Assembly (NCBI GenBank): GCA_028690155.1
Contig: JAQVBU010000006.1
Coordinates: forward strand, 60,593-124,592
Length of the DNA: 64,000 bases
Direction of reading: 5' to 3'
DNA from: Alphaproteobacteria bacterium
GTDB taxonomy: Bacteria > Pseudomonadota > Alphaproteobacteria > UBA9219
The notes below the pieces were generated by a model. It did not search any database. It had not been told where the DNA came from and was given only the letters and a program-made list of their open reading frames with translations. The position numbers and the translations under genes are program-made. Shown in pieces: positions 1 to 64,000 of the stretch. The stretch's first letter is position 1. Each line of letters starts with the position of its first letter.

Positions 1-1831
1 CTTGCGGCGTGCCGAGAGGCAGACGATAGACCTTTAACTTATAGACCTTACCCGACGACGAGAAAAAAAGCATTGGCGTGTGCGTGCTGGCCACAAAAAT
101 ATCGCTGACGAAATCTTCTTCCTTCGTCGCCATGCCGACGCGGCCTTTGCCGCCACGTTTTTGGGCGCGGTAGGTTGAAAGGGGCACGCGTTTGATATAG
201 CCCGTGTTGCTGACCGTCACGACCATGTCTTCGCGTTGAATCAGATCTTCGATGTCCGATTCAAATTCGGACGGCTCGATCGTCGTTTTGCGCGGGGTGG
301 CGAATTTCAGCTTCACCGCTTCCAGCTCGTCCGCCATGATACTCATCACGCGTTCGCGACGGGCCAAAATGTCCAGATAATCCTCAATCTGCGCCACGAC
401 TTCTTTCAGGTCGTTGCCGATCTTGTCGCGTTCGAGCCCCGTTAGGCGATGCAATTTGAGATCCAAGATCGCTTTGGCTTGAGTTTCGCTGAGCTTGTAG
501 ATGGGGGCCTCTCCCGTTTGGGCGCTGAAGTCTTCATCGACCAACGCGATCAACGGAGCAACATCGCCCACCGGCCACGCCCGTTCCATCAATTCGGCCT
601 TGGCAATCGCGGGATCTTTAGCCCGACGGATGAGCGCGATGACCTCGTCGATATTCGCCACGGCGACCGCAAGGCCAACCAAAACATGCGCGCGATCACG
701 GGCTTGCTTAAGATCGTGCTCAGTCCGACGCGTAATGACTTTCTCGCGGAAGTCCACAAACGCCGAAAGCACGTCTTTCAAATTCATTTGCTGTGGGCGG
801 CCATTATTGAGCGCCAACATGTTCACCGCAAACGTTCCTTGCAAAGGGGTATGCGCAAACAAGCGGTTCAGCACCACTTCGGGCATCGCGTCGCGCTTGA
901 GCTCGACCACCACGCGGACGCCGTCGCGATCCGACTCGTCCCGCAGTTCGGCGATGCCTTCGATTACTTTTTCGTGGACGCACTCGGCAATCTTTTTGAT
1001 CAGCGTTTCTTTGTTAAGCTGATACGGAATTTCCGTAAACACAATGGCTTGACGGTCCTTGCGAATTTCCTCAATCTCATGCCGCGCACGAACCGTGATG
1101 CTGCCTCGACCCGTGTGCATCGCCGCTCGGCATCCCGAAGCTCCCAAGATAATAGCGCCCGTCGGAAAGTCAGGCCCAGGGATAATTTCGAGAAGTTCCT
1201 CGATAGAAATATCCGGATTTTTGATGACTTCTTGTGTGGCGTCGATCACTTCGCCCAAGTTGTGCGGGGGGATGTTCGTTGCCATGCCGACGGCGATACC
1301 GCCGCCGCCATTCACCAACAAGTTCGGAAAACGCGCGGGCAGAACATCCGGTTCGTTCACCGTTTCATCGTAGTTTGGATGGAAATCGACCGTGTCTTTG
1401 CCGATGTCCTCCAGCATCGTTTCGGCCGCTTTGTCCAGCCGCGCTTCGGTATAACGCATGGCCGCCGCGCTGTCGCCGTCCATCGAGCCGAAGTTCCCCT
1501 GCCCGTCGATCAATGGCACGCGCATCGAGAAATCTTGAGCCATGCGCACCATGGCTTCGTAAATCGCGCTGTCGCCGTGGGGATGGTATTTACCCATCAC
1601 GTCACCGACGATACGCGCCGATTTACGGTACGGCTTGGTGCTGTCGTAGCCGCCTTCTTTCATCGCGTAGAGAATGCGGCGGTGCACCGGTTTCAGGCCG
1701 TCACGGACGTCCGGCAATGCGCGCGCGACGATCACGCTCATCGCGTACGCAAGGTACGACTGCCGCATTTCGTCTTCGATCGTTACGGGAACTATGTCTT
1801 TGTTGACGGTGGAATCCGGTGTTTCTGTCAC
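1..1831 (-). CDS. gyrA: DNA gyrase subunit A, N-terminal part (3' end outside window)
   Basis: This is the breakage-reunion subunit of DNA gyrase, which with GyrB introduces negative supercoils. About 610 codons are present and the frame runs off the left edge. The reverse complement reads V(M)[14 protein letters not shown] at a GTG start (1829-1831), followed by [17 protein letters not shown], typical of GyrA. The catalytic tyrosine lies in AMRYTEARL (about residue 127). The quinolone-determining segment reads [13 protein letters not shown], with the Ser of E. coli position 83 kept and Glu at position 87. The C-terminal half seen here enters the first beta-pinwheel blade region. GTG was chosen because no better upstream ATG exists in frame and the family usually starts about 10-15 residues before the VTIEDEM motif. 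The identity is secure. Confidence 0.97.
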
Positions 1832-2179
1832 AATAAAACCTGCTTTTTTCCTAGCGTTCGGGGATCGCGATCGCTTTGTTTACCAAACGATTTCCCCTGT
1901 CGAATCGCGGTCTGAACCGCTTGGTCTTTTGTACCATTTTCGAGGGCCCTTTTCCAAGGGAAAAAACCCGAATTATCTTATTTATTTCAGTTGGTTATTA
2001 GAAGGCATCCTTGGGAAAAAACAGGGGCGTTCGGCCTTTGGTTTCAAGGCTCTTTTTTTACCCCCAAAAAGCCCCTTCTTTACCGGTTTTGGGCCTTGTT
2101 TCTACAAAAAATTATTAACTTTCACCCTCTTATGAGATACTTGGCTTTCTGTTTAGAACAGCCGCCTTGAGCCAGCTTT
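1832..2179. other. Divergent intergenic region between gyrA and the phosphatase pair
   Basis: These 348 bases separate two divergent genes and must hold both promoters. The stretch is AT-richer than the flanking genes, with several runs of A and T. There are short GC-rich inverted stretches around 1945-1970 and 2065-2095 (runs of C and G flanking A or T tracts). I see no convincing ORF, no conserved RNA and no clear -35/-10 pair. Confidence 0.4.
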
Positions 2180-3268
2180 ATGAACGATATATCCACCATC
2201 GTCCGACAGGTCGGGAAAAACTTTGTCCTTCCCCTTTTCTATGATCAGGCGGCCGCTTCTATCGTCAATAAAATCCCCGGCGCTTCGCCTGTCGGCGCGG
2301 CTGATGTCGGCGCCCAGATCTTGATCGCCCGCGAAATCAAAAAACGCTTTCCCGACGATTGCTTCTTCGGCGAGGAGACGATCCCTTCTTTCTTCGGCCC
2401 AAAGATCGGGCACGGCCAGGCGGTGGAGCATTTCGATATATCGCGCCCTTTGGATCTGTCCTGTAAAAACGACACTGCTTTTGTAGAGCTTGCTCGCGAC
2501 ATTTTGGTTGCCCATAAACCGGCAAAATCCGGAAACCGTCTCGACGACTTTAAGCCCGCCAAGGAAACCGCTTGGATCGTCGATCCCGTCGACGGCACGT
2601 CTTCTTTTAAAAAAGGCCTTCCTTATTTCTGCGTTCAGCTTGCTCGCGTCCAACAGGGACGGATCGTCGGCGCTTGGGTCTATCGCCCCGTTCAAGACCA
2701 GTTGTTCCGCGCCACGGCGAACGTCGATCCGCAGATCGTCACCTTCGATAAGAAGGATCGCCCCATTGCCGCGCCTTTGACGCTGCCGCCCGTTAAGCCT
2801 TTGGAAGAAATGCGCGTCGCTTATGCTCCGGCCAAGCCTTACGTTCCTCTCGATGACGTGGCGAAGGCCATCTATACCAAAGAAGACGGGTCTTGCCTTT
2901 CCTTCGAGGAACTGGCGGCGCGCTTTAGCAAGGACGTTCAAAACGTCACACCCGCTGTTGCTTATGCTTTCTCGGTCACCGATATGTTCCTCCAGAACGT
3001 CGATGCCGTTTGCATGCCCGGAACCCTCGCCTGGGATCATTTTGCCACGGCTTATATCGCTCGGCGCGCCGGTTATCAGGTCGCTTTCTTGAACCGGGAG
3101 GCTTATCTGGGATCGAATTATACCGTTCCTTTGACGGAGAACGGTACCATCAAACAAAAGGGCGGGATTCTTTATACGCATCCCAAAGTTTGGCCCAATC
3201 TCGATTGGACCATGAATCGGGGGCCTTGTCAGGAGCGGCTTAAGGCTCTTTCTTCGACGTTGGGATAA
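2180..3268 (+). CDS. Inositol monophosphatase-family phosphatase, copy 1
   Basis: This is a 362-residue member of the Mg2+-dependent, Li+-sensitive phosphatase superfamily (inositol monophosphatase, fructose-1,6-bisphosphatase, 3'-phosphoadenosine phosphatase). Metal-ligand motifs are visible: GEE at residues 64-66, DPVDGT at 135-140, and WDHFATA near 280, matching the family's third metal motif. It is longer than a plain IMPase (about 260 residues), with extra sequence before DPVDGT and at the C-terminus. The substrate cannot be read from sequence. A paralogue lies at 3757-4824, and each copy is followed by a related small gene, so the unit was duplicated as a pair. The small gene starts 7 bases after this stop, which suggests cotranscription. 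Confidence 0.85.
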   Translation: MNDISTIVRQVGKNFVLPLFYDQAAASIVNKIPGASPVGAADVGAQILIAREIKKRFPDDCFFGEETIPSFFGPKIGHGQAVEHFDISRPLDLSCKNDTAFVELARDILVAHKPAKSGNRLDDFKPAKETAWIVDPVDGTSSFKKGLPYFCVQLARVQQGRIVGAWVYRPVQDQLFRATANVDPQIVTFDKKDRPIAAPLTLPPVKPLEEMRVAYAPAKPYVPLDDVAKAIYTKEDGSCLSFEELAARFSKDVQNVTPAVAYAFSVTDMFLQNVDAVCMPGTLAWDHFATAYIARRAGYQVAFLNREAYLGSNYTVPLTENGTIKQKGGILYTHPKVWPNLDWTMNRGPCQERLKALSSTLG

Positions 3269-3275
3269 TTGACTC

Positions 3276-3749
3276 ATGGAAATTTCTTTTACTTCCGTCG
3301 CGCAGAGCAAAAGGGACCATTACCTCGTCCGGCGGGAGCGCGAGGTTGAATCCTCGGACATCGCTTTCTTTCGCGCGCCTCTTAAACCGACACGAAATTT
3401 CCGCGACTGCGCTTTGGGCGTGATCGATCGGGACAGTCAGCACCACCGGCTTGTGTTCTTTGCCGAACAGCCGAACTCTATCCTTTCGGATATGGAAGAG
3501 GCCGGCATGTCTTTGCTGCGTGTTATTCAACGTCAGAAAAATATCGGTTCTGTCAACGTCGTTTTGAACGCCGAGCGGGTCGGTGTCGTTTCCGAGATTT
3601 GGGAAAGAAACGCCGGGATTGTTTCGACGCGGGTTTCTTTCGAAGGATCGCCTTTGGAGGTTGTCGTTTGGCAGCCTGAGGACGTCGTTCTGAACGGAAT
3701 CGAAAAGGCCCGCTCTTCTCAGAATATTATTTCTCTGACGTGCGGTTGA
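3276..3749 (+). CDS. Unknown small protein, partner of phosphatase copy 1
   Basis: This 157-residue protein matches no family I recognise. It has no signal peptide or membrane segment, so it is probably cytosolic. It shares an ordered set of short blocks with the product of 4985-5416: a VESSDIAFF block near residue 25, an EAGMSL block near residue 75, an NVV-NAE block, and a SFxGxPL block near residue 125. The two are therefore paralogues. The start is only 7 bases after the phosphatase stop, implying translation from the same mRNA. A role with the adjacent phosphatase is inferred only from the conserved pairing. Confidence 0.7.
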   Translation: MEISFTSVAQSKRDHYLVRREREVESSDIAFFRAPLKPTRNFRDCALGVIDRDSQHHRLVFFAEQPNSILSDMEEAGMSLLRVIQRQKNIGSVNVVLNAERVGVVSEIWERNAGIVSTRVSFEGSPLEVVVWQPEDVVLNGIEKARSSQNIISLTCG

Positions 3750-3756
3750 TTTGATC

Positions 3757-4824
3757 ATGGATAATGTCGCCGTCAGTATTCGTTCGATAGGCCGTCATTT
3801 CGTTTGCCCTCTTTTCTTCGGACAGAAATCGGACGATATCGTCAACAAAATTTCCCATGACACGGCGGGCGTTTCGCCGGTGGGCCTTGCCGACGTCGGC
3901 GCCCAGATTTTGCTCGCCCGCGAGGTGTCGGCTCTTGAGCCCAAAAGCGAATTCTTCGGCGAAGAATTCGTTCCGCGTTTCTCTTCCAAAGACAGACGCA
4001 TCGTCGACCGGGTCGACGTCACCCGGCCTTTCGATCCCTCGGACAAAAACGATGCCGCTTTTCTGGACCTCGTTCGCACGATTATCGCTTCCGGTCAAAC
4101 GTGGCCGCAGGCAACCATCGACGGCTACCACCCCGCTCAAAACGGAGTCTCGTGGCTGGCCGATCCCGTCGACGGCACCATTCCCTTCCGTGACGGAAAG
4201 CCTTGCTTTTCCATGCAGCTGGCGCGCATCGATCATGGACGCCTTGTCGGCGGATGGATCTATCGCCCCGTTCAGGACCAGATGTTCGTGGCCACCGAGG
4301 GCTGCCCTCCTTATGTCATCGAGTCCGACGGCGCCTCAACGTCCTTGACCCTGCCCGCCGTCGACCGCCCCGCCCATGACATGCGCGTCGTTTACGCCCG
4401 CGCCCATCCCAACGTGCCGCTCGATTCCTTCACCCGCCGCATCTATGAGGATAGAGACGGACGGCGTCTGTCGTTCGACGCTCTGGCCAAACGCATCGGC
4501 AGCAACGTCGCAACCCTGCTACCCACCGATGGCTACTCTTTCCATCTCGGCGAGCTTTTTCTTCAAAACGTTCATGCCGTATGCGTGCCGGGCACGCATC
4601 CTTGGGATCATTTCGCCTCGGCCTATATCGCACGCCGCATCGGCTATCGGGTCGGCTTTTTGAACGGCCGATCCTATCTAAGCGAGACGATGGCTCCTTG
4701 CCTCCAACCCGATATGCACGGCGTCAAGAATATGGGCGGCGTTTTGTATGCTCCTTCGCCCTCGTGGCTTGAGCTGAATGAGGCTCTTAATGTTAAGCCT
4801 CTTTCCTCTCCGGCACCCCGTTAA
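3757..4824 (+). CDS. Inositol monophosphatase-family phosphatase, copy 2
   Basis: This is a paralogue of the product of 2180-3268, about 355 residues, aligned over nearly its whole length. It keeps the metal-binding motifs: GEE after residue 60, DPVDGT (followed by IPF), and WDHFASA near the C-terminus. The shared PVGxADVGAQIL-AREV block near residues 40-55 is also conserved. The ATG at 3757 (MDNVAVSI) was preferred to a TTG two codons upstream because it lines up with the first copy's start. It begins 7 bases after the first small gene ends, so all four genes may form one transcript. Substrate unknown; both copies keep the catalytic residues, so neither looks decayed. Confidence 0.85.
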   Translation: MDNVAVSIRSIGRHFVCPLFFGQKSDDIVNKISHDTAGVSPVGLADVGAQILLAREVSALEPKSEFFGEEFVPRFSSKDRRIVDRVDVTRPFDPSDKNDAAFLDLVRTIIASGQTWPQATIDGYHPAQNGVSWLADPVDGTIPFRDGKPCFSMQLARIDHGRLVGGWIYRPVQDQMFVATEGCPPYVIESDGASTSLTLPAVDRPAHDMRVVYARAHPNVPLDSFTRRIYEDRDGRRLSFDALAKRIGSNVATLLPTDGYSFHLGELFLQNVHAVCVPGTHPWDHFASAYIARRIGYRVGFLNGRSYLSETMAPCLQPDMHGVKNMGGVLYAPSPSWLELNEALNVKPLSSPAPR

Positions 4825-4984
4825 CCACCTTTTTCACGTCCTTTGGGACTTCCTTACGAAAAAATCTTCCGTCCCTTGCGCTCTTTCTTCGGCCCGCTTG
4901 CTTTTCCTTCTTTTCTTTGGGATAGTTTCCTCGACTTTATCTGTTCAAAATCTTTTTATTGTTTCTATTCCAAAGGCCGTTTTC

Positions 4985-5416
4985 ATGATAATCGATTTTT
5001 ACTTCATTGCCCAAAAAACTACCCATTGGCGCCAAAGGGTCGAGTCTTCCGACATCGCTTTCTTCTCCAGTCGCGCCCAGAAAACAACAGGCAGGCTCGG
5101 CGTCGTCAACCGCTACGATGCATTTAACAAATGCATCTACGTCACACGGGACAATATCCTCGACTCCATGAAAGAAGCCGGTATGTCTTTGATTCAATGC
5201 CCCGGCGCCAAAGAAGGAAACGGCGAAACCGCCAACGTCGTCATTAATGCCGAGCTCGTCCTCCTTGAGGAGCTCACACCGATGGACGGGATGACAAAAA
5301 TTTCTTTCAACGGCACGCCCCTGTTCGTGCAGGTTCCCCGTGCCCCTCAAGAGGTATACGATAGAGTGGTCGAGGCGCGAACGTCCCGAAGGGACCTGTT
5401 CGTTGCCTCACTTTAA
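4985..5416 (+). CDS. Unknown small protein, partner of phosphatase copy 2
   Basis: This 143-residue protein is a paralogue of the product of 3276-3749. Shared blocks are VESSDIAFF, EAGMSL, NVVINAE and SFNGTPL, in the same order and at similar spacing. The ATG at 4985 was chosen because its product MIIDFYFIAQ aligns with MEISFTSVAQ of the first copy; a longer open frame from 4778 would overlap the phosphatase and has no matching sequence. Unlike the first pair, a T-rich gap of 160 bases separates it from the phosphatase, so it may have its own promoter. It converges with lolD, overlapping by 4 bases. Confidence 0.65.
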   Translation: MIIDFYFIAQKTTHWRQRVESSDIAFFSSRAQKTTGRLGVVNRYDAFNKCIYVTRDNILDSMKEAGMSLIQCPGAKEGNGETANVVINAELVLLEELTPMDGMTKISFNGTPLFVQVPRAPQEVYDRVVEARTSRRDLFVASL

Positions 5417-6093
5417 GTCTGAACCACACGGCCAGACTGAATTGTCACCGTCCGCCCCATTCGCGCCGCAAGCTCTATGTTATGTGTCGCCATCAACAGC
5501 GCAAGCGCGCAATCTTTGACAAGATTCTGCAAAAGGTCGAAGGCGGCTTCGGCCGTCTCCGGGTCCAGATTGCCCGTGGGTTCGTCGGCGATCAACAGCG
5601 CCGGCTCGTTTGCCAAGGCGCGGGCCAAGGCAACGCGTTGCTGTTCGCCGCCGGAGAGCGCTCCGGGACGATGCGCGAACCTTTCGGCCAAGCCCACCGC
5701 TGACAAAAGCTCCTTGGCGCGGGCCATGGCTTTTCTTTTGGACACCCCCGCAATCATTTGGGGAAGCATCACGTTTTCAAGCGCTGAAAACTCCGGCAAT
5801 AAATGATGAAACTGATACACAAAGCCCAACGTATTACGGCGTAACGCCGTGCGGCCCGCATCGTCCAGCGCCGTGGCGTCCTGGCCCATCACGATCACGC
5901 GGCCACTGTCGGGCTTTTCCAACAAGCCCGCGATATGCAACAAGGTCGATTTCCCGGACCCCGACGGACCGACCAACGCGACCGTTTCCCCTTCGTCGAT
6001 TACGAGCGAGCACCCTCGCAAAATATGCAACGGCGCCATGCCTTCGTCGAAGGTGCGGACAATATCATGAAGTTCAAGGACGGAATTATTCAT
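5413..6093 (-). CDS. lolD: Lipoprotein-releasing system ATP-binding protein
   Basis: This is the ATPase of the LolCDE transporter, which extracts outer-membrane lipoproteins from the inner membrane and hands them to LolA. The 226 residues contain Walker A GPSGSGKST, a Q-loop, the signature LSGGEQQRVA, Walker B LLIADEPTG and the H-loop (ATHN). The start at MNNSVLELHD overlaps the end of the lolC/E gene by 8 bases, indicating coupled translation. The order proS-lolC-lolD is common in Alphaproteobacteria. Confidence 0.95.
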   Translation of the reverse strand: MNNSVLELHDIVRTFDEGMAPLHILRGCSLVIDEGETVALVGPSGSGKSTLLHIAGLLEKPDSGRVIVMGQDATALDDAGRTALRRNTLGFVYQFHHLLPEFSALENVMLPQMIAGVSKRKAMARAKELLSAVGLAERFAHRPGALSGGEQQRVALARALANEPALLIADEPTGNLDPETAEAAFDLLQNLVKDCALALLMATHNIELAARMGRTVTIQSGRVVQT

Positions 6094-7339
6094 AGCGCAA
6101 CGCCTCGACAGGGTCTTGCTTGGCCGCACGCCACGACGGGTAGAGCGTCGCCAAGAAGGATAACGAAAGCGCCATCAACACCACGTGGGTCACGTCGCTT
6201 GCATCCACGACCGAGGGCATATGCGTCAAAAAATACACTTCCGGCGAAAAGGGATCGGTGTTCGTTAAGAATTGAACAACTTGGCGAAGTTCCTCTACAT
6301 GATGCGCGACGAACAAGCCTAAAGCCAAGCCCACGAGCGTGCCCCCGACCCCAATCATCGACCCGTTCAAAAAGAAAATCCGCATCACCATGGCGCGCGT
6401 CGCCCCCATCGTGCGCAAAATCGCGATGTCCCGGCCCTTGTCCTTCACCAGCATGATGAGACCCGAAATAATGTTGAACGCCGCCACCAGAATAATCATG
6501 GTCAGGATCAAAAACATCACGTTGCGTTCAACCTGAAGCGCCGTGAAAAAGCTCGCGTTGCTTTGCTGCCAATCCAGAAGCCTTAGCGGCTGCGGGTATG
6601 TCGGGCCGATGGCGGCCACAACGTCTGGGCGAAAACGGCGGACATTTTCCGGATCGTCAACAAACATCTCAAGCGATGTCACGGCCTCGCCCGTTTTAAA
6701 AAACACCTGCGCCGTCTTGAGCGGCATGAAGATAAATCCGCTGTCGTATTCGTACATGCCTACATTAAAAATCGCGCCGATGGTGTACCCTCTCATGCGC
6801 GGCGCCGAGCCGAAAATCGTCTTCGCGCCCACCGGCGAAATCAGCGTCAACGTGTCGCCCACCTTAACGTTCAGACGTTGCGCCATGCGAAGGCCTATCG
6901 CTATGGAGTTCCCTTCAAACGTGGCTAAACTGCCTTCCACGATATGGTCCGCAATCGTCGCTCGACGGCGGATGGCCTCGGGCGGAAGACCGCGAACATA
7001 AGCGCCCGACGCTACGCCGTCGCGACTGATCAAGACTTGCCCTTCGATGGTCGGCGTAACCTCGGTCACGCCTTTGACTTGAGCAAGCTTGGCCGCCAAA
7101 GGGTCGACTAAGTCAATGTTGCCTTGCATGGCGTAAACGTTCATATGGCCGTTCAAGCCCATGACCCGCTGAAACAACTCTTGCCGGAAGCCGTTCATCA
7201 CCGACATGACCACGATCAACGTCGCCACGCCCAACGCGATGCCGATGAGCGAGAACCAGCTTATCACCGAGATGAACCCTTCTTGCCGCTTGGCGCGAAG
7301 ATAGCGCAAGGCCATCATCCATTCGAAGGGTGCGGTCAT
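6086..7339 (-). CDS. lolC: Lipoprotein-releasing ABC transporter permease (LolC/LolE family)
   Basis: This is the inner-membrane permease of the lipoprotein-releasing system. The 417 residues have an N-terminal membrane segment preceded by MALRYLRAKRQEGF (the family hallmark), a large periplasmic MacB-like core, and three C-terminal membrane segments of the FtsX type. Only one permease gene is present, so the complex is probably a LolC/E homodimer with LolD, as in many Alphaproteobacteria. The ATG at 7339 shares one base with the proS stop (TGATG), a tight coupling. The reading frame extends 50 codons further upstream, but that part lies inside proS. Confidence 0.93.
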   Translation of the reverse strand: MTAPFEWMMALRYLRAKRQEGFISVISWFSLIGIALGVATLIVVMSVMNGFRQELFQRVMGLNGHMNVYAMQGNIDLVDPLAAKLAQVKGVTEVTPTIEGQVLISRDGVASGAYVRGLPPEAIRRRATIADHIVEGSLATFEGNSIAIGLRMAQRLNVKVGDTLTLISPVGAKTIFGSAPRMRGYTIGAIFNVGMYEYDSGFIFMPLKTAQVFFKTGEAVTSLEMFVDDPENVRRFRPDVVAAIGPTYPQPLRLLDWQQSNASFFTALQVERNVMFLILTMIILVAAFNIISGLIMLVKDKGRDIAILRTMGATRAMVMRIFFLNGSMIGVGGTLVGLALGLFVAHHVEELRQVVQFLTNTDPFSPEVYFLTHMPSVVDASDVTHVVLMALSLSFLATLYPSWRAAKQDPVEALRYE

Positions 7340-8868
7340 CAGTACGCCCTCGCAAAGATCACGTCTTGCGTCGCAGGCTTGCCCGTGAGCACGCACGTAC
7401 CCTCGCGGCCGTCCTGATCGAACGGCACGCAACGGATCGTCACGCCCATCGGATCCAAAAGCGCCAACGAGTCCATGTCTCCCGACCATTTTGCCCGGAC
7501 GAAACCTTGGCCGCTTACAAAACTGTTGTCCGCGTCCTTGCTGAAGTACGCTTCGAATTCGGCGCGGGTCTTGATCGTCGTCACCGTGCGCTCCTCCATA
7601 AACGTCTTGGCCGCGGCAAACATGCCTTGCTGGATATCCGCCAACATCCCGGCAATGGCCGCCACAAACGCCTCGCGTTCCAAGAATTGTTTGCCTTCGT
7701 CCAAAAGGTCACGGCGTTGAACGCAGACTTTGTTTCCTTCCACGTCGCGCGGACCGATTTCCACCACCAAAGGCGCGCCCTTCTTGACCCAATCCCATTT
7801 CTTTTCGGTGTTGGGGATGTCACGACGGTCCACCTTGGCCCGGACAGGTTCTCCGGCATACGTTTGCGCCGAAAGAGCCGAACACAGCGCCTCGCAGTAG
7901 GTATGTATCTTGTCTCCTTCGCTGTCGTTGCGGACGATGGGAATGATCACCACCTGCCAAGGAGCCAAACGCGGCGGCACCTTCATGCCGTTGTCGTCGC
8001 CGTGCGCCATCACCAAGGCGCCCAACAAACGCGTCGAAACCCCCCATGAAGTCGTATGCACATATTCCAGCGCGCCGTCGCGGTTTTGAAATTGAATATT
8101 CAAGCTCTTCGAAAAATTCTGGCCCAAATAATGCGACGTGCCCGCTTGAAGGGCGCGACCGTCTTGCATCATCGCCTCGATCGAGAACGAGTTGACCGCG
8201 CCGGGGAAGCGTTCGTTCGCCGTTTTTTCTCCACAGATTACCGGAAGCGCCAAGACCTCTTCCGCAAACGCGCGGTAGACATCGTGCATCTTCTTGGCCT
8301 CGGCCATGGCGTCATCGTAGGTTTCGTGCGCCGTGTGGCCTTCTTGCCAAAGAAATTCCGCCGTCCTAAGCAACAGCCTCGGCCGCATTTCCCACCGCAC
8401 GACGTTTGCCCACTGGTTTACCAGAAGCGGCAGATCCCGGTACGATTTGATCCATTTGGCCATGGCCGTGCCAATGACCGTTTCCGATGTCGGGCGCACG
8501 ATGAGCGGCTCTTCAAGCGCGCCGTCGGGCACAAGCTTGCCGTCCACGGCTTTCAGCCTGTGATGCGTCACAACCGCCATTTCCTTGGCAAAGCCTTCGA
8601 CGTGTTCCGCTTCCTTCTGAAAATAACTCAACGGAATAAACAGCGGGAAATAGCAGTTCTCGTGCCCCGTCTCCTTGAATCGGCGATCCAAATCTTTCTG
8701 CATGCGCTCCCAGATACCGTAGCCGTTCGGCTTGATGATCATGCATCCGCGCACGCCCGATAGCTCGGCCATGTCCGCCGCCCGGACGATTTGCTGATAC
8801 CATTCGGCGTAGTTTTCCGCCCGCGTGGGCGTGATGGCGGTTTTCTTGGCTTTTTTATCGTTGCTCAT
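7339..8868 (-). CDS. proS: Prolyl-tRNA synthetase, archaeal/eukaryal-like type
   Basis: This enzyme charges tRNA-Pro. The 509-residue product lacks the large editing insertion of the E. coli enzyme. It has class II motif 2-type sequence (RWEMRPRLLLRTAEFLWQEG), a TSETVIG block, an anticodon-binding domain around residues 290-390, and a C-terminal extension ending in tyrosine (FARAY). That architecture is the archaeal/eukaryal-like ProRS. Many Alphaproteobacteria instead have a bacterial-type ProRS of about 440 residues. The start MSNDKK was preferred over an ATG five codons upstream; both are possible. It is first in the proS-lolC-lolD transcript. Confidence 0.93.
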   Translation of the reverse strand: MSNDKKAKKTAITPTRAENYAEWYQQIVRAADMAELSGVRGCMIIKPNGYGIWERMQKDLDRRFKETGHENCYFPLFIPLSYFQKEAEHVEGFAKEMAVVTHHRLKAVDGKLVPDGALEEPLIVRPTSETVIGTAMAKWIKSYRDLPLLVNQWANVVRWEMRPRLLLRTAEFLWQEGHTAHETYDDAMAEAKKMHDVYRAFAEEVLALPVICGEKTANERFPGAVNSFSIEAMMQDGRALQAGTSHYLGQNFSKSLNIQFQNRDGALEYVHTTSWGVSTRLLGALVMAHGDDNGMKVPPRLAPWQVVIIPIVRNDSEGDKIHTYCEALCSALSAQTYAGEPVRAKVDRRDIPNTEKKWDWVKKGAPLVVEIGPRDVEGNKVCVQRRDLLDEGKQFLEREAFVAAIAGMLADIQQGMFAAAKTFMEERTVTTIKTRAEFEAYFSKDADNSFVSGQGFVRAKWSGDMDSLALLDPMGVTIRCVPFDQDGREGTCVLTGKPATQDVIFARAY

Positions 8869-8945
8869 GATGGTCCCATGCAAAAATCACTCGTTTTTCA
8901 ATAGCCTTTTTAACCCGTTATTGGCAATAAAGAAACGACTTCCAC

Positions 8946-8986
8946 AAAGGCCTGACCGCATCGCTCGCCCTGACGGATAGGCCTTT
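8946..8986 (-). terminator. Hairpin at the end of xthA, possible weak terminator
   Basis: An 8-bp perfect inverted repeat (AAAGGCCT at 8946-8953 and AGGCCTTT at 8979-8986) flanks a 25-base loop and covers the xthA stop codon. It is followed on the minus strand by only a short T tract, so intrinsic termination would be weak. Confidence 0.3.
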
Positions 8987-9755
8987 ATTCCTCTATGTCG
9001 AGCACAACCGGCGTGTGGTCGGAGGCTTTCTCCTGTCCTCGAGGCGCCTTGTCGATGGTGCAGTCTTTAACCTTATCCACCGCTTCGGGCGATAAAAGGA
9101 AATGGTCCAGACGGAGCCCCCTGTCCTGCGCCCAAGCGTTATTCTTGTAGTCCCAAAAACTGTAGGCTCTTTCTTCGGGGTGAAGCACTCGGAAAATCTC
9201 CGTATAGCCCAAATTCAAAACCTCTCGAAAGGCCGCCCGAACATCCTTGTGGTAAAGCGCGTCCCCTTCCCATTTTGTGATATCGTCCGCGTCCAACGCG
9301 CCTTGCAACACGTTGAAATCTCCCCCTAAAACCACAAGCTCTTCGCCTTTGAGAAGCTTGGCGGCATGGGCTTTGAAGCGTTTGAACCAATCGAGTTTGT
9401 ACGTAAATTTATCCGTGTCCACGGGATTGCCGTTCGGCACATAAACCGACGCCACACGTACGCCTTTGATCCGCGCTTCCAGATATCGGGCTTGGGAATC
9501 GTCCTTGAACGTCGGCAGATTTTCGCACACCGACTCGATCGGATAAAGGCTGGCAATCGCCACGCCGTTATAACTCCGTTGTCCGAAGGCATACACCTTA
9601 TAGCCGGCCGCCAAAAAATCCATCGCCGGAAATTCTTGACTCTCGCACTTGATCTCCTGCATCAACAGAACATCCGGCTTTGCCTTTTCAAGCCAATCAA
9701 GAATCCCCGGAAGACGCATCCGGATCGAATTGATATTCCATGTCGCCAAACGCAT
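8985..9755 (-). CDS. xthA: Exodeoxyribonuclease III
   Basis: This is an apurinic/apyrimidinic endonuclease and 3'-5' exonuclease of base-excision repair, 256 residues as usual. The sequence starts MRLATWNINSIRMRL, and contains LLMQEIK (metal-binding Glu), YVPNG, GGDFNV and the C-terminal SDHTPVV with the catalytic Asp-His pair. The start at 9755 is the family-typical one; an in-frame ATG ten codons upstream gives an extension unlike relatives. It stands between proS (same strand) and a divergent methyltransferase gene. Confidence 0.95.
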   Translation of the reverse strand: MRLATWNINSIRMRLPGILDWLEKAKPDVLLMQEIKCESQEFPAMDFLAAGYKVYAFGQRSYNGVAIASLYPIESVCENLPTFKDDSQARYLEARIKGVRVASVYVPNGNPVDTDKFTYKLDWFKRFKAHAAKLLKGEELVVLGGDFNVLQGALDADDITKWEGDALYHKDVRAAFREVLNLGYTEIFRVLHPEERAYSFWDYKNNAWAQDRGLRLDHFLLSPEAVDKVKDCTIDKAPRGQEKASDHTPVVLDIEE

Positions 9756-9816
9756 GTTTCTTCCTCGCTCGATGGTCGAGTCCACCCTTCACTCTTTCAT
9801 TATAAACCGCCTCCGC

Positions 9817-10479
9817 ATGTTTAAAAACGTTCTTCTTTTCAACCGAAGGATTCTGGATTTTATAGGCCTTTTCGCCGTCTTTCTTCTTGCGGAAGCGGCG
9901 TGGAGGCTCATTCACCCTTTGACGTTTCTTTCCTCCGTCGCCCTTCTTTTCGTCGTCTATGCCGCAGGCCGCATCCTTTTCGAGCTTACCCTTAACCGGA
10001 ACAAGGTTCCTTCCATTTCAACATGCTTTGCCGGGCGACGTAAAATCGCCGCCCTTCTTAAACAAGACGCCCATCGCCGCAACCGTCAGGATCTTACCGT
10101 CTTCGATCTCGGCTCCGGTTACGGATTCCTCGCCAACCGCATCGCGCACGCCCTTCCCGCCTCGCACGTGAAGGGCTTCGATATTGCGCCTTTTCCCCTG
10201 GCTTGCGCGTCCTTTGTCCAACGCGTCTTGGGGCCTTCGAATCTTGCTTTTGAACGCGCCGACTTTTTCAAAACAGACTGCTCCGACGCCGATGCCGTCG
10301 TCTTTTATCTTACCCCTTCGCTTGCCATCCGCGTTGGCGAAAAACTCGACCGCGAGCTTAAGCCGGGAAGCCTTGTCATTTCTCACACGTTTCCTGTGGG
10401 CGGCGCTTGGACGCCTGCCGAAACGGTAAGGTTCTTTTCGCCTTTCAAAGAAACGCTTTACGTCTATCGAAAAAACTAG
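9817..10479 (+). CDS. Membrane-anchored class I SAM-dependent methyltransferase
   Basis: This is a 220-residue protein with two predicted membrane helices (about residues 10-30 and 36-55) followed by a cytosolic Rossmann-type methyltransferase domain. Motif I is FDLGSGYGFLA near residue 95, and an acidic residue follows at the end of the next strand (GFDIAPF). Small family members with this architecture are annotated only as class I methyltransferases; the substrate is not known. The ATG at 9817 was chosen because an upstream extension would run antisense into xthA. It ends 4 bases inside the convergent lytic transglycosylase gene. Confidence 0.7.
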   Translation: MFKNVLLFNRRILDFIGLFAVFLLAEAAWRLIHPLTFLSSVALLFVVYAAGRILFELTLNRNKVPSISTCFAGRRKIAALLKQDAHRRNRQDLTVFDLGSGYGFLANRIAHALPASHVKGFDIAPFPLACASFVQRVLGPSNLAFERADFFKTDCSDADAVVFYLTPSLAIRVGEKLDRELKPGSLVISHTFPVGGAWTPAETVRFFSPFKETLYVYRKN

Positions 10480-11453
10480 GCGTAAGCCGCGTATGCTTTT
10501 TGTCGCGCATAAAAGGCCGGAAGCGTGCTTTCCGAAAAAGCATCCGTGTCCTCTTGACCAAACAAAATCGCGTCCATCAACGTGTTGTTTTGAATCGAGG
10601 CCACCGCCTGCGTCAGAGGGGTTTCGATCGCTTCGGATTCGGGCGATTCGGACAATCCCGACGCCCTCGGCATAAGATGCGCTACCGTTAAAACGGTTTC
10701 CCTTCTGGCACCGTCGGGCGCGCGCACGGGCCGGACAATCGCTTGGACGGGGGCGGCTTGAGCCGCTTCGGACATCAGGCTTGCGATGCGGCGAGCCGGA
10801 TCGGCAAACTTCTCCGCAAACCGCCCGTAAATCTGGGCAAACGTGCGGGGGCTTCCGGTTTTGTCATAAAAAATCGATTCGTTCGCGTCGGCCGCTTGGG
10901 GAAGCACCGATGCCGCGGACGCATTGGGGGTCTCGCGAAGACGCGCCAGAAAACGAGCCGCGCCTGTCGCGCCTAAAAAATGCGCCAAATATAATTCCGT
11001 TCCGCCGATCGTACCGCCAACCGTGCGCGCCAGATGCGCCGCGTTTTCTTTGTCAAGTTCGCCCGCCATCTCGGCCGAAATTTTCGGATTCTTCCGAAGC
11101 GCCAGAATCGCTTTGCACACCACCGGATTCTCGACTCTGAGGCGTCCTTGCACGTCCGACCGGATGGAGCGCGCATATCGGGCAAGGCCGTATTCTTCGC
11201 CATGCTCTTTGATCATGTGCAGCCACGTTTGCTCCGTAAATTGAAACAGGCCCGTCGCACTGCTGCTCGACGCCTTGGCTACCGGATCAAAGCTGCTTTC
11301 CTGCGAGGCTTTCTGCATCAGATAGGAAAAATCAACCCCCGTCCTTACCGCTGCGCTTTGAATCGCTCGCACCACAGGCGTCGGGGCAAGCCCATTATCC
11401 GCCTGTTCTTTAAGCGAATTTATCGCTGTCGCCGCAAGAGATTCCGCGCCCAC
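10476..11453 (-). CDS. Lytic transglycosylase-like protein (SLT fold)
   Basis: This is a 325-residue protein with a goose-lysozyme/SLT-like N-terminal half. Residues 35-75 contain YLMQKASQESSFDP (catalytic Glu in QESSFDP) and ATGLFQFTEQTW, the canonical SLT block. Such enzymes cleave peptidoglycan glycan strands. There is no signal peptide at the chosen start, so export may depend on a specialised system, or the true start may differ. The C-terminal 130 residues are Ala-rich and look disordered, ending in a Tyr/Ala-rich tail. Flagellar and secretion-associated muramidases share this form, but no partner gene is adjacent. Confidence 0.75.
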   Translation of the reverse strand: MGAESLAATAINSLKEQADNGLAPTPVVRAIQSAAVRTGVDFSYLMQKASQESSFDPVAKASSSSATGLFQFTEQTWLHMIKEHGEEYGLARYARSIRSDVQGRLRVENPVVCKAILALRKNPKISAEMAGELDKENAAHLARTVGGTIGGTELYLAHFLGATGAARFLARLRETPNASAASVLPQAADANESIFYDKTGSPRTFAQIYGRFAEKFADPARRIASLMSEAAQAAPVQAIVRPVRAPDGARRETVLTVAHLMPRASGLSESPESEAIETPLTQAVASIQNNTLMDAILFGQEDTDAFSESTLPAFYARQKAYAAYA

Positions 11454-11635
11454 GGGGGCCTCCTTTCCGTTTCACCCCCCTAACTTTGCAACCGCCATGC
11501 CAAAATGCGAATCTCGCCCCCCGCTCCCCCCATCCGATTGAATTAACCAAAAATATTGGAAATTCTGACGCCTTGCGGCATACTCTTTTTCCCTACCTTT
11601 TCTTTCAACGTTTCTTTCCAACTTTGCGAGGCATG

Positions 11636-13438
11636 ATGCCCTTCCCTTATTCCCCCCCCCTTACCGAAATTCGTTTTGTCCTTAATCGTCTTATTGGGCT
11701 CGACAAAATCACGAGCCTCCCCGGCTATGATTCCCTTTCGGATGACCTGCTCGATGCCGTTCTTACCGAGGCCGGAAAAATCGCTTCCGAAGTCTTTGCC
11801 CCCTTGAACGATGTCGGCGACAAGAACGGCATCAAGTTTGCCGATGGCAAGATCACCATGCCGCCCGGCTTTAAGGATGCTTATCGCGCCTATATCGACG
11901 GCGGGTGGAACGGCCTTCAAGTCGAGGAACAATTCGGCGGTCAAGGCCTTCCGGCCATCGTGGGCATGGCCGTCGCCGAAATGGTTCAAGCCGCCAACGT
12001 CGCGCTTGCCCTTTGCCCCATGCTTAACGGCGGCGCGATCGAGCTTATCTCCTCCCACGCTGACGAAGCCACCAAAGCCAAGTACTTGCCCAAGCTCGTC
12101 AGCGGCGAATGGGGCGGTACCATGAACCTGACCGAATCCCAAGCCGGATCGGATGTCGGCGCCGTCAAAGCCAAGGCGATCAAGGAAGACGATCACTATC
12201 TGATCACCGGACAAAAGATCTTCATCAGCTATGGCGATCACGACATGGTCGAGAACGTCGTTCACCTCGTTCTCGCCCGGCTGCCCGACGCACCGGCAGG
12301 CACCAAAGGGCTTTCCTTGTTCCTTGTTCCCAAATTCCTCGTCAACGACGACGGATCCTTGGGGCCCAACAACGAAGTCAGCGTCGTCTCGGTTGAACAT
12401 AAGCTTGGCCAACACAGCAGCCCAACCTGCGTCATGGCCTTTGGCGACAAGAAAGGCTCCGTCGGCTATCTGGTTGGCAAAGAAAACGGCGGTATCGCCG
12501 CCATGTTCACCATGATGAACAACGCCCGCATGAACGTCGGCGTTCAAGGCCTCGGCGTTATGGAACGCGCCTTCCAGCACGCGCGTGATTACGCCAAGTT
12601 CCGTGTGCAGAGTGCGCCTATCGATGACCGGAAAGGCAACCCCGTCACCATCATCAATCATCCCGACGTAAGGCGCATGCTGCTCGATATGAAATCCCAT
12701 ACCGAAGCCGGGCGCGCCATCGCCTATCACTGCGCGCTGGCCATCGACACCATGCGCAAAGCCCAAGACGACGCCGTCAAAACGGCTGCCGCGGCGCGCG
12801 TTGAACTCCTTACGCCTATCGTCAAGGCATGGGTCACCGACCGCTCCTCCGAAGTCGCATCGACCGGCATTCAGGTTTTCGGCGGCGTGGGCTATGTCGA
12901 GGAAGCCGGGGCCGCTCAGCATCTGCGCGACGCCCGCGTTTTGATGATCTATGAAGGCACAAACGGCATTCAGTCCCAAGACCTTACCTTCCGTAAGGTT
13001 CTTCATGATCAAGGAGCCACCTTCCGCGTCATGACCGACGAAATCGACGCCTTTATCAAGAGCGCTTCGCTCGACGACAAGCCTTCTTGCTTTAAAATCA
13101 TGCATGAAAATCTGTCCCATGCGCTGGCCGGGTTGATGGATGCCGCGTTGTGGCTCCTTCAAGACGGCAAAAACAACCCTCTTGCCGCCGCCGCTTCTGC
13201 CACGCCGTTCCTTAAACTCTTCGGCAACGTGCTGGGCGGTTTCTACCTCGTCCGCGAGGCCTTCCTGGCTCAAGACGATCTTGACGCCAAACAGGGCGAT
13301 CCTGAATTCTTGGCCTCAAAAATCGTCACGGCACACTTCTTCGCCACGCACATTTTGCCCCTCACCTCGGGGCTTGCACGCAGCGTTCGCGAGGGTGCCG
13401 AGGCAACGTTGGCCTCAACCGAGACAACGTTCGGTTAG
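11636..13438 (+). CDS. Acyl-CoA dehydrogenase, long form with C-terminal extension (DmdC-like)
   Basis: This is an FAD-dependent acyl-CoA dehydrogenase of 600 residues, longer than the usual 380-400. In order: an N-terminal helical domain, the beta-barrel segment with MNLTESQAGSDVGAV, the helical FAD-binding domain with GVQGLGVMERAF and QVFGGVGYVEE (the GGxGY motif), YEGTNGIQ, and a C-terminal extension of about 130 residues. This architecture fits the DmdC/FadE-like group that acts on 3-methylmercaptopropionyl-CoA or fatty acyl-CoA. Of two adjacent ATGs, the second (11636) has better spacing to GAGG. It is monocistronic and ends at a strong terminator. Confidence 0.88.
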   Translation: MPFPYSPPLTEIRFVLNRLIGLDKITSLPGYDSLSDDLLDAVLTEAGKIASEVFAPLNDVGDKNGIKFADGKITMPPGFKDAYRAYIDGGWNGLQVEEQFGGQGLPAIVGMAVAEMVQAANVALALCPMLNGGAIELISSHADEATKAKYLPKLVSGEWGGTMNLTESQAGSDVGAVKAKAIKEDDHYLITGQKIFISYGDHDMVENVVHLVLARLPDAPAGTKGLSLFLVPKFLVNDDGSLGPNNEVSVVSVEHKLGQHSSPTCVMAFGDKKGSVGYLVGKENGGIAAMFTMMNNARMNVGVQGLGVMERAFQHARDYAKFRVQSAPIDDRKGNPVTIINHPDVRRMLLDMKSHTEAGRAIAYHCALAIDTMRKAQDDAVKTAAAARVELLTPIVKAWVTDRSSEVASTGIQVFGGVGYVEEAGAAQHLRDARVLMIYEGTNGIQSQDLTFRKVLHDQGATFRVMTDEIDAFIKSASLDDKPSCFKIMHENLSHALAGLMDAALWLLQDGKNNPLAAAASATPFLKLFGNVLGGFYLVREAFLAQDDLDAKQGDPEFLASKIVTAHFFATHILPLTSGLARSVREGAEATLASTETTFG

Positions 13439-13463
13439 TCTCTCTACGGGTCGCGTTTTTCAT

Positions 13464-13500
13464 AAAAAGAGATCGGCTCTTTGTGAGTCGGTCTCTTTTT
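13464..13500 (+). terminator. Rho-independent terminator after the acyl-CoA dehydrogenase
   Basis: A 16-bp stem with two G-U wobbles (AAAAAGAGATCGGCTC, loop TTTGT, GAGTCGGTCTCTTTTT) starts 26 bases after the stop codon and ends in a run of five T followed by further T-rich sequence. Confidence 0.85.
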
Positions 13501-13678
13501 CTTTCGCCGCCGATCCTCTGTCTCCCTTAAAATCTATTTTTATCAGTGGGTTAAGGACCGCTCTTGCATTCTCTCCTTTCCCTTTTAAACTTACTAATGT
13601 ATTGGTTGTGGATCTTTTTTTCGAAATTACTTCATGAAGGCGGGGAGCCTGTTTCTTTTCCTCGCGTGGGAGACTTTC

Positions 13679-13969
13679 ATGACAACCCTCTATCCTGTCG
13701 GCAATCACGTCTCGACGACAACGACGGCAACAACATCGACCATTCCGACGACAACGACGGCCTCGAAAACCTCGCCGAGCGCCACAACAACAACCGAAGT
13801 CACCACAACGACGACAACGACCACCACCACAACGACAACGCCGGTTCAACAGAGCTCGTCCTCTTCAGCCTCTGTGCCGTCCCCGGCTCAACAGTCTCCC
13901 GCCGGTTCCGATACGTTGTCCGCCCCGAGTGTTGTTATTCGCGGCACAAGTGTCGATAAAACCGTTTAA
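13679..13969 (+). CDS. Thr-rich low-complexity small protein
   Basis: This 96-codon open frame starts MTTLYPVGNHVS and is followed by about 40 residues that are mostly threonine, including an uninterrupted run of 13, then a Ser/Pro/Gln-rich stretch and a less biased tail ending SVDKTV. A GGGAGA sequence lies at suitable distance before the ATG. The first ten and last twenty residues are not low complexity, and the frame is open through a long ACN repeat, which supports real coding. No signal peptide is visible. Function unknown; Thr-rich linkers are typical O-glycosylation targets, but that is inference. A 15-codon upstream extension also exists. Confidence 0.5.
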   Translation: MTTLYPVGNHVSTTTTATTSTIPTTTTASKTSPSATTTTEVTTTTTTTTTTTTTPVQQSSSSSASVPSPAQQSPAGSDTLSAPSVVIRGTSVDKTV

Positions 13970-14341
13970 AATCAAAAGACATCTCACGACAAAGCCTTTT
14001 GAGTTTTTGGGGAATGTCCTGTTCCCTTTTTCATGTTTTGCTGAGATAACCGAGCAGCAACGGAAGGCGACGTGTAGCAACCTCGGGGCACAGGGTTATA
14101 GCACGACAACAGATGAGCCCTTGTAGACCTAGGGTCCTTTGATGGGGGTCTGGAAAAAGAGAGCTTCTTTTTCTTCTGAAAAGAAGGGAACGGTGCGGTT
14201 TATCTTATTTCTTCCGTAATTCTTCCTTGCCCTTAACATTCTTTTAAGGAATCATTACATATGTGAAATCTTTTGTGAGTCTCCCCTCGCGAAGGAATCG
14301 ACACCCCTGTAGGGTTCCCCAGTCCATGGATTTGAGGTGTT
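13970..14341. other. Intergenic region without a recognised gene
   Basis: These 372 bases contain no ORF with coding character. The part from 14040 to 14160 has a purine-rich, mixed-GC composition unlike the T-rich sequence around it and could be a small RNA, but I recognise no conserved RNA family in it. The last 60 bases must carry the promoter and ribosome-binding site of the gene at 14342. Confidence 0.35.
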
Positions 14342-14620
14342 ATGGTCCAATCTCTCGCCAAGGATGATTTTGATATAGAAGAAGGCTCCCTCTTCCGCCG
14401 GGGTATGGGCGGCTCTCTTTCCGAAATTGCCGAGGTCATCGAAATCGGCCACGACAAAATGGGCATCCCCCATGTTCGCTTCAACGCCCATTTAATGCGC
14501 GGCAACGGCTCGGCCACCGACTCGGAACAGCGAACCCTTTCTCTGGACAGCTTTTGCGCCCGTTATAAAGAACGCGTGCGCTTCAACGAAAAACTTAACC
14601 GGCTAGAATCCGTTCTATAG
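14342..14620 (+). CDS. Unknown 92-residue protein
   Basis: This small acidic-to-neutral protein has no membrane segment and no domain I recognise. A GAGG sequence 5 bases before the ATG and balanced amino-acid composition (a central GIPHVRFNAHL block and a helical tail rich in Arg and Glu) support real coding. It ends 26 bases inside the convergent adk gene. Possibly a conserved hypothetical protein of Alphaproteobacteria; I cannot assign a role. Confidence 0.55.
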   Translation: MVQSLAKDDFDIEEGSLFRRGMGGSLSEIAEVIEIGHDKMGIPHVRFNAHLMRGNGSATDSEQRTLSLDSFCARYKERVRFNEKLNRLESVL

Positions 14621-15242
14621 CTTCCGTCACCGTGTCCATATCGGCCATGCCGTCGATCGAAACCAGCATGCCTTTTTTCGCATAGTACGGCAAAATCGGC
14701 GCCGTTTGTTCGTTAAACGCCTGAAGCCGCGCTTTCATCGTTTCCGCATTGTCATCCGCGCGGCGCTTGAACGACGTCGATCCGCACGCATCGCACACGC
14801 CTTCAACCTTGGGCTTCTTAAAGGTATCGTGGTAGCCCATGCCGCATTTCTCGCACGTAAACCGGCCCGAAACGCGTTCGATCAAGGCCGCTTCGTCGAC
14901 CTTTAGCTCGATGATCTTGTCCAAGGTCTTGCCCTGCTCGGCCAACATCGCGTCCAGCGCTTCGGCTTGGGGAACCGTGCGCGGAAACCCGTCTAAGATA
15001 AAGCCTTTGGCGCAATCTCGCTGCGCAATGCGCTCTTTTATCAGGTTTACCATCAGCGCGTCCGGCACAAGCTTGCCCGCTTCCATGATGCTTTTCGCTT
15101 CAACGCCCAGAGGCGTACCCAATTTCACAGCCGTACGAAGCATGTCTCCCGTCGAGAGTTGGACCATGCCGTATTTCTCTTCCAAAAGCCGAGCTTGCGT
15201 GCCTTTGCCCGCGCCGGGCGCTCCGATCAAAATAATATTCAT
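14595..15242 (-). CDS. adk: Adenylate kinase with zinc-type lid
   Basis: This enzyme catalyses ATP + AMP = 2 ADP. The 215 residues contain the P-loop GAPGAGKGTQA at residues 7-17, FILDGFPRTVPQAEAL, and a long LID domain. The LID carries four cysteines (CEKCGMG and CDACGS), the structural zinc site absent in E. coli Adk. It starts one base after the secY stop, the standard secY-adk linkage. In most Alphaproteobacteria rpsM follows adk; here a convergent unknown gene does. Confidence 0.97.
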   Translation of the reverse strand: MNIILIGAPGAGKGTQARLLEEKYGMVQLSTGDMLRTAVKLGTPLGVEAKSIMEAGKLVPDALMVNLIKERIAQRDCAKGFILDGFPRTVPQAEALDAMLAEQGKTLDKIIELKVDEAALIERVSGRFTCEKCGMGYHDTFKKPKVEGVCDACGSTSFKRRADDNAETMKARLQAFNEQTAPILPYYAKKGMLVSIDGMADMDTVTEAIERILAG

Positions 15243-15243
15243 C

Positions 15244-16584
15244 TTACCGACCTCTCAATTTCGACTTCTTGATCAACCCCTCGTATTGATGGGCGATCAA
15301 ATGCGACTGAATCCTTGAAATGGTATCGATTGTCACGCTCACCACGATCAGGATCGACGTGCCGCCCAGATAAAAAGGTATCGCCCCGCGGCTCATCAGA
15401 AATTCCGGCAAAAGGCAAATCGCCACCAGATACGCCGAGCCCAACACGGTAAGCCTTGTCAGCACATAATCAAAGTAATCAGCCGTATTCTTCCCCGGCC
15501 TTATGCCCGGCACAAAGCCGCCGTACTTCTTCAGATTGTCCGCCGTATCCGTCGGGTTGAACACCACCGCCGTGTAGAAAAACGCAAAGAACACGATCAG
15601 CGCCGCGTAGAGCAGCATGAACAGTGGCTTGCCGTGGCCTAGCATCACCACGATATCCGACAAAATGCCGCCCTTCTCTTGCACGTTCGAGAAGCTGGCC
15701 AACGTCAACGGGAACAGCAACAGCGAACTCGCAAAAATCGGGGGGATCACGCCCGAGGTGTTGATCTTGAGCGGCAAATGCGACGCTTCGCCGCCGAACA
15801 TCTTATTTCCGACCTGACGCTTGGGGTATTGGATCAGAATGCGGCGTTGCGCCCTCTCACACGCGACACATACCGCCAAGACCGCCACCACCAACAGAAG
15901 GATTAAGAAAATAAACCACGACGACATCGCCCCGGTCCGTCCCAATTCCAGAGTCTGGCCCACGGCGTTGGGCAAACCCGCCACAATGCCGGCGTAGATA
16001 ATAAGCGACACGCCGTTGCCGATTCCTCGCGCCGTGATCTGTTCGCCCAGCCACATCAAAAACATCGTGCCGCCCGTCAGCGTGATCATTGTGCTGATCC
16101 GAAAGAACGTGCCCGAAAGAATCACCGCCGATCCCTGTGATCCCATCATGTTTTCAAGCCCCACCGCCAGCGCGTACGACTGTACCGCCGCAAAAAGTAC
16201 CGTCAGATACCGCGAATACTGGTTCAGCTTGACGTGTCCCGATTGGCCTTCTTTCTTAAGCGCTTCGAAGGTCGGTAAAATCGCCGAAAGCAGCTGGACG
16301 ATAATCGATGCCGTGATATAGGGCATCACGCCCAAAGCGAAGATAGTCATACGCTGCAAGGCGCCGCCCGAAAACATGTTGAACATGTCCATGATGCCGC
16401 CGCTGTGGCGTTGAAAAATCTCGCTCAGCATGGCCGGATCAATCCCCGGAACCGGGATATACGTTCCTAACCGGTAGATGATAAGCGCCAAAACGGTAAA
16501 CCAAATCCGGCTTTTAAGTTCGGTCGCCTTGGAAAACGCTGAAAAATTCATATTTGCCGCAAGGGCTTCGGCTGCTGAGGGCAT
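15244..16584 (-). CDS. secY: Protein translocase subunit SecY
   Basis: This is the channel-forming subunit of the SecYEG translocon, 446 residues with ten membrane segments. Typical blocks are YRLGTYIPVPGID in TM1, the plug region after it, GGALQRMTIFALGVMPYI, VSLIIYAGIV, the cytosolic loop with YPKRQVGNKM, and FIPGxRPGKxT-like sequence (FVPGIRPGKNT). It is followed directly by adk. The gene before secY in the spc operon (rplO) is missing; iscR lies divergently 137 bases upstream, so secY has its own promoter here. Confidence 0.97.
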   Translation of the reverse strand: MPSAAEALAANMNFSAFSKATELKSRIWFTVLALIIYRLGTYIPVPGIDPAMLSEIFQRHSGGIMDMFNMFSGGALQRMTIFALGVMPYITASIIVQLLSAILPTFEALKKEGQSGHVKLNQYSRYLTVLFAAVQSYALAVGLENMMGSQGSAVILSGTFFRISTMITLTGGTMFLMWLGEQITARGIGNGVSLIIYAGIVAGLPNAVGQTLELGRTGAMSSWFIFLILLLVVAVLAVCVACERAQRRILIQYPKRQVGNKMFGGEASHLPLKINTSGVIPPIFASSLLLFPLTLASFSNVQEKGGILSDIVVMLGHGKPLFMLLYAALIVFFAFFYTAVVFNPTDTADNLKKYGGFVPGIRPGKNTADYFDYVLTRLTVLGSAYLVAICLLPEFLMSRGAIPFYLGGTSILIVVSVTIDTISRIQSHLIAHQYEGLIKKSKLRGR

Positions 16585-16721
16585 TTTTTCTCGTTCTCGA
16601 CGTTAATAGGAAGGCCTTTATATAGGATCTATAAATCTATAAGACAAGCTGCGCCTTTCGAAAGACTTTTTGGTCGTCGTTTAATCTGGACTTGAGTGGT
16701 ACGAATTGCTAATTTGAGTTT

Positions 16722-17180
16722 ATGTTACGTTTAAGCCGCCTGACCGACTATGCCGTTACGCTTCTCTCCCATATGGGCTCGGAGAAAGGTGTGGATTTGT
16801 GGGCCGCTCCGACGCTGGCCGAACTTTCGGGTCTTTCTCTCCATACGGTCGCTAAGATCTTGAAACTTCTGGCCAAGGCCAAGCTCGTTTCAGCCCAACG
16901 CGGCGCGACGGGCGGCTATCGCCTTTGTGTGCCGCCATCCCAAATTTCCGTCACCGCCATCATTGAAGCTTTGGACGGGCCCATTTCGATCACCGACTGC
17001 TCTTCTCATAATGAGCGCCAAAACTGTAAAATCCAGCATCTTTGCCCTCTTTGCGCCGGGTGGAATAAAGCCAACATTGCCGTACGCGAGGCTTTGTCTC
17101 GCGTGATGCTGGCCGATCTTATGGATCCTTCGCCCTTTTTGGTGTCTTTTTCAAAAAAACATGGGACGGCTTCATCATGA
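16722..17180 (+). CDS. Rrf2-family Fe-S regulator of the suf operon (IscR/SufR-like)
   Basis: This is a 152-residue winged-helix regulator. The first 60 residues ([18 protein letters not shown], then a recognition helix with [13 protein letters not shown]) are the standard Rrf2 DNA-binding domain, and GATGGYRL is the wing. Near residues 93-111 there is a cysteine cluster (C-x7-C-x5-C-x2-C) that would bind an Fe-S cluster; the spacing is not the exact IscR pattern. It overlaps sufB by 4 bases and is the first gene of the operon, so it probably represses or tunes Fe-S assembly according to cluster status. Confidence 0.88.
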
Positions 17181-18646
17181 CCGATACGCCACGTTCCGCC
17201 GCGCTGGAGCTTGCCTCGCAGCCCTATAAATATGGCTTTGTCACGGACGTGCCCTCGGATACCGCGCCTCTAGGCTTGTCCGAAGACACCCTTCGTTTTA
17301 TCTCGACGAAAAAAAACGAGCCTTCGTGGCTTTTGCACTGGCGTCTCGAGGCTTTTCGCGCCTGGACATCGATGAAAGAACCGCGATGGGCCAAGGTGCA
17401 TTACCCGCCCATCGACTATCAGGCGGCGTCTTATTTTTCCGCGCCGAAGGCCGGCCCCAAAACCGGCCCCAAAACGTTGGACGACGTCGATCCCGAAATT
17501 TTGCGCACGTATGAAAAACTCGGCATTCCTTTGCGCGAACAGGAAATCTTGGCCGGGGTTACCGCCCCTTCCGTCGCCGTAGACGCCGTGTTCGACAGCG
17601 TTTCCGTCGCGACCACCTTTAAAAAAGAGCTGGAAAAGCACGGCATCATTTTTTGTCCTATTTCGGAAGCTGTTTTGAAATATCCGGAGATGGTTCAAAA
17701 ATACTTGGGCTCGGTCGTGCCTGTCCGCGATAACTTCTTTGCCGCGTTGAACTCGGCCGTTTTTACCGACGGGTCTTTCGTCTATATCCCGCCGGGCGTC
17801 ACGTGCCCGATGGAGCTCTCGACCTATTTCCGCATCAACGCTAAGAACACGGGCCAATTCGAACGCACCCTTATCGTCGCCGACCATGGCGCTTCGGTCA
17901 GTTACTTAGAGGGCTGCTCGGCGCCGCAACGGGACGAAAACCAACTTCATGCCGCTGTGGTCGAGTTGGTAGCGCTCGACGACGCCTCCATTAAATATTC
18001 AACCGTTCAAAACTGGTATCCCGGCGACAAAAACGGAAAAGGCGGCATTTACAACTTTGTGACTAAGCGCGGTGCTTGCCGCGGAAAACGTTCTAAAATC
18101 TCGTGGACGCAAGTCGAAACCGGCTCGGCCATCACGTGGAAATATCCGAGCTGTATTCTTCAGGGCGACGAAAGCGTCGGCGCTTTCTATTCTGTTGCCG
18201 TCACCAACAACGCCCAGCAAGCCGACACCGGCACCAAAATGATCCACATAGGCAAGAACACGCGTTCGACCATTATTTCAAAAGGCATCAGCGCGGGACG
18301 ATCCCAGAATTCGTACCGAGGGCTTGTCAAAATTTTACGCTCGGCATCCGGCGCGCGCAACAAATCCCAGTGCGACAGTTTGCTGATCGGCGACGCTTGC
18401 GGCGCGCACACTTTTCCGGTCATCGAGTCTCGCCAGCCTTCGGCGCGCGTCGAGCACGAAGCCTCCACCTCGAAGGTCAGCGAAGAACAACTTTTCTATT
18501 GCCGCCAACGCGGGCTTAGTTCCGAAGACGCGATGGCTCTTATCATCGGCGGCTTTTGCCGCGAGGTCTTGCAAGAATTGCCCATGGAGTTCGCCGTCGA
18601 GGCTCAAAAGCTTCTCGGCATCAGTTTGGAAGGAAGCGTCGGTTAA
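17177..18646 (+). CDS. sufB: Fe-S cluster assembly scaffold SufB
   Basis: SufB forms the SufBC2D complex on which new Fe-S clusters are built. The 489 residues match full-length SufB. Diagnostic blocks are an [18 protein letters not shown] segment, [21 protein letters not shown] in the beta-helix, [17 protein letters not shown], and the C-terminal [14 protein letters not shown] and [11 protein letters not shown]. It overlaps the regulator by ATGA and is followed one base later by sufC. Confidence 0.97.
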
Positions 18647-18647
18647 C

Positions 18648-19397
18648 ATGCTTGAGATTAAAAATCTTCACGTTGCCATTGACGGCAAGGAAATTCTAAA
18701 GGGTATTGACCTGAGCTTGCCCGATGGCCAAGTGCACGCCATCATGGGCCCTAACGGATCGGGTAAAAGCACGCTTTCGTATGTTTTGGCCGGGCGCGAC
18801 GGCTATACGGTCACACAAGGATCCGTTACACTAAAAGGCAAAGACATTCTGTCGCTTTCCCCCGATCAGCGCGCCGCGCAAGGAGTCTTCCTCGCCATGC
18901 AGTATCCTGTCGAAATCCCCGGCGTTACGACGATGAGCTTTTTAAAAACCGCCTTAAATGCGTTGCGCAAGGCGCGCGGACAGAACCCTTTGGATGCGCT
19001 TCAAATCCTGAAGCTCTTGCGGGAAAAAGCAAAGGCGCTCGACCTATCGCAGGAGCTTTTGTCCCGCGCCGTTAACGTCGGCTTCTCGGGCGGCGAAAAG
19101 AAACGCAACGAAGTCCTTCAGATGGCCGTGCTGGAGCCCTCGCTGTGCCTGCTCGATGAAACCGACAGCGGGCTCGATATCGACGCGTTGCGCGTTGTGG
19201 CCAACGGCGTCAACGCGTTACGCGCGCCTTCTCGTTCGATGCTTGTCATTACGCATTATCAGCGTTTGCTCGACTATATTAAACCCGATGTCGTGCACGT
19301 GCTCGCTTATGGCAAAATTCGTCAAAGCGGCGGGCCTGAACTCGCCAAGGAACTCGAAAAAACCGGCTATGCCGCTTTCGCACGGGAGGACGCATGA
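18648..19397 (+). CDS. sufC: Fe-S assembly ATPase SufC
   Basis: This is the ABC-type ATPase that drives conformational change in SufBC2D. The 249 residues contain Walker A GPNGSGKST, a Q-loop within FLAMQYPVEIPG (the SufC hallmark), signature FSGGEKKRNE, Walker B LCLLDETDSGLDID and the H-loop ITHYQ. It overlaps the following HAD gene by 4 bases (ATGA). Confidence 0.97.
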   Translation: MLEIKNLHVAIDGKEILKGIDLSLPDGQVHAIMGPNGSGKSTLSYVLAGRDGYTVTQGSVTLKGKDILSLSPDQRAAQGVFLAMQYPVEIPGVTTMSFLKTALNALRKARGQNPLDALQILKLLREKAKALDLSQELLSRAVNVGFSGGEKKRNEVLQMAVLEPSLCLLDETDSGLDIDALRVVANGVNALRAPSRSMLVITHYQRLLDYIKPDVVHVLAYGKIRQSGGPELAKELEKTGYAAFAREDA

Positions 19398-20092
19398 GCT
19401 CGAGCGCGACCAACCTTGTCGTCTTCGACTGGAACGGGACCCTGCTCGCCGACACGAACGCTTGCATCAACGCCACGAACGTCGTCCTTGAGCGTCTGGG
19501 TCTCTCCCCCGTCTCGCGCCGCCGCTACCAAGACCTTTACACCATGCCGCTTGACAAATTTTACGAAAACCTCGGCGTCGATGAAGACCTCCTCGCCGTC
19601 CACGAAGCCACCATCCATCCCCTTTGGCACGACGTTTACAGCGCGGCGCCCATTCGTCTCCGCCGCGGGGCCCGAGACGCTCTGCGCGCCATCAAACGGG
19701 CTCCGTGCAAGACCGTCGTCCTCAGCAACTACCTCGTCGACAAAATCGAACGGCAGGCCCGGCAGTTCGGCATCGCCGACCATTTCGACGACATTCTCGC
19801 CTTCACGCCCCTGGACGATCTCTATCGCCGTGCCGGCAAGGGCCCACGGCTGAAAAACTACCTGACGGCCTCGCCGGTCCGCCGTTCGATCATCGTCGGC
19901 GACACCGAGGAAGAAATCGCAATCGGAAAAAAACTGGGCATGACGACCGTCTCAATCACCGACGGCACCTGCTCGCGCGCGCGCCTGAAGGCCGCGGGTC
20001 CCGACTTCCTGATCGCGTCGCTGAACGAGCTGACCTCGATCGTCGACGAGCTTTTCGACAACTCTTCGATCTCTCGAGGAGGCCGCGCATGA
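19394..20092 (+). CDS. HAD-superfamily phosphatase inserted in the suf operon
   Basis: This is a 232-residue haloacid-dehalogenase-type phosphatase. Motif I is VVFDWNGTLLAD near residue 12 (nucleophile Asp and acid/base Asn-Gly context; the usual second Asp is replaced by Asn). Motif II is VVLSN near residue 109, and motif IV is IIVGDTEEEI near residue 157. It resembles phosphoglycolate phosphatase-like enzymes. It overlaps sufC and sufD by 4 bases each, so it is translated as part of the operon, but no Fe-S role is known. Hand counts of three 60-base lines inside it give 58-67 percent GC, against 45-52 percent in sampled sufC and sufD lines, which suggests later acquisition. Confidence 0.8.
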   Translation: MSSSATNLVVFDWNGTLLADTNACINATNVVLERLGLSPVSRRRYQDLYTMPLDKFYENLGVDEDLLAVHEATIHPLWHDVYSAAPIRLRRGARDALRAIKRAPCKTVVLSNYLVDKIERQARQFGIADHFDDILAFTPLDDLYRRAGKGPRLKNYLTASPVRRSIIVGDTEEEIAIGKKLGMTTVSITDGTCSRARLKAAGPDFLIASLNELTSIVDELFDNSSISRGGRA

Positions 20093-21147
20093 CCCTAGCC
20101 GCCTTCAAAAACCGCGCCAGCCAAAATCAGGAAGCGTGGCGTTATACCAATCTCGACACGCTTCTGTCCCCTGCCGCGCTCGACGCTGAACCCTTCCCTC
20201 ACGGCCCCCACGCGTGTCCCTTTAAAACATGTCTGGTTTTCCTGAACGGAATCTTTGAACCCTCAATGTCGCGCTTCGGCTCCGTTCCGTCTTGTTTGCT
20301 TATGGGCGATCGCGATTCCGGCTATAGCCTTACCTTGGGTGAGCAGACCTGCCTTGTCGCCCATCCGGTCGAACTCGTTTTCGCTTCGGATTCGAAGGCC
20401 CCGGATGAAATCCCCCTCAAATTTTCCATCTCTCTCGGCAAAAACGCGCGGCTTTCCTTGCTTGAAAATCACCGGGCGTCCGCTGTCCCCGTCTCTGTCG
20501 AAACGTCCGTGACCTTGGCTCCTCATGCCAAATTCGTGCACGGCAAAATCGTCTCGGGCGGCCCGCATTTGGCTCTTTATACCGTCCATGCTGCCGAAGG
20601 CTCTTTCTATACCAACACATCCCTGCTTCGCCGGACGCGACCGGCTCGGAACGAGTTTTCCGTTCATCTCGACGGCCAAGGAGCCCAAGTTTCCTTGAAC
20701 GGCATCATGTTCCTGAACGGCCATGATCACGCCGATACGACCGCGCACGTTTTGCACAACGCCCCTCATTGCACGAGCCGCCAGTCCTACAAGTCCGTTC
20801 TGGACGAAAGCGCGCGCGGTGTGTTTCAGGGGCGCATCACCGTCGCGCCCCATGCCCAGAAAACCGACGGCTATCAGATAAGCCGTGCGCTTCTGCTTTC
20901 GGATAAAGCCGAGATGGACTCAAAACCAGAACTCGAAATTTATGCCGACGATGTGTCGTGCCGCCATGGCAACTCGGTCGGCGATTTGGATCCCGATGCT
21001 TTGTTTTATCTTCGCTCGAGAGGGTTGGACGAAAAAGCCGCGCGCGACCTTCTTATTCAGGGGTTCTTGGCCGACGCCCTCGATTCCCTGCCCGTCGAGG
21101 CGTGGGGGTCTTCGTTCCGCCACGAGCTTGGATTGGAGCCTTTATGA
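20089..21147 (+). CDS. sufD: Fe-S cluster assembly protein SufD
   Basis: This is the second scaffold paralogue of the SufBC2D complex. The 352 residues show the SufD pattern: QEAWRYTNL near residue 12, a right-handed beta-helix core, TTAHVLHNAPHCTSRQ, FQGRITVAPHAQKTDGYQ and DDVSCRHGNSVGDLD, then a C-terminal helical domain with RGLDEKAARDLLIQGF. The ATG at 20089 follows GAGGAGG and overlaps the HAD stop; an open extension upstream belongs to another frame. It overlaps sufS by 4 bases. Confidence 0.95.
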   Translation: MTLAAFKNRASQNQEAWRYTNLDTLLSPAALDAEPFPHGPHACPFKTCLVFLNGIFEPSMSRFGSVPSCLLMGDRDSGYSLTLGEQTCLVAHPVELVFASDSKAPDEIPLKFSISLGKNARLSLLENHRASAVPVSVETSVTLAPHAKFVHGKIVSGGPHLALYTVHAAEGSFYTNTSLLRRTRPARNEFSVHLDGQGAQVSLNGIMFLNGHDHADTTAHVLHNAPHCTSRQSYKSVLDESARGVFQGRITVAPHAQKTDGYQISRALLLSDKAEMDSKPELEIYADDVSCRHGNSVGDLDPDALFYLRSRGLDEKAARDLLIQGFLADALDSLPVEAWGSSFRHELGLEPL

Positions 21148-22364
21148 CCTTCGACGTTTATGCCGTTCAACGCGACTTTCCCGTTCTTAGCCAAACCGTT
21201 CACGGCCATCCCCTCGTCTATCTCGACAACGGCGCTTCCGCCCAGAAACCGCAGATTGTTATCGACACCATGGCCCGTTTCATGTCGGACGCCTATGCCA
21301 ACGTCCATCGCGGCGTCCATACGCTAAGCCAAAAGGCTACGGAAGCCTTTGAAGGGGTGCGCCCTATCGTACAGCGTTTTATCAACGCCGCCCATGAAGA
21401 TGAAATCGTCTTTACCCGCAACACCACCGAATCCATCAACCTTGTTGCCCAAAGCTGGGGCCGCGCGAACCTGAAGAAAGGCGACGAAGTTCTCATCACG
21501 GCCCTTGAGCATCATGCCAATATCGTTCCTTGGCAAATGCTGCGGGACGCGTTGGGAATTGTTCTGCGCGTTGTTCCCGTCACGCCCGAGGGTGACGTCC
21601 GGATCGAGGATGTGCGCGCCGCCTTGTCGGATAAAACGAAACTGGTGGCCGTGGCGCATACCTCGAACGTTTTGGGCACCGTGCTTCCGATAAAAGAGAT
21701 CGTTCAGGCCGCGCATGATGCGGGCGCTTTGGCGCTTATCGACGGCGCTCAGGGCGTTTGCCATGACGCAAGCGATGTGCAGGCTTGGGATGCCGATTTT
21801 TTCTGCTTTTCGGGCCATAAGCTCTACGGCCCTACAGGCATCGGCGTCCTTTACGGCAAACGCGCGCTCCTTGCCGAGATGCCCCCCTACCAAGGCGGCG
21901 GCGACATGATTTCTTCCGTCTCTTTCGAAAAGACGCTTTATAAAGATCCGCCCTATCGCTTCGAGGCCGGAACACCCGCCATTGTCGAAGTTTTGGGCTT
22001 GAGGGCCGCCATCGAGTATCTTTCCGCGCTCGGCATGCAAAACATCGCCGCGCACGAACACGCCCTTCTGACTTATGCCACCCAAAAGCTCGCCGCCATT
22101 GAGGGCGTTCGGATTGTCGGCCAAGCCAAACATAAAGCCGCTATTCTTTCTTTTGTGATGGATCAAGCCCATCCGCACGATATCGGAACCATCCTCGACC
22201 GCTGCGGCGTCGCGATCCGTGCGGGCCATCATTGCGCGCAACCTTTGATGGATCATTTGGGAATCGTTGCCACGGCGCGCGCTTCATTCGGCCTTTACAA
22301 TACCATTGAGGATGTGGATGCTCTGGTCGCCGCCGTTACCAAAGTTCAGGAGATTTTCGGATGA
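21144..22364 (+). CDS. sufS: Cysteine desulfurase SufS
   Basis: This PLP enzyme removes sulfur from cysteine to supply Fe-S assembly. The 406 residues contain YLDNGASAQKP near residue 27, TRNTTESINLVA, the PLP lysine in FSGHKLYGPTG, and the persulfide cysteine in RAGHHCAQPLM near the C-terminus. It is a group II desulfurase. Overlaps with sufD and with the SufU gene are each 4 bases, so the four genes are translationally coupled. Confidence 0.96.
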   Translation: MTFDVYAVQRDFPVLSQTVHGHPLVYLDNGASAQKPQIVIDTMARFMSDAYANVHRGVHTLSQKATEAFEGVRPIVQRFINAAHEDEIVFTRNTTESINLVAQSWGRANLKKGDEVLITALEHHANIVPWQMLRDALGIVLRVVPVTPEGDVRIEDVRAALSDKTKLVAVAHTSNVLGTVLPIKEIVQAAHDAGALALIDGAQGVCHDASDVQAWDADFFCFSGHKLYGPTGIGVLYGKRALLAEMPPYQGGGDMISSVSFEKTLYKDPPYRFEAGTPAIVEVLGLRAAIEYLSALGMQNIAAHEHALLTYATQKLAAIEGVRIVGQAKHKAAILSFVMDQAHPHDIGTILDRCGVAIRAGHHCAQPLMDHLGIVATARASFGLYNTIEDVDALVAAVTKVQEIFG

Positions 22365-22822
22365 GCAACGATTTGCGGGACCTTTACCAAGACTTGATCC
22401 TCGACCACAGCAAGCATCCCCGTAATTTTCGCCCCTTGCCGGGCGCCAACCGCGAGGCTTTAGGCCATAATCCTTTGTGCGGGGACAAGCTTTCCCTGCA
22501 CCTTATTGTCGATAACAACGATGTCATTCAGGACATCGCCTTTCAGGGCGCGGGGTGCGCTATTTCCGTCGCGTCCGCCTCGATGATGTCTGAAATGCTC
22601 AAAGGCAAGACCATCCAAGAGGCCGAAAAGCTTTTTGCCTATCTCCACGAGGCTTGCACCGGGGGGGATGCCGACGCGACAGGTCTTGACGAAGACGCCA
22701 TCGCCCATATCGACGCCCTTTCCGGCGTGCGTGATTATCCTATACGCGTCAAGTGCGCCACCTTGGCTTGGCATACGTTGGAAGCGGCCCTTAACAAGAA
22801 AAAGACCACGTCCACAGAGTAG
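22361..22822 (+). CDS. sufU: SufU-type sulfur acceptor / scaffold
   Basis: This is a 153-residue member of the NifU/IscU family. Cysteines lie in NPLCGD, GAGCAIS and RVKCATL, with the Asp after the first, as in zinc-binding SufU of Bacillus. There is an insertion before the third cysteine (around TGGDADATGLDEDA) typical of SufU rather than IscU. SufU accepts the persulfide from SufS; in this operon it likely replaces SufE, which is absent. Confidence 0.92.
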   Translation: MSNDLRDLYQDLILDHSKHPRNFRPLPGANREALGHNPLCGDKLSLHLIVDNNDVIQDIAFQGAGCAISVASASMMSEMLKGKTIQEAEKLFAYLHEACTGGDADATGLDEDAIAHIDALSGVRDYPIRVKCATLAWHTLEAALNKKKTTSTE

Positions 22823-22900
22823 CATGGGGGCCGTATCGTCCTTTGTTTTTCCGTGGGGTAAAATCCCAATCCGTTCTCCACACCGCTAGCGGGAGTTTTT

Positions 22901-23233
22901 ATGGAAAATCCTTCTGAAGCCGAGCTTGGCGCGAACATCGTCGATCAGTTGCGTCTTATTTACGACCCCGAAATCCCCGTCAACATCTTCGACCTTGGCT
23001 TGATTTACGCCATCGACGTCAAAACGAAAGACAACGGCCTTTTCGACGCTTCGGTCACGATGACCCTTACGTCGCCCAACTGCCCCGTTGCCGAAGACCT
23101 CCCCAAGCAAGTCGAAGAGGCCATCCGTGCCATCAACGGCGCCGATCATGTCGTCGTCTCCGTCACATGGGATCCGCCGTGGGACAAGTCGCGCATGTCC
23201 GACGAGGCTCGGATTCTTTTAAATATGTTCTAA
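22901..23233 (+). CDS. sufT: SufT / MIP18-family Fe-S maturation protein
   Basis: This is a 110-residue DUF59 (MIP18) protein. Diagnostic blocks are YDPEIPVNIFDLGLIY and TSPNCPVAEDLP, with a conserved cysteine, then the VTWDPPWDKSRMSDEAR terminus. SufT homologues help load or deliver Fe-S clusters. GCGGGAG 6 bases before the ATG acts as ribosome-binding site. It starts 78 bases after sufU and is the last gene of the operon. Confidence 0.92.
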   Translation: MENPSEAELGANIVDQLRLIYDPEIPVNIFDLGLIYAIDVKTKDNGLFDASVTMTLTSPNCPVAEDLPKQVEEAIRAINGADHVVVSVTWDPPWDKSRMSDEARILLNMF

Positions 23234-23303
23234 CCTTATACTAAAGGTTAATGTTTCGGCTCTATCAAAAGGGCTTTCTGATTCTCTAACAATACGGGTT
23301 GCT

Positions 23304-25895
23304 ATGACTGCTGAAATTTTTCTTTCCGATTATGCCGTTCCTTCTTTTCTCGTCAAAAAGGTTTCGCTGGACGTCACTGTCGGCAAAAAGCGCACCACCG
23401 TGCTGGCGGCTCTTTCCGTCTTTCGCAACCCCAAGGCTAAAAACAAAAAAGCGCCGCTGTTCCTGAACGGCGAAGAGCAAAAGCTTCTTTGCGTGTGCGT
23501 TGACGGTCGCGAATTGTCGAAAAAGGAATACACGCTGACAAAGGAAGGGTTGGCGATCCCCGCCTTGCCCGACAAGGCCGTCGTCTCGATCGCCAGTTCG
23601 CACGATCCGTATGCCAACACGGCTCTTTCCGGTTTTTATGCGTCCGGCTCTATGCTGTCGACCCAATGCGAAGCCGAAGGCTTCCGCCGTATCACTTTCT
23701 ATCCCGACCGCCCCGACGTCATGGCCACGTTCCGCGTCACCATCCATGCCGACAAGAAAAAATTTCCCGTCCTTCTGGCCAACGGCAATTTGATCGAAAG
23801 CGGCGCGGAACCCGGCGGACGGCATTACGCCGTGTGGGACGATCCCTTCCCCAAGCCTTGCTATTTATTTGCGATGGTGGCGGGCAAGCTCGATAAACGT
23901 AAAAGCTCGTTCACGACAAAGTCCGGACGCAAGGTGGCTATCGAAATCTACGTCGAGCCCGGCAAGACAAAGGACGCCGATTTTGCGCTTTTGGCCATCA
24001 AAAAAGCGATGCGTTGGGACGAAAAACGCTTTGGGCTTGAATACGATTTGGACCGCTTCATGATGGTTGCGACGCCCTTCTTTAACATGGGCGCTATGGA
24101 GAACAAGGGGCTGAACATTTTTAACGATACGTGCGCGTTGGGTCGGACCGACACGGCCACGGACACGACCATTTCGTTTATCGAGCGCGTCGTGGCGCAC
24201 GAATACTTCCACAACTGGACCGGCGACCGCATCACCTGCCGCGACTGGTTCCAACTGAGCCTTAAAGAAGGCCTGACCGTATTCCGCGAACAAGAATACA
24301 TGGGCGATGCTCATTCCATCGCGGTCGAGCGTTTGGAAAATGTGCGCGATCTTCGTCTGCGCCAATTTGCCGAAGACGCGGGCGCGCTGGCTCATTCCGT
24401 ACGGCCCGCTTCGTATCAAGCCATCGACAACTTCTATACCACCACCGTTTATGACAAAGGCGCCGAAGTCGTTCGAATGATCCAAACGCTTGTGGGCCGC
24501 GAGGGCTTCGACCGTGGCATGGCGCTGTACGTCAAGCGCCACGACGGACAGGCCGTAACCTGCGACGCGTTCGTTCAGGCCATGGCCGACGCCAACAAAA
24601 AATCCTTTTTCGATCCCAAGCTTTTCATGCGTTGGTACAGCCAAGCGGGCACGCCCGTTCTGGACGTTAAAAGCCGATACGACGCCCAGGCCAAGCGCCT
24701 AACGATGACCGTGCGTCAATCATGCCCTCCTACACCGGGCCAACCGGTTAAAAAGCCTTTGTTGATCCCCTTCGCCGTCGGGCTTTTGAACGCCAAGGGC
24801 GAGGACATCATCCCGACGGTGGTGGTTCCTTTGAAGAAGGCCCGGGAGATCCTCGTTGTCGAGGGTATCGAGGAAAAGCCCGTTCTCTCCTTGTTGCGGG
24901 ACTTCTCGGCGCCGGTAAGAGTTTCTTACGCCTATACCGATGAGGAACTTTTGTTCCTTCTCAGTCATGACAGCGATCCTTTCTCTCGCTTTGAGGCTGG
25001 ATTCACGTTGGCGACCAAGGCCTTGCTGGACCCAAAACAAAACCCCAAGGCTTTCATTGATGCCTTGGGTTGCGTATTGCGCGACAAGACCATCGATCCC
25101 GCCTTTAAGGCCATGATGTTGACCCTTCCCACCGAAGGCGAATTGGGCTTGGCGCTTAAGGCGCAGGGAGCGTTGATCAACATGCCTCCCCTTTACGCCG
25201 TGCGTAAAAAACTGTTCCGCCGCATCGGCAAACGTCTGGCCGCCGACTTCGAAGCGTGTCGTGCATCCCTTAAGGTACCCGAAGGAGCCGCGGATGGCGC
25301 GACGATGGGGCGGCGCAGCTTGCGCAACCTGTGCCTGTCCTATCTTGCAGCCTCGCAAGACAAAGCCGTGATGAAGGACGTTTTCGCGCAGGCAACGCAA
25401 TCCAAAAACATGACCGATTGCGTGGCCGCGCTCGGCATTCTGGCGAGCACCACCTCGCCGCTAAAAGCCAAGGCCTTTAAAGCCTTCGAGAAAAAATGGA
25501 AGAAGGCCCCCACCGTCATGGATAAGTGGTTTGCGCTTCAGGCTTCGGCCAAGCGACCCGGCGTCCTCGCCTCGGTCCGCAAGCTGACCAAGCACAAAGG
25601 CTTTTCCTTCAAAAACCCTAACCGCGTCTCTTCCTTGATCGGCGTTTTCGCGGGCAATGGCTTGGCTTTCCATGCCAAAAACGGTTCAGGCTATCGCTTT
25701 GTTGCCGACATGATTATCAAACTCGACCCCTTGAATCCTCTGAAGGCAGCCGCGCTGGCCAAAAGCTTTACCCGGTGGCGCGATTACGTACCGGCTCAAC
25801 AAAAGCTGATGAAAGCCCAATTGCGCCGCTTGGCGAAGATCAAAACCTTGTCCCCCAACACAGCCGAGGTTGTCAAAAAAAGCCTGAACGGATAA
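23304..25895 (+). CDS. pepN: Aminopeptidase N (M1 metallopeptidase)
   Basis: This zinc aminopeptidase removes N-terminal residues from peptides in the cytosol. The 863 residues match bacterial PepN. Substrate motif GAMENKG is near residue 262, and the zinc site HEYFHNWTGDR near 295 (HExxH) is followed by the distant Glu in LKEGLTVFRE. The C-terminal ~430 residues form the Ig-like domain and the helical cap (DUF3458 regions). It lies 70 bases after sufT with its own T-rich leader. Confidence 0.96.
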   Translation: MTAEIFLSDYAVPSFLVKKVSLDVTVGKKRTTVLAALSVFRNPKAKNKKAPLFLNGEEQKLLCVCVDGRELSKKEYTLTKEGLAIPALPDKAVVSIASSHDPYANTALSGFYASGSMLSTQCEAEGFRRITFYPDRPDVMATFRVTIHADKKKFPVLLANGNLIESGAEPGGRHYAVWDDPFPKPCYLFAMVAGKLDKRKSSFTTKSGRKVAIEIYVEPGKTKDADFALLAIKKAMRWDEKRFGLEYDLDRFMMVATPFFNMGAMENKGLNIFNDTCALGRTDTATDTTISFIERVVAHEYFHNWTGDRITCRDWFQLSLKEGLTVFREQEYMGDAHSIAVERLENVRDLRLRQFAEDAGALAHSVRPASYQAIDNFYTTTVYDKGAEVVRMIQTLVGREGFDRGMALYVKRHDGQAVTCDAFVQAMADANKKSFFDPKLFMRWYSQAGTPVLDVKSRYDAQAKRLTMTVRQSCPPTPGQPVKKPLLIPFAVGLLNAKGEDIIPTVVVPLKKAREILVVEGIEEKPVLSLLRDFSAPVRVSYAYTDEELLFLLSHDSDPFSRFEAGFTLATKALLDPKQNPKAFIDALGCVLRDKTIDPAFKAMMLTLPTEGELGLALKAQGALINMPPLYAVRKKLFRRIGKRLAADFEACRASLKVPEGAADGATMGRRSLRNLCLSYLAASQDKAVMKDVFAQATQSKNMTDCVAALGILASTTSPLKAKAFKAFEKKWKKAPTVMDKWFALQASAKRPGVLASVRKLTKHKGFSFKNPNRVSSLIGVFAGNGLAFHAKNGSGYRFVADMIIKLDPLNPLKAAALAKSFTRWRDYVPAQQKLMKAQLRRLAKIKTLSPNTAEVVKKSLNG

Positions 25896-25933
25896 GCTTC
25901 TTGGATGGTTCCTTTCTTTTTTGAGGGCTTTTT

Positions 25934-26767
25934 ATGCCGGACGGCACCCTTCCCTATCCTAAACTCGGCATCCTTGCAGGCGGCGGTGATGCTCCTCGGC
26001 AAGTGGTGCGCGCCTGCCTAGAGCAAGGGCGTCCTTTTTTCGTCTTTTGCCTCGAAGGCCAGGCTGACCCTGAACCAGCGTGGGAAGGGCCCCATACATG
26101 GCTTCCTTTAGGCGCTTTTGGCTCATTGCGCGACATAATCGCGCGCGAGCATATCGACGAGGTCGTCATGATCGGACGCGTGCGGCGCCCTTCTCTTGCC
26201 GAGATTAAACCCGACTGGCAAGCCTTCAAAGCGTTGGCCTCGATCCGCCTTCATGCCTCGGGCGACGATGCTTTGCTTCGCTCGATCGGCGAAACCATCG
26301 AACGTTTGTGCCATGTGCGCGTCATTGGCGTTCAGGATGTTTTGGGCGGTTTGCTTCTTCCTCCCGGTCTTTTAGGACAATGGGCACCCGACGCCCAGGC
26401 TAAGGCCGACATCGACCGCGGTCGCGCCGTCGCCGAAGCCCTTGGCGCCGTCGACGTCGGCCAGGCCGTCGTCGTTCAGCAAGGCATTGTTCTTGGCGTC
26501 GAGGCCGCCGAAGGCACAGACGCTCTTATTGCCCGCTGCAAAAACCTTCGCCGCCAAGGCCCGGGCGGCGTTTTGGTAAAAATGACCAAGCCCCAGCAGG
26601 ACAATCGATTCGACCTTCCCGCCCTTGGCCCCCATACCCTTATGGCCGCTCATGAGGCCGGCCTTCGCGGCATTGCCGCTTTGGCCGGGCGCACGCTTCT
26701 CATCAATCCCTCGGAAGTTAAGGCGTTCGCGGACGAGCATAAAATCTTCCTTTTTGGCCTCAATTAA
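25934..26767 (+). CDS. lpxI: UDP-2,3-diacylglucosamine pyrophosphatase LpxI
   Basis: LpxI hydrolyses UDP-2,3-diacylglucosamine to lipid X in lipid A synthesis, replacing LpxH in most Alphaproteobacteria. The 277-residue protein begins with KLGILAGGGDAPRQVV, the LpxI N-terminal signature, and contains DEVVMIGRVRRPSL, DDALLRSI and a C-terminal domain with VVVQQGIVLGVEAAEGTDAL and KMTKPQQDNRFDLPALGPHT. It implies the cell makes lipid A, consistent with the Lol system in the same window. Confidence 0.93.
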   Translation: MPDGTLPYPKLGILAGGGDAPRQVVRACLEQGRPFFVFCLEGQADPEPAWEGPHTWLPLGAFGSLRDIIAREHIDEVVMIGRVRRPSLAEIKPDWQAFKALASIRLHASGDDALLRSIGETIERLCHVRVIGVQDVLGGLLLPPGLLGQWAPDAQAKADIDRGRAVAEALGAVDVGQAVVVQQGIVLGVEAAEGTDALIARCKNLRRQGPGGVLVKMTKPQQDNRFDLPALGPHTLMAAHEAGLRGIAALAGRTLLINPSEVKAFADEHKIFLFGLN

Positions 26768-26918
26768 CCTTTTGCTGAAGAATCCCATAAAAATCATCAA
26801 ATTAACCAAATTATAACGCTCATAGGACGAGACTTATCTTCTCTTTTCCGATACACTGCCCTTCGTATCGGCGTCTTTTCTTTCGGAAGTTCTTTTTGAG
26901 GTTCGGGATCGGTTTTTC

Positions 26919-29333
26919 ATGCCTGTTATTCTACCTAAACATCAGGTCCTTCAGCGCGAGATGTTTCGCGACGTCCGGGCGCCTTCCCAGCGCGTCGCCG
27001 CCTACATCTCGACGCAACAATTCATGGCCTCCGTCGCGATCGGCTCTTTAGCTTTTCTGTTTCTGGCCCCCCCTCAAACCGCTTCCTTTTTCGATCTCAT
27101 ACTTGTTCCTTTGTTCTTCTATTTCCGCTGGTGTTTAGGGAAACCCTTCGCTTTACCCTTCAAGATGCCCCAGTATGCCCATATGCCGGACCCTAACAAT
27201 CCTCCTCCGGGGAAAAAGGGTCCAGGAAAATCCGAAGGCATCCTTTTTCTCGGCAACGTTGTCGATAAGGATGATGATAACTTCCTTCGCGAATTATGGT
27301 TGACCAATGTCGACGCCCGCACCCACATCCTTTACCTCGGCACCACCGGTTCCGGTAAAACCGAAGGCTTGAAATCCCTTGTCACCAATGCTCTTTGCTG
27401 GGGCTCGGGCTTCGCCTACACCGACGGTAAGGCCGATACTGATTTATGGGCTTCGCTCTATGCCCTGACCCGGCGCTTCGGTCGCGACGACGATATTCTC
27501 GTCCTCAACTATATGACCGGAAACTCCGACGACGGATCGACATCCAACTCGATGAACCCCTTCTCGACCGGTTCTTCCTCCTACTTGGCCAACCTTGTCG
27601 TCAACCTTATGCCCGATGCCGGGGGCGACAACGCCATGTGGAAAGAACGCGCCGTCGCTTTGATGTTCGCGTTGATGCCGGCCTTGACCTTTAAGCGCGA
27701 CAAGCAGGGTCTTCTGTTGGACGTCGGCATCGTTCGCGACCACTTGGAGCTTCAACCGATCATTCGTCTTTCGCGCGATCAGACGCTTCCCGAACGCATC
27801 ATTCACGGTTTGGAAGGTTATTTGAACACCCTTCCAGGCTATGTCGCCGAGGCTTTCGACGACGAAGGCAACGAACGCCCGCCTTCTCCCGATCAGCCCA
27901 TGTATGACCTTCAAGTCGCCCGCCAGCAGCATGGCTATCTGTCCATGCAGTTTACCCGCGCGATGCAGTCTTTGGCCGACGAATATGGCTATATCTTCAA
28001 GGCCCAGCTGGCCGACATCGACGTTTTGGATGTCGTGCTGAACCGCCGCATTCTGGTCGTGCTAATCCCGGCCCTCGAAAAATCCGGCGACGAAGCCGCC
28101 AATTTGGGCAAAATCGTCGCCGCCTGTTTAAAAGGCATGATGGGCGCGACGTTGGGCAACACGGTCGAAGGCGGCTGGGAAAACGCCATCGGCAGCAAGC
28201 AAACCCGTTCCAGCTCCTCCTTTATGACCGTGTTCGACGAAGTCGGCTATTATACCGCCGCCGGCATGGCCGTTATGGCCGCTCAGGCTCGTTCCCTTGG
28301 ATTCTCCTTGGTCTTCGCCGCGCAGGATCTTCCTTCAATGGAAAAGCGCGTCAAGCAAGAAGCCCGATCCATCGCCGGTAACTGTAACCTAAAAATTCTA
28401 GGGCGCATCGAAGATCCGATGGATACGAAGACCTTCGTCGAAAATCATGGCGGCCAATCGTGGGTTATGGAAACAAAAGGCTTTACCTCGTCGCTTAACA
28501 GCGTCGGTAGTTTGTTCATGACCATGCCGTTTTACGACGATAGGCAAGCCACCTATACGATGCGTCAGCGCGTCGCGTATGACCATCTGCGCGGTTTGCG
28601 TGAAGGTGAGGCTTACCTCATCTTCGGGGACTGGGCCGTTTACGCCAGAATGTTCTTTGCCGTTCCCGAAAAAGCCAAGGCTTTGCGCGTCCATCGCTTT
28701 CTTCCTGTCCCCGGCGTCACAAAATCCACCGAGGCTCGTGACCGCGTCGCCATGGAATTGGAAACCCGTCTGAAAGACCCGGATTGGACAGCGGCCAAAG
28801 CTTCCAAGCCCGCAAAAAGCGACCCGGCCATTGCGGCAATAGCCAAGACCATCAAAGCGGTGCCGAAGACGGTTCTTTCTTCCGTAGCCGTAGGCGCCGC
28901 GTGCGTGGCTTCGGTTGCCGCGGTGTCGGATTCATCGGCAAAACCCGCTCCCTCAGCGCCAAAGATCGATGAAGACGCTGCATTCTATGAAGAAAATGAC
29001 AGTACGCCGCTTCCGTCTTCGATGTCCAAAAATTCGAAGGAATCGTCCGAGCAGCGCGGTACGGCCATGGCGTCCAAGGTTCCGTCCGTTCAGGAAGGCG
29101 ACCAATTCGAAATTCAGGACGTCGAGCCGATTCAACAAACCTATGAACCGGCCAAGGCTAAACCCGCCTTCGCTGGAACCGACGCCGATTTGGAAGCGAT
29201 CATCCCTGAAGTCCAGACTGACGATATTCCGGATTATTCCACCGTTCAGCTTCCCGAAGAAATTAAATCCGCCTTGGCCGAGTCCGCCCAAAAGCTTAAC
29301 GAGGGCTTGCGCGGCAAGGAAGTTCAGGATTAG
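26919..29333 (+). CDS. dotL: DotL/IcmO-like type IV coupling ATPase
   Basis: This is an 804-residue VirD4/TraG-superfamily coupling ATPase closest in layout to DotL/IcmO (Legionella, 783 residues) and TrbC of IncI plasmids. Two membrane helices lie at about residues 36-51 and 56-70. The Walker A motif GTTGSGKTEG is at 141-150, and a Walker B-like FMTVFDEVGYY near 440. Residues 630-804 form a Ser/Ala/Glu-rich tail, the region where DotL binds its adaptor proteins. It would recognise substrates at the inner membrane. No other Dot/Icm gene is adjacent. It may cooperate with the secreted protein 59 bases downstream. Confidence 0.82.
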   Translation: MPVILPKHQVLQREMFRDVRAPSQRVAAYISTQQFMASVAIGSLAFLFLAPPQTASFFDLILVPLFFYFRWCLGKPFALPFKMPQYAHMPDPNNPPPGKKGPGKSEGILFLGNVVDKDDDNFLRELWLTNVDARTHILYLGTTGSGKTEGLKSLVTNALCWGSGFAYTDGKADTDLWASLYALTRRFGRDDDILVLNYMTGNSDDGSTSNSMNPFSTGSSSYLANLVVNLMPDAGGDNAMWKERAVALMFALMPALTFKRDKQGLLLDVGIVRDHLELQPIIRLSRDQTLPERIIHGLEGYLNTLPGYVAEAFDDEGNERPPSPDQPMYDLQVARQQHGYLSMQFTRAMQSLADEYGYIFKAQLADIDVLDVVLNRRILVVLIPALEKSGDEAANLGKIVAACLKGMMGATLGNTVEGGWENAIGSKQTRSSSSFMTVFDEVGYYTAAGMAVMAAQARSLGFSLVFAAQDLPSMEKRVKQEARSIAGNCNLKILGRIEDPMDTKTFVENHGGQSWVMETKGFTSSLNSVGSLFMTMPFYDDRQATYTMRQRVAYDHLRGLREGEAYLIFGDWAVYARMFFAVPEKAKALRVHRFLPVPGVTKSTEARDRVAMELETRLKDPDWTAAKASKPAKSDPAIAAIAKTIKAVPKTVLSSVAVGAACVASVAAVSDSSAKPAPSAPKIDEDAAFYEENDSTPLPSSMSKNSKESSEQRGTAMASKVPSVQEGDQFEIQDVEPIQQTYEPAKAKPAFAGTDADLEAIIPEVQTDDIPDYSTVQLPEEIKSALAESAQKLNEGLRGKEVQD

Positions 29334-29392
29334 TCTTTCTGTTGGCCCCTTCTGCCGGGGGTTCTTATCCGTTCCTGCCTTGGGAGGTTTTT

Positions 29393-30094
29393 ATGCTCGC
29401 TTCCGGCCGTATTGCATCCTTTTTTCTGCTTGCCGCCTTGCTGGCTTATCCGGCCGCGGCCTTTTCTTCGGAGCCTCCTGCGGACGACGCCGTTTCCTTC
29501 GACTTGGCCGCCGAAACGTGGGTTTCCACCCAAAAAGCGACCGTCCGTCTGAATGTCGAAGCCGCTGTATCCGACGCTGACGCCTCCAAGACCCGATCCG
29601 CTATGGATCGCGCCGTTCGGTCCGTGGCCAAAGCTGATTGGCATATGACCAATTTTGTTCGTTCACAGGACAAAACGGGTCTTGAACGCTGGAGCGTTTT
29701 CTTCGAAGCCCGCCTCGCCGACGACAGCTTGAACGGGTTGGCCGAGGCCGTCAAAAAAGCGGGACGTCCCGGGATGCAGATCCGCGTCGCCTCCATTGAT
29801 TTTTCGCCTTCTTTGGACGAGATCGAAGCCGCCCGAGCCGCTCTACGTGAGCAGCTTCTCAAACAGGCCGCCGAACAGCTCGCCGCTTTGAACGCCACGC
29901 TACCCGGCCGGCACTTCCGAATCGGCGCTGTCTCCTTCTCGAACGAGGGGGCCCCCATTCCTCGCCCCGTCAAAGCCTTGTTCGCCACAAACGACCAAGC
30001 CGACAGCCCTGCGTTGGATCTTTCCAAAAAAATCATCCTTCATGCCCACGTCGTATGCGCCGCCCTGCCTTCGGAAGCTGGCCCCCGCCACTAG
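29393..30094 (+). CDS. Secreted SIMPL-like protein
   Basis: This 233-residue protein starts at the ATG after GGGAGG and has a signal peptide (about residues 5-25, cleaved after AAA-FSS). The mature part alternates beta strands with a helix of repeated Ala/Glu/Gln, a layout like the SIMPL/DUF541 periplasmic proteins. I cannot confirm the family. It follows the coupling ATPase by 59 bases, so the two may be cotranscribed. Periplasmic location is likely; function unknown. Confidence 0.6.
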   Translation: MLASGRIASFFLLAALLAYPAAAFSSEPPADDAVSFDLAAETWVSTQKATVRLNVEAAVSDADASKTRSAMDRAVRSVAKADWHMTNFVRSQDKTGLERWSVFFEARLADDSLNGLAEAVKKAGRPGMQIRVASIDFSPSLDEIEAARAALREQLLKQAAEQLAALNATLPGRHFRIGAVSFSNEGAPIPRPVKALFATNDQADSPALDLSKKIILHAHVVCAALPSEAGPRH

Positions 30095-30165
30095 ACCGGG
30101 ACAAAGGGTTGCGAGCGAGCGCTTTTTAGTGCTATGCCGTGTCGTTCCCTTTTTCGGATAACGCC

Positions 30166-31068
30166 ATGTTTCTTCGCCCTATTCACTTCGTTCCGCACGA
30201 TACCAACATCGATTTCGTTTCTAAACGGTGGAGTGCCTTCTTCGTGACCGGTTTTTTGGTCTTGGCGACTTTGGTCGCTCTTGTCGTTAAGGGCTTGAAT
30301 TTCGGCATCGACTTCAAAGGCGGCATTCTCATCGAAGCCAAGGCCCCCCATACCGTCGATATCGCGGCCTTACGCCGGGATATGGATTCGCTGAAGATTG
30401 GCGAAGTTGAGCTTCAGCAGTTCGGATCCCCCGAAGACATTCTGATCCGCATCCAACGCCAAGATGGCGGCGAACAGGCCCAGATGAAAGCCGTTCAAGC
30501 CGTCCGCGACAAACTTGGTTCGACCTATGAATATCGCCGCGTTGAAGTCGTCGGCCCAACCGTAGGCGCCGAACTCCTTCGCGCCGGCATCATCGCCACC
30601 GTCCTTGCCGTTTTGGGAATTGCCCTTTATGTCGGCTTCCGATTTGAGTGGCAATTCGGCGTCGCCGCGCTTATCGCGACCTTCCATGACGTGTTTACCA
30701 CTGTCGGCCTTTATGCCGTCTTGCAACTTGATTTCAATCTGACCGCCGTCGCCGCGCTTCTGACCTTGGCCGGTTATTCGATCAACGATACCGTTGTCGT
30801 GTTCGACCGCATCCGCGAAACCATGCGCCGTCAAAAAACCACCGATATTCGCGTTATTATCAACACGTCGGTCAACCAGACTCTTTCCCGCACCATTATG
30901 ACGGCCGGAACAACCCTTCTGGCCCTTTTGCCCTTGTTGTTCATCGGGGGCCAGACGCTCATCCCCTTTTCGGCCGCGTTGACTTGGGGCATTGTGATCG
31001 GAACCTATTCGTCGATCTATGTCGCGTCGGCTCTTCTTCTTTATCTTCCGCCCCTTCGGAGGCATTAA
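30166..31068 (+). CDS. secF: Protein translocase subunit SecF
   Basis: SecF with SecD uses proton motive force to aid late steps of protein export. The 300 residues contain GIDFKGGILIEAK (the D-x-x-GG motif) and six membrane segments with the block GYSINDTVVVFDRIRE in TM5. The ATG at 30166 (MFLRPIHFVP) was preferred to a GTG nine codons upstream. SecD is not adjacent on either side, unlike the common secDF pair. The stop codon lies in the first unit of an 8-bp tandem repeat. Confidence 0.95.
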   Translation: MFLRPIHFVPHDTNIDFVSKRWSAFFVTGFLVLATLVALVVKGLNFGIDFKGGILIEAKAPHTVDIAALRRDMDSLKIGEVELQQFGSPEDILIRIQRQDGGEQAQMKAVQAVRDKLGSTYEYRRVEVVGPTVGAELLRAGIIATVLAVLGIALYVGFRFEWQFGVAALIATFHDVFTTVGLYAVLQLDFNLTAVAALLTLAGYSINDTVVVFDRIRETMRRQKTTDIRVIINTSVNQTLSRTIMTAGTTLLALLPLLFIGGQTLIPFSAALTWGIVIGTYSSIYVASALLLYLPPLRRH

Positions 31069-31100
31069 GGCATTAAGGCATTAAGGCATTAAGGCTTTAA
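31061..31100 (+). repeat. Tandem 8-bp repeat at the end of secF
   Basis: Four exact copies of GGCATTAA (31061-31092) followed by a variant GGCTTTAA. The first copy carries the secF stop codon, so gain or loss of units would not change the protein. Such repeats vary by replication slippage. Confidence 0.9.
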
Positions 31101-31129
31101 AGCTTCATCTTGGTAAGAGGTCTTCTTAC

Positions 31130-31615
31130 TCAAAGCGACCTTTGGTCTCCCTTTAAAAAAAAAGTGAGAGCATCTTCGGAATAGATAAGCGTTACGGTGT
31201 CGCCGGGCTTTATGCCCTCGATCTTTTGTGCGATCGCTTCCACCGTCGACGGCGGCTGGAAATGATCCGGCTTCGTTTTCGGATCGGGGATGTAGAGCAA
31301 CGCCTTGTAGGGCGTAAGTTTATAAACAATCTCGGCCGGGCTTAGATAAAAATTCTCCGGGTCGAATTCACCGGTCCATTTGACGTCTTCGATATAAATC
31401 TCAGGCTCTGCGGGCATTACGCGCTGCGGTTCGACCGACAGGTTCAACGTTCCGTAAACAAAATCTCCGTCGAAATACGCCTGAAGATCGAGCCCTTTCT
31501 CTTTGAAAAACGGCTCTTGCATGCGAATCGTGCCTTGGGGAAAACGCCTGTCCGTTTCGGATTGCCCCGAGGCGACGCCGTGTCCTTTTTGGACCGTCGC
31601 TTTGATTGTTTTCAT
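31130..31615 (-). CDS. Conserved hypothetical protein
   Basis: A 161-residue protein with no membrane helix. It opens with MKTIKATVQKGHGVASGQ and continues with RFPQGTIRMQEPFFKEKG, LDLQAYFDGDFVYGTLNL and a C-terminal AIAQKIEGIKPGDTVTL. I have the impression that this set recurs in hypothetical proteins of other bacteria, but I cannot name the family. The upstream extension of nine codons is unlikely. It is divergent from the GalE-like gene. Confidence 0.65.
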   Translation of the reverse strand: MKTIKATVQKGHGVASGQSETDRRFPQGTIRMQEPFFKEKGLDLQAYFDGDFVYGTLNLSVEPQRVMPAEPEIYIEDVKWTGEFDPENFYLSPAEIVYKLTPYKALLYIPDPKTKPDHFQPPSTVEAIAQKIEGIKPGDTVTLIYSEDALTFFLKGDQRSL

Positions 31616-31807
31616 CATGGCAGTCGTTTTTCCTCTGTTCATACCTACTTTTTAAATAGCATACGGCTTTTCTTCAGGCCATAGCTATAATGGGGTTAAG
31701 GCCTTTGGGCCGCGGACACAAGGCGATGGCGCAACACGTTTACCAAGAAACTTATTCGTTTTACGATTCTTTTTGACGCGGCCTGATTCCTTCTTATAAC
31801 AAGTTCT

Positions 31808-32881
31808 ATGTCCTCGCCCATTCTTATCTCGGGCGGCGCGGGCTACTTGGGAAGCCATGCCGCTTATACCTTGAAAAACGAAGGCTTTGAGCCTGTCGTT
31901 CTCGATAATCTTTCGACCGGAAACGCTTGGGCCACATCGTTTGGCGCTTTCGAACAAGGCGACATCGCCGACGTCGATTTTGTTCGCTCCGTTTGTGATA
32001 AATATGCGCCTTTGGCCGTGATTCATTTCGCCTCGCTCTCCGAACCACTCCCATCCGACGATCCCACCTGCTTCTTCGCCGATCAACGGGAGAAGGCGTC
32101 GATCTTCTTTAAAACCATCAACGCTTGCGGCATCAAACGGGTTGTTCTTTCCAGCACGGCCGACGTTTACGGGGATCTTTCAGCCGTTTACGGTGCCACC
32201 GGCGCGATCGGCCCCGTTTCCGAGGTTTATCCCGCGAAACCGGGCTCGCCTTATGCCCTTTCCATGCTGGAAACCGAGGCCTATGCACGCATGCTCGACG
32301 TCGATGGCTTTCGTTCCATCACATTGCGCTTTTTCAATGCCGCCGGCGCGGCACCTGTCGAGGCTCAGATCGGCGAAGCCCATGCGCCGGAAAATCATCT
32401 CATTCCACGGTTGCTTCTTCCTTTGCTGAACACGCCGGACAATCTTCTGAACGCCTTGGGTATCAAAAAAACATTCGTCATTCACGGCGACGACTTTCCA
32501 ACCCCTGACGGAACCGCCCTTCGCGACTTTGTCCACGTTCTCGATCTTGCCGACGCGCACCGCTTGGCTTTGACGTATCTTTTGAAAGGCGGAAGAACCG
32601 ATGTTTTTAATTTGGGAAGCAACACGGGCTTTTCCCTTCTCGACATCGTAAACGCCGCGCGAAAAGCTTTGAACCGCCCTAACTTCACGCCGAAATTTGC
32701 CCCTAGAGACGAAGATGACCAGCCCAAGCTCGTCGCAGGACGTTCAAAGGCCGAAAAAATCCTCGGATGGCGTCCGGAACGTTCTCTCGTTTCTATGATT
32801 GCCGATGCCGCCGCGTGGTACCGGTCGCCATTCTATCTCGAAGCGCTGTACGCCAAAACGGGTCAAAGCCCTTCGGCTTGA
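31808..32881 (+). CDS. UDP-glucose 4-epimerase-like SDR protein lacking the catalytic lysine
   Basis: This is an extended short-chain dehydrogenase/reductase of 357 residues closest to GalE. The NAD-binding GGAGYLGS (residues 9-16), the SSTADVYGD block (115-123) and C-terminal GWRPERSLVSMI are typical. The catalytic pair should be Tyr149-x-x-x-Lys153; here it reads Tyr149-Ala-Leu-Ser-Met153 (ATG at 32264-32266). The lysine normally lowers the Tyr pKa and holds the nicotinamide ribose, so activity should be poor. One base change (AAG to ATG) would explain it. The other conserved blocks are intact, so this is either a recent mutation, a sequencing error or a repurposed binding protein. Confidence 0.85.
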   Translation: MSSPILISGGAGYLGSHAAYTLKNEGFEPVVLDNLSTGNAWATSFGAFEQGDIADVDFVRSVCDKYAPLAVIHFASLSEPLPSDDPTCFFADQREKASIFFKTINACGIKRVVLSSTADVYGDLSAVYGATGAIGPVSEVYPAKPGSPYALSMLETEAYARMLDVDGFRSITLRFFNAAGAAPVEAQIGEAHAPENHLIPRLLLPLLNTPDNLLNALGIKKTFVIHGDDFPTPDGTALRDFVHVLDLADAHRLALTYLLKGGRTDVFNLGSNTGFSLLDIVNAARKALNRPNFTPKFAPRDEDDQPKLVAGRSKAEKILGWRPERSLVSMIADAAAWYRSPFYLEALYAKTGQSPSA

Positions 32882-32944
32882 CCGTTTGTCTTTCCCGGTG
32901 TCGCACGCTATAGTTCGGCTTTACGCTTCTTCCCCTTGCCCTCT

Positions 32945-33274
32945 ATGAGCCAAAAAGAACAAGATGTGGATTTTCCGGCGGCGCGCGATTGCATTGCCCT
33001 GAAACCCCGCGCCACGACGAAAAAACCTTCCCTGTATAAGGTTCTCCTTTTGAACGACGATTACACCCCTATGGATTTCGTCGTGCAAATTCTTGAGGTT
33101 GTTTTTAATAAATCGCATGATGCCGCAATGGTTATCATGCTTCAGGTTCATACAACCGGATCCGGGTTGTGCGGCGTTTATTCCTATGAAATCGCCGAAA
33201 CCAAAGTCGCTCAGGTCATGACCGCCGCGAGGCAGTCGCAACATCCGTTACGGTGCGTCATGGAAAAGGCATAA
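32945..33274 (+). CDS. clpS: ATP-dependent Clp protease adaptor ClpS
   Basis: ClpS delivers N-degron substrates to ClpAP. The 109-residue product has a disordered N-terminus and the ClpS core [17 protein letters not shown] near residue 35, then [21 protein letters not shown] and a short tail. The ATG at 32945 was chosen over a TTG three codons upstream. clpA is not next to it; the following gene (rnd) is convergent 9 bases away. Confidence 0.94.
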
Positions 33275-33283
33275 CCCCTTTCC

Positions 33284-34432
33284 TCATCGCTCCTTAAAAA
33301 TGATTTTTTTTCCTTTTAATCCAATAGTTAAGCTGCCCTTTCTGAGCTCTTGAGCTAAGTCGCCAAACAGCTCTTTCCGCCAACCTTTCAGAAGAACGGA
33401 AGCGCCGACCTCATCCGCAAGAAAGTCTTCCAAATCTTCGGTCGTCGCAATCAACTTCGCCGCCACGCCACTATCCTCGCTGACGTGTTTGAGAAGCACT
33501 TTCAAAAGATCCACCGAGGATCCGAGGCCGCCCGGAAGATTACGGCGCTCTTTTTCCGACGGACACGCCGACGGCGGCAACTGTAACGCAGCCTCGACCA
33601 CCCCCAGAAGCGCCCGCCCCTGCCGTCCTTCTGCGAACGCCTTGCTGAGCCCCCGAATTTTTGCCAAATCGTCTGCCGTCCGCGGCGGATGATAGACGAT
33701 TTCAAGCACCGCCTCATCTCGCAAAACCCGCCCTCTGGGCACATCCAGCCGTTGCGCTTCTTCTTCCCGCCATGCCGCGATCGCTTGGGCTAACGCCCGC
33801 ACGCGGGGCTTGTCCGTTCGAAGCTTGAGCCTTTTCCACGCATCTTTCGGATCCGCCGCATAGGTCGATGGCGCCCGTAAAAACGCCATTTCTTCTCCGA
33901 CCCAAGTGCGCCGGGCGTTTTTCTCTAGCGCGGCTTCGAGCTTCCGGTACACATCCCTTAGATGCGTCACATCACCCAACGCGTACTCAAGCTGTTTGTC
34001 GGACAGAGGCCGACGCGCCCAGTCCGTAAACCGACTTGTCTTATCAACCTTCTTGCCCGTAAGCGACGCCACCAGCGTTTCATAACTGGCCGATTCGCCA
34101 AACCCACAGACCATCGCCGCCACTTGCGTATCCACCATTGGCGAGGGCACGGCCCCCATCAGCTTATAAAAAATCTCCACATCTTGACGCGCCGCGTGGA
34201 ACACCTTGAGCACACGCGTCTCCGTCATCAATTCATACAGGGGTCCTAGATCAATTCCTTGGGCCAAGGGGTCAATGGCAACCGCTTCGTCCTCGCCCCC
34301 AACCTGAATGAGGCATACCTTTGGCCAGTATGTCTTTTCCCTCATAAATTCGGTATCAACGGTAACAAAATTGGTTTTTTCCTGCTTTTTACAGAAAATC
34401 CGGAGCTGTTCCGTCGTTGTAATTAAACTCAT
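33284..34432 (-). CDS. rnd: Ribonuclease D
   Basis: This is a DEDD-type 3'-5' exoribonuclease that trims tRNA 3' ends. The 382 residues open with MSLITTTEQL, and the exonuclease motifs are visible: VDTEFMREKTYWP near residue 24 (Exo I) and later HAARQDVEIF (Exo II). The C-terminal half contains HRDC-like helical domains with Arg/Ala-rich sequence. The start at 34432 is supported by homology to the usual short N-terminus; a 19-codon extension has no matching sequence. Confidence 0.92.
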   Translation of the reverse strand: MSLITTTEQLRIFCKKQEKTNFVTVDTEFMREKTYWPKVCLIQVGGEDEAVAIDPLAQGIDLGPLYELMTETRVLKVFHAARQDVEIFYKLMGAVPSPMVDTQVAAMVCGFGESASYETLVASLTGKKVDKTSRFTDWARRPLSDKQLEYALGDVTHLRDVYRKLEAALEKNARRTWVGEEMAFLRAPSTYAADPKDAWKRLKLRTDKPRVRALAQAIAAWREEEAQRLDVPRGRVLRDEAVLEIVYHPPRTADDLAKIRGLSKAFAEGRQGRALLGVVEAALQLPPSACPSEKERRNLPGGLGSSVDLLKVLLKHVSEDSGVAAKLIATTEDLEDFLADEVGASVLLKGWRKELFGDLAQELRKGSLTIGLKGKKIIFKER

Positions 34433-34568
34433 GTTCTTTTGTTTCCCCTTTGTTTCTTCTTGCATATCACCCTTCTCGTCTTGCGCCAACTCCCTGTCGC
34501 TTTCCCGCCTTGCATGCTTTTCCTCCTTGCCATATACCTTTTCTGTTCCCTCTTTTTAAGGATTTCTC

Positions 34569-35339
34569 ATGACCAAAACTCCAGAATCTTCTCAAAAAGC
34601 CGGCAACACCTCCCTTACTTCTTTGCCGATGTTCTATTCTTCGCCTCGGCCGTTGGATCGCTCTCGCGATGGCAAGATAAAAATGGCCCGCATCGCCGAT
34701 TTCTCTTTCGCCCGTAAAACCAACGCCATTCCTCTTCTGATCGAGGAATTCTCCACCGCGGCCGCTCATTATCCCATCGTCTTCGCCGATGGCGAGCTTC
34801 CTGTTCCCGCGGCTGTCGTCGGGTTACAGAACGACTCGAACCTTTTCATCAATGCCGACGGATCGTGGCTTCAAGGCGCCTATCTACCCGCTTATGTGCG
34901 CCGCTATCCTTTTATTCTGATGGACGATCCTTCAAACAAGCAATTTGTTCTTTGCATCGATGACACGTGCCCCCAGCTTAGAGAAGACGGCGAATTTCCG
35001 CTCTTCGATGGGGACCAACCCAGCGCGTTTACCAAAAGCGCCATGGAGTTCTGCGGCGCCTTACGCCGACAAGGCGACGCCACGGATGATTTCGTCAAGG
35101 CCATGAAGGAGAACAATCTCCTCGTCGCCAACAACACCGAAATTATTGCGCCGGACGGAACCCGTTTTCGCCTGAGCGGCTTTCTGGTTATCGACCCTAA
35201 AAAATTCGAAGCGTTGCCGGACAACATCATCCTTAATTGGCGCAAGAAAGGCTGGCTGCCTTTGATCTACGCCCAGCTTCTGTCTTCAGCCCGTTGGCAA
35301 AGCTTGGTTTCCCTGATTCAAACAACCGCCGCCAAATGA
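34569..35339 (+). CDS. SapC-family protein
   Basis: This is a 256-residue protein with the SapC pattern: MARIADFSFARKTNAIPLL near residue 40, HYPIVFADGELPVPAAVVGL near residue 65, and YVRRYPFILMDD near residue 110. SapC was first described near the Caulobacter S-layer genes; its biochemical function is not established. There is no signal peptide, so it is probably cytosolic. It overlaps yejA by ATGA, so the two are cotranslated. Confidence 0.78.
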   Translation: MTKTPESSQKAGNTSLTSLPMFYSSPRPLDRSRDGKIKMARIADFSFARKTNAIPLLIEEFSTAAAHYPIVFADGELPVPAAVVGLQNDSNLFINADGSWLQGAYLPAYVRRYPFILMDDPSNKQFVLCIDDTCPQLREDGEFPLFDGDQPSAFTKSAMEFCGALRRQGDATDDFVKAMKENNLLVANNTEIIAPDGTRFRLSGFLVIDPKKFEALPDNIILNWRKKGWLPLIYAQLLSSARWQSLVSLIQTTAAK

Positions 35340-37177
35340 TCGCCTTTGCCCGTTTGCAAAAAGGGGCCTTGGCCGCCGGGACTGTCTTGGCTTTTTTGCT
35401 TTTTTTCTCTTCCTCCGCTTGCGCTCAGACGTCCTATGGCTTGGCTTTACATGGGGAGCTGAAGTACCCGGCATCGTTTCGCCATTTTGATTATGTGAAC
35501 CCCGACGCACCCAAAGGCGGCATTCTTCATCTTTCCGCTCTTGGGTCTTTCGACACGCTGAATCCTTTTACTCTTAAGGGAATAGCGGCGGATGGCGTCG
35601 GGCTCGTCTTCGAAACCTTGATGGCCCGCTCGCAGGACGAACCTTTCAGCCAATACGGCTGGATTGCCCAAACCGTTACGGTCGCACCGGACAACACGTG
35701 GGTTTCTTATATCCTTAGGCCTGAAGCGCGCTTTCAGGACGGGTCCCCTATCACGCCCGAAGACGTTGTCTTTTCTTTCGAAACGCTACGCGACAAGGGG
35801 CATCCTTTGTACCGAAGCTATTACAAGGATGTCACGCACGTCTCGAAGACGGGACCGCGCGAGGTTCGCTTTTCCTTCCGCAACGGCGACAATGCCGAGC
35901 TTTCCCTTATCCTCGGCGAGCTGCCGATTCTTTCCAAGAACGATTGGGCTGGAAAAGATTTTTCGGCCACAACCCTGACGCCCCCTTTGGGAAGCGGCCC
36001 CTATAAAATCGGCAAAGTCGTTCCGGGCCGCTCGATCACCCTTGTCCGCAACAAAACGTGGTGGGCCGCCAATCTTCCTATCAATAAGGGCCGTTTTAAT
36101 TTTGATGCGCTTACCTATGACTATTATCGCGACACAACCGTTGCGACCGAAGCGTTTTTTGCCGGGCGTTATGATTATCGCTATGAAAACATCGCCAAAA
36201 ACTGGGCCTTGGAATACAACACGCCTGCCGTACGCAACGGCCTGATCAAAAAACAGGTTCTTGAAGACGCCCTGCCCGTCGGCATGCAAGCGTTCATTTT
36301 CAATATCCGCCGTCCCATCTTCCGTGACCGTCGCGTCAGGGAGGCATTGAATGACGCTTTTGATTTTGAATGGGCCAACAAAAACCTCGCCTATAGCGCC
36401 TATCAGCGCACGGAAAGCTATTTCGAAAACTCCGAACTCGCCGCAAAAGGCCTTCCTTCAGCTGACGAACAAGCGCTTCTCGCTCCCTTCCGCGATGGTT
36501 TGCCTGCCGATCTTTTCACCACGCCCTTTAGCCTGCCTAAAACCGACGGGTCGGGAAACAACCGCGCCAACCTCCGTCGCGCCGCCGCCCTGTTGCGTGA
36601 AGCGGGATGGACATTGAAAAACGGCGTCTTGGTCAACAAGGACGGCAAGCCGTTTACCTTTGAAATCCTTGAAGCGCAACCCGCCTTCGAACGCTGGGTT
36701 CAGCCCTTCCTGCGCAACTTGGAACGCCTAGGCATTCATGCGACGTTCCGGCTTGCCGATTCCGTTCAAGTGCAAAACCGCATGGATTCCTTCGATTTTG
36801 ATATGACATCAACCGTCTTCGGGCAGTCATTATCGCCCGGCAACGAACAAACGGATATGTGGGGATCCGCCAAGGCCCAGCAACGCGGCAGCCGCAATTT
36901 GATCGGAATCCAGAACCCCGTCGTCGATTCGCTGATCGGGACCTTAATCCACGCCAAAACGCGGAAGGATTTAATCACCGCCTGCCATGCCTTAGACCGC
37001 GTTCTGTTATGGCAATACTATGTCATCCCACATTGGTATATCGGCGCTTATCGCATCGCGTACTGGGACAAATTCGGGCAGCCGGCTGTCGCGCCGCCCT
37101 ATGGCTTGGCCGTGATCGATACATGGTGGGTTGATCCTCAGAAGGCTGAGGCTATCAACCGCGCACAAAACAGGTAG
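35336..37177 (+). CDS. YejA-like peptide ABC transporter substrate-binding protein
   Basis: This is a 613-residue periplasmic solute-binding protein of the SBP family 5. An N-terminal signal peptide (to about residue 30, ending ACAQTS) is followed by YGLALHGELKYPASFRHFDYVNPDAPKGG, the YejA hallmark. YejA binds oligopeptides and microcin C. No yejB, yejE or yejF follows; the gene is 10 bases from the convergent otsB. The ATG at 35336 overlaps the SapC stop. Confidence 0.85.
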   Translation: MIAFARLQKGALAAGTVLAFLLFFSSSACAQTSYGLALHGELKYPASFRHFDYVNPDAPKGGILHLSALGSFDTLNPFTLKGIAADGVGLVFETLMARSQDEPFSQYGWIAQTVTVAPDNTWVSYILRPEARFQDGSPITPEDVVFSFETLRDKGHPLYRSYYKDVTHVSKTGPREVRFSFRNGDNAELSLILGELPILSKNDWAGKDFSATTLTPPLGSGPYKIGKVVPGRSITLVRNKTWWAANLPINKGRFNFDALTYDYYRDTTVATEAFFAGRYDYRYENIAKNWALEYNTPAVRNGLIKKQVLEDALPVGMQAFIFNIRRPIFRDRRVREALNDAFDFEWANKNLAYSAYQRTESYFENSELAAKGLPSADEQALLAPFRDGLPADLFTTPFSLPKTDGSGNNRANLRRAAALLREAGWTLKNGVLVNKDGKPFTFEILEAQPAFERWVQPFLRNLERLGIHATFRLADSVQVQNRMDSFDFDMTSTVFGQSLSPGNEQTDMWGSAKAQQRGSRNLIGIQNPVVDSLIGTLIHAKTRKDLITACHALDRVLLWQYYVIPHWYIGAYRIAYWDKFGQPAVAPPYGLAVIDTWWVDPQKAEAINRAQNR

Positions 37178-37187
37178 TGGCCCCGTC

Positions 37188-37937
37188 CTATCGCGCCGCG
37201 AGCGCCGCGATAAGCGTCCGGACGTCTTTGGGCTCGATGGTCGTTTGCTTATCCCCGGCCGCATCGGGACGGCGCACGGAGACCAACGTTCCGCCCAGAT
37301 CGGTCACAATGGCCAAGCTTGCGTCCGTTGTCGCGTCGTCGCCTATATACACCGGCGTCTTGCCCTTGAATTCAGACCGCCGCATCAGATATCGGATGCC
37401 TGTTCCTTTACTGATACCCTTTTTCATAAGTTCGTAGGTGCGACCGATCTTACGAACAAGGTAGTTTTCCTTCTTCTCGCCTAAGGCGTTTTGTATCTCG
37501 GTCTTGATGTTCTCTTCGGCCCGCACAGGCGGAAGATGAAGGGATGCGCCGTAGATTTTATCCTCGCACAACGCATCGTGCCGGTCGCCGACCTCATGAA
37601 CGGCTTCAACAACAGCTTTAGGCAGAGGGGCTGTTAGAGATTCAATGGCCTCGTCTTTCCCCAAACGGCATTCGGCGCCATGACAGCCGACGGCTGTCGT
37701 CTTTACCCCCTCCAAAAACTTATCGAGAAGGTCTATTTCGCGTCCCGTAACGATCGCAAAAGAACAATCATCCCTTGCTTCCAATGTTTTCAGATTTCTT
37801 ATCAACGCGTCGGGTACGTCCACGGCTTTCGGATCCACGGTCAGATCCACCATTGTCCCATCAAAATCTATAAAATACGCTTTGTCACAACTGTCTTGGA
37901 CGATGTCGTCCATCCCTTCACGGTTCGACACAACCAT
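37188..37937 (-). CDS. otsB: Trehalose-6-phosphate phosphatase
   Basis: OtsB dephosphorylates trehalose-6-phosphate. The 249 residues contain HAD motif I YFIDFDGTMVDL near residue 23, the TGREIDLLDKFL segment, GCHGAE and VYIGDDATTDASL (motif IV) near 200. The ATG at 37937 is preceded by GAGGAGGAAGA at ideal spacing; a longer start lies inside otsA. It follows otsA, making the standard otsAB pair. Confidence 0.92.
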   Translation of the reverse strand: MVVSNREGMDDIVQDSCDKAYFIDFDGTMVDLTVDPKAVDVPDALIRNLKTLEARDDCSFAIVTGREIDLLDKFLEGVKTTAVGCHGAECRLGKDEAIESLTAPLPKAVVEAVHEVGDRHDALCEDKIYGASLHLPPVRAEENIKTEIQNALGEKKENYLVRKIGRTYELMKKGISKGTGIRYLMRRSEFKGKTPVYIGDDATTDASLAIVTDLGGTLVSVRRPDAAGDKQTTIEPKDVRTLIAALAAR

Positions 37938-37965
37938 GGGTCTTTCTTCCTCCTCAAAAAAAACG

Positions 37966-40218
37966 CTAAGAGGCTTCGCCCTCTTCCTCACTCACGTTAA
38001 AATTCTTTTCCTTTTTCAAAAGCTCGTTCAACCGCCGACGCTGGTGCAGACGGCCTGCGTCGTCCAAGATCTGGGCCGCCCACGCAAACACGTTATGCGC
38101 TTTTGTATGTTCGCGCATGCTCTTCATCCGCGCTTCCTGCTCTTCGGGCCCCATCGTGAGCGCTCGTTCGATGCTTCGCGTCAAGCCGATCTCATCATAG
38201 GGATTCACAATCACCGCATCCACAAGCTCGCGCGAGGAGCCGGAAAACTGACTTAAAATCAACACACCTCGGTTGTCGTCCCGCCCTGCCACAAACTCCT
38301 TTGCCACAAGATTCATGCCGTCATGCAACGACGACACGATACAGACGTCCGCCGCCCGATAGAACCGGTACACGTCGGCTTGCGTAAATGTCTTCTTCAA
38401 AAGGCAAACCGGCGTCCACCCTTCTCTTCCGTATTTGGCGTTCACGGCCGCCGCTATTCCCTCGACCTCGCGATCAACATCCGCATACGCCCTGATGGCC
38501 GAGCGCGAAGGCGAGGCTATTTGCACAAACGAGACCTTTCCCTTCCATTCAGAATGTTGCTCTAAAAACGCGTCAAAAGCTCGAAGCCTTTCCGGTATCC
38601 CTTTGATGTAATCCATACGTTCGACCCCTAAGACGATCTTGTTCTTCGGATCGAGATTCAGCATCGACACGATTTCATCGCGGCACGCCGATAAGCTCGG
38701 GACGCCCAGCGCTTGGAAGTCCGGCCAGGCGATCGATATCGGGTACGGCCGGATCATGCAAAAATCGTCCCCATGCCGCACCGTATCATGCTCGCGGTCG
38801 ACCAAGGCTTCGATATGCGCATCCACGCAATCAAGGAAGTTGTTACAAAGCTGCTGTGTGTGAAAACCAACGATGTCCGCCGCCAGCAAGCTTTCCAAGA
38901 ATTCCTCCCGCCACGGCAGAATGCTCAACGTTTCGCTGTTTGGCCATGTAATGTGCCAAAAAATCACGATCACCGCATCAGGGAACCGTTCCCGCACCAT
39001 GCGCGGCAGTAGACCAAAATGATAGTCCTGAATGAAGACGATCGGCGACGACGTTTTCGCCTCGGCCACGATCGCGTCCAAAAACATCCGGTTCACGTCC
39101 CGGTAAGTTTCCCAATCCGACGCCCGAAACCGGGGTTTCACAAATACAAGGCTGCACAAGGGCCACAGGCCCTCGTTCGCAAACCCCTCGTAAAAACCGG
39201 TTTCTTGCTCCTTCGTCAACCACAGCCTCTTCAATCGGTAACAAGGCGCGTTGGGCGGCACCATCAATATCCCCTTTTCGTCCGCGGCGTCCCGGTCCGC
39301 ATCCCCTGAAGACACCGCAACCCATGTACCCCGGCAGGCCTTCATGATCGGTTCGAGCGCCGACACAAGGCCGCTTACTGGCGTCGTCCATGACAACCCC
39401 TTGCTCGTTTTGCCGTGAACGTACGGTTCACGGTACGACACCGCGATAATCTGCTCGGACGGCAAATTGTTGCTGATGAAATCGTAAAGCGACTCCGCCG
39501 ACCATTGCGCGCACCACAATTGAAGCCTTTGCTGTTCGCGTTCCAGCTTGCGAATGCGCTGCTGAATCTCCCGCGTGATGCTAATGGTTTCCCGCGGGAG
39601 GCCCTTCGTTCTTTGGCCCGTCCGCACAAAATCCCGTACCGTCAGAATCCATCGCCGTAAGGCAAGCCTCGACGCGATCACGATAACCGTCGCCGCAATA
39701 AGGCTGACACCCAAGACAAACCATAACAGATACCGTTGCGTGTTCGTGCTTCGCTTCTCGGCGTAAGCCATATCATGCACGACCAACAACATGTTCGACG
39801 CGCTCGATACTTTCCCTGTTTGAAGATCCTTTATTGGAAACGTCGCAATCAAAACCCGGCCGTTCTTGCTTTTTTGCTTCTTGAAAACAGGTTTCAACGG
39901 CGCCGTTGACGGACACCGGATATCCGAGGGGAAATCGCTGTTCCGATATTTGGGGCGGCCGCCGCCCGCACAATAGCCGATCCCCACAATGCCGCCTTCT
40001 TGCGCAAATTGCGTCAAGCGATGCGTCAATCGGCGTTCATCTTGCGGCGTGAATACTTCGGGCAAACTTTCTTCGACCGACGAAAAGACAAGGCGCGACC
40101 GTAACTGTAAATCCGACTCCGACCAACTGAGAAAAAGCCGGTCCGTTTGCGGCAAGAGAAAATACGCCAGAAGGCTTAAAACGAACGCCAACGGCACAAG
40201 AAACCGAAACAAAATCAT
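37966..40218 (-). CDS. otsA: Membrane-anchored sensor fused to trehalose-6-phosphate synthase
   Basis: This protein joins UDP- or ADP-glucose and glucose-6-phosphate to trehalose-6-phosphate. It has 750 residues, against about 470 for E. coli OtsA. Residues 5-25 form a membrane helix, about 26-160 look like a periplasmic CACHE-type domain with one Cys pair (YCAGGGRPKY and IRCPS), and about 163-190 form a second helix followed by a HAMP-like linker and coiled coil. The GT20 domain (about 245-730) keeps the ERMDYIKGI and SLHDGMNLVAKEF blocks. The layout suggests synthesis is controlled by an extracytoplasmic signal. It precedes otsB. Confidence 0.88.
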   Translation of the reverse strand: MILFRFLVPLAFVLSLLAYFLLPQTDRLFLSWSESDLQLRSRLVFSSVEESLPEVFTPQDERRLTHRLTQFAQEGGIVGIGYCAGGGRPKYRNSDFPSDIRCPSTAPLKPVFKKQKSKNGRVLIATFPIKDLQTGKVSSASNMLLVVHDMAYAEKRSTNTQRYLLWFVLGVSLIAATVIVIASRLALRRWILTVRDFVRTGQRTKGLPRETISITREIQQRIRKLEREQQRLQLWCAQWSAESLYDFISNNLPSEQIIAVSYREPYVHGKTSKGLSWTTPVSGLVSALEPIMKACRGTWVAVSSGDADRDAADEKGILMVPPNAPCYRLKRLWLTKEQETGFYEGFANEGLWPLCSLVFVKPRFRASDWETYRDVNRMFLDAIVAEAKTSSPIVFIQDYHFGLLPRMVRERFPDAVIVIFWHITWPNSETLSILPWREEFLESLLAADIVGFHTQQLCNNFLDCVDAHIEALVDREHDTVRHGDDFCMIRPYPISIAWPDFQALGVPSLSACRDEIVSMLNLDPKNKIVLGVERMDYIKGIPERLRAFDAFLEQHSEWKGKVSFVQIASPSRSAIRAYADVDREVEGIAAAVNAKYGREGWTPVCLLKKTFTQADVYRFYRAADVCIVSSLHDGMNLVAKEFVAGRDDNRGVLILSQFSGSSRELVDAVIVNPYDEIGLTRSIERALTMGPEEQEARMKSMREHTKAHNVFAWAAQILDDAGRLHQRRRLNELLKKEKNFNVSEEEGEAS

Positions 40219-40469
40219 TGATTGCTCATAACCCCTTGCCTGTCTGTTCTTTAGTAAAAGGAACCTTCAGGGCTTTTCCCTGCCCTTAAAACAGCGCGAC
40301 ACCATGTTGTTGATGAGCCGTCTCTTCCTGAAACGGTCTTCCCGGTTATCCTGTTTTTTTAAGAAACGTCTGTTTTCCTTAATGCGCCGGGATGCGCAGG
40401 AAAGATACTCTGCCCCTTTGCTTATTGCAAAGATCTTTTCTTCTTTCCTAACCTTAAGATTCACGCCCT

Positions 40470-41420
40470 TTAGACACTTGTTTTCCAAACATTATCCTGC
40501 TGAAAAAAGCCCACCGTCCTTTTCAGCCCTTCCTCAAGAGATGTTTTCGGTGTCCAACCGAGGTTTCCCGTCGCTTTTCTTATGTCCGGCTTTCTTTGAT
40601 GGGGATCGTCCTGTGGAAGGGGATTGTACGTAGGTTCTGTCGCACTCCCTGTAAGATGCATAATTTTACGCGCCAGATCATTCATCGAACATTCTTCGGG
40701 CGTCCCTAAATTTAAAGGCCCCGTCATGTCGTCCGGACTTTCCATAAAAGCGATCAACCCTTCGATCAGATCATCAACATAGCAAAAACTTCGCGTCTGT
40801 TTCCCGTCCCCGTAGAGCGTCATCGGTTTGCCCCTTAGTCCCTGGACGATAAAATTACTGATCACCCGTCCATCGTCCGGACGCATCCGCGGACCATAGG
40901 TGTTGAAAATCCTCGCCACCTTGATCGGCATTCCATGTTGCCGCCGATAGTCGAAAAACAACGTCTCGGCGCATCGTTTTCCTTCATCGTAGCAGCTTCG
41001 GCTTCCAATCGGGTTCACGTTGCCCCAGTAGCTTTCCTCTTGCGGATGGCAGGTCGGGTCGCCGTAAATTTCGCTCGTCGAGGCTTGCAGAATCTTCGAC
41101 TTCGTTCTTTTGGCTAGGCCCAGCATGTTGATCGCGCCCATGACGCTGGTCTTCGTCGTTTGAACCGGATCTTTTTGATAGTAAATTGGGCTGGCCGGAC
41201 AGGCCAAATTGTAAATTTCGTCAACCTCGACATAGAGCGGAAACGTTACGTCGTGGCGCATAAACTCAAAATGCGGGTTTTCCAAAAGGTGCACGATATT
41301 TTCGCGCCGCCCTGAAAAGAAATTATCCACACAGAGAACGTCGCAGCCTCGCGCAAGAAGCGCGGCGCAAAGATGCGATCCCAAAAAACCGGCCCCGCCC
41401 GTTACAAGAACGCGTTTCAT
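40470..41420 (-). CDS. UDP-glucuronate decarboxylase (UDP-xylose synthase)
   Basis: This is an extended SDR enzyme that converts UDP-glucuronate to UDP-xylose. The 316 residues contain [12 protein letters not shown] at residues 5-16, the UXS-type STSEIYGDP and the full catalytic CYDEGKR (Tyr-x-x-x-Lys), plus [14 protein letters not shown] and the C-terminal [12 protein letters not shown]. The ATG at 41420 overlaps the upstream glycosyltransferase stop by 4 bases, which shows translational coupling. UDP-xylose could serve the adjacent glycosyltransferase; this is inferred from position. Confidence 0.9.
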
Positions 41421-43456
41421 GCCTTTTTCCTCCGAACGCCGCAAACCTCTGACGCCCACAGCCGCGCATCGGGATAAATCGGCCTGAGCGCGTGTCTTTT
41501 CTTGAGAAGACGCCCCCACCACATTCGGTAGGATTCGTCGTCCATGTGTTTAAGCCTGTCATAGTCCTGCTTGCTGGCAAGCGTCCCATACACATCCATG
41601 TTGCGCAAGTCCGGCGTCGGCAATTTTCCGCCCTCGCAAGCCTTCCACATCGTTTCGTAAAGCCCCTCCAGTTTGTTAACAAGGCGCGGCGTATCGAAAA
41701 GAAGGCAGGTGTCCCGCGTCGTCACAAGCTTTTCCTTATACCGCCCCAACGCCTTCTTGTCGTTACCCAAGGCGATAGCCCGGCCGACATACTCTTCCGG
41801 CGTCGAGCAAACCAAATCCGGAAAACCCGCCGCGCGCACAAGGCTTCCGCACACACGCGAAGCAAACGATTTGCCGCTTAACGTCAACACCGGAACGCCC
41901 ATCCACAAGGCATCCGACGCCGTCGTGTGCGCACCGTAAGGAAACGTATCCAAGAACAAGTCCGCCAAAGGATAACGCGCAAGGTGCTCGGCATTTGGCT
42001 TGCGCGCCGCAAAGACGATCCGCCCCGCCTCGACCCCGTGCTGCCCAGCATAGGTCCGCAGACGGTCTTGGGTGTCCTCGTTGCCTCCTAAAAGCCACAG
42101 CACGCTTTGCGGCACGCGCATCAATACCGTCAGCCACAAGTCAAACATCGGCTTTGTAAGTTTTTGCGTTCCATTAAAGCAGCAAAAAACCGTCGCTTCT
42201 GGGGGAAGGCCTGCATCGGCACGGGTCGGCTTTTTATCCGACAAGACCCTTTTTCTATCGTTCGGTTGATAACAAGGGAGACGGAGAATTTTCTCGGAAA
42301 AATAAATTTCGTTTTTCTTCGGAATAATCCAATCGTCCGCGATAAGATAGTGATGGTAGGCGCTTCCTGCGCTGCCCGGAAACCCAAGCCAGTTCACAAT
42401 CACCGGCGCCGGCCTTCGGGCGATGACTTTGGCCCGCGCGTCACGCGTGTAGCCGTTCAGATCCACCAGAATCTGAATCCCGTCGTCCTCGATCCGCCGC
42501 GCGGCCTCCTCGTCGCTCATCGCGTTGATCGGGGTCCAGTGGTCCACCGTCGCCTTGATCCGCCGCATGGTCGCGTCCTCGGCGTCAATCCCGCAGTAGT
42601 AAACATAAACCTCGACTTTTTCTCTGTTGTGAAGGCCAAAGACTTCGGACATTAAAAAGCCGACAGCGTGTTCACGCAAATCCGACGACACATACCCTAT
42701 TTTAAGCGCACCGTCCTTTTTACCGTTCTCGTACGCGGCCCTACAAGGGTGGATCGCGTCATCCGGATCGCCGATATCCTTTGCGTTGTAACAGGCGTTA
42801 CAGGACAGCTGGAACATAGGATCGTCCGTATGAATGGCCGCCGAAAGCGGCGACATTCCCTTCATCAAAACTTCCGCATCCGCACGATCGACCGGTTTGA
42901 CGACCGGCCAATCGCACAGCCGTTGTCTTGTAGCCAGATAGTGTTGAATCACATCGCGCTGGTCCGGGTCTAACTCGAGGCTTTGACGAAGCATCGCCTC
43001 GGCCTCCGTATCCCGACCGGCCGCTTCCAAAACCCGCGCCATTTGATTCAACAGGGTCGTTTTGTGGGACAAGCTCATCCCCGTCACGGGAGCAAGAACG
43101 TTCAGCGCCTTGTTCCAGTTTATCAACGCCTCGTTCATACGCCCGGCCCGTTCCCACAGGCGTCCAAGATTAATGTACGATGGCGCAAAAGCTGGGTTAA
43201 GTTCTATTGCTTTTTCAAAGGCCTGGCGAGCATCCTCCAACCGGCCTTCCTGCGTCAGCGCCGCCCCATAGTTAAAGAAAACCACATAGAGCATTGGGTG
43301 CCCGGGATGCCCGTTCGTCCACGCCCGGTAGAGAGCCAGCATGGCCTCACGGCGGCCTTCGCGCCTGAGCGTTTCCGCCTGACCGACGAGCTCGGTAACG
43401 CTCATGTCTGGCGGCTTGGCTCCTTCTTGCTCTTCCGGATACGCATCATGCAACAT
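41417..43456 (-). CDS. TPR-containing O-GlcNAc-transferase/SPINDLY-family glycosyltransferase
   Basis: This is a 679-residue GT41-family protein. TPR motifs occupy about residues 57-170, followed by CDWP near 181, the catalytic-domain start [15 protein letters not shown] (residues 252-266, with the conserved His), [10 protein letters not shown] at 355, and the nucleotide-sugar motif [21 protein letters not shown] at 502-522 (given in two parts). GT41 enzymes transfer GlcNAc (OGT) or fucose (SPY) to Ser/Thr of cytosolic or nuclear proteins; bacterial members modify flagellin-like or autotransporter proteins in a few known cases. It begins 21 bases after the giant repeat gene, so that protein is a natural candidate substrate. 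Confidence 0.9.
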
Positions 43457-43477
43457 TCTTCTTCCCTTTTAAATCGG

Positions 43478-46400
43478 CTAACCTAACGCAGCGTCGAGCG
43501 CGGCAAGCTGTTCCGTCGTCAAGCCCGACATTTGCCCTTCCGACAGCGTCGCGATCTGTGAGGCCGTCAGCGATTCAAGTTGATCAAGCGTTAGGCCCGC
43601 CAACATCGTGCTGCTAAGGCCCGAAACTTGCGTCGTCGTCATCCCGCCTAACTGCACCGCCGTCAACATATTGAGCGTTGTCGTCGTTAGCGCATTCAAC
43701 TGCGAGGCTGTCATCGCAGAAATCTGCTTCGATGTCATCGCATCAAGTTGATCCTGCGTCAAAGCGTTCAGCATCGAAACCGTAAGGTTTGGAATTTGCG
43801 TCGTCGTCAAGGCGGCGATTTGATCATCCGATAAAGCGCCGACTTGCGTCGTCGTCAATTCGCGCAACTGCATGCGTTCCAAAGCTTGGATCTGCGTCGC
43901 GCTGAGGTCGTCGATTTGCGTCGTGGTCAAACCATCGATCCCTTCAAGCGACAAAGCGCCGATCTGCGTCGCAACAAGCGCCGCAAGCTGCGTTTCCGTC
44001 AACGCCGATACCTGGCTCGCGGTCAAGCCGCTGATGCCGTCTGTCGACAAAGCCACCACTTGCGCCGCCGTCAAAACCCCGAGCTGGGTTTCCGTCAAGC
44101 CCGCAACTTGTTCGGCCGTCAAGCCGCCGAGCCCTTCGGACGACAAAGCTTGGATCTGTGTTGTCGTCAGAGCCGCAATCTGCGTCGCCGAAAAGGCCTC
44201 CATGGCCGTAGCGGACAATCCAGACAGCTGGCTCGTCGTCATCGCCGCGAGACGATCAACATCCAAACCTTCGATCGCCGTTGATGTCAGCGCACCCATT
44301 TGCGTTTCCGTCAACGCCGCAAATTGCCGCGTCGTCAAGGCGGCCATATCCTCGGCCGTCAAACCGGCAATCCCCTTTGTCGACAGGGAGGAAATTTGCG
44401 AGGTCAGGAGCATCGTCACCTGCTCACTCGTCAACACGCCAACCTGCGTTGAGGTCAAGCCCGCGATTTGCGTCGTGGTCAGATCATGGAGTTGCTCTTC
44501 GGTCAAACTGCCAATCAAAGTCGTCGTCAAGGCGCCGATTTGGTCTTCTGTCAAGGCGCCGATCTGCGTCGACGTCAGTTTTGCATATTCGGCGGCACTC
44601 AAGCCGTTAACCGCCGCCTCCGTCAAGGCCGCCATCTGTGTCGCGCTGAGCGCCGCAAGCTGCTTGTCCGACAGAATCCCCACATCCGTCGCGCTGAGGC
44701 CTGTTATGGCTTGGGCCGACAAGGCCGCAACCTGCTTGGATGTCAGGCCCGCAATCTGCTCTGTCGTCATCGCGGAAATCTGCTCCGCCGTCAGGCCCTC
44801 AACCTGCGTTGTGGACAGCTCGGCCAGATCCGTAGGGGTCAAAAGCGCAATCTGTTCTGTCGTCAACGCGCCAATCTGCGTCGACGTAAACGCGTCCAAA
44901 TCCGTCTGCGTCATCGACGAAAGAAGCGTCCCTGAAATATAGCCGATCGCCTCTTCGGAAATCGCCGCAATCTGTGTGTCGCTGAAGACGTCCAAAATCA
45001 TCGACGACAGCGCTTCAAGCTGCGCTTCCGTCAAGCCTGCGATCTGGGTCGTCGTCATCGATTCCCATTCACGCGTTGTCAACGCTTCCATCTGTGTTAC
45101 GCTAAGCGCCGCAATTTGCTCGTCCGTCAATGCCGTAAATTGCGTTGTGGACAACTCAGCCATTTGCGTCGTTGTCATGCCTTGCAAACCAGTCGTCGAA
45201 AGAGCGGCCACTTGCTCGGCGCTGAGCCCCTTGATCTGTTTGGCCGTCAAGATGTCGACTTGCTCGGACGTCAGCCCCCCCAAAGCCGTCGAGGTCAAGG
45301 CTCCGAGCTGGGTCGAGGTCATCGCCGCCACCTGCGCGGTCGTCAACGCGGCGACTTGGCGATCCGTTAGCCCCTCTAAAGCCGTCGTCGTCAGCGCTTC
45401 AAGCTGCGTTTCCGTTAAAGCCGCCAGTTGGGTCGCTTCTAACGAGCCGAGTGCTGTCGACGTCAATTCTTGAATCTGGTCCTCGGTTAGCGCCGCCATC
45501 TGCGTCGTCGTCAAACCGTCGAAACCATCGATCGAGATGGCGCCGACCTGCTGTGTTGTCAAGGCTTCGATCTGTTCGAGGCTAAGCGATTCCGTCTGGG
45601 TTTCCGTCAGCCCCGCCACCGCCGTCGCTGTCAACGACGCAATTTGTTGCGTGCTGAACGAATCAAGTTGAGTTGTGGTAAGACTTCCAACTTGATCCGC
45701 CGACAATCCGTTGATTTGCGTCGTCGTTAACGAAGCAATCTGCGTTGCCGTGAGGCCGTCAAGCCCCGTCGTGGAAAGCGCCGCGATCTGTTCGGATGCC
45801 AACGCGGCCAACTGTTTCGTGGACAGCGCGGCAACCTGCGTCTCATCAAGGCTCCCTATCCCCGTCATCGACAGCGCATCCACCTGCCGTGTCGTCAACG
45901 TCTGAAGCTGGGAAACCGATAGAGACTGAACCACCGATTCCGTCAGGCCCCCAATTTGGTCCGACGTTAGAACGCCGATTTGCGTTTCCGTTAAAGCTTG
46001 GATCTGCGTTTCGTCCATCGCGTTCAACTGCGTCGTCGTCAAGGACCGGACTTGGGACGTCGAGAGCGCCTGAATCTGCGTCTCGCTTAGGCCGTCAATG
46101 CCTCCCTCGGACAGAGCGTTGATCTGCGTCGTCGCAAAGTATGCCAATTGGGCAACCGTCAGACTTTCGACTTGATCGGCGGTGAGGCCCCCCATGGCTG
46201 TCGCGCTGAGGCCTTTAATTTGCGTTTCCGTCAGAACCGCTATCTGCTCGGACGTCAGGCCTGCCATGGCCGTCGACGACAGCCCTTTAATTTGCGTCGT
46301 CGTTAACGAAGCGATTTGCGTCGTCGTCAGGCTTTCAATCAGATCTTCGCTAAATCCCGCAAGCTGGGTTGCCGTCAAGGCACTGAGCTGCGTTTTTGTC

Positions 46401-49400
46401 AGACTTTGAACCTGCGTTTCGTCGAGCCCGCCCAACGCGGTGGTGGTCAACGCACCGATCTGCGCGGCGCTGAGAACGGCGAATTGCTCGGTCGTCAGGG
46501 AGCCGATCTGCGTTTCGTTGAGACCCTTCATTTGCGTCGTGGTCAAAAGCGCGAGCTGATCCAGTGTCAAGCCTTCGATCTGCTCATTCGTCAAGGCGCC
46601 TATTTCCGTTGAGGTCAGCGCTTTCAGCTGCGTCGCCGACAAAAGATCAAGATCAAGCGAATCCACGCTGTCTGTCGAAATTGCGCCGACTTGACGCGTT
46701 GTCAAAAGAGCCACCTGTTCGCTGGTCAGCGACGCAATCTGCTCGTCCGTCAGGCTGCCCACTTGCGTCTCTGTCAGCGCTTTCAGCTGCGTCGCCGGGA
46801 AAGCACCAAGCTGCTCGGCGCTGAGTTCCTCGACCTGATCCGGCGTCAACGCGTTCAGCTGCGTCGTCGTCAGGGCCGTAATCTGGTCGTCCGTTAGGGA
46901 CCCTATGAAACCAACGTCAAGCGCTGCGATCTGTGTGCTGGTCAACGAAGCCAACTGTGTCGCCGTCAACTCTGTAAACTGGCTTTCCGACAAGCCATTC
47001 AACGCTGTCGTCGTCAACGCCTGTATTTGCCGCCTCGTCAACGCATTAAGCTGCGTCGAGGTCATCGCCTTAACACTGTTTTCGGTCAACCCCGCAACCT
47101 GCGTCGAGGTCATCACCGCCAACTGCTCCGTGCTTAGGCTTTGGATCTGATCGTCCGTCAACGCCCCGATCTCACTCGATGTCAGCCCTTTGACCTGTGT
47201 CGTCGTCAGCAACGACAGGTCAAGCGAATCCACGCTTTCTGTCGAAATCGCCGCAATCTGCCGCCGCGACAACACAGCGAGCTGGTCCGCCGAAAAATCA
47301 AGCAGTTGCTCGTCCGTCAATCCGCTCATTTGCGTCGTCGTTAACGCCGACAGCTGGTCTTCTGAGAAAGCATCGAATTGTCCGTTGCCGAGCAACGAAA
47401 TTTGCGTCGCCGTCAAGGCGGCAATCTGGCGCGTCGTAAGCCAGGAAATTTGTTCGTCGTTAAGATTCTCGATATACGCCTCGTCAAGCGCCGCAATCTG
47501 GCGCGTCGTCAACGCCGATAGTTGCGTTTCAGTCAGGCTGTCAAACTGCTCCTCTGTCAGCCCGTTCAACGCCGGGGTCAAAAAAGCCGAGAGCTGTTTC
47601 GCGCTCAACGCCGCGACGTGCTCGTCCGTCAACGCTGAAACCTGCGTCGCCGTCAGTCCCTTGATTTGCGTCGAGCTTAATGCGCTGACCTGCTCCGTCG
47701 TTAACCCGGAAATCTGCTCTTCCGACAAGGCCCCTATTTCCGTCGAGGTCAACCCCTTCATCTGGGTCAACGTCAACCCGGACAAATCCAACGAATCGAC
47801 CGATTCTTGCGAAATCGCCCCAATCTGCTTGGCCGAAAGCACCGCCAGCTGAACCACCTCCAGCGCCGCGACCTGTTCATCGGTCAAACCCGATATTGCC
47901 GTCGTTGTCAATCCGCCCAACTGCGTCGTCGTCAACGCCCGGATCTGCTCTTCCGACAAGACTCCTATCTCCGTCGAGGTCAGCCCTTTTACCTGCGTCA
48001 ACGTCAACGCCGCAAGAACGGTTTCCGGCAGATCTTCGATCGCCGTCTCCGACAAAGCCGCTATTTGCGTCGAGGTTAAGACAGCCCGTTGCTCGTCCGA
48101 CAAAGCCGCAATTTGGTCCCCGGACAGGGTCCCCATGACGGTCGTCGCCAACGCCGCAACCTGCCGCGTCGTTAACGCGCCGAGTTGGAAATCCGTTAGA
48201 AATTCGGCTTGCGTCGACGTCAGCCCACGAACCCCATTGATCGAGAGCGCCTGAAGTTGCGCCTCGCTCATGGCGCCAAGTTGGTCTTCGTCAAGGGCAC
48301 CGACCTGATAGCCCGTCAACGCGCCGATCTGTTCGGTCGACAGCGCCTCGATTTGCGTTTCTTCCAACGCCGAAAGGGCCGTCGTCATCAACGCGGCCAT
48401 CTGCGCCGTCGTCAGCGCGCCGAGCTGACCGGCCGTCAGAACGCCGATCTGGTCCTCCTGAAACCCACGAACGGCGCTCGTTGTCAAGGCCGCAATCTGG
48501 GTTTCGCTCAACGCGCCGATCTGCTCCGCATCGAGCGCGCTCACGACCGTCGAAGTCAACGCCCCCATCTGCGTCGCGGAAAGCGCGGCGATCTGTTCCA
48601 TCGAATAATACGCCACCTCTTCGGTGGACAGACGCGCCAATTGCGACGAGGTTAGATAGGTCATCTGATCAAGCGTCAAGGCGCTGACCTGTTCCTCTTC
48701 CAAATTGTTCATCTGTGTCGTCCGCAGCGCCGCCACCTGCGTTTGCGTCAGAGAGGCAACCTGCTCAACCGTCAGATACGTTATACTAACCGTCGTCAGG
48801 CCCGCCATCGCCGAAATCGTCAGGCTCTGAAGCTGCGTTGTCGATAGCGCTTTGATTTGTTCCTCATCCAAAGCGTACACTTGCGTGCTGGTCAGGGCCC
48901 CAATCTGCGCCGTTGAAAGAAGCGCGACCTGATCCAGATCAAAAGAGGCTATCGCCTTTGTCGTCAGATGATTGATCTGCGTTGCGCTGATGGCTTGAAT
49001 TTGTTCGTCCGACAGATCATCAATCTCGGTTTCGGTCAAGCCTTCCATCTGCTTGGCTGTCAACCCGCTGATTTGGGATGTCGTCAGGGCTTCAATCTGG
49101 CTCGCCGAAAAATTCGAAATCTGCGTCGTCGTCAAACCGCGCAGTTGCGTTTCGGTCAAACTCTCGAACTGCTCGGCCGTCAACGCGCCAATCGCTGTCG
49201 TCGTTAACGCGCCAATCTGGCGTGACGTCAGCGCTCTGAACTGCAAGGGGTCAAGCGAAGCCGCCTGCTCGGCTGTCAACGCCTCGATCTGAGCCACCGT
49301 CAGGGCCCCTATCTGGGTCGTGGCCAAAGCTCCCAATTGCGCGGTCGTCAGCGCCGCACAACAAGCGGTCGTTAGGCCGCGAAGCTGTTCCGTCGTCAGG

Positions 49401-50857
49401 CATGCGATCTGAACCGTCGAAAGTTCGGCAATCTGCGTTGTCGTCAACCACCCCATTTGTGTCGAGGTCAGTCCCGATACCTGCTCCTCCGTCAATGACG
49501 ACAACGTCGTCGCGTCCAGCCCGCCAATCTGCCGCAACGTCAGAGCGGCCATCTGCGTCGACGATAAAGCCGCCCGTTGATCCGCGCTAAGCGCGTTGAT
49601 CCTATCGGCCGACAACCCGTATAGTTGCGTGTCCGTAAACGCCGCAATTTGCTCTTCCGAAAAAGCCGAAATTTGCGTGACGGTCATCGAGGCAATCCCC
49701 GACGACGTCAGACCGCGAATTTGCGCGGTCGTCAGCGCCGAAATCATCTCGGTCGTCAATCCGTCAATACCCGACGTCGTCAGCGCACTAAGCTGCGTCA
49801 CAGTCAACAACGACAACTGGTCTTCCGTCAAAGCGCCCACCTGCTCGCAGGTCAAGCCCTTGATCCCCGTCGTCGTCAAGGCGCTGAGCTGCGTCGCCGA
49901 AAAAGCCTTGATCTGCGTGGTTGTCAGCGCGGCAATTTCGGTCGACGTTAAAAACGACATCTGCGTCGTCGCCAGCCCCGCCAGCTGCACAGTTGACAGA
50001 ACCCCCAATTGCTCCGTCGTCAGCGCCGCCACTTCCGCTGACGTCATCGCCGCAAACTGCTCGTCCGTGAGCGACGCCACCACGCCGGTCGTCAACGCGC
50101 GGACCTGTGCCGAGGTTAGGCTCGCCACCTGCGTGGTCGAAAAAGACGCCACCTGCTCGGCCGACAGCCTTCCGATTGAGGACGTCGTCAACGCCTTGAT
50201 CCCCGTTTCGTTTAAAGCGGCAATCTGCGTCGCCGTGAAAACAGCGACAGCGTCTTCACTAAGCGCGTAAATCTGGGACGCCGCCAAAGACGCCACCTGC
50301 GCGCCCGTCAACCCCGCTGCGCCCGTCGCCTGGATCGCCGAGACCTGCGTCCGCGCGAACACATCCAATTGCGCCGTCGTCAGAGCCCCGATCTGCTCGG
50401 ACGACATCGCACCGATCGCCGTCATCGATAGATATTTAACCTGCTTTTCAGTCAAAGACGCGACCTGATCCGCCGACAGGGCCGCCACTTCCGTCTCGCT
50501 GAGCGCCGCCACCGCGGTCGTCGTCAGCGCCGCCACCTGCGTGGTCGTCATCTCGCCAAGAACCGCCGCCCCGAGGAGGTCTTCCTGCGCTTCCAGCAAG
50601 ACCGAAAGCTGGCTGCTGGTAAACGCCGCCTCGCCCGACGTCAGCGCCACCGCCTGCTCTTCGGACATGTCCTCGATTTGATCGTCCGTCAGGGCATCAA
50701 TCTGATTTTGCGAAAAGTCTTCAAGTTGCTCGACCGAAAAGGCGTCAATTTGTTCGTCCGTCAGCGACGCAATGTCCGTCTCGGACAAAGACGCAATATC
50801 CGCCGACGTCAGGGTCGTTATCTGTGTGGCGGTCAGTGTTGCGACGGACAAGCTCAT
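43478..50857 (-). CDS. Giant octad-repeat protein (2459 residues)
   Basis: A single uninterrupted frame of 2459 codons that I do not recognise as a named family. It consists of about 300 tandem octads of the form T-x-x-Q-[IV]-x-x-L, for example VAALTTTA, VAALSETE, VAALSADQ. Positions 1, 4 and 5 of the octad are nearly fixed, the others vary. Residues 75-105 interrupt the pattern. There is no signal peptide, membrane segment, or Pro-rich linker, and only four cysteines. It begins MSLSVATLTATQ and ends LAALDAALG. Thr and Ser make up an estimated quarter to a third. The start follows GAGGG. It lies downstream of flgE on the same strand with its own sigma-54-like site, and leads an operon with a glycosyltransferase and UDP-xylose synthase. 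Location unknown; a secreted or surface role is inferred. Confidence 0.85.
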   Translation of the reverse strand: MSLSVATLTATQITTLTSADIASLSETDIASLTDEQIDAFSVEQLEDFSQNQIDALTDDQIEDMSEEQAVALTSGEAAFTSSQLSVLLEAQEDLLGAAVLGEMTTTQVAALTTTAVAALSETEVAALSADQVASLTEKQVKYLSMTAIGAMSSEQIGALTTAQLDVFARTQVSAIQATGAAGLTGAQVASLAASQIYALSEDAVAVFTATQIAALNETGIKALTTSSIGRLSAEQVASFSTTQVASLTSAQVRALTTGVVASLTDEQFAAMTSAEVAALTTEQLGVLSTVQLAGLATTQMSFLTSTEIAALTTTQIKAFSATQLSALTTTGIKGLTCEQVGALTEDQLSLLTVTQLSALTTSGIDGLTTEMISALTTAQIRGLTSSGIASMTVTQISAFSEEQIAAFTDTQLYGLSADRINALSADQRAALSSTQMAALTLRQIGGLDATTLSSLTEEQVSGLTSTQMGWLTTTQIAELSTVQIACLTTEQLRGLTTACCAALTTAQLGALATTQIGALTVAQIEALTAEQAASLDPLQFRALTSRQIGALTTTAIGALTAEQFESLTETQLRGLTTTQISNFSASQIEALTTSQISGLTAKQMEGLTETEIDDLSDEQIQAISATQINHLTTKAIASFDLDQVALLSTAQIGALTSTQVYALDEEQIKALSTTQLQSLTISAMAGLTTVSITYLTVEQVASLTQTQVAALRTTQMNNLEEEQVSALTLDQMTYLTSSQLARLSTEEVAYYSMEQIAALSATQMGALTSTVVSALDAEQIGALSETQIAALTTSAVRGFQEDQIGVLTAGQLGALTTAQMAALMTTALSALEETQIEALSTEQIGALTGYQVGALDEDQLGAMSEAQLQALSINGVRGLTSTQAEFLTDFQLGALTTRQVAALATTVMGTLSGDQIAALSDEQRAVLTSTQIAALSETAIEDLPETVLAALTLTQVKGLTSTEIGVLSEEQIRALTTTQLGGLTTTAISGLTDEQVAALEVVQLAVLSAKQIGAISQESVDSLDLSGLTLTQMKGLTSTEIGALSEEQISGLTTEQVSALSSTQIKGLTATQVSALTDEHVAALSAKQLSAFLTPALNGLTEEQFDSLTETQLSALTTRQIAALDEAYIENLNDEQISWLTTRQIAALTATQISLLGNGQFDAFSEDQLSALTTTQMSGLTDEQLLDFSADQLAVLSRRQIAAISTESVDSLDLSLLTTTQVKGLTSSEIGALTDDQIQSLSTEQLAVMTSTQVAGLTENSVKAMTSTQLNALTRRQIQALTTTALNGLSESQFTELTATQLASLTSTQIAALDVGFIGSLTDDQITALTTTQLNALTPDQVEELSAEQLGAFPATQLKALTETQVGSLTDEQIASLTSEQVALLTTRQVGAISTDSVDSLDLDLLSATQLKALTSTEIGALTNEQIEGLTLDQLALLTTTQMKGLNETQIGSLTTEQFAVLSAAQIGALTTTALGGLDETQVQSLTKTQLSALTATQLAGFSEDLIESLTTTQIASLTTTQIKGLSSTAMAGLTSEQIAVLTETQIKGLSATAMGGLTADQVESLTVAQLAYFATTQINALSEGGIDGLSETQIQALSTSQVRSLTTTQLNAMDETQIQALTETQIGVLTSDQIGGLTESVVQSLSVSQLQTLTTRQVDALSMTGIGSLDETQVAALSTKQLAALASEQIAALSTTGLDGLTATQIASLTTTQINGLSADQVGSLTTTQLDSFSTQQIASLTATAVAGLTETQTESLSLEQIEALTTQQVGAISIDGFDGLTTTQMAALTEDQIQELTSTALGSLEATQLAALTETQLEALTTTALEGLTDRQVAALTTAQVAAMTSTQLGALTSTALGGLTSEQVDILTAKQIKGLSAEQVAALSTTGLQGMTTTQMAELSTTQFTALTDEQIAALSVTQMEALTTREWESMTTTQIAGLTEAQLEALSSMILDVFSDTQIAAISEEAIGYISGTLLSSMTQTDLDAFTSTQIGALTTEQIALLTPTDLAELSTTQVEGLTAEQISAMTTEQIAGLTSKQVAALSAQAITGLSATDVGILSDKQLAALSATQMAALTEAAVNGLSAAEYAKLTSTQIGALTEDQIGALTTTLIGSLTEEQLHDLTTTQIAGLTSTQVGVLTSEQVTMLLTSQISSLSTKGIAGLTAEDMAALTTRQFAALTETQMGALTSTAIEGLDVDRLAAMTTSQLSGLSATAMEAFSATQIAALTTTQIQALSSEGLGGLTAEQVAGLTETQLGVLTAAQVVALSTDGISGLTASQVSALTETQLAALVATQIGALSLEGIDGLTTTQIDDLSATQIQALERMQLRELTTTQVGALSDDQIAALTTTQIPNLTVSMLNALTQDQLDAMTSKQISAMTASQLNALTTTTLNMLTAVQLGGMTTTQVSGLSSTMLAGLTLDQLESLTASQIATLSEGQMSGLTTEQLAALDAALG
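46092..47792 (-). repeat. Three 189-residue super-repeats inside the giant gene
   Basis: A 13-residue phase-breaking segment (SVDSLDLS type) occurs at plus-strand anchors 47792, 47225 and 46658, exactly 567 bases apart. Between anchors the octads align in order, including LNGL-x-E-x-QF and the IAALD-x-x-[FY]I block. A shorter copy of the TQ-x-K-GLTSTEIG block lies 231 bases further 5' in the gene. The last unit is less complete. The pattern shows block duplication in steps of 22 octads plus 13 residues. Confidence 0.85.
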
Positions 50858-51170
50858 GACGCGCCCTCTGCTTTGGCGGTGTCTTTTTGTCCCTTTTCTG
50901 CCCGGACCTCGATCATATCCCTGCCTTCATTCCTAGGACGCACGGTGGAGCGCAGCCCTGCTCAAATTTCTTTATTCCGTGCAAGAATGAGGCCAAAAAG
51001 AAGGCCCCGTTTCACCTTGATTCCAAAGGAATTTTCGCCACCATTTCGGCAGAGGGGGGGAACACGGTCTTCCGTTTTCGATCCTGCCGGGACATTTCTT
51101 CCCCCAGACCGCCGGAGCCGTTCTTATAGCTGATCTTTCCCTTAAAAATAACCCCCTAACCGCTTTATTC
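50858..51170. other. Spacer between flgE and the giant gene
   Basis: These 313 bases hold the sigma-54-like site for the giant gene (50980-50996) and otherwise no ORF of coding character. There are short GGCC pairs around 50990-51006. I see no clear terminator for flgE, so read-through into the giant gene is possible. Confidence 0.5.
50980..50996 (-). promoter_or_regulatory. Sigma-54-like -24/-12 element for the giant gene
   Basis: The minus strand reads TTGGCC-T-CATTC-TTGCA, matching the consensus TGGCAC-N5-TTGC with the exact 5-base spacing (TGGC then TTGC). The -12 box lies about 125 bases before the ATG at 50857, giving a predicted leader near 113 bases. Confidence 0.55.
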
Positions 51171-52427
51171 TTATTGCAGATCGATCAGGACCTTCATCAT
51201 CTCGCTTACCGCCGAGACTACCTTGGCGTTTGCCGAATACACCTGCTGAACCGACACTAAATCCGTAAACTCCGATGCAAGATCCACGTTCGACCCTTCG
51301 AGCGTGCTGCTTGCAATAGATCCCGCGCCGTCCGTTCCGGCTGCGCTGTACGTCGCCGTCCCGGACGACGTCGTCTCGCGGTAGGCGTTCCCGGTCAAGT
51401 TTTGCAGCGCATCGTCCGCCATAAACGTCGCAATCGGAATTTGGTAAAAAACCTCGGACTGCCCGTTCGTATAAATGATGTTCACGTTCCCACTGCTATC
51501 GATTTCGGCGCTTTTGTAAGACCCTGTCGTCACGCCGTCCGCCGTAAAGGCCGATACATTGATCGCCGAGCCCGCGTATTGAGTCACACTGGATAGATCA
51601 CACGAAATCGTCTGCGCCGCCGCGCCTTCGTATTGCAGATCAAATGATATTGTCGTGCCAGAAACGCTGTAATAATCGCCATAATCGACTGTCTCAAGCG
51701 CGCCATAACCATCGAATGACACCTCAACCGATGCCGAATAGTCGCTATACGTTCCCGATCCGGCATCGTAACTTCCGTCCGCCGCCCCAATCGTCAACGT
51801 CCACGTGTTCGTACTGGCATCCGTTAAGGCCCACGAATACGTCACATCATGCGCCACGCCCAACGAATCGTAAATCGACGCCGTCGCCGTCCCCGTGACG
51901 TCCTCCCCGGCCGGAAGGTTCGCATCGTAGTTAATCGTCGCCGTCGCAACCGCTTCGTTAAGCTCGTTCGACGACACCTGAATCGGCACACGCGGCTCTA
52001 TCTGGGGCTCGCCCGTCGCCGTGTCCACGGCCCACCCCATCAGATAGTACCCTTCGCTGTTGACCAAATAGCCGTTGCTGTCCTCGGAAAAATCGCCGCA
52101 CCGGGTATAATATTCCTCGGCGCTGAACGTCAGCGTGCCGTCCGCCGCGCGCGTCGCCGTCTTCACGACGAAATAGCCGCTTCCGTCGATCGCCAAATCC
52201 GTTTCCGTACTCGTTGAGGTCAGATCCCCTTGCACATCGTTGTCATAATCCGCAGTCGCCGTCACTCCGCCTGCGGATGACCCCGAAACAAGATCGGAAA
52301 AGTCCGTATCCGTCCCTTTGTACGCCGTCGTCGACGAATTTGCCAAGTTGTTGGAAATATTGGATATCGCCGACGCCTGTGCCGACAATCCGGTCGTCGA
52401 TGTCGTCAATGCTGCGTTCAATGTCAC
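51171..52427 (-). CDS. flgE: Flagellar hook protein FlgE
   Basis: This is the structural subunit of the flagellar hook, 418 residues. The N-terminus has SAISNISNNLANSSTTAYK, the flagellar rod/hook signature near residues 20-40, and the C-terminus ends LVSVQQVYSANAKVVSAVSEMMKVLIDLQ (shown in part), the paired helical segment. The middle is Ser/Thr/Asp/Gly/Tyr-rich, as in other alphaproteobacterial hooks. The GTG start follows AGGAGGG. A sigma-54-like promoter lies about 70 bases upstream, as for class III flagellar genes of Caulobacter. Confidence 0.93.
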   Translation of the reverse strand: MTLNAALTTSTTGLSAQASAISNISNNLANSSTTAYKGTDTDFSDLVSGSSAGGVTATADYDNDVQGDLTSTSTETDLAIDGSGYFVVKTATRAADGTLTFSAEEYYTRCGDFSEDSNGYLVNSEGYYLMGWAVDTATGEPQIEPRVPIQVSSNELNEAVATATINYDANLPAGEDVTGTATASIYDSLGVAHDVTYSWALTDASTNTWTLTIGAADGSYDAGSGTYSDYSASVEVSFDGYGALETVDYGDYYSVSGTTISFDLQYEGAAAQTISCDLSSVTQYAGSAINVSAFTADGVTTGSYKSAEIDSSGNVNIIYTNGQSEVFYQIPIATFMADDALQNLTGNAYRETTSSGTATYSAAGTDGAGSIASSTLEGSNVDLASEFTDLVSVQQVYSANAKVVSAVSEMMKVLIDLQ

Positions 52428-52494
52428 GGGAGGCCCTCCTGAAACTTTCTTGAAACAAGCCGATCAAAAACCTGCTTCTTAGCGTTCCTTATCG

Positions 52495-52512
52495 AAGCAA
52501 TCGGCATGCCAG
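52495..52512 (-). promoter_or_regulatory. Sigma-54 -24/-12 promoter of flgE
   Basis: The minus strand reads CTGGCAT-GCCGA-TTGCTT, matching YTGGCAC-N5-TTGCW at all but one position and with exact spacing. The predicted start point lies about 55-60 bases before the flgE GTG at 52427. The rest of 52428-52684 shows no gene. Confidence 0.75.
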
Positions 52513-52684
52513 AACACAGCCATAGAGGGGGCAATAATATTTCATTATTTTTATCAGGGGGTTAGACAGGATGATCCGGACGATTCCCCGCCCGTCGATC
52601 TCCTGCATCTTTTTCCCGTTAGCGTTTTCAAAACAACGACGCCATCAGCGCCCACGCAAGGCGCGCCCCCTTTCGAAAGCCCTT

Positions 52685-53938
52685 CTAACGCGAAGGCGCG
52701 AGGCGAATGTCCATGTAGGCCGTCCGTCGAAGATCGCGGAGAAGCCGTCGCGATTGAAGGGCCATTTTCTCTGTGCCGAGAGCGTCCAGAATCGCATTCC
52801 GATCGACCCCCGCAACGTCTTTGCGCCCACAGACAAACAAAACGACGACGCCACGGCCGACATTCAACGGGTTGCTGGATCCGCCTTCCTCGATATCCTT
52901 TATGCTTGAAGAAAACCATTCAGGCGCTTTCGAGAGCATCATGGGATCAAGGTCCTGCTCTTTCCACCCTTTATAGGCGCCGAGAACTTGTCCCAAATTG
53001 TCGCAACCCAACGTCTTGTCTCGGATTGCCTTCGCCTCGTCCCTCACGAAAGCCTCCGTATCGCTTTCGTAGGTCTTAAAAATTTGCTTTAATGTCAGCT
53101 CGGTGTCGTTTTTCTCGCTGAAGTTGACCCTCCGCTTGTCGCGAATCCACAAAATATGGAATCCGTCCACCGTTCGTATCGGATCGCTGACGTCCCCATT
53201 GTTTAAGCGCTCCAGCGCCGCGTTTAACTCCGGCAAAAACTGGCCGTTCTGAATCCAGCCCATATCCCCGCCTTGCGCCGCCGACGCACTTTGCGAAAAC
53301 TGCCGCGCCACCGCTCCAAAATTAGCGCCTTGCCGAATCTGTCCGATCAAATCGTCAGCCGCTTTTCGAACGCGCGCCTCGTCTTCCGGATCGTCAACCG
53401 TCAGCACGATTTCGCTTACAAGCGCTTCTTCCTTGCCTGCATGGGCCCGGATACGCTCAATAACCGCGTCAACGTCCTCGTCGCCGACGTCCACACGCGG
53501 ACGGATTTCGCGTTGGATCACCTTGCCCCACAGCAATGCGGCGCGAAGCTGCGTACGCATCGCGTCAGGCGACACGCCTCGATCCTTGAGAAAAACTTCG
53601 AAATCGCCTTCGATGCCGTTGTCATGAGCAATTCGTGCCATCGCCTGTGCAATCTCGTCGTCCGATACCAAGAGGCCTTGCCGCTGCGCCTCCTGCTCCT
53701 GCAACCGCTCATCGACAAGACCTCTTAGAATTTGAAGAAAAAGATGCTTGCGCACCTCCTCCGTATCCGGAAGCCCGGATGTCAGAAGCGCCAGTTTCAT
53801 CCTTTGATCAAGATCGTTCGTCGTAATCACGTCGTCGTTGACCACGGCGACAATGCCTGTCGTCAACGAGGCATGGGCCGGGAGCGAAGCCAGAAAAAAA
53901 GCCAAAACGGCAAAAAGGCACGGTATCGTTCTCGTCAT
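52685..53938 (-). CDS. surA: Periplasmic chaperone / peptidyl-prolyl isomerase SurA
   Basis: SurA escorts outer-membrane proteins across the periplasm. The 417 residues start with a signal peptide (to about residue 27, PAHA-SLT), then the chaperone core with VNDDVITTNDLDQR, and one parvulin domain around residues 165-265 with QGGDMGWIQNGQFLPELN and the GFHILWI block. Alphaproteobacterial SurA often has a single parvulin domain, as here. The start at 53938 (MTRTIPC) gives the best signal peptide; a start four codons upstream is equally possible. Confidence 0.88.
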   Translation of the reverse strand: MTRTIPCLFAVLAFFLASLPAHASLTTGIVAVVNDDVITTNDLDQRMKLALLTSGLPDTEEVRKHLFLQILRGLVDERLQEQEAQRQGLLVSDDEIAQAMARIAHDNGIEGDFEVFLKDRGVSPDAMRTQLRAALLWGKVIQREIRPRVDVGDEDVDAVIERIRAHAGKEEALVSEIVLTVDDPEDEARVRKAADDLIGQIRQGANFGAVARQFSQSASAAQGGDMGWIQNGQFLPELNAALERLNNGDVSDPIRTVDGFHILWIRDKRRVNFSEKNDTELTLKQIFKTYESDTEAFVRDEAKAIRDKTLGCDNLGQVLGAYKGWKEQDLDPMMLSKAPEWFSSSIKDIEEGGSSNPLNVGRGVVVLFVCGRKDVAGVDRNAILDALGTEKMALQSRRLLRDLRRTAYMDIRLAPSR

Positions 53939-54042
53939 GGGGTCCGTCATAAATAAGGATCGAAAAGGCAGGGTAATGCCATTTACCGGCCTTGAAAACG
54001 AGAATCTTGGCCTTTTTCTCCCTTTAGGCTAAAGAATCTCTC

Positions 54043-54462
54043 ATGCTCGTTCACGCGTCGTCCGTCCTTTGCGGTAAAAAAGCCGTTCTTCTTGCCGGCC
54101 CGCCCGGCGTCGGAAAATCCGACGTCGCGTTGCGGCTTATCGACGGCGGCGGCATGTTGGTTTCCGATGACCAGACCCTTCTTTTCCGAGAAGGTCCGAC
54201 GCTTTGGGCCGCGCCGCCCTCATCCATTAAGGGACTTATCGAAATCCGCCATGTCGGCCTTTTCCAGCTTCCCTTTTGCGAAAAAGCGCCGGTCGCGCTT
54301 TACGTCGATCTTGTTCCTCCGACGATATCTCTTGAGCGCCTTCCGGACAACGAGACCACGTCCTTTCTGGGCATCGTCCTTCCCAAGATAACCCTGCCTT
54401 CTTTCGAAGCCTCGACGCCCGCCAAGATCCGCGCCAGCCTGTCTTTCATTCGAAAAACGTAG
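54043..54462 (+). CDS. hprK: Short HPr kinase/phosphorylase
   Basis: This is a 139-residue truncated HPr kinase of the alphaproteobacterial type. It lacks the N-terminal domain of Firmicute HprK and keeps the P-loop GPPGVGKSD near residue 20, the LVSDDQTLL block and RHVGLF. It phosphorylates a PTS phosphocarrier in the nitrogen PTS. The usual neighbour genes (chvI/chvG, ptsN) are absent; it lies divergent from surA and converges with motE. Confidence 0.88.
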   Translation: MLVHASSVLCGKKAVLLAGPPGVGKSDVALRLIDGGGMLVSDDQTLLFREGPTLWAAPPSSIKGLIEIRHVGLFQLPFCEKAPVALYVDLVPPTISLERLPDNETTSFLGIVLPKITLPSFEASTPAKIRASLSFIRKT

Positions 54463-54483
54463 GTCCGACGCAATCGGGCGTTC

Positions 54484-55149
54484 TTATTTTATCTTGGGAA
54501 GCTGATCGCGCCGCGTCAGCGCAATCGTAATTTCCTTGGCCTTCTCGGGCGCAAGCTTGGCCATTACCAGCGCCGTGCGCGCTGGTTTCATTCTTTGGAT
54601 CACGCCCAAAAGCACAGGCATATCCATCGTTTCGAAGATCCTCGCCGCTTCGTCGGGCTTCATCGTTTCGTAGATCTTGACGAGATTTTCAATCTGCGTT
54701 TGCTGTTCGCCTTCCGCCTGATTGATAAGCGACTGCACCTGCTTGCGTAACGTGGCCAGATCCGAGATCTTCTGCTCGACCCTTTGTTCACTGACTTTGA
54801 TCAGCGCCTCGCGCACATCAAGTTCGCGCGCACGCTTCTCAAGCTGCTCCCGACGATTCGACAGTTGACGCAAAAGCGCTAACTCGGCATCCGACGAATT
54901 TTCAAGCGAAGGCGGGGGAGCGCTCGGATTCGGCTCCGGGGCGGGAGCGGCCACCACCGGCTCGACGGCGGCGGGGCTGGGCGCCGGGGCGCTTTCCTTT
55001 GCGACCGCTTGCGGCGGCACGCTGAACCGCACGGCGCCCGTCGCAACCTTGTCCCACACGTTTACCACGCGGACCGACATCGCAAACGATCCCAGCACAA
55101 CGGCCAGAACAAGAAAAATCCGGGGGCTGAGATACGTTTTTTTCATCAC
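54484..55149 (-). CDS. motE: MotE-like flagellar motor chaperone
   Basis: This is a 221-residue inner-membrane protein with one helix at about residues 9-30, a Pro/Ala/Glu-rich linker to about residue 75, a coiled coil at about 85-150, and a C-terminal MgtE-N-like domain (MKPDEAARIFETMDM, QRMKPARTALVMAKL). In Rhizobiaceae MotE stabilises MotC; in other Alphaproteobacteria such genes follow fliM. It starts 3 bases after the DUF6468 stop, so both are cotranscribed with fliM. Confidence 0.85.
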   Translation of the reverse strand: MMKKTYLSPRIFLVLAVVLGSFAMSVRVVNVWDKVATGAVRFSVPPQAVAKESAPAPSPAAVEPVVAAPAPEPNPSAPPPSLENSSDAELALLRQLSNRREQLEKRARELDVREALIKVSEQRVEQKISDLATLRKQVQSLINQAEGEQQTQIENLVKIYETMKPDEAARIFETMDMPVLLGVIQRMKPARTALVMAKLAPEKAKEITIALTRRDQLPKIK

Positions 55150-55152
55150 GTC

Positions 55153-55629
55153 CTATCCAAGTTTCTTCAAAGCCTGCATCAGCTCTTTCTCGGCGCGCGA
55201 GGTCTGGGCCCGTTCAATTTTCCTCGCTGAAACCACCTTCTTTTCTTCAGGCGTCGGACGTTCGGCCTTAGGCGGCGTTTCGACTTTCTCCGCCTCTTTC
55301 CGCATCGCTTGCGCCGCCGCCGAAGAAAGCCGGTCGGCCACGCCGTCCGCGCTTTCCACGATGAACGTCAATTCGTCCCGCACCAAGCCCGCTTTTTCCA
55401 CGAGCTTTTCGAGATCGTCCCCACTCTCCCGCGCGGCCGTGCGCAACGCCTTGATCCCGGCTTCCGCACGGATAACCGCATTGTTGAAATCCCGGACAAA
55501 CGTCTCCATCTCGGACCGCCCCTTCTTCAGATCCTTGAGCTGCCGGATCAGACGCACCGCCTGCACCACGCCCACGCCGACAATCACGATCAAAGCGCTG
55601 TCGAGAAGAAGTCCTAACCATGCCATCAT
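55153..55629 (-). CDS. DUF6468 flagellar-cluster protein
   Basis: This is a 158-residue protein with an N-terminal membrane helix (LLLDSALIVIVGVGVVQA), a middle helical region, a probable coiled coil around residues 40-110 and a Lys/Glu-rich tail. It matches proteins annotated DUF6468 that sit between fliM and motE in Rhodospirillales-type clusters. It overlaps fliM by ATGA. Function unknown; the fixed position suggests a motor or export role. Confidence 0.75.
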   Translation of the reverse strand: MMAWLGLLLDSALIVIVGVGVVQAVRLIRQLKDLKKGRSEMETFVRDFNNAVIRAEAGIKALRTAARESGDDLEKLVEKAGLVRDELTFIVESADGVADRLSSAAAQAMRKEAEKVETPPKAERPTPEEKKVVSARKIERAQTSRAEKELMQALKKLG

Positions 55630-56705
55630 AAATCCTCCTCTGTTTGCCGATGCAACGTCACCTGATCCACCCGCACCGCCACATGATCGTTCAAAGATCC
55701 CATCCGCCCACGGAACAAGGTCACATCACCGGCCCGCAACGAAACCGGATCCTCGGCCTTCACGTTCAGCATAAGCCGCGACCCGGGCTTCCAATTCATG
55801 ATGTCTTTGAGCGGGACCGTCACCTCGTCGAGAACAGCACGCATCTTCATTTCCGTCAACAACAGCTCGTTCCCTAAGTGGGTTTCCCAAATGCTGTCAC
55901 GCCCGAACTTTTCGCCCATGAACATCTGAAGCAACAGTTCGCGAATAGGCTCCAAGGTCGCATACGGGATTAGGATTTCTATGCGGCCGCCGCGGTCCTC
56001 CATGTCTATGCGGAGCTTAGCCAACACGGCCGCGTTCGCGGGACGCGCGATCGTCGCGAACCGCGGGTTCGTTTCTAAACGGTCAAAACGGAACGTCACC
56101 GGCGACAACGGATCGAACGCGCCCGACATATCCGCCAGCACCACCCGCACAAGCCTCTCGACCAAATTGCGCTCGATCGTCGTGTAGGGGCGCCCTTCGA
56201 TCCGCATCTGCGCCGTCCCGCGCCGCCCGCCCAGCAGGACGTCTACAATCGAGTAGATCATCGCGCTGTCGATCGTCATCAGTCCCGAGTTATCCCACTC
56301 CTCCGCCTTGAACACGCACAGCATCGCCGGAAGCGGAATCGAGTTCAGGTAGTCGCCAAAACGCACCGATGTAATTTGGTCCAAACTGACTTCGACGTTA
56401 TCCGACGTAAAATTACGCAAGCTGGTGGACATCATGCGGACAAGCCGGTCAAAGACGACTTCGAGCATCGGTAGACGCTCGTAATTGACCAGCGCGCTGT
56501 TGACCAGCGCCATAATCCCTGAATTTTCTTGATCCCCGCCATCGGAATCGCCAAAGCCCAGAAGGCTGTCGATTTCGTTTTGCGACAAAACACGCGCCGT
56601 CGACGCGTCGCCTTCTCCGCCGCCACCGCCCTCTTCGGCGGCCGCCCATTCAGCCGCCAGCTTTTCGTCCTCGCTCTTTTCGTCTGAAGGCTTATCGTCG
56701 GCCAT
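55626..56705 (-). CDS. fliM: Flagellar motor switch protein FliM
   Basis: FliM forms the C-ring, binds CheY-P and sets rotation direction. The 359-residue product has an N-terminal acidic and Gly-rich extension, then LSQNEIDSLLGFG (the CheY-P-binding peptide) near residue 40, the middle CheC-like domain and the C-terminal SpoA domain with VPLKDIMNWKPGSRL. The extension before the binding peptide is longer than in E. coli. It is followed by DUF6468 with a 4-base overlap. Confidence 0.94.
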   Translation of the reverse strand: MADDKPSDEKSEDEKLAAEWAAAEEGGGGGEGDASTARVLSQNEIDSLLGFGDSDGGDQENSGIMALVNSALVNYERLPMLEVVFDRLVRMMSTSLRNFTSDNVEVSLDQITSVRFGDYLNSIPLPAMLCVFKAEEWDNSGLMTIDSAMIYSIVDVLLGGRRGTAQMRIEGRPYTTIERNLVERLVRVVLADMSGAFDPLSPVTFRFDRLETNPRFATIARPANAAVLAKLRIDMEDRGGRIEILIPYATLEPIRELLLQMFMGEKFGRDSIWETHLGNELLLTEMKMRAVLDEVTVPLKDIMNWKPGSRLMLNVKAEDPVSLRAGDVTLFRGRMGSLNDHVAVRVDQVTLHRQTEEDL

Positions 56706-56761
56706 TTCTCTACCCCAGAAACAATCTCCTCGGCGCCGTCGCGCCGAATCCTTTCACGCAA

Positions 56762-57304
56762 CTATTGTACCAACATTTCCTGAAACAGCACATCGCGCAC
56801 GCGAATCGGTTGCGCCGCCTCCGTCACGCGAGTCAAAAGCTCTTCCCTAAGGCGGTACATCCCCGCCGAGCCGCGAAGATCTTCAATCCTCAACTCGCGC
56901 AGATACACCTGAAAATTGTCGATAATCCTCGGCTTGATCAGATCCATCAGCCCTGAATCTCTTTTGTCCGCAAGCTCTAATGTAACCTTGACCTTCAGAT
57001 AGTTGGGCCTCTTGCCCCCTCCGCTGAGATTCACGATCATGTCGCCAAGAGGATAATAGATGGGCTCTCCTGAGGCGCTCTCGGCCTTGACTTCGCCCGC
57101 CGCCGGGCTGCTCTCTTTTCCACCGCCCAGCGCCAACGCCAACACAATCCCCAGAATAACCACCGCTCCGGCAGCTGCACCTCCGATGATAATCAGCTTC
57201 TTTTTCTTCTTCGCCGCCTCGGCTTCTGCTGCCTCGGCGCTTCCCTCGCCTTCTTCCTTTTCAGGTTCATCGGCGTTTTTTTCGTCGTCTTCGGCCACGG
57301 TCAT
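56762..57304 (-). CDS. fliL: Flagellar basal body protein FliL
   Basis: FliL surrounds the stator and strengthens torque. The 180 residues have an acidic Lys/Glu-rich cytoplasmic N-terminus, one membrane helix (about residues 36-58, LIIIGGAAAGAVVILGIVLAL in part) and a periplasmic domain with the family pattern YPLGDMIVNLSGGGKRPNYLKV (in part) and LRELRIEDLRGSAGMYRLREELL. The start at 57304 (MTVAEDDE) was chosen because the upstream extension is unlike relatives. The order fliL-fliM-DUF6468-motE is typical of Rhodospirillales-like genomes. Confidence 0.9.
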   Translation of the reverse strand: MTVAEDDEKNADEPEKEEGEGSAEAAEAEAAKKKKKLIIIGGAAAGAVVILGIVLALALGGGKESSPAAGEVKAESASGEPIYYPLGDMIVNLSGGGKRPNYLKVKVTLELADKRDSGLMDLIKPRIIDNFQVYLRELRIEDLRGSAGMYRLREELLTRVTEAAQPIRVRDVLFQEMLVQ

Positions 57305-57427
57305 CCCCTCGATAGGTGCTGGTTTCGTATCGTGATGGCGAATCCGACACCTAGGCACCGGCTCGCATTCTCTACTCTTAACCAAAGATGGTTAATATTC
57401 AAGGGGCTCAAATGTTCAAATCGACAC

Positions 57428-57904
57428 TCAGGCCGCGCCAGAGGGCGTCATCGTCCCAACTTTATCCCTTTGCGCGGCGTACAAGGCCATAAAATCAACA
57501 GGCTGGATCACCACATTCGGAAAACCGCCTTCGCGAATCGCATTCGCGACAATCGCCCGCGCAAACGGAAAGAGAAGCCGCGGCGCTTCGACCAAAAGAA
57601 AGAGTTTTACCTGTTCTTCCGGCAGTTCCGGCAACCCGAAAAGCCCGGCGTATGCAAGCTCGACAAGAAAAGCGACCTTGTCCCCGGCTTTGGCTTCCAG
57701 CTTGATGTTAAGCACCGATTCGAACGTCCCGTTCCCAAGTCCTCGCGACAACACGTTGACGTTCATGAGCATGTCCGGCTTCGCCTGCAGCTCATTAAAA
57801 ATTTGCGGCGCATTGGGGCTTTCAAATGAAAAATCTTTTATATACTGCGAGCCAAGACCTATTTCGATGTTAGCGGGTTTTTGGGCTTCCGGCGTATCGG
57901 TCAT
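57428..57904 (-). CDS. secB: Protein-export chaperone SecB
   Basis: SecB keeps precursors unfolded and delivers them to SecA. The 158 residues include QYIKDFSFESPNAP near residue 20 and the C-terminal PRLLFPFARAIVANAIREGGFPNVVIQPVDFMALY (in part), both hallmarks. It is divergent from timA by 151 bases, a neighbourhood seen in many Alphaproteobacteria. Confidence 0.96.
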   Translation of the reverse strand: MTDTPEAQKPANIEIGLGSQYIKDFSFESPNAPQIFNELQAKPDMLMNVNVLSRGLGNGTFESVLNIKLEAKAGDKVAFLVELAYAGLFGLPELPEEQVKLFLLVEAPRLLFPFARAIVANAIREGGFPNVVIQPVDFMALYAAQRDKVGTMTPSGAA

Positions 57905-58055
57905 GATCTTTTATTGCTTTCCTTGTCGTGCCTTGTCGTGAAAAACGCAGCGCCTTGCCGCGCATCGGTTTTTCTTCTGCCATGATTTTCACTTCTCCGC
58001 AACGTAAACTGCGTTATACTTATTTTTCCGATAGCCTCTTACACACGTTTTTCCT

Positions 58056-58721
58056 ATGCAAGTTGATCTTGATATTGTCGTCTATGCCGTCGTCGCCGCC
58101 CTTCTTCTGGGCCGCCTTTGGGCCGTGCTCGGCACGCGCCGCGAGGATGACCCGCAACGCCCCAACCCCTTCGTCCCACCCCAGCCCCTTGCGCCTAAAA
58201 AGGAAGCCATCGCCCAGCCCAAAGACCGCGACGACGTCATTGCTCGACTTCAACCGCCCTCGCTGCCCCCGAAATCCGTTGCCGGGGGGCTCGCCCTCGT
58301 TAAAGAAGCCGACCCCTCCTTTGAAGAAAAACCTTTCCTTCAGGAAGCACGCGACATCTTTACCGCCGTGGTCAAAGCCTATGCCGACGGAAAGCTTTCC
58401 GTCGTGGCCGATTTCCTTTCGCCAACGATTCTTGCCCTGTTCCAGCGCGCCGTGGACGCCCGCACCGATCAAGGCCAAACCGCCCAGACGGTCATCGAAG
58501 CCATCCGCGAGGTCGATCCCGTTGCCGGGCGCGCCGAAGGCAAACGGGTTTTCGTCTCTGTACGCTTCATCAGCGCGCAGAAGAACATTTTGCGCAATAA
58601 AGAAGGCGCTGTGATCGCGGGTTCCGAAGACAGCGCCGAAGAAGTGACTGATATCTGGACGTTCTCACGCGATGCCAGCGAGCCCAACGCCAAGTGGATT
58701 GTGGTCGAGACGCGTGGTTAG
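58056..58721 (+). CDS. TimA-like Tim44-domain protein
   Basis: This is a 221-residue membrane-anchored protein. An N-terminal helix (residues 5-25) is followed by a Pro/Lys-rich stretch and a C-terminal Tim44-like domain of about 140 residues containing FLQEARDIFTAVVKAYADG and LSPTILALFQRAV. Alphaproteobacterial TimA proteins are the relatives of mitochondrial Tim44; they sit at the inner membrane, next to secB as here. It converges with a small gene, overlapping by 4 bases. Confidence 0.85.
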   Translation: MQVDLDIVVYAVVAALLLGRLWAVLGTRREDDPQRPNPFVPPQPLAPKKEAIAQPKDRDDVIARLQPPSLPPKSVAGGLALVKEADPSFEEKPFLQEARDIFTAVVKAYADGKLSVVADFLSPTILALFQRAVDARTDQGQTAQTVIEAIREVDPVAGRAEGKRVFVSVRFISAQKNILRNKEGAVIAGSEDSAEEVTDIWTFSRDASEPNAKWIVVETRG

Positions 58722-58969
58722 CAGTGTAGGGTCGTCGGACAACTCTTCCCACCACGAAGATCGGGGCGCGTTGCTGCTTTCTTAAAATCACGGACCATAT
58801 CAGCGCCAGTCCCTACAACGGCAGAAAGCAACGCCTTCACCGCCTCTGGAACTCCTTCAAGGCATGCAAACAGACAATCCTTTGCTCCACCATTGAAGCC
58901 ATCACGCTTCAGCGCCTTCACAGTCTCTTCTTCTGTAGCTGTATGTTTCGGCAATCTCGCTTCCTGCAT
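58718..58969 (-). CDS. Unknown 83-residue protein
   Basis: The frame has balanced composition and a GAGAGGGG sequence 8 bases before the ATG, which supports coding. It contains no membrane segment, two cysteines near the middle (KDCLFACL) and two near the end, and no recognised domain. It converges with timA with a 4-base overlap. A modest candidate for a real small gene. Confidence 0.4.
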   Translation of the reverse strand: MQEARLPKHTATEEETVKALKRDGFNGGAKDCLFACLEGVPEAVKALLSAVVGTGADMVRDFKKAATRPDLRGGKSCPTTLHC

Positions 58970-59118
58970 GATGTATCCCCTCTCTTAAAAATAATCCTTC
59001 TTCCTATGCTGCCATTTTACGCATAGTTTGGTTAAGCTTCTTTTAATTTAGGGATGCTTTTTTGATATAAAAAATACAGCCTTTTCAGAATGTTAGGCCT
59101 CGGCCTTGCCGCAAAACC

Positions 59119-59877
59119 TTACATCGTGCGCTGCGAAACCCTCGGCGCACCGTTCTCGATCCTTGTGGCCGAGTGCCACAGGATATCGTTCACCGAGCGC
59201 ACCGCTTCGACGTCACGTCCAAGCACAAGACGCACAGCCCCGCCCCGCAAGGCCATCAACACCACCGGGTCGTTCCTGTAATTTGTCGGATCGTGGGCCA
59301 CGGAAGCCATAATGTTCGCCACTTCTTCTCGAAGAACGTCGTCGTCCGGATTTTCGAGCAGCTTCTTCCGCTCTTCAATCAACACGCGCGCAATCGGGTG
59401 AAAAAAACGCCTTTCGGGCAACACGACGTCGTAATCCTCTGTCGCCTGCTTCTTGCCGACTTCGTTCGTGGCGACAATCGCTATTGAGACCTTTTCCCCC
59501 GACCATGGCAACGCCATCACATCGTACGAATCCGTCCGCGCAATTTTCTTCGCGGAGGGAACGGGCAAAGGCAACTCGACCTTGTTCAGACTGGCCCCAG
59601 GAAGAGACGTCCGCGGCGTGATTCGAATCGCCATCTCGCGAATTCCCGTTTCATCCGAGGCTTCATAGGCCAACAGAAGGGTCTTTTTCTCCGTCAAGAC
59701 CGGCGCCATTGTCACCGCCACATGCGGCGGCGCCCCCTCAATCTCGCGAACACCCCCCGTTTCATCCGCTTGATACCGCAAATCAAACGACCACCCCATC
59801 GCCACAAAAACGGCGAGAACGAGGCCATATACGGCGATCCTTCGCAGAAAGGACGGTTGAAAAAAGATGTTCACCAT
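59119..59877 (-). CDS. Truncated DUF4175-family protein
   Basis: This is a 252-residue product: one membrane helix (about residues 10-30), then a periplasmic Ig-like part ending LPERRFFHPIARVLIEERKKLL and a short helical part ending VSQRTM. The pattern after the helix resembles the middle of DUF4175 (TIGR02302) proteins, which usually run to about 800 residues and continue past this point with a long helical region. Here a stop (TAA) follows directly, so the C-terminal two thirds are absent, as is part of the N-terminal membrane region. It may be a remnant or a shortened functional form. The start at 59877 follows the usual hydrophobic N-terminus. Confidence 0.65.
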   Translation of the reverse strand: MVNIFFQPSFLRRIAVYGLVLAVFVAMGWSFDLRYQADETGGVREIEGAPPHVAVTMAPVLTEKKTLLLAYEASDETGIREMAIRITPRTSLPGASLNKVELPLPVPSAKKIARTDSYDVMALPWSGEKVSIAIVATNEVGKKQATEDYDVVLPERRFFHPIARVLIEERKKLLENPDDDVLREEVANIMASVAHDPTNYRNDPVVLMALRGGAVRLVLGRDVEAVRSVNDILWHSATRIENGAPRVSQRTM

Positions 59878-60030
59878 GTTTTTCTCATTACCACCAAATT
59901 CTTCTGCCTTCCAGCCCATCTTCCGGATAGGAAAAAGGCTTTCTGCTAAGATCTTGCTTGCATTGGGCTCTATTTGAGGCTATCTAGTCCGCCGTTTCCG
60001 CTTCTCAAGGCGGCTTTTTCCATTCGGATC

Positions 60031-60095
60031 GGGCAATTAGCTCAGTTGCCCATGCGCCAAAGGCGCATAAATCAAATGAGCAGACGTTGGTGTGG
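60031..60095 (+). other. tRNA-like 5' fragment with a palindrome
   Basis: GGGCAATTAGCTCAGTTG (60031-60048) matches the first 18 bases of the adjacent tRNA-Lys with one mismatch. It is followed by a perfect hairpin (ATGCGCC, loop AAA, GGCGCAT, 60052-60068) and then unrelated sequence until the real tRNA. It cannot fold as a complete tRNA and looks like a partial duplication. Confidence 0.6.
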
Positions 60096-60171
<76 letters not shown>

Positions 60172-60212
60172 TCTCTTTCTTTTTTCCAACGCAGCCTTGT
60201 GGGGTTTCTTCT

Positions 60213-60836
60213 ATGACCAAACGTCTTGTTTTCATCGGCGGAGGCGGTCTGGCTAAAGAAATGGATGAAATCGCCTCTTTAAACGGCTTCGAAATCGTCG
60301 GCTATACGGCGTTGAGCGAAGACGTTTTGGACCGGCCGTTTTTAGGCCCCATGGAAAGTCTTCTGGAGCGACGCGACTCGTTTGATGCCGTCATCATCGC
60401 TTTCGGCGCTGTTAATCGAAAAACAATGGCTCGGCGCGCCGAGGTGGTGACCTGGGTTCAAGAGAACCATCTTCCTTCGCTCCCCTTGATCTCACCGCGC
60501 GCGTCCATCTCGAAAGGCGTAAAAATCGCCGATGGCTCTTTTGTGGCGCATGGCGCCGTTGTCAGCGTCGACGTCACCGTTGGCGCTTTTTCGATCATCA
60601 ATTACAACGCCATGATCGGTCATGAAACAACGTTGGATTCAAACGTCATCGTGGCGCCCGGAGCTTTCGTCGGCGGGCGGGCTCATATCGGCGCCAACAC
60701 ACTGCTTGGGGCTGGCGCCAACATCCTTCAAGGCTTGGACATCGGCTCCAACGCCATCGTAAGCGTCGGCTCCGCGGTGTTGCGCGACGTACCCTCGGGC
60801 GCAACCGTTTTGCCTGTAGCCTCACGTGTTCTGTAA
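60213..60836 (+). CDS. NeuD/PglD-family sugar O-acyltransferase
   Basis: This is a 207-residue left-handed beta-helix acetyltransferase. The N-terminal half binds a nucleotide sugar (RLVFIGGGGLAKEM), and the C-terminal half has hexapeptide repeats such as VTVGAFSIINYNAMIGHETTL (in part) and APGAFVGGRAHIGANTLLGAGA (in part), with the catalytic His at about residue 136. Such enzymes acetylate amino sugars in surface polysaccharide and glycoprotein synthesis. It follows tRNA-Lys by 41 bases and converges with the next gene. Confidence 0.85.
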   Translation: MTKRLVFIGGGGLAKEMDEIASLNGFEIVGYTALSEDVLDRPFLGPMESLLERRDSFDAVIIAFGAVNRKTMARRAEVVTWVQENHLPSLPLISPRASISKGVKIADGSFVAHGAVVSVDVTVGAFSIINYNAMIGHETTLDSNVIVAPGAFVGGRAHIGANTLLGAGANILQGLDIGSNAIVSVGSAVLRDVPSGATVLPVASRVL

Positions 60837-61913
60837 TTCAATCGTGGCGTCATCATAGCCGCGAAGACCTATCCCGTAGGCATATATCTTCTGAGGGGTC
60901 GGGTGTTGCGCAAACTGAAACGCGCCAAATTGAAACAGACGCATGGGCCAAGCATCTTTGGGCACCCGCAAGATTTCGCGAAGGCCCTCGTCTCGCGTAT
61001 AAAAGAAAAGATGCGCGGACGCATCCGCGATGCCGCCGCCCCTCCTGTTGTCAAGAATATCGTACAAAAATCTGCCGCTGGGCGCGCCAGGCTCGACCGT
61101 CGTCGAAAACAGGACGCCCTCGCCCCAACGCTGGGCGTAAATGCTGCTTCCCGGCAACGCACTCAACCGTTCGAGTGTCCAGCCGTCCTTCTCTTTTAAA
61201 AACAACAGCGCATTCGGATCGATGTTGCTGTCGGTCGCGTACAGAAGACCGTCTTCGTACGGAACCAGCCAGACCGCACGATAGATCTGGTTGCCGCTGA
61301 CCACCGGATGCACCGAAGCAAAACGATCGCGCACCTGCCACAGCGCCGCCCCCCGATCATAATCGCCCGTTAAAACCCAAAGACAGTTTCGATAAGGATC
61401 CGCGACGACATTGTGAATGTGGTCGCACGTGCCTTTCGGAAAGGTATAGATCTTCTGCCAGTCCGGTTCGTGAAGGGGACGATACCAGATCGGCATGGGA
61501 TCGCGCTGAGGATTGTAGGCATAGGCACCCGCATAAAAGCCATCCGGAATCCCGGCAAGTCCTTCGACCCGCGTCAGGTTCAACGCTTTGTGAGGCGCAA
61601 ACGATATTTCATGTTCGAGCGCACCGGAACGTACGTCAATCCGCCACACATCGCTTCCCGCGAGGATCAAAGCCTGCCCCGTCCCCAAAGGCAACGCCAT
61701 CGTTGGATCGAGCCGCAACAAACGGCGGCCAAGGCGCAGGAACGAAAGGGCTTTCTTCGCGGACGTCATGGGTAGTTCGTTCAAAAGGCGGCCTTTGTCC
61801 AAACGATCGTCGTAAAGATACAGTGCGCGTCCCTTCGCAACCAGAAGCCGATCATCCACACCCGTCAAAACATGTGTGTTTTTCAGAATTCGTCGAATCT
61901 CGGGTTTCGTCAT
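60822..61913 (-). CDS. Predicted beta-propeller-like protein of the polysaccharide cluster
   Basis: This is a 363-residue protein with no signal peptide. Its length and the alternation of short hydrophobic strands with Gly/Asp/Tyr turns suggest a beta-propeller. It has a histidine motif (TCDHIHNVVADPY) and an IYRAVWLVPYEDGLLYATDSN block (in part). Similar proteins occur in glycan gene clusters; I do not recognise a named family. The ATG at 61913 overlaps the upstream acetyltransferase stop by 4 bases, so the two are coupled; a long open frame before it is a non-coding shadow of that gene. Confidence 0.65.
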   Translation of the reverse strand: MTKPEIRRILKNTHVLTGVDDRLLVAKGRALYLYDDRLDKGRLLNELPMTSAKKALSFLRLGRRLLRLDPTMALPLGTGQALILAGSDVWRIDVRSGALEHEISFAPHKALNLTRVEGLAGIPDGFYAGAYAYNPQRDPMPIWYRPLHEPDWQKIYTFPKGTCDHIHNVVADPYRNCLWVLTGDYDRGAALWQVRDRFASVHPVVSGNQIYRAVWLVPYEDGLLYATDSNIDPNALLFLKEKDGWTLERLSALPGSSIYAQRWGEGVLFSTTVEPGAPSGRFLYDILDNRRGGGIADASAHLFFYTRDEGLREILRVPKDAWPMRLFQFGAFQFAQHPTPQKIYAYGIGLRGYDDATIELQNT

Positions 61914-62887
61914 TTTTTCCTCTTGGCGCTCCCAAAAAAGAAATACGGATAGCCCGTTGCCTTGCGCGCGTTCAAAAAGTCCAGCAAAGCCTGCGCCCGA
62001 CAAACCTCGACCGAAATCCCGGACGGCGCGGAGCGTTCGATCACGCCCGCACGCCTCAGATCCTTTGCCAGCGTCCTTTCGGCATAGTTGATGGCCCAGC
62101 GCGGGCGGCGTTCGTGGCAGGAAAGCTCGGCTGCAAAATCGCCGTCCACGATCCGGAACCGTCGGGGCCGATACCAGTTCGCAATCGGCCACGCTTTTTC
62201 ATACGAATCCTCGGCCACGTGAATCATCGTCAGGCTGTGTGCCATGTCCGTGCCCAACGCCACGATCTTGGCGTCATGCGCCGCACAAAACCACCACGCC
62301 GACTGTCGTCCGCAAGGAAGCGGGTCATCGCCATCAATATTGCCGTCCATCATCGGCTGCGCCAACGGCCCGACTGCGGCGAGGCTGTTTATCGGATGGC
62401 GGCTGCGTACCGCCCCCGGCATCTTCATAAGACTCAGGCCCAAAACGCCCGTCCATGCCGGCGTTTTTTGCACATCGTAGGTTAAAATGGCGTCCACGGG
62501 CGCGTCGCTGATGTAGGCCGTACCTTTACGGCCTATGTCCAAAATCGGAAAAGTCGGCATGGCCAGCGTACCTTCCGGACCGATCAGCGCTCGCAAGGCC
62601 TCGATAATCTCTTTGGGCTTGGCACCGGTTTTTTTCAGATTGCCCATGCTGGAATGCACAATCACAAGATCGCCCGGCCCGATCCCGGCTTGACGCAAGG
62701 CCTCCATTATTTGCCCCAGAGCCTGCGGATCAAGTGCCGCCTCGACCGCCGAGGCCGGGCGTCGAAGCGATACCAAAACTTTCTTCAACGCGTCGTTCAG
62801 AAAGCCCAAGCGCCAGTAAAGCGATTTGACGCCGACTTCAACCCACGGGTTGAACGCAAGAAGCGTTTCGATCATTCGTTCCAGCAT
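61910..62887 (-). CDS. AAC(3)-fold N-acetyltransferase
   Basis: This is a 325-residue protein of the aminoglycoside 3-N-acetyltransferase family. It contains IVHSSMGNLKKTG near residue 78, GPEGTLAMPTFP near 103 and VRSRHPINSLAAVG near 162, with a catalytic His-containing motif. In surface-polysaccharide clusters such enzymes usually acetylate amino sugars rather than drugs, and antibiotic resistance should not be assumed. Starts at MLERMIE, 21 bases before the next gene on the same strand. Confidence 0.82.
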   Translation of the reverse strand: MLERMIETLLAFNPWVEVGVKSLYWRLGFLNDALKKVLVSLRRPASAVEAALDPQALGQIMEALRQAGIGPGDLVIVHSSMGNLKKTGAKPKEIIEALRALIGPEGTLAMPTFPILDIGRKGTAYISDAPVDAILTYDVQKTPAWTGVLGLSLMKMPGAVRSRHPINSLAAVGPLAQPMMDGNIDGDDPLPCGRQSAWWFCAAHDAKIVALGTDMAHSLTMIHVAEDSYEKAWPIANWYRPRRFRIVDGDFAAELSCHERRPRWAINYAERTLAKDLRRAGVIERSAPSGISVEVCRAQALLDFLNARKATGYPYFFFGSAKRKK

Positions 62888-62908
62888 CGCTAAAAGCCCC
62901 CTTCCGGA

Positions 62909-64000
62909 TTAACCCAAAAGCCTTCGCAACGGAGCGAACCGAGCCCCAACCCACAACAAAAACCAGAAAATCGTCGTCGCATACGAACCGAGCGTTCCCG
63001 CAAGCTGATTGTTCGCCGGGAAATAAAGCAAAAGAATCCCGCCAAGACAAAAGAACGGCAGGGAAAGCAGGCTGTTCGCTTCGACCGTTTCACGCCAAGC
63101 CCGCGCCCAGAAAAAACCGAAAATCAAAAAGAAAAACGGCACACCGTAAAAACTTATATCGTTCGCAAGCCATGCCACGATCGTGGACCAATGGCTCTTG
63201 TCGCTCCACCCCTCTTGAGCCCCTTTATAAAGGTAACTTCGATTCGGGAAATCCGCCGACACACGCGGCGCGACATACATCATCAGAACCGGCGAATGCC
63301 CCAACCCGTACATCGGCTCAAACGTGTGGTTCAAGGTCAAAGAAAGGCCGTAATACCCTTGCGCCAGATACGCCGTGGCCATCCCAAACGGCGAAGACGT
63401 CACGATTTTTCGGACATCGTCGATGTCTTTTTCCGTTAACACGTTGTTTTCCTCCGCGCGCAGCTTTTGTGGAGTCCATGCCTGTTCCAACAGAAACGCC
63501 GGACTGCACGCATCCCGATAACGTGCTTTCTTCTTCTCCTCAAACGAGATCCCCGCAAAAAGCGTACCCACAAGCGTCACAAGGACAAGGCCGCCCACCA
63601 CACGCCGACTTACTTCGGCTTTGCCATGAATGAGAAACTGCGCCCCTTTCACCAAGGTCACCAGAAGCAGCGCCAAAACGACGTCCGCTGTTTCCTTGTC
63701 CGTTCCCCGAAGCGTCGAAAACACGACGGGGCAAAAAAAGGCCAAGACCAAAAGCCCTTTTTCCCAACGGCGCAGCTTTTCCCACATCATCAGGCCAAAA
63801 GGCACCGCGCAAAAGACAAACGGCGCGAACGTGGCCGCAATCAACGAAAACGCCCGGCGTAGGGTGACATTCCCCGTTTGCGCGACGTGCAACATCTCGG
63901 CATAGGCTTTTCCCGGACAGACAAACGCATCGTAAGCGTCCCACGGCCACTTGCCCGTATAGATGAAGCTGGCCGGGAAAAGCAGAACAATCCCCGCCAA
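62909..64000 (-). CDS. Polytopic membrane protein, partial (polysaccharide polymerase-like)
   Basis: This frame runs off the right edge, so the N-terminus is missing; 363 residues are seen. At least seven hydrophobic segments alternate with polar loops, including a large periplasmic loop (about 175-255 in the visible part) and a C-terminal pair of helices. The organisation resembles O-antigen/oligosaccharide repeat-unit polymerases, which are very divergent, so the call rests on topology and context. It lies upstream of the AAC(3)-fold gene by 21 bases, in one operon. Confidence 0.6.
   Translation of the reverse strand: MAGIVLLFPASFIYTGKWPWDAYDAFVCPGKAYAEMLHVAQTGNVTLRRAFSLIAATFAPFVFCAVPFGLMMWEKLRRWEKGLLVLAFFCPVVFSTLRGTDKETADVVLALLLVTLVKGAQFLIHGKAEVSRRVVGGLVLVTLVGTLFAGISFEEKKKARYRDACSPAFLLEQAWTPQKLRAEENNVLTEKDIDDVRKIVTSSPFGMATAYLAQGYYGLSLTLNHTFEPMYGLGHSPVLMMYVAPRVSADFPNRSYLYKGAQEGWSDKSHWSTIVAWLANDISFYGVPFFFLIFGFFWARAWRETVEANSLLSLPFFCLGGILLLYFPANNQLAGTLGSYATTIFWFLLWVGARFAPLRRLLG

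Follow-up and report, generated by a model that had tools for sequence, protein, structure and literature searches.

Results

A giant gene of the ALTTAQ family

The window (the 64,000-nucleotide stretch of alphaproteobacterial DNA analyzed here) encodes a giant acidic protein that is built almost wholly of ALTTAQ octads, shows a further periodicity of ~3.4 octads, and is paired with a GT41 glycosyltransferase gene. We read the product, with a probability of roughly 60%, as a solenoid rod that receives O-linked sugars from the adjacent GT41 enzyme while still in the cytoplasm and is then exported to the cell surface. The features that matter for this reading lie on one strand.

51171..52427, minus strand: second flagellar hook protein FlgE gene, upstream neighbor of the repeat gene
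50858..51170, minus strand: intergenic leader of 313 bases between flgE and the repeat gene
43478..50857, minus strand: ALTTAQ octad-repeat protein gene, ATG start, open reading frame of 2459 aa, no other domain
41417..43456, minus strand: TPR and GT41 (OGT-type) glycosyltransferase gene, 679 aa, separated from the repeat gene by 21 bases
40470..41522, minus strand: UDP-glucuronate decarboxylase (UDP-xylose synthase, UXS) gene, likely sugar donor enzyme

The initial annotation had described one giant gene, open for 2459 codons, in which an octad is preserved in the protein across variable codons, and both statements held up: the frame is ATG-started, and a tiling script placed 303 octads on the protein, 299 of them distinct. 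Only 35 residues fall outside the tiled octads (7 N-terminal, 6 C-terminal, one 7-residue break, and three 5-residue breaks), and the last three breaks are spaced by exactly 189 residues. Leu holds its position in 254 of the 303 octads, position 2 is Thr or Ser in 264, and the residue directly after the Gln position is Ile, Leu, Val, or Met in 282. Gln itself, which had been called fixed, is frequent (220 of 303, 73%). The protein has a mass of 254 kDa and a pI of 4.05, and contains 411 Thr, 238 Ser, 7 Pro, and 4 Cys; judged by eye, its N-terminus has no signal-peptide-like start. One copy of the gene was found in the host genome (2.1 Mb, 43 contigs, 99.4% complete).

The same initial annotation recognized no named family, which a profile search corrected: the protein is a member of Pfam PF20080 (ALTTAQ_rpt), with 998.8 bits against a cut-off of 26.4 in 51 stretches, and the same octad runs over the whole protein. 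NCBIfam gave no match. Pfam matches to CAAP1, sigma-70, and LRR_EndoS were also returned within the repeat; no stretch passes alone, and these are likely chance likenesses of repeats. An established family with this octad and a known function had been named as evidence against the initial annotation. The Pfam name exists, but its name and description line say nothing on function, fold, or partners, and within the searches made we found no study of the ALTTAQ repeat, PF20080, or the octad motif. Nor did these searches return anything on giant octapeptide-repeat proteins with type I secretion systems (T1SS), on T1SS together with an O-GlcNAc transferase and a tandem-repeat adhesin, or anything relevant on the flagellar hook with GT41. 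Apparently, the repeat is already catalogued yet without a dedicated study.

In the phylum sample, 25 of 299 genomes have an ALTTAQ match (22 above the cut-off), and 16 of the 25 belong to one family of two genera (f38). Among the control genomes the count is 1 of 14 (Caulobacter vibrioides), and in the order sample it is 5 of 34, all from the genus of the window, in which 5 of 11 members have the repeat. A scan of genome contigs with the whole repeat protein gave two loci and therefore says little about range. Public records label ALTTAQ proteins as hypothetical, "heme utilization," or "ICE nucleation" proteins; the present analysis produced no evidence for the latter two names. The f38 genomes (L071–L076) have several ALTTAQ genes each, with open frames up to 6436 aa and a strong two-octad period. 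Proteins of 3500–4000 aa from another family, f10 (L077, L078, L079), have a short octad part (~260 aligned residues) and are otherwise different.

Age of the array

Where two octads 1–30 apart share a residue at the same position, the rate of identical codons always lies within 2.5 standard deviations of that for permuted order (0.428 ± 0.016), which rules out a recent tandem expansion of the repeat DNA. The claim that no recent expansion had occurred at the DNA level is thereby confirmed; the longest blastn self-match within the gene is a 159-base alignment at 75%. Tandem arrays found by TRF inside the gene are short, with 2–3 units only. There is an older three-fold block of 189 aa at approximately residues 940–1400, where lag-189 identity is 0.37–0.68 in 60-residue windows starting at 940–1340.

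It is highly improbable that the gene is a selfish, low-constraint repeat expansion whose product has no function. A frame open over its full length, octads that are nearly all distinct and preserved despite varied codons, a second period common to relatives, and partner genes that recur all argue against it, even though ALTTAQ genes vary widely in length, the repeat is absent from 6 of the 11 genomes of the genus, and the gene is broken into several open reading frames in Pseudoroseomonas (L098) and Pseudomonas asturiensis (L123). The initial annotation had counted frameshifts in relatives against itself; these two split genes may be such cases, but assembly error in repeats is possible. Overall, its picture of a giant gene with an old array and an octad kept under varied codons stands, while its missing family name and its fixed Gln do not. 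It did not include the strand, the second period, the mini-helix fold, or the glycosyltransferase and UXS neighbors, which are treated below.

Predicted fold and second period

An AlphaFold model of residues 1678–1917 (240 residues; alignment of 49 rows, 48 of them other slices from the window protein and related proteins) reached a pLDDT of 97.5 and a pTM of 0.88, with 30 mini-helices of 4–6 residues in 30 octads. A different slice modeled without an alignment scored lower (pLDDT 77.1, pTM 0.54) and showed mostly the same pattern, with some helices fused into longer ones. One mini-helix per octad is predicted with high confidence. Each octad, L-T-x-x-Q-[IV]-x-x, would form a single mini-helix of 4–6 residues, with Thr/Ser and Gln probably serving as its N-terminal cap. 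Leucine-rich-repeat chains matched the profile by sequence, and that fold was rejected because the model shows mini-helices and no strands. Among the Foldseek matches listed, mesothelin and ARM-type superhelices were the best, yet weak. A viral fold search returned uncultured phage proteins (E 5e-7, TM at most 0.31).

By sequence, the octad is matched by HeliScrew4 (PDB 9zem; 6.7e-28 with the profile and 3.9e-17 with the protein), which is a designed protein judging from its name. It shares the octad register of the repeat protein over 103 aligned residues, but it has 120 residues and the octads shown mostly have Pro at position 3. HeliScrew4 was not among the Foldseek matches listed for the model, and nothing on HeliScrew was found in the literature searches made.

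Above the octad lies a second period, which we followed with three features: replacement of Gln, acidic residues at positions 3–4, and Gly at positions 7–8. Combined, they peak in the window protein at 3.378 octads, with a score of 36.9 against a shuffled maximum of 22.0 (0 of 5000 shuffles). Residues 79–1019 alone give 3.396 octads and residues 1406–2453 alone give 3.460 octads (0 of 1000 shuffles in each case). The three features were picked from six inspected on the window and four in the next test. Bulky residues, the fourth feature, gave no signal above shuffles in the window protein, and when breaks between octads are ignored the acid feature of this protein peaks at 2.144. Since a first inspection of the window guided the choice of features, the relatives provide the fairer test.

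In a first set of 21 proteins (those passing an octad-density filter, the window protein included), 18 peak at 3.35–3.52 octads, 17 of these with p<0.01; the three exceptions peak at 4.81, 2.83, and 2.73. L098, L101, L104, L105, L122, and L123 fell outside this set, either because another overlapping frame was picked or because the gene is split. Of a further 11 proteins (five pieces of L098, L101, L105, and L123 and six f38 giants, with L104 and L122 left out), nine peak in the same range and seven have less than 1% of shuffles reaching the peak; the failures are L123c, L098, L075 (6/300), and L076. The giant f38 proteins have a stronger period at 2.0 octads, perhaps from octad-pair duplication. 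Altogether, the period of ~3.4 octads is supported in 24 of 32 proteins, which are partly dependent (they include two L125 genes, two L123 pieces, and two alike Rhizobium proteins, L099 and L120).

The simplest reading of this periodicity is a solenoid that would present a face every 3.4 octads, much as residues recur every 3.6 along an alpha-helix. Between proteins, the features differ in their relative phase, and the solenoid faces would therefore differ as well. Together, one mini-helix per octad and the ~3.4-octad period suggest a rod in which the mini-helices wind as a regular solenoid through about 89 turns. If ~1 nm per turn is assumed, the 303 octads would make a rod of ~80–90 nm.

The adjacent glycosyltransferase and the probable sugar donor

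The gene directly downstream of the repeat belongs to GT41 (Glyco_transf_41, 272.9 bits against a cut-off of 25), and several TPR models also score above their cut-offs. Its top solved relatives are OGT and then XcOGT, with 332 bits to OGT versus 23.5 to an HMW1C-like chain. GT41 enzymes have a catalytic His and Lys; in the part of the alignment examined, two histidines after the SSD motif align with OGT. The next gene encodes a UXS, with 393–397 bits to UXS1 structures versus 149 for the next family, and it shares 69% identity with the UXS encoded at a Pseudoroseomonas locus that also has GT41, T1SS, and ALTTAQ genes. The listed start of the UXS frame overlaps the end of the GT41 frame, and the true start may lie further downstream. 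Downstream of UXS, positions 37188–40218 on the minus strand hold genes for a trehalose-phosphatase and for a GT20 protein that resembles trehalose-phosphate synthase and is longer by ~250 residues at its N-terminus.

The pairing of ALTTAQ and GT41 genes recurs. The same order with a gap of ~30 bases is found in genome G318 (GT41 identity 59%) and in Acidisphaera (L21, 54%), genome G313 has a GT41 gene (58%) on a 3.7-kb contig that also contains an ALTTAQ match, and the pair is present in genome G514 and on plasmids. At the G514 locus (L125:1429-20000), one GT41 gene lies between a pair of ALTTAQ genes, one of 2856 aa and the other of 2587 aa or more. Across 385 genomes of the class, four have a GT41 match at E<=1e-120, a limit set after the order-sample results for GT41 were seen, and all four have it within ~6 kb of ALTTAQ (for one of them, G488, the proximity is taken from its plasmid record).

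Among 72,556 plasmid records, ALTTAQ occurs in 58 and GT41 relatives in 101. The two lie within ~9 kb of each other in 26 of the 58, of which 11 are from Cereibacter and the others from Rhizobium, Pseudorhizobium, Shinella, Pseudoroseomonas, Rhodovastum, Niveispirillum, and Pseudomonas. In one record they are far apart, and in 31 none of the best 60 of the 101 GT41 matches occurs. Distances are between best places, except in Rhizobium lusitanum, where another place is adjacent. The best plasmid GT41 matches (43–51% identity) are all among the 26, with 12 of 12 within ~9 kb of ALTTAQ. More distant GT41 relatives (E 1e-80 to 1e-103) occur in 15 order-sample genomes without an ALTTAQ match, and 36 Azospirillum plasmid records have a GT41 relative and none has ALTTAQ; consequently, the link with ALTTAQ is limited to the closest GT41s.

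Given this linkage, we propose that the neighboring TPR-GT41 enzyme would add O-linked sugars to the Thr/Ser-rich chain in the cytoplasm, before export, and that its TPR part may recognize the repeat chain. The adjacent UXS would make UDP-xylose, the probable donor by gene linkage. UXS also stands beside GT41 in Pseudoroseomonas, Niveispirillum, and genome G578. Elsewhere the neighbors are different: Glf (UDP-galactopyranose mutase) is nearby in four rhizobial loci (L100, L106, L122, and L124) and Gmd in one Pseudomonas (L101), while no UXS, Glf, or Gmd was seen in the examined stretches of G318, Acidisphaera, and G514. From these neighbors, the sugar donor would seem to change with lineage.

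Export and the flagellar neighbors

Among the ALTTAQ loci compared, which are not a random sample, T1SS genes lie near nine relatives' loci, identified by Pfam in L081 (itself a weak ALTTAQ match, E 7e-4), L083, and L085, by annotation in L098, L101, L105, and L123, and by BLAST in L121 and L126. No T1SS adaptor or exporter was found among the window genes tested. In the host genome, no T1SS adaptor was found (the best HlyD match has 27 bits against a cut-off of 208.65) and no C39 domain was found. An adaptor match in G318 scored 192 bits, short of the cut-off, and lies truncated at the edge of a contig. We suggest that export would place the product on the cell surface as a rod that serves in adhesion or forms a sheath or matrix; the linked genes point to type I secretion in many relatives, whereas in this genome the rod would perhaps leave by a different route.

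The host's lack of a detected T1SS adaptor and the absence, judged by eye, of a signal-peptide-like N-terminus would also suit a rod exported by the flagellar type III system. Such a rod might decorate or sheathe the filament or hook and might have the second FlgE for a partner. The repeat gene lies 313 bases from the second flgE and shares its strand with upstream surA-like, fliM, and fliL genes. In G318, an flgE (L069:6535-7818) 57–60% identical to that of the window is ~4 kb from the repeat gene on the same contig, next to a gene whose FlgD_ig match falls below threshold; another flgE lies elsewhere in that genome. Pseudorhizobium flavum has flagellins and FlgE beside ALTTAQ and GT41, Rhodovastum has a flagellar cluster, and Shinella PSBB067 has flagellin and FlgE homologues. 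None of these five loci with flagellar genes nearby, the window included, showed T1SS genes in the stretch examined. Still, we regard flagellar export as rather unlikely: many ALTTAQ loci are without flagellar neighbors, and the flagellar genes are not the same across the five. We know of no example of so long a chain leaving through the flagellar export channel. The repeat protein has no flagellar domain (Pfam gave PF20080 and the three spurious-looking matches, NCBIfam none). GT41 could also act on flagellin instead, because cytoplasmic TPR-glycosyltransferases that do so, such as FlmG, are known.

The FlgE gene at 51171–52427 is a tentative member of the module. Another flgE of the host, on contig 40, matches it at 40–48%. 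Within the leader at 50858–51170, no sigma-70-like match was found. A 20-codon frame at 50854–50916 on the minus strand (ATGATCGAG...) has a TGA that overlaps the ATG of the repeat gene (ATGA); it is perhaps a coupled leader peptide.

A scaffold or storage rod that never leaves the cytoplasm is a distinctly improbable alternative. In animals, OGT acts on nuclear and cytoplasmic proteins, and GT41 would in the same way act inside the cell. The same N-terminus and missing adaptor would suit such a rod, as would the 12 of 38 loci compared that have an ALTTAQ frame and no partner genes in the stretch examined, but the T1SS genes near nine relatives' loci speak against it.

Discussion

The preferred reading, an O-glycosylated solenoid rod on the cell surface, draws on several features that are new here, namely the second period of ~3.4 octads, the adjoining GT41 and then UXS genes, the closest GT41s lying near ALTTAQ, and the relatives linked to T1SS. 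If true, it would give structure, partners, and a testable chemistry to a catalogued repeat family on which our literature searches returned nothing. As a unit of a helical solenoid the octad would be very short, with a turn that the sequence alone predicts. Many such rods would be accompanied by an OGT-like enzyme of their own and a gene for the sugar donor, providing a clean system in which to study substrate choice by a bacterial OGT homologue and a naturally occurring counterpart of HeliScrew4, a protein that, by its name, is screw-like and designed.

A bolder version may be imagined, though it is improbable. It would be a widespread surface-rod system of mini-helix solenoids with ~3.4 octads per turn and up to several thousand residues. 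Each rod would undergo heavy cytoplasmic O-glycosylation by its own dedicated OGT-like enzyme, and the sugar would depend on the lineage: xylose, galactofuranose, or a GDP-sugar. Export would be type I in some hosts and flagellar in others, including this one.

Dedicated glycosyltransferases are found in other systems. HMW1–HMW1C consists of an adhesin and its dedicated cytoplasmic glycosyltransferase. In Caulobacter, FlmG is a TPR-glycosyltransferase that acts on flagellin (PMC7591256). Both systems resemble the proposed one in combining a large secreted substrate with a dedicated cytoplasmic glycosyltransferase, and FlmG also joins TPR and glycosyltransferase parts as the TPR-GT41 protein of the window does. 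They differ in that the substrate here would be an octad rod and the GT41 enzyme is OGT-like, and in that ALTTAQ loci have UXS, Glf, or Gmd neighbors and, in relatives, type I export genes.
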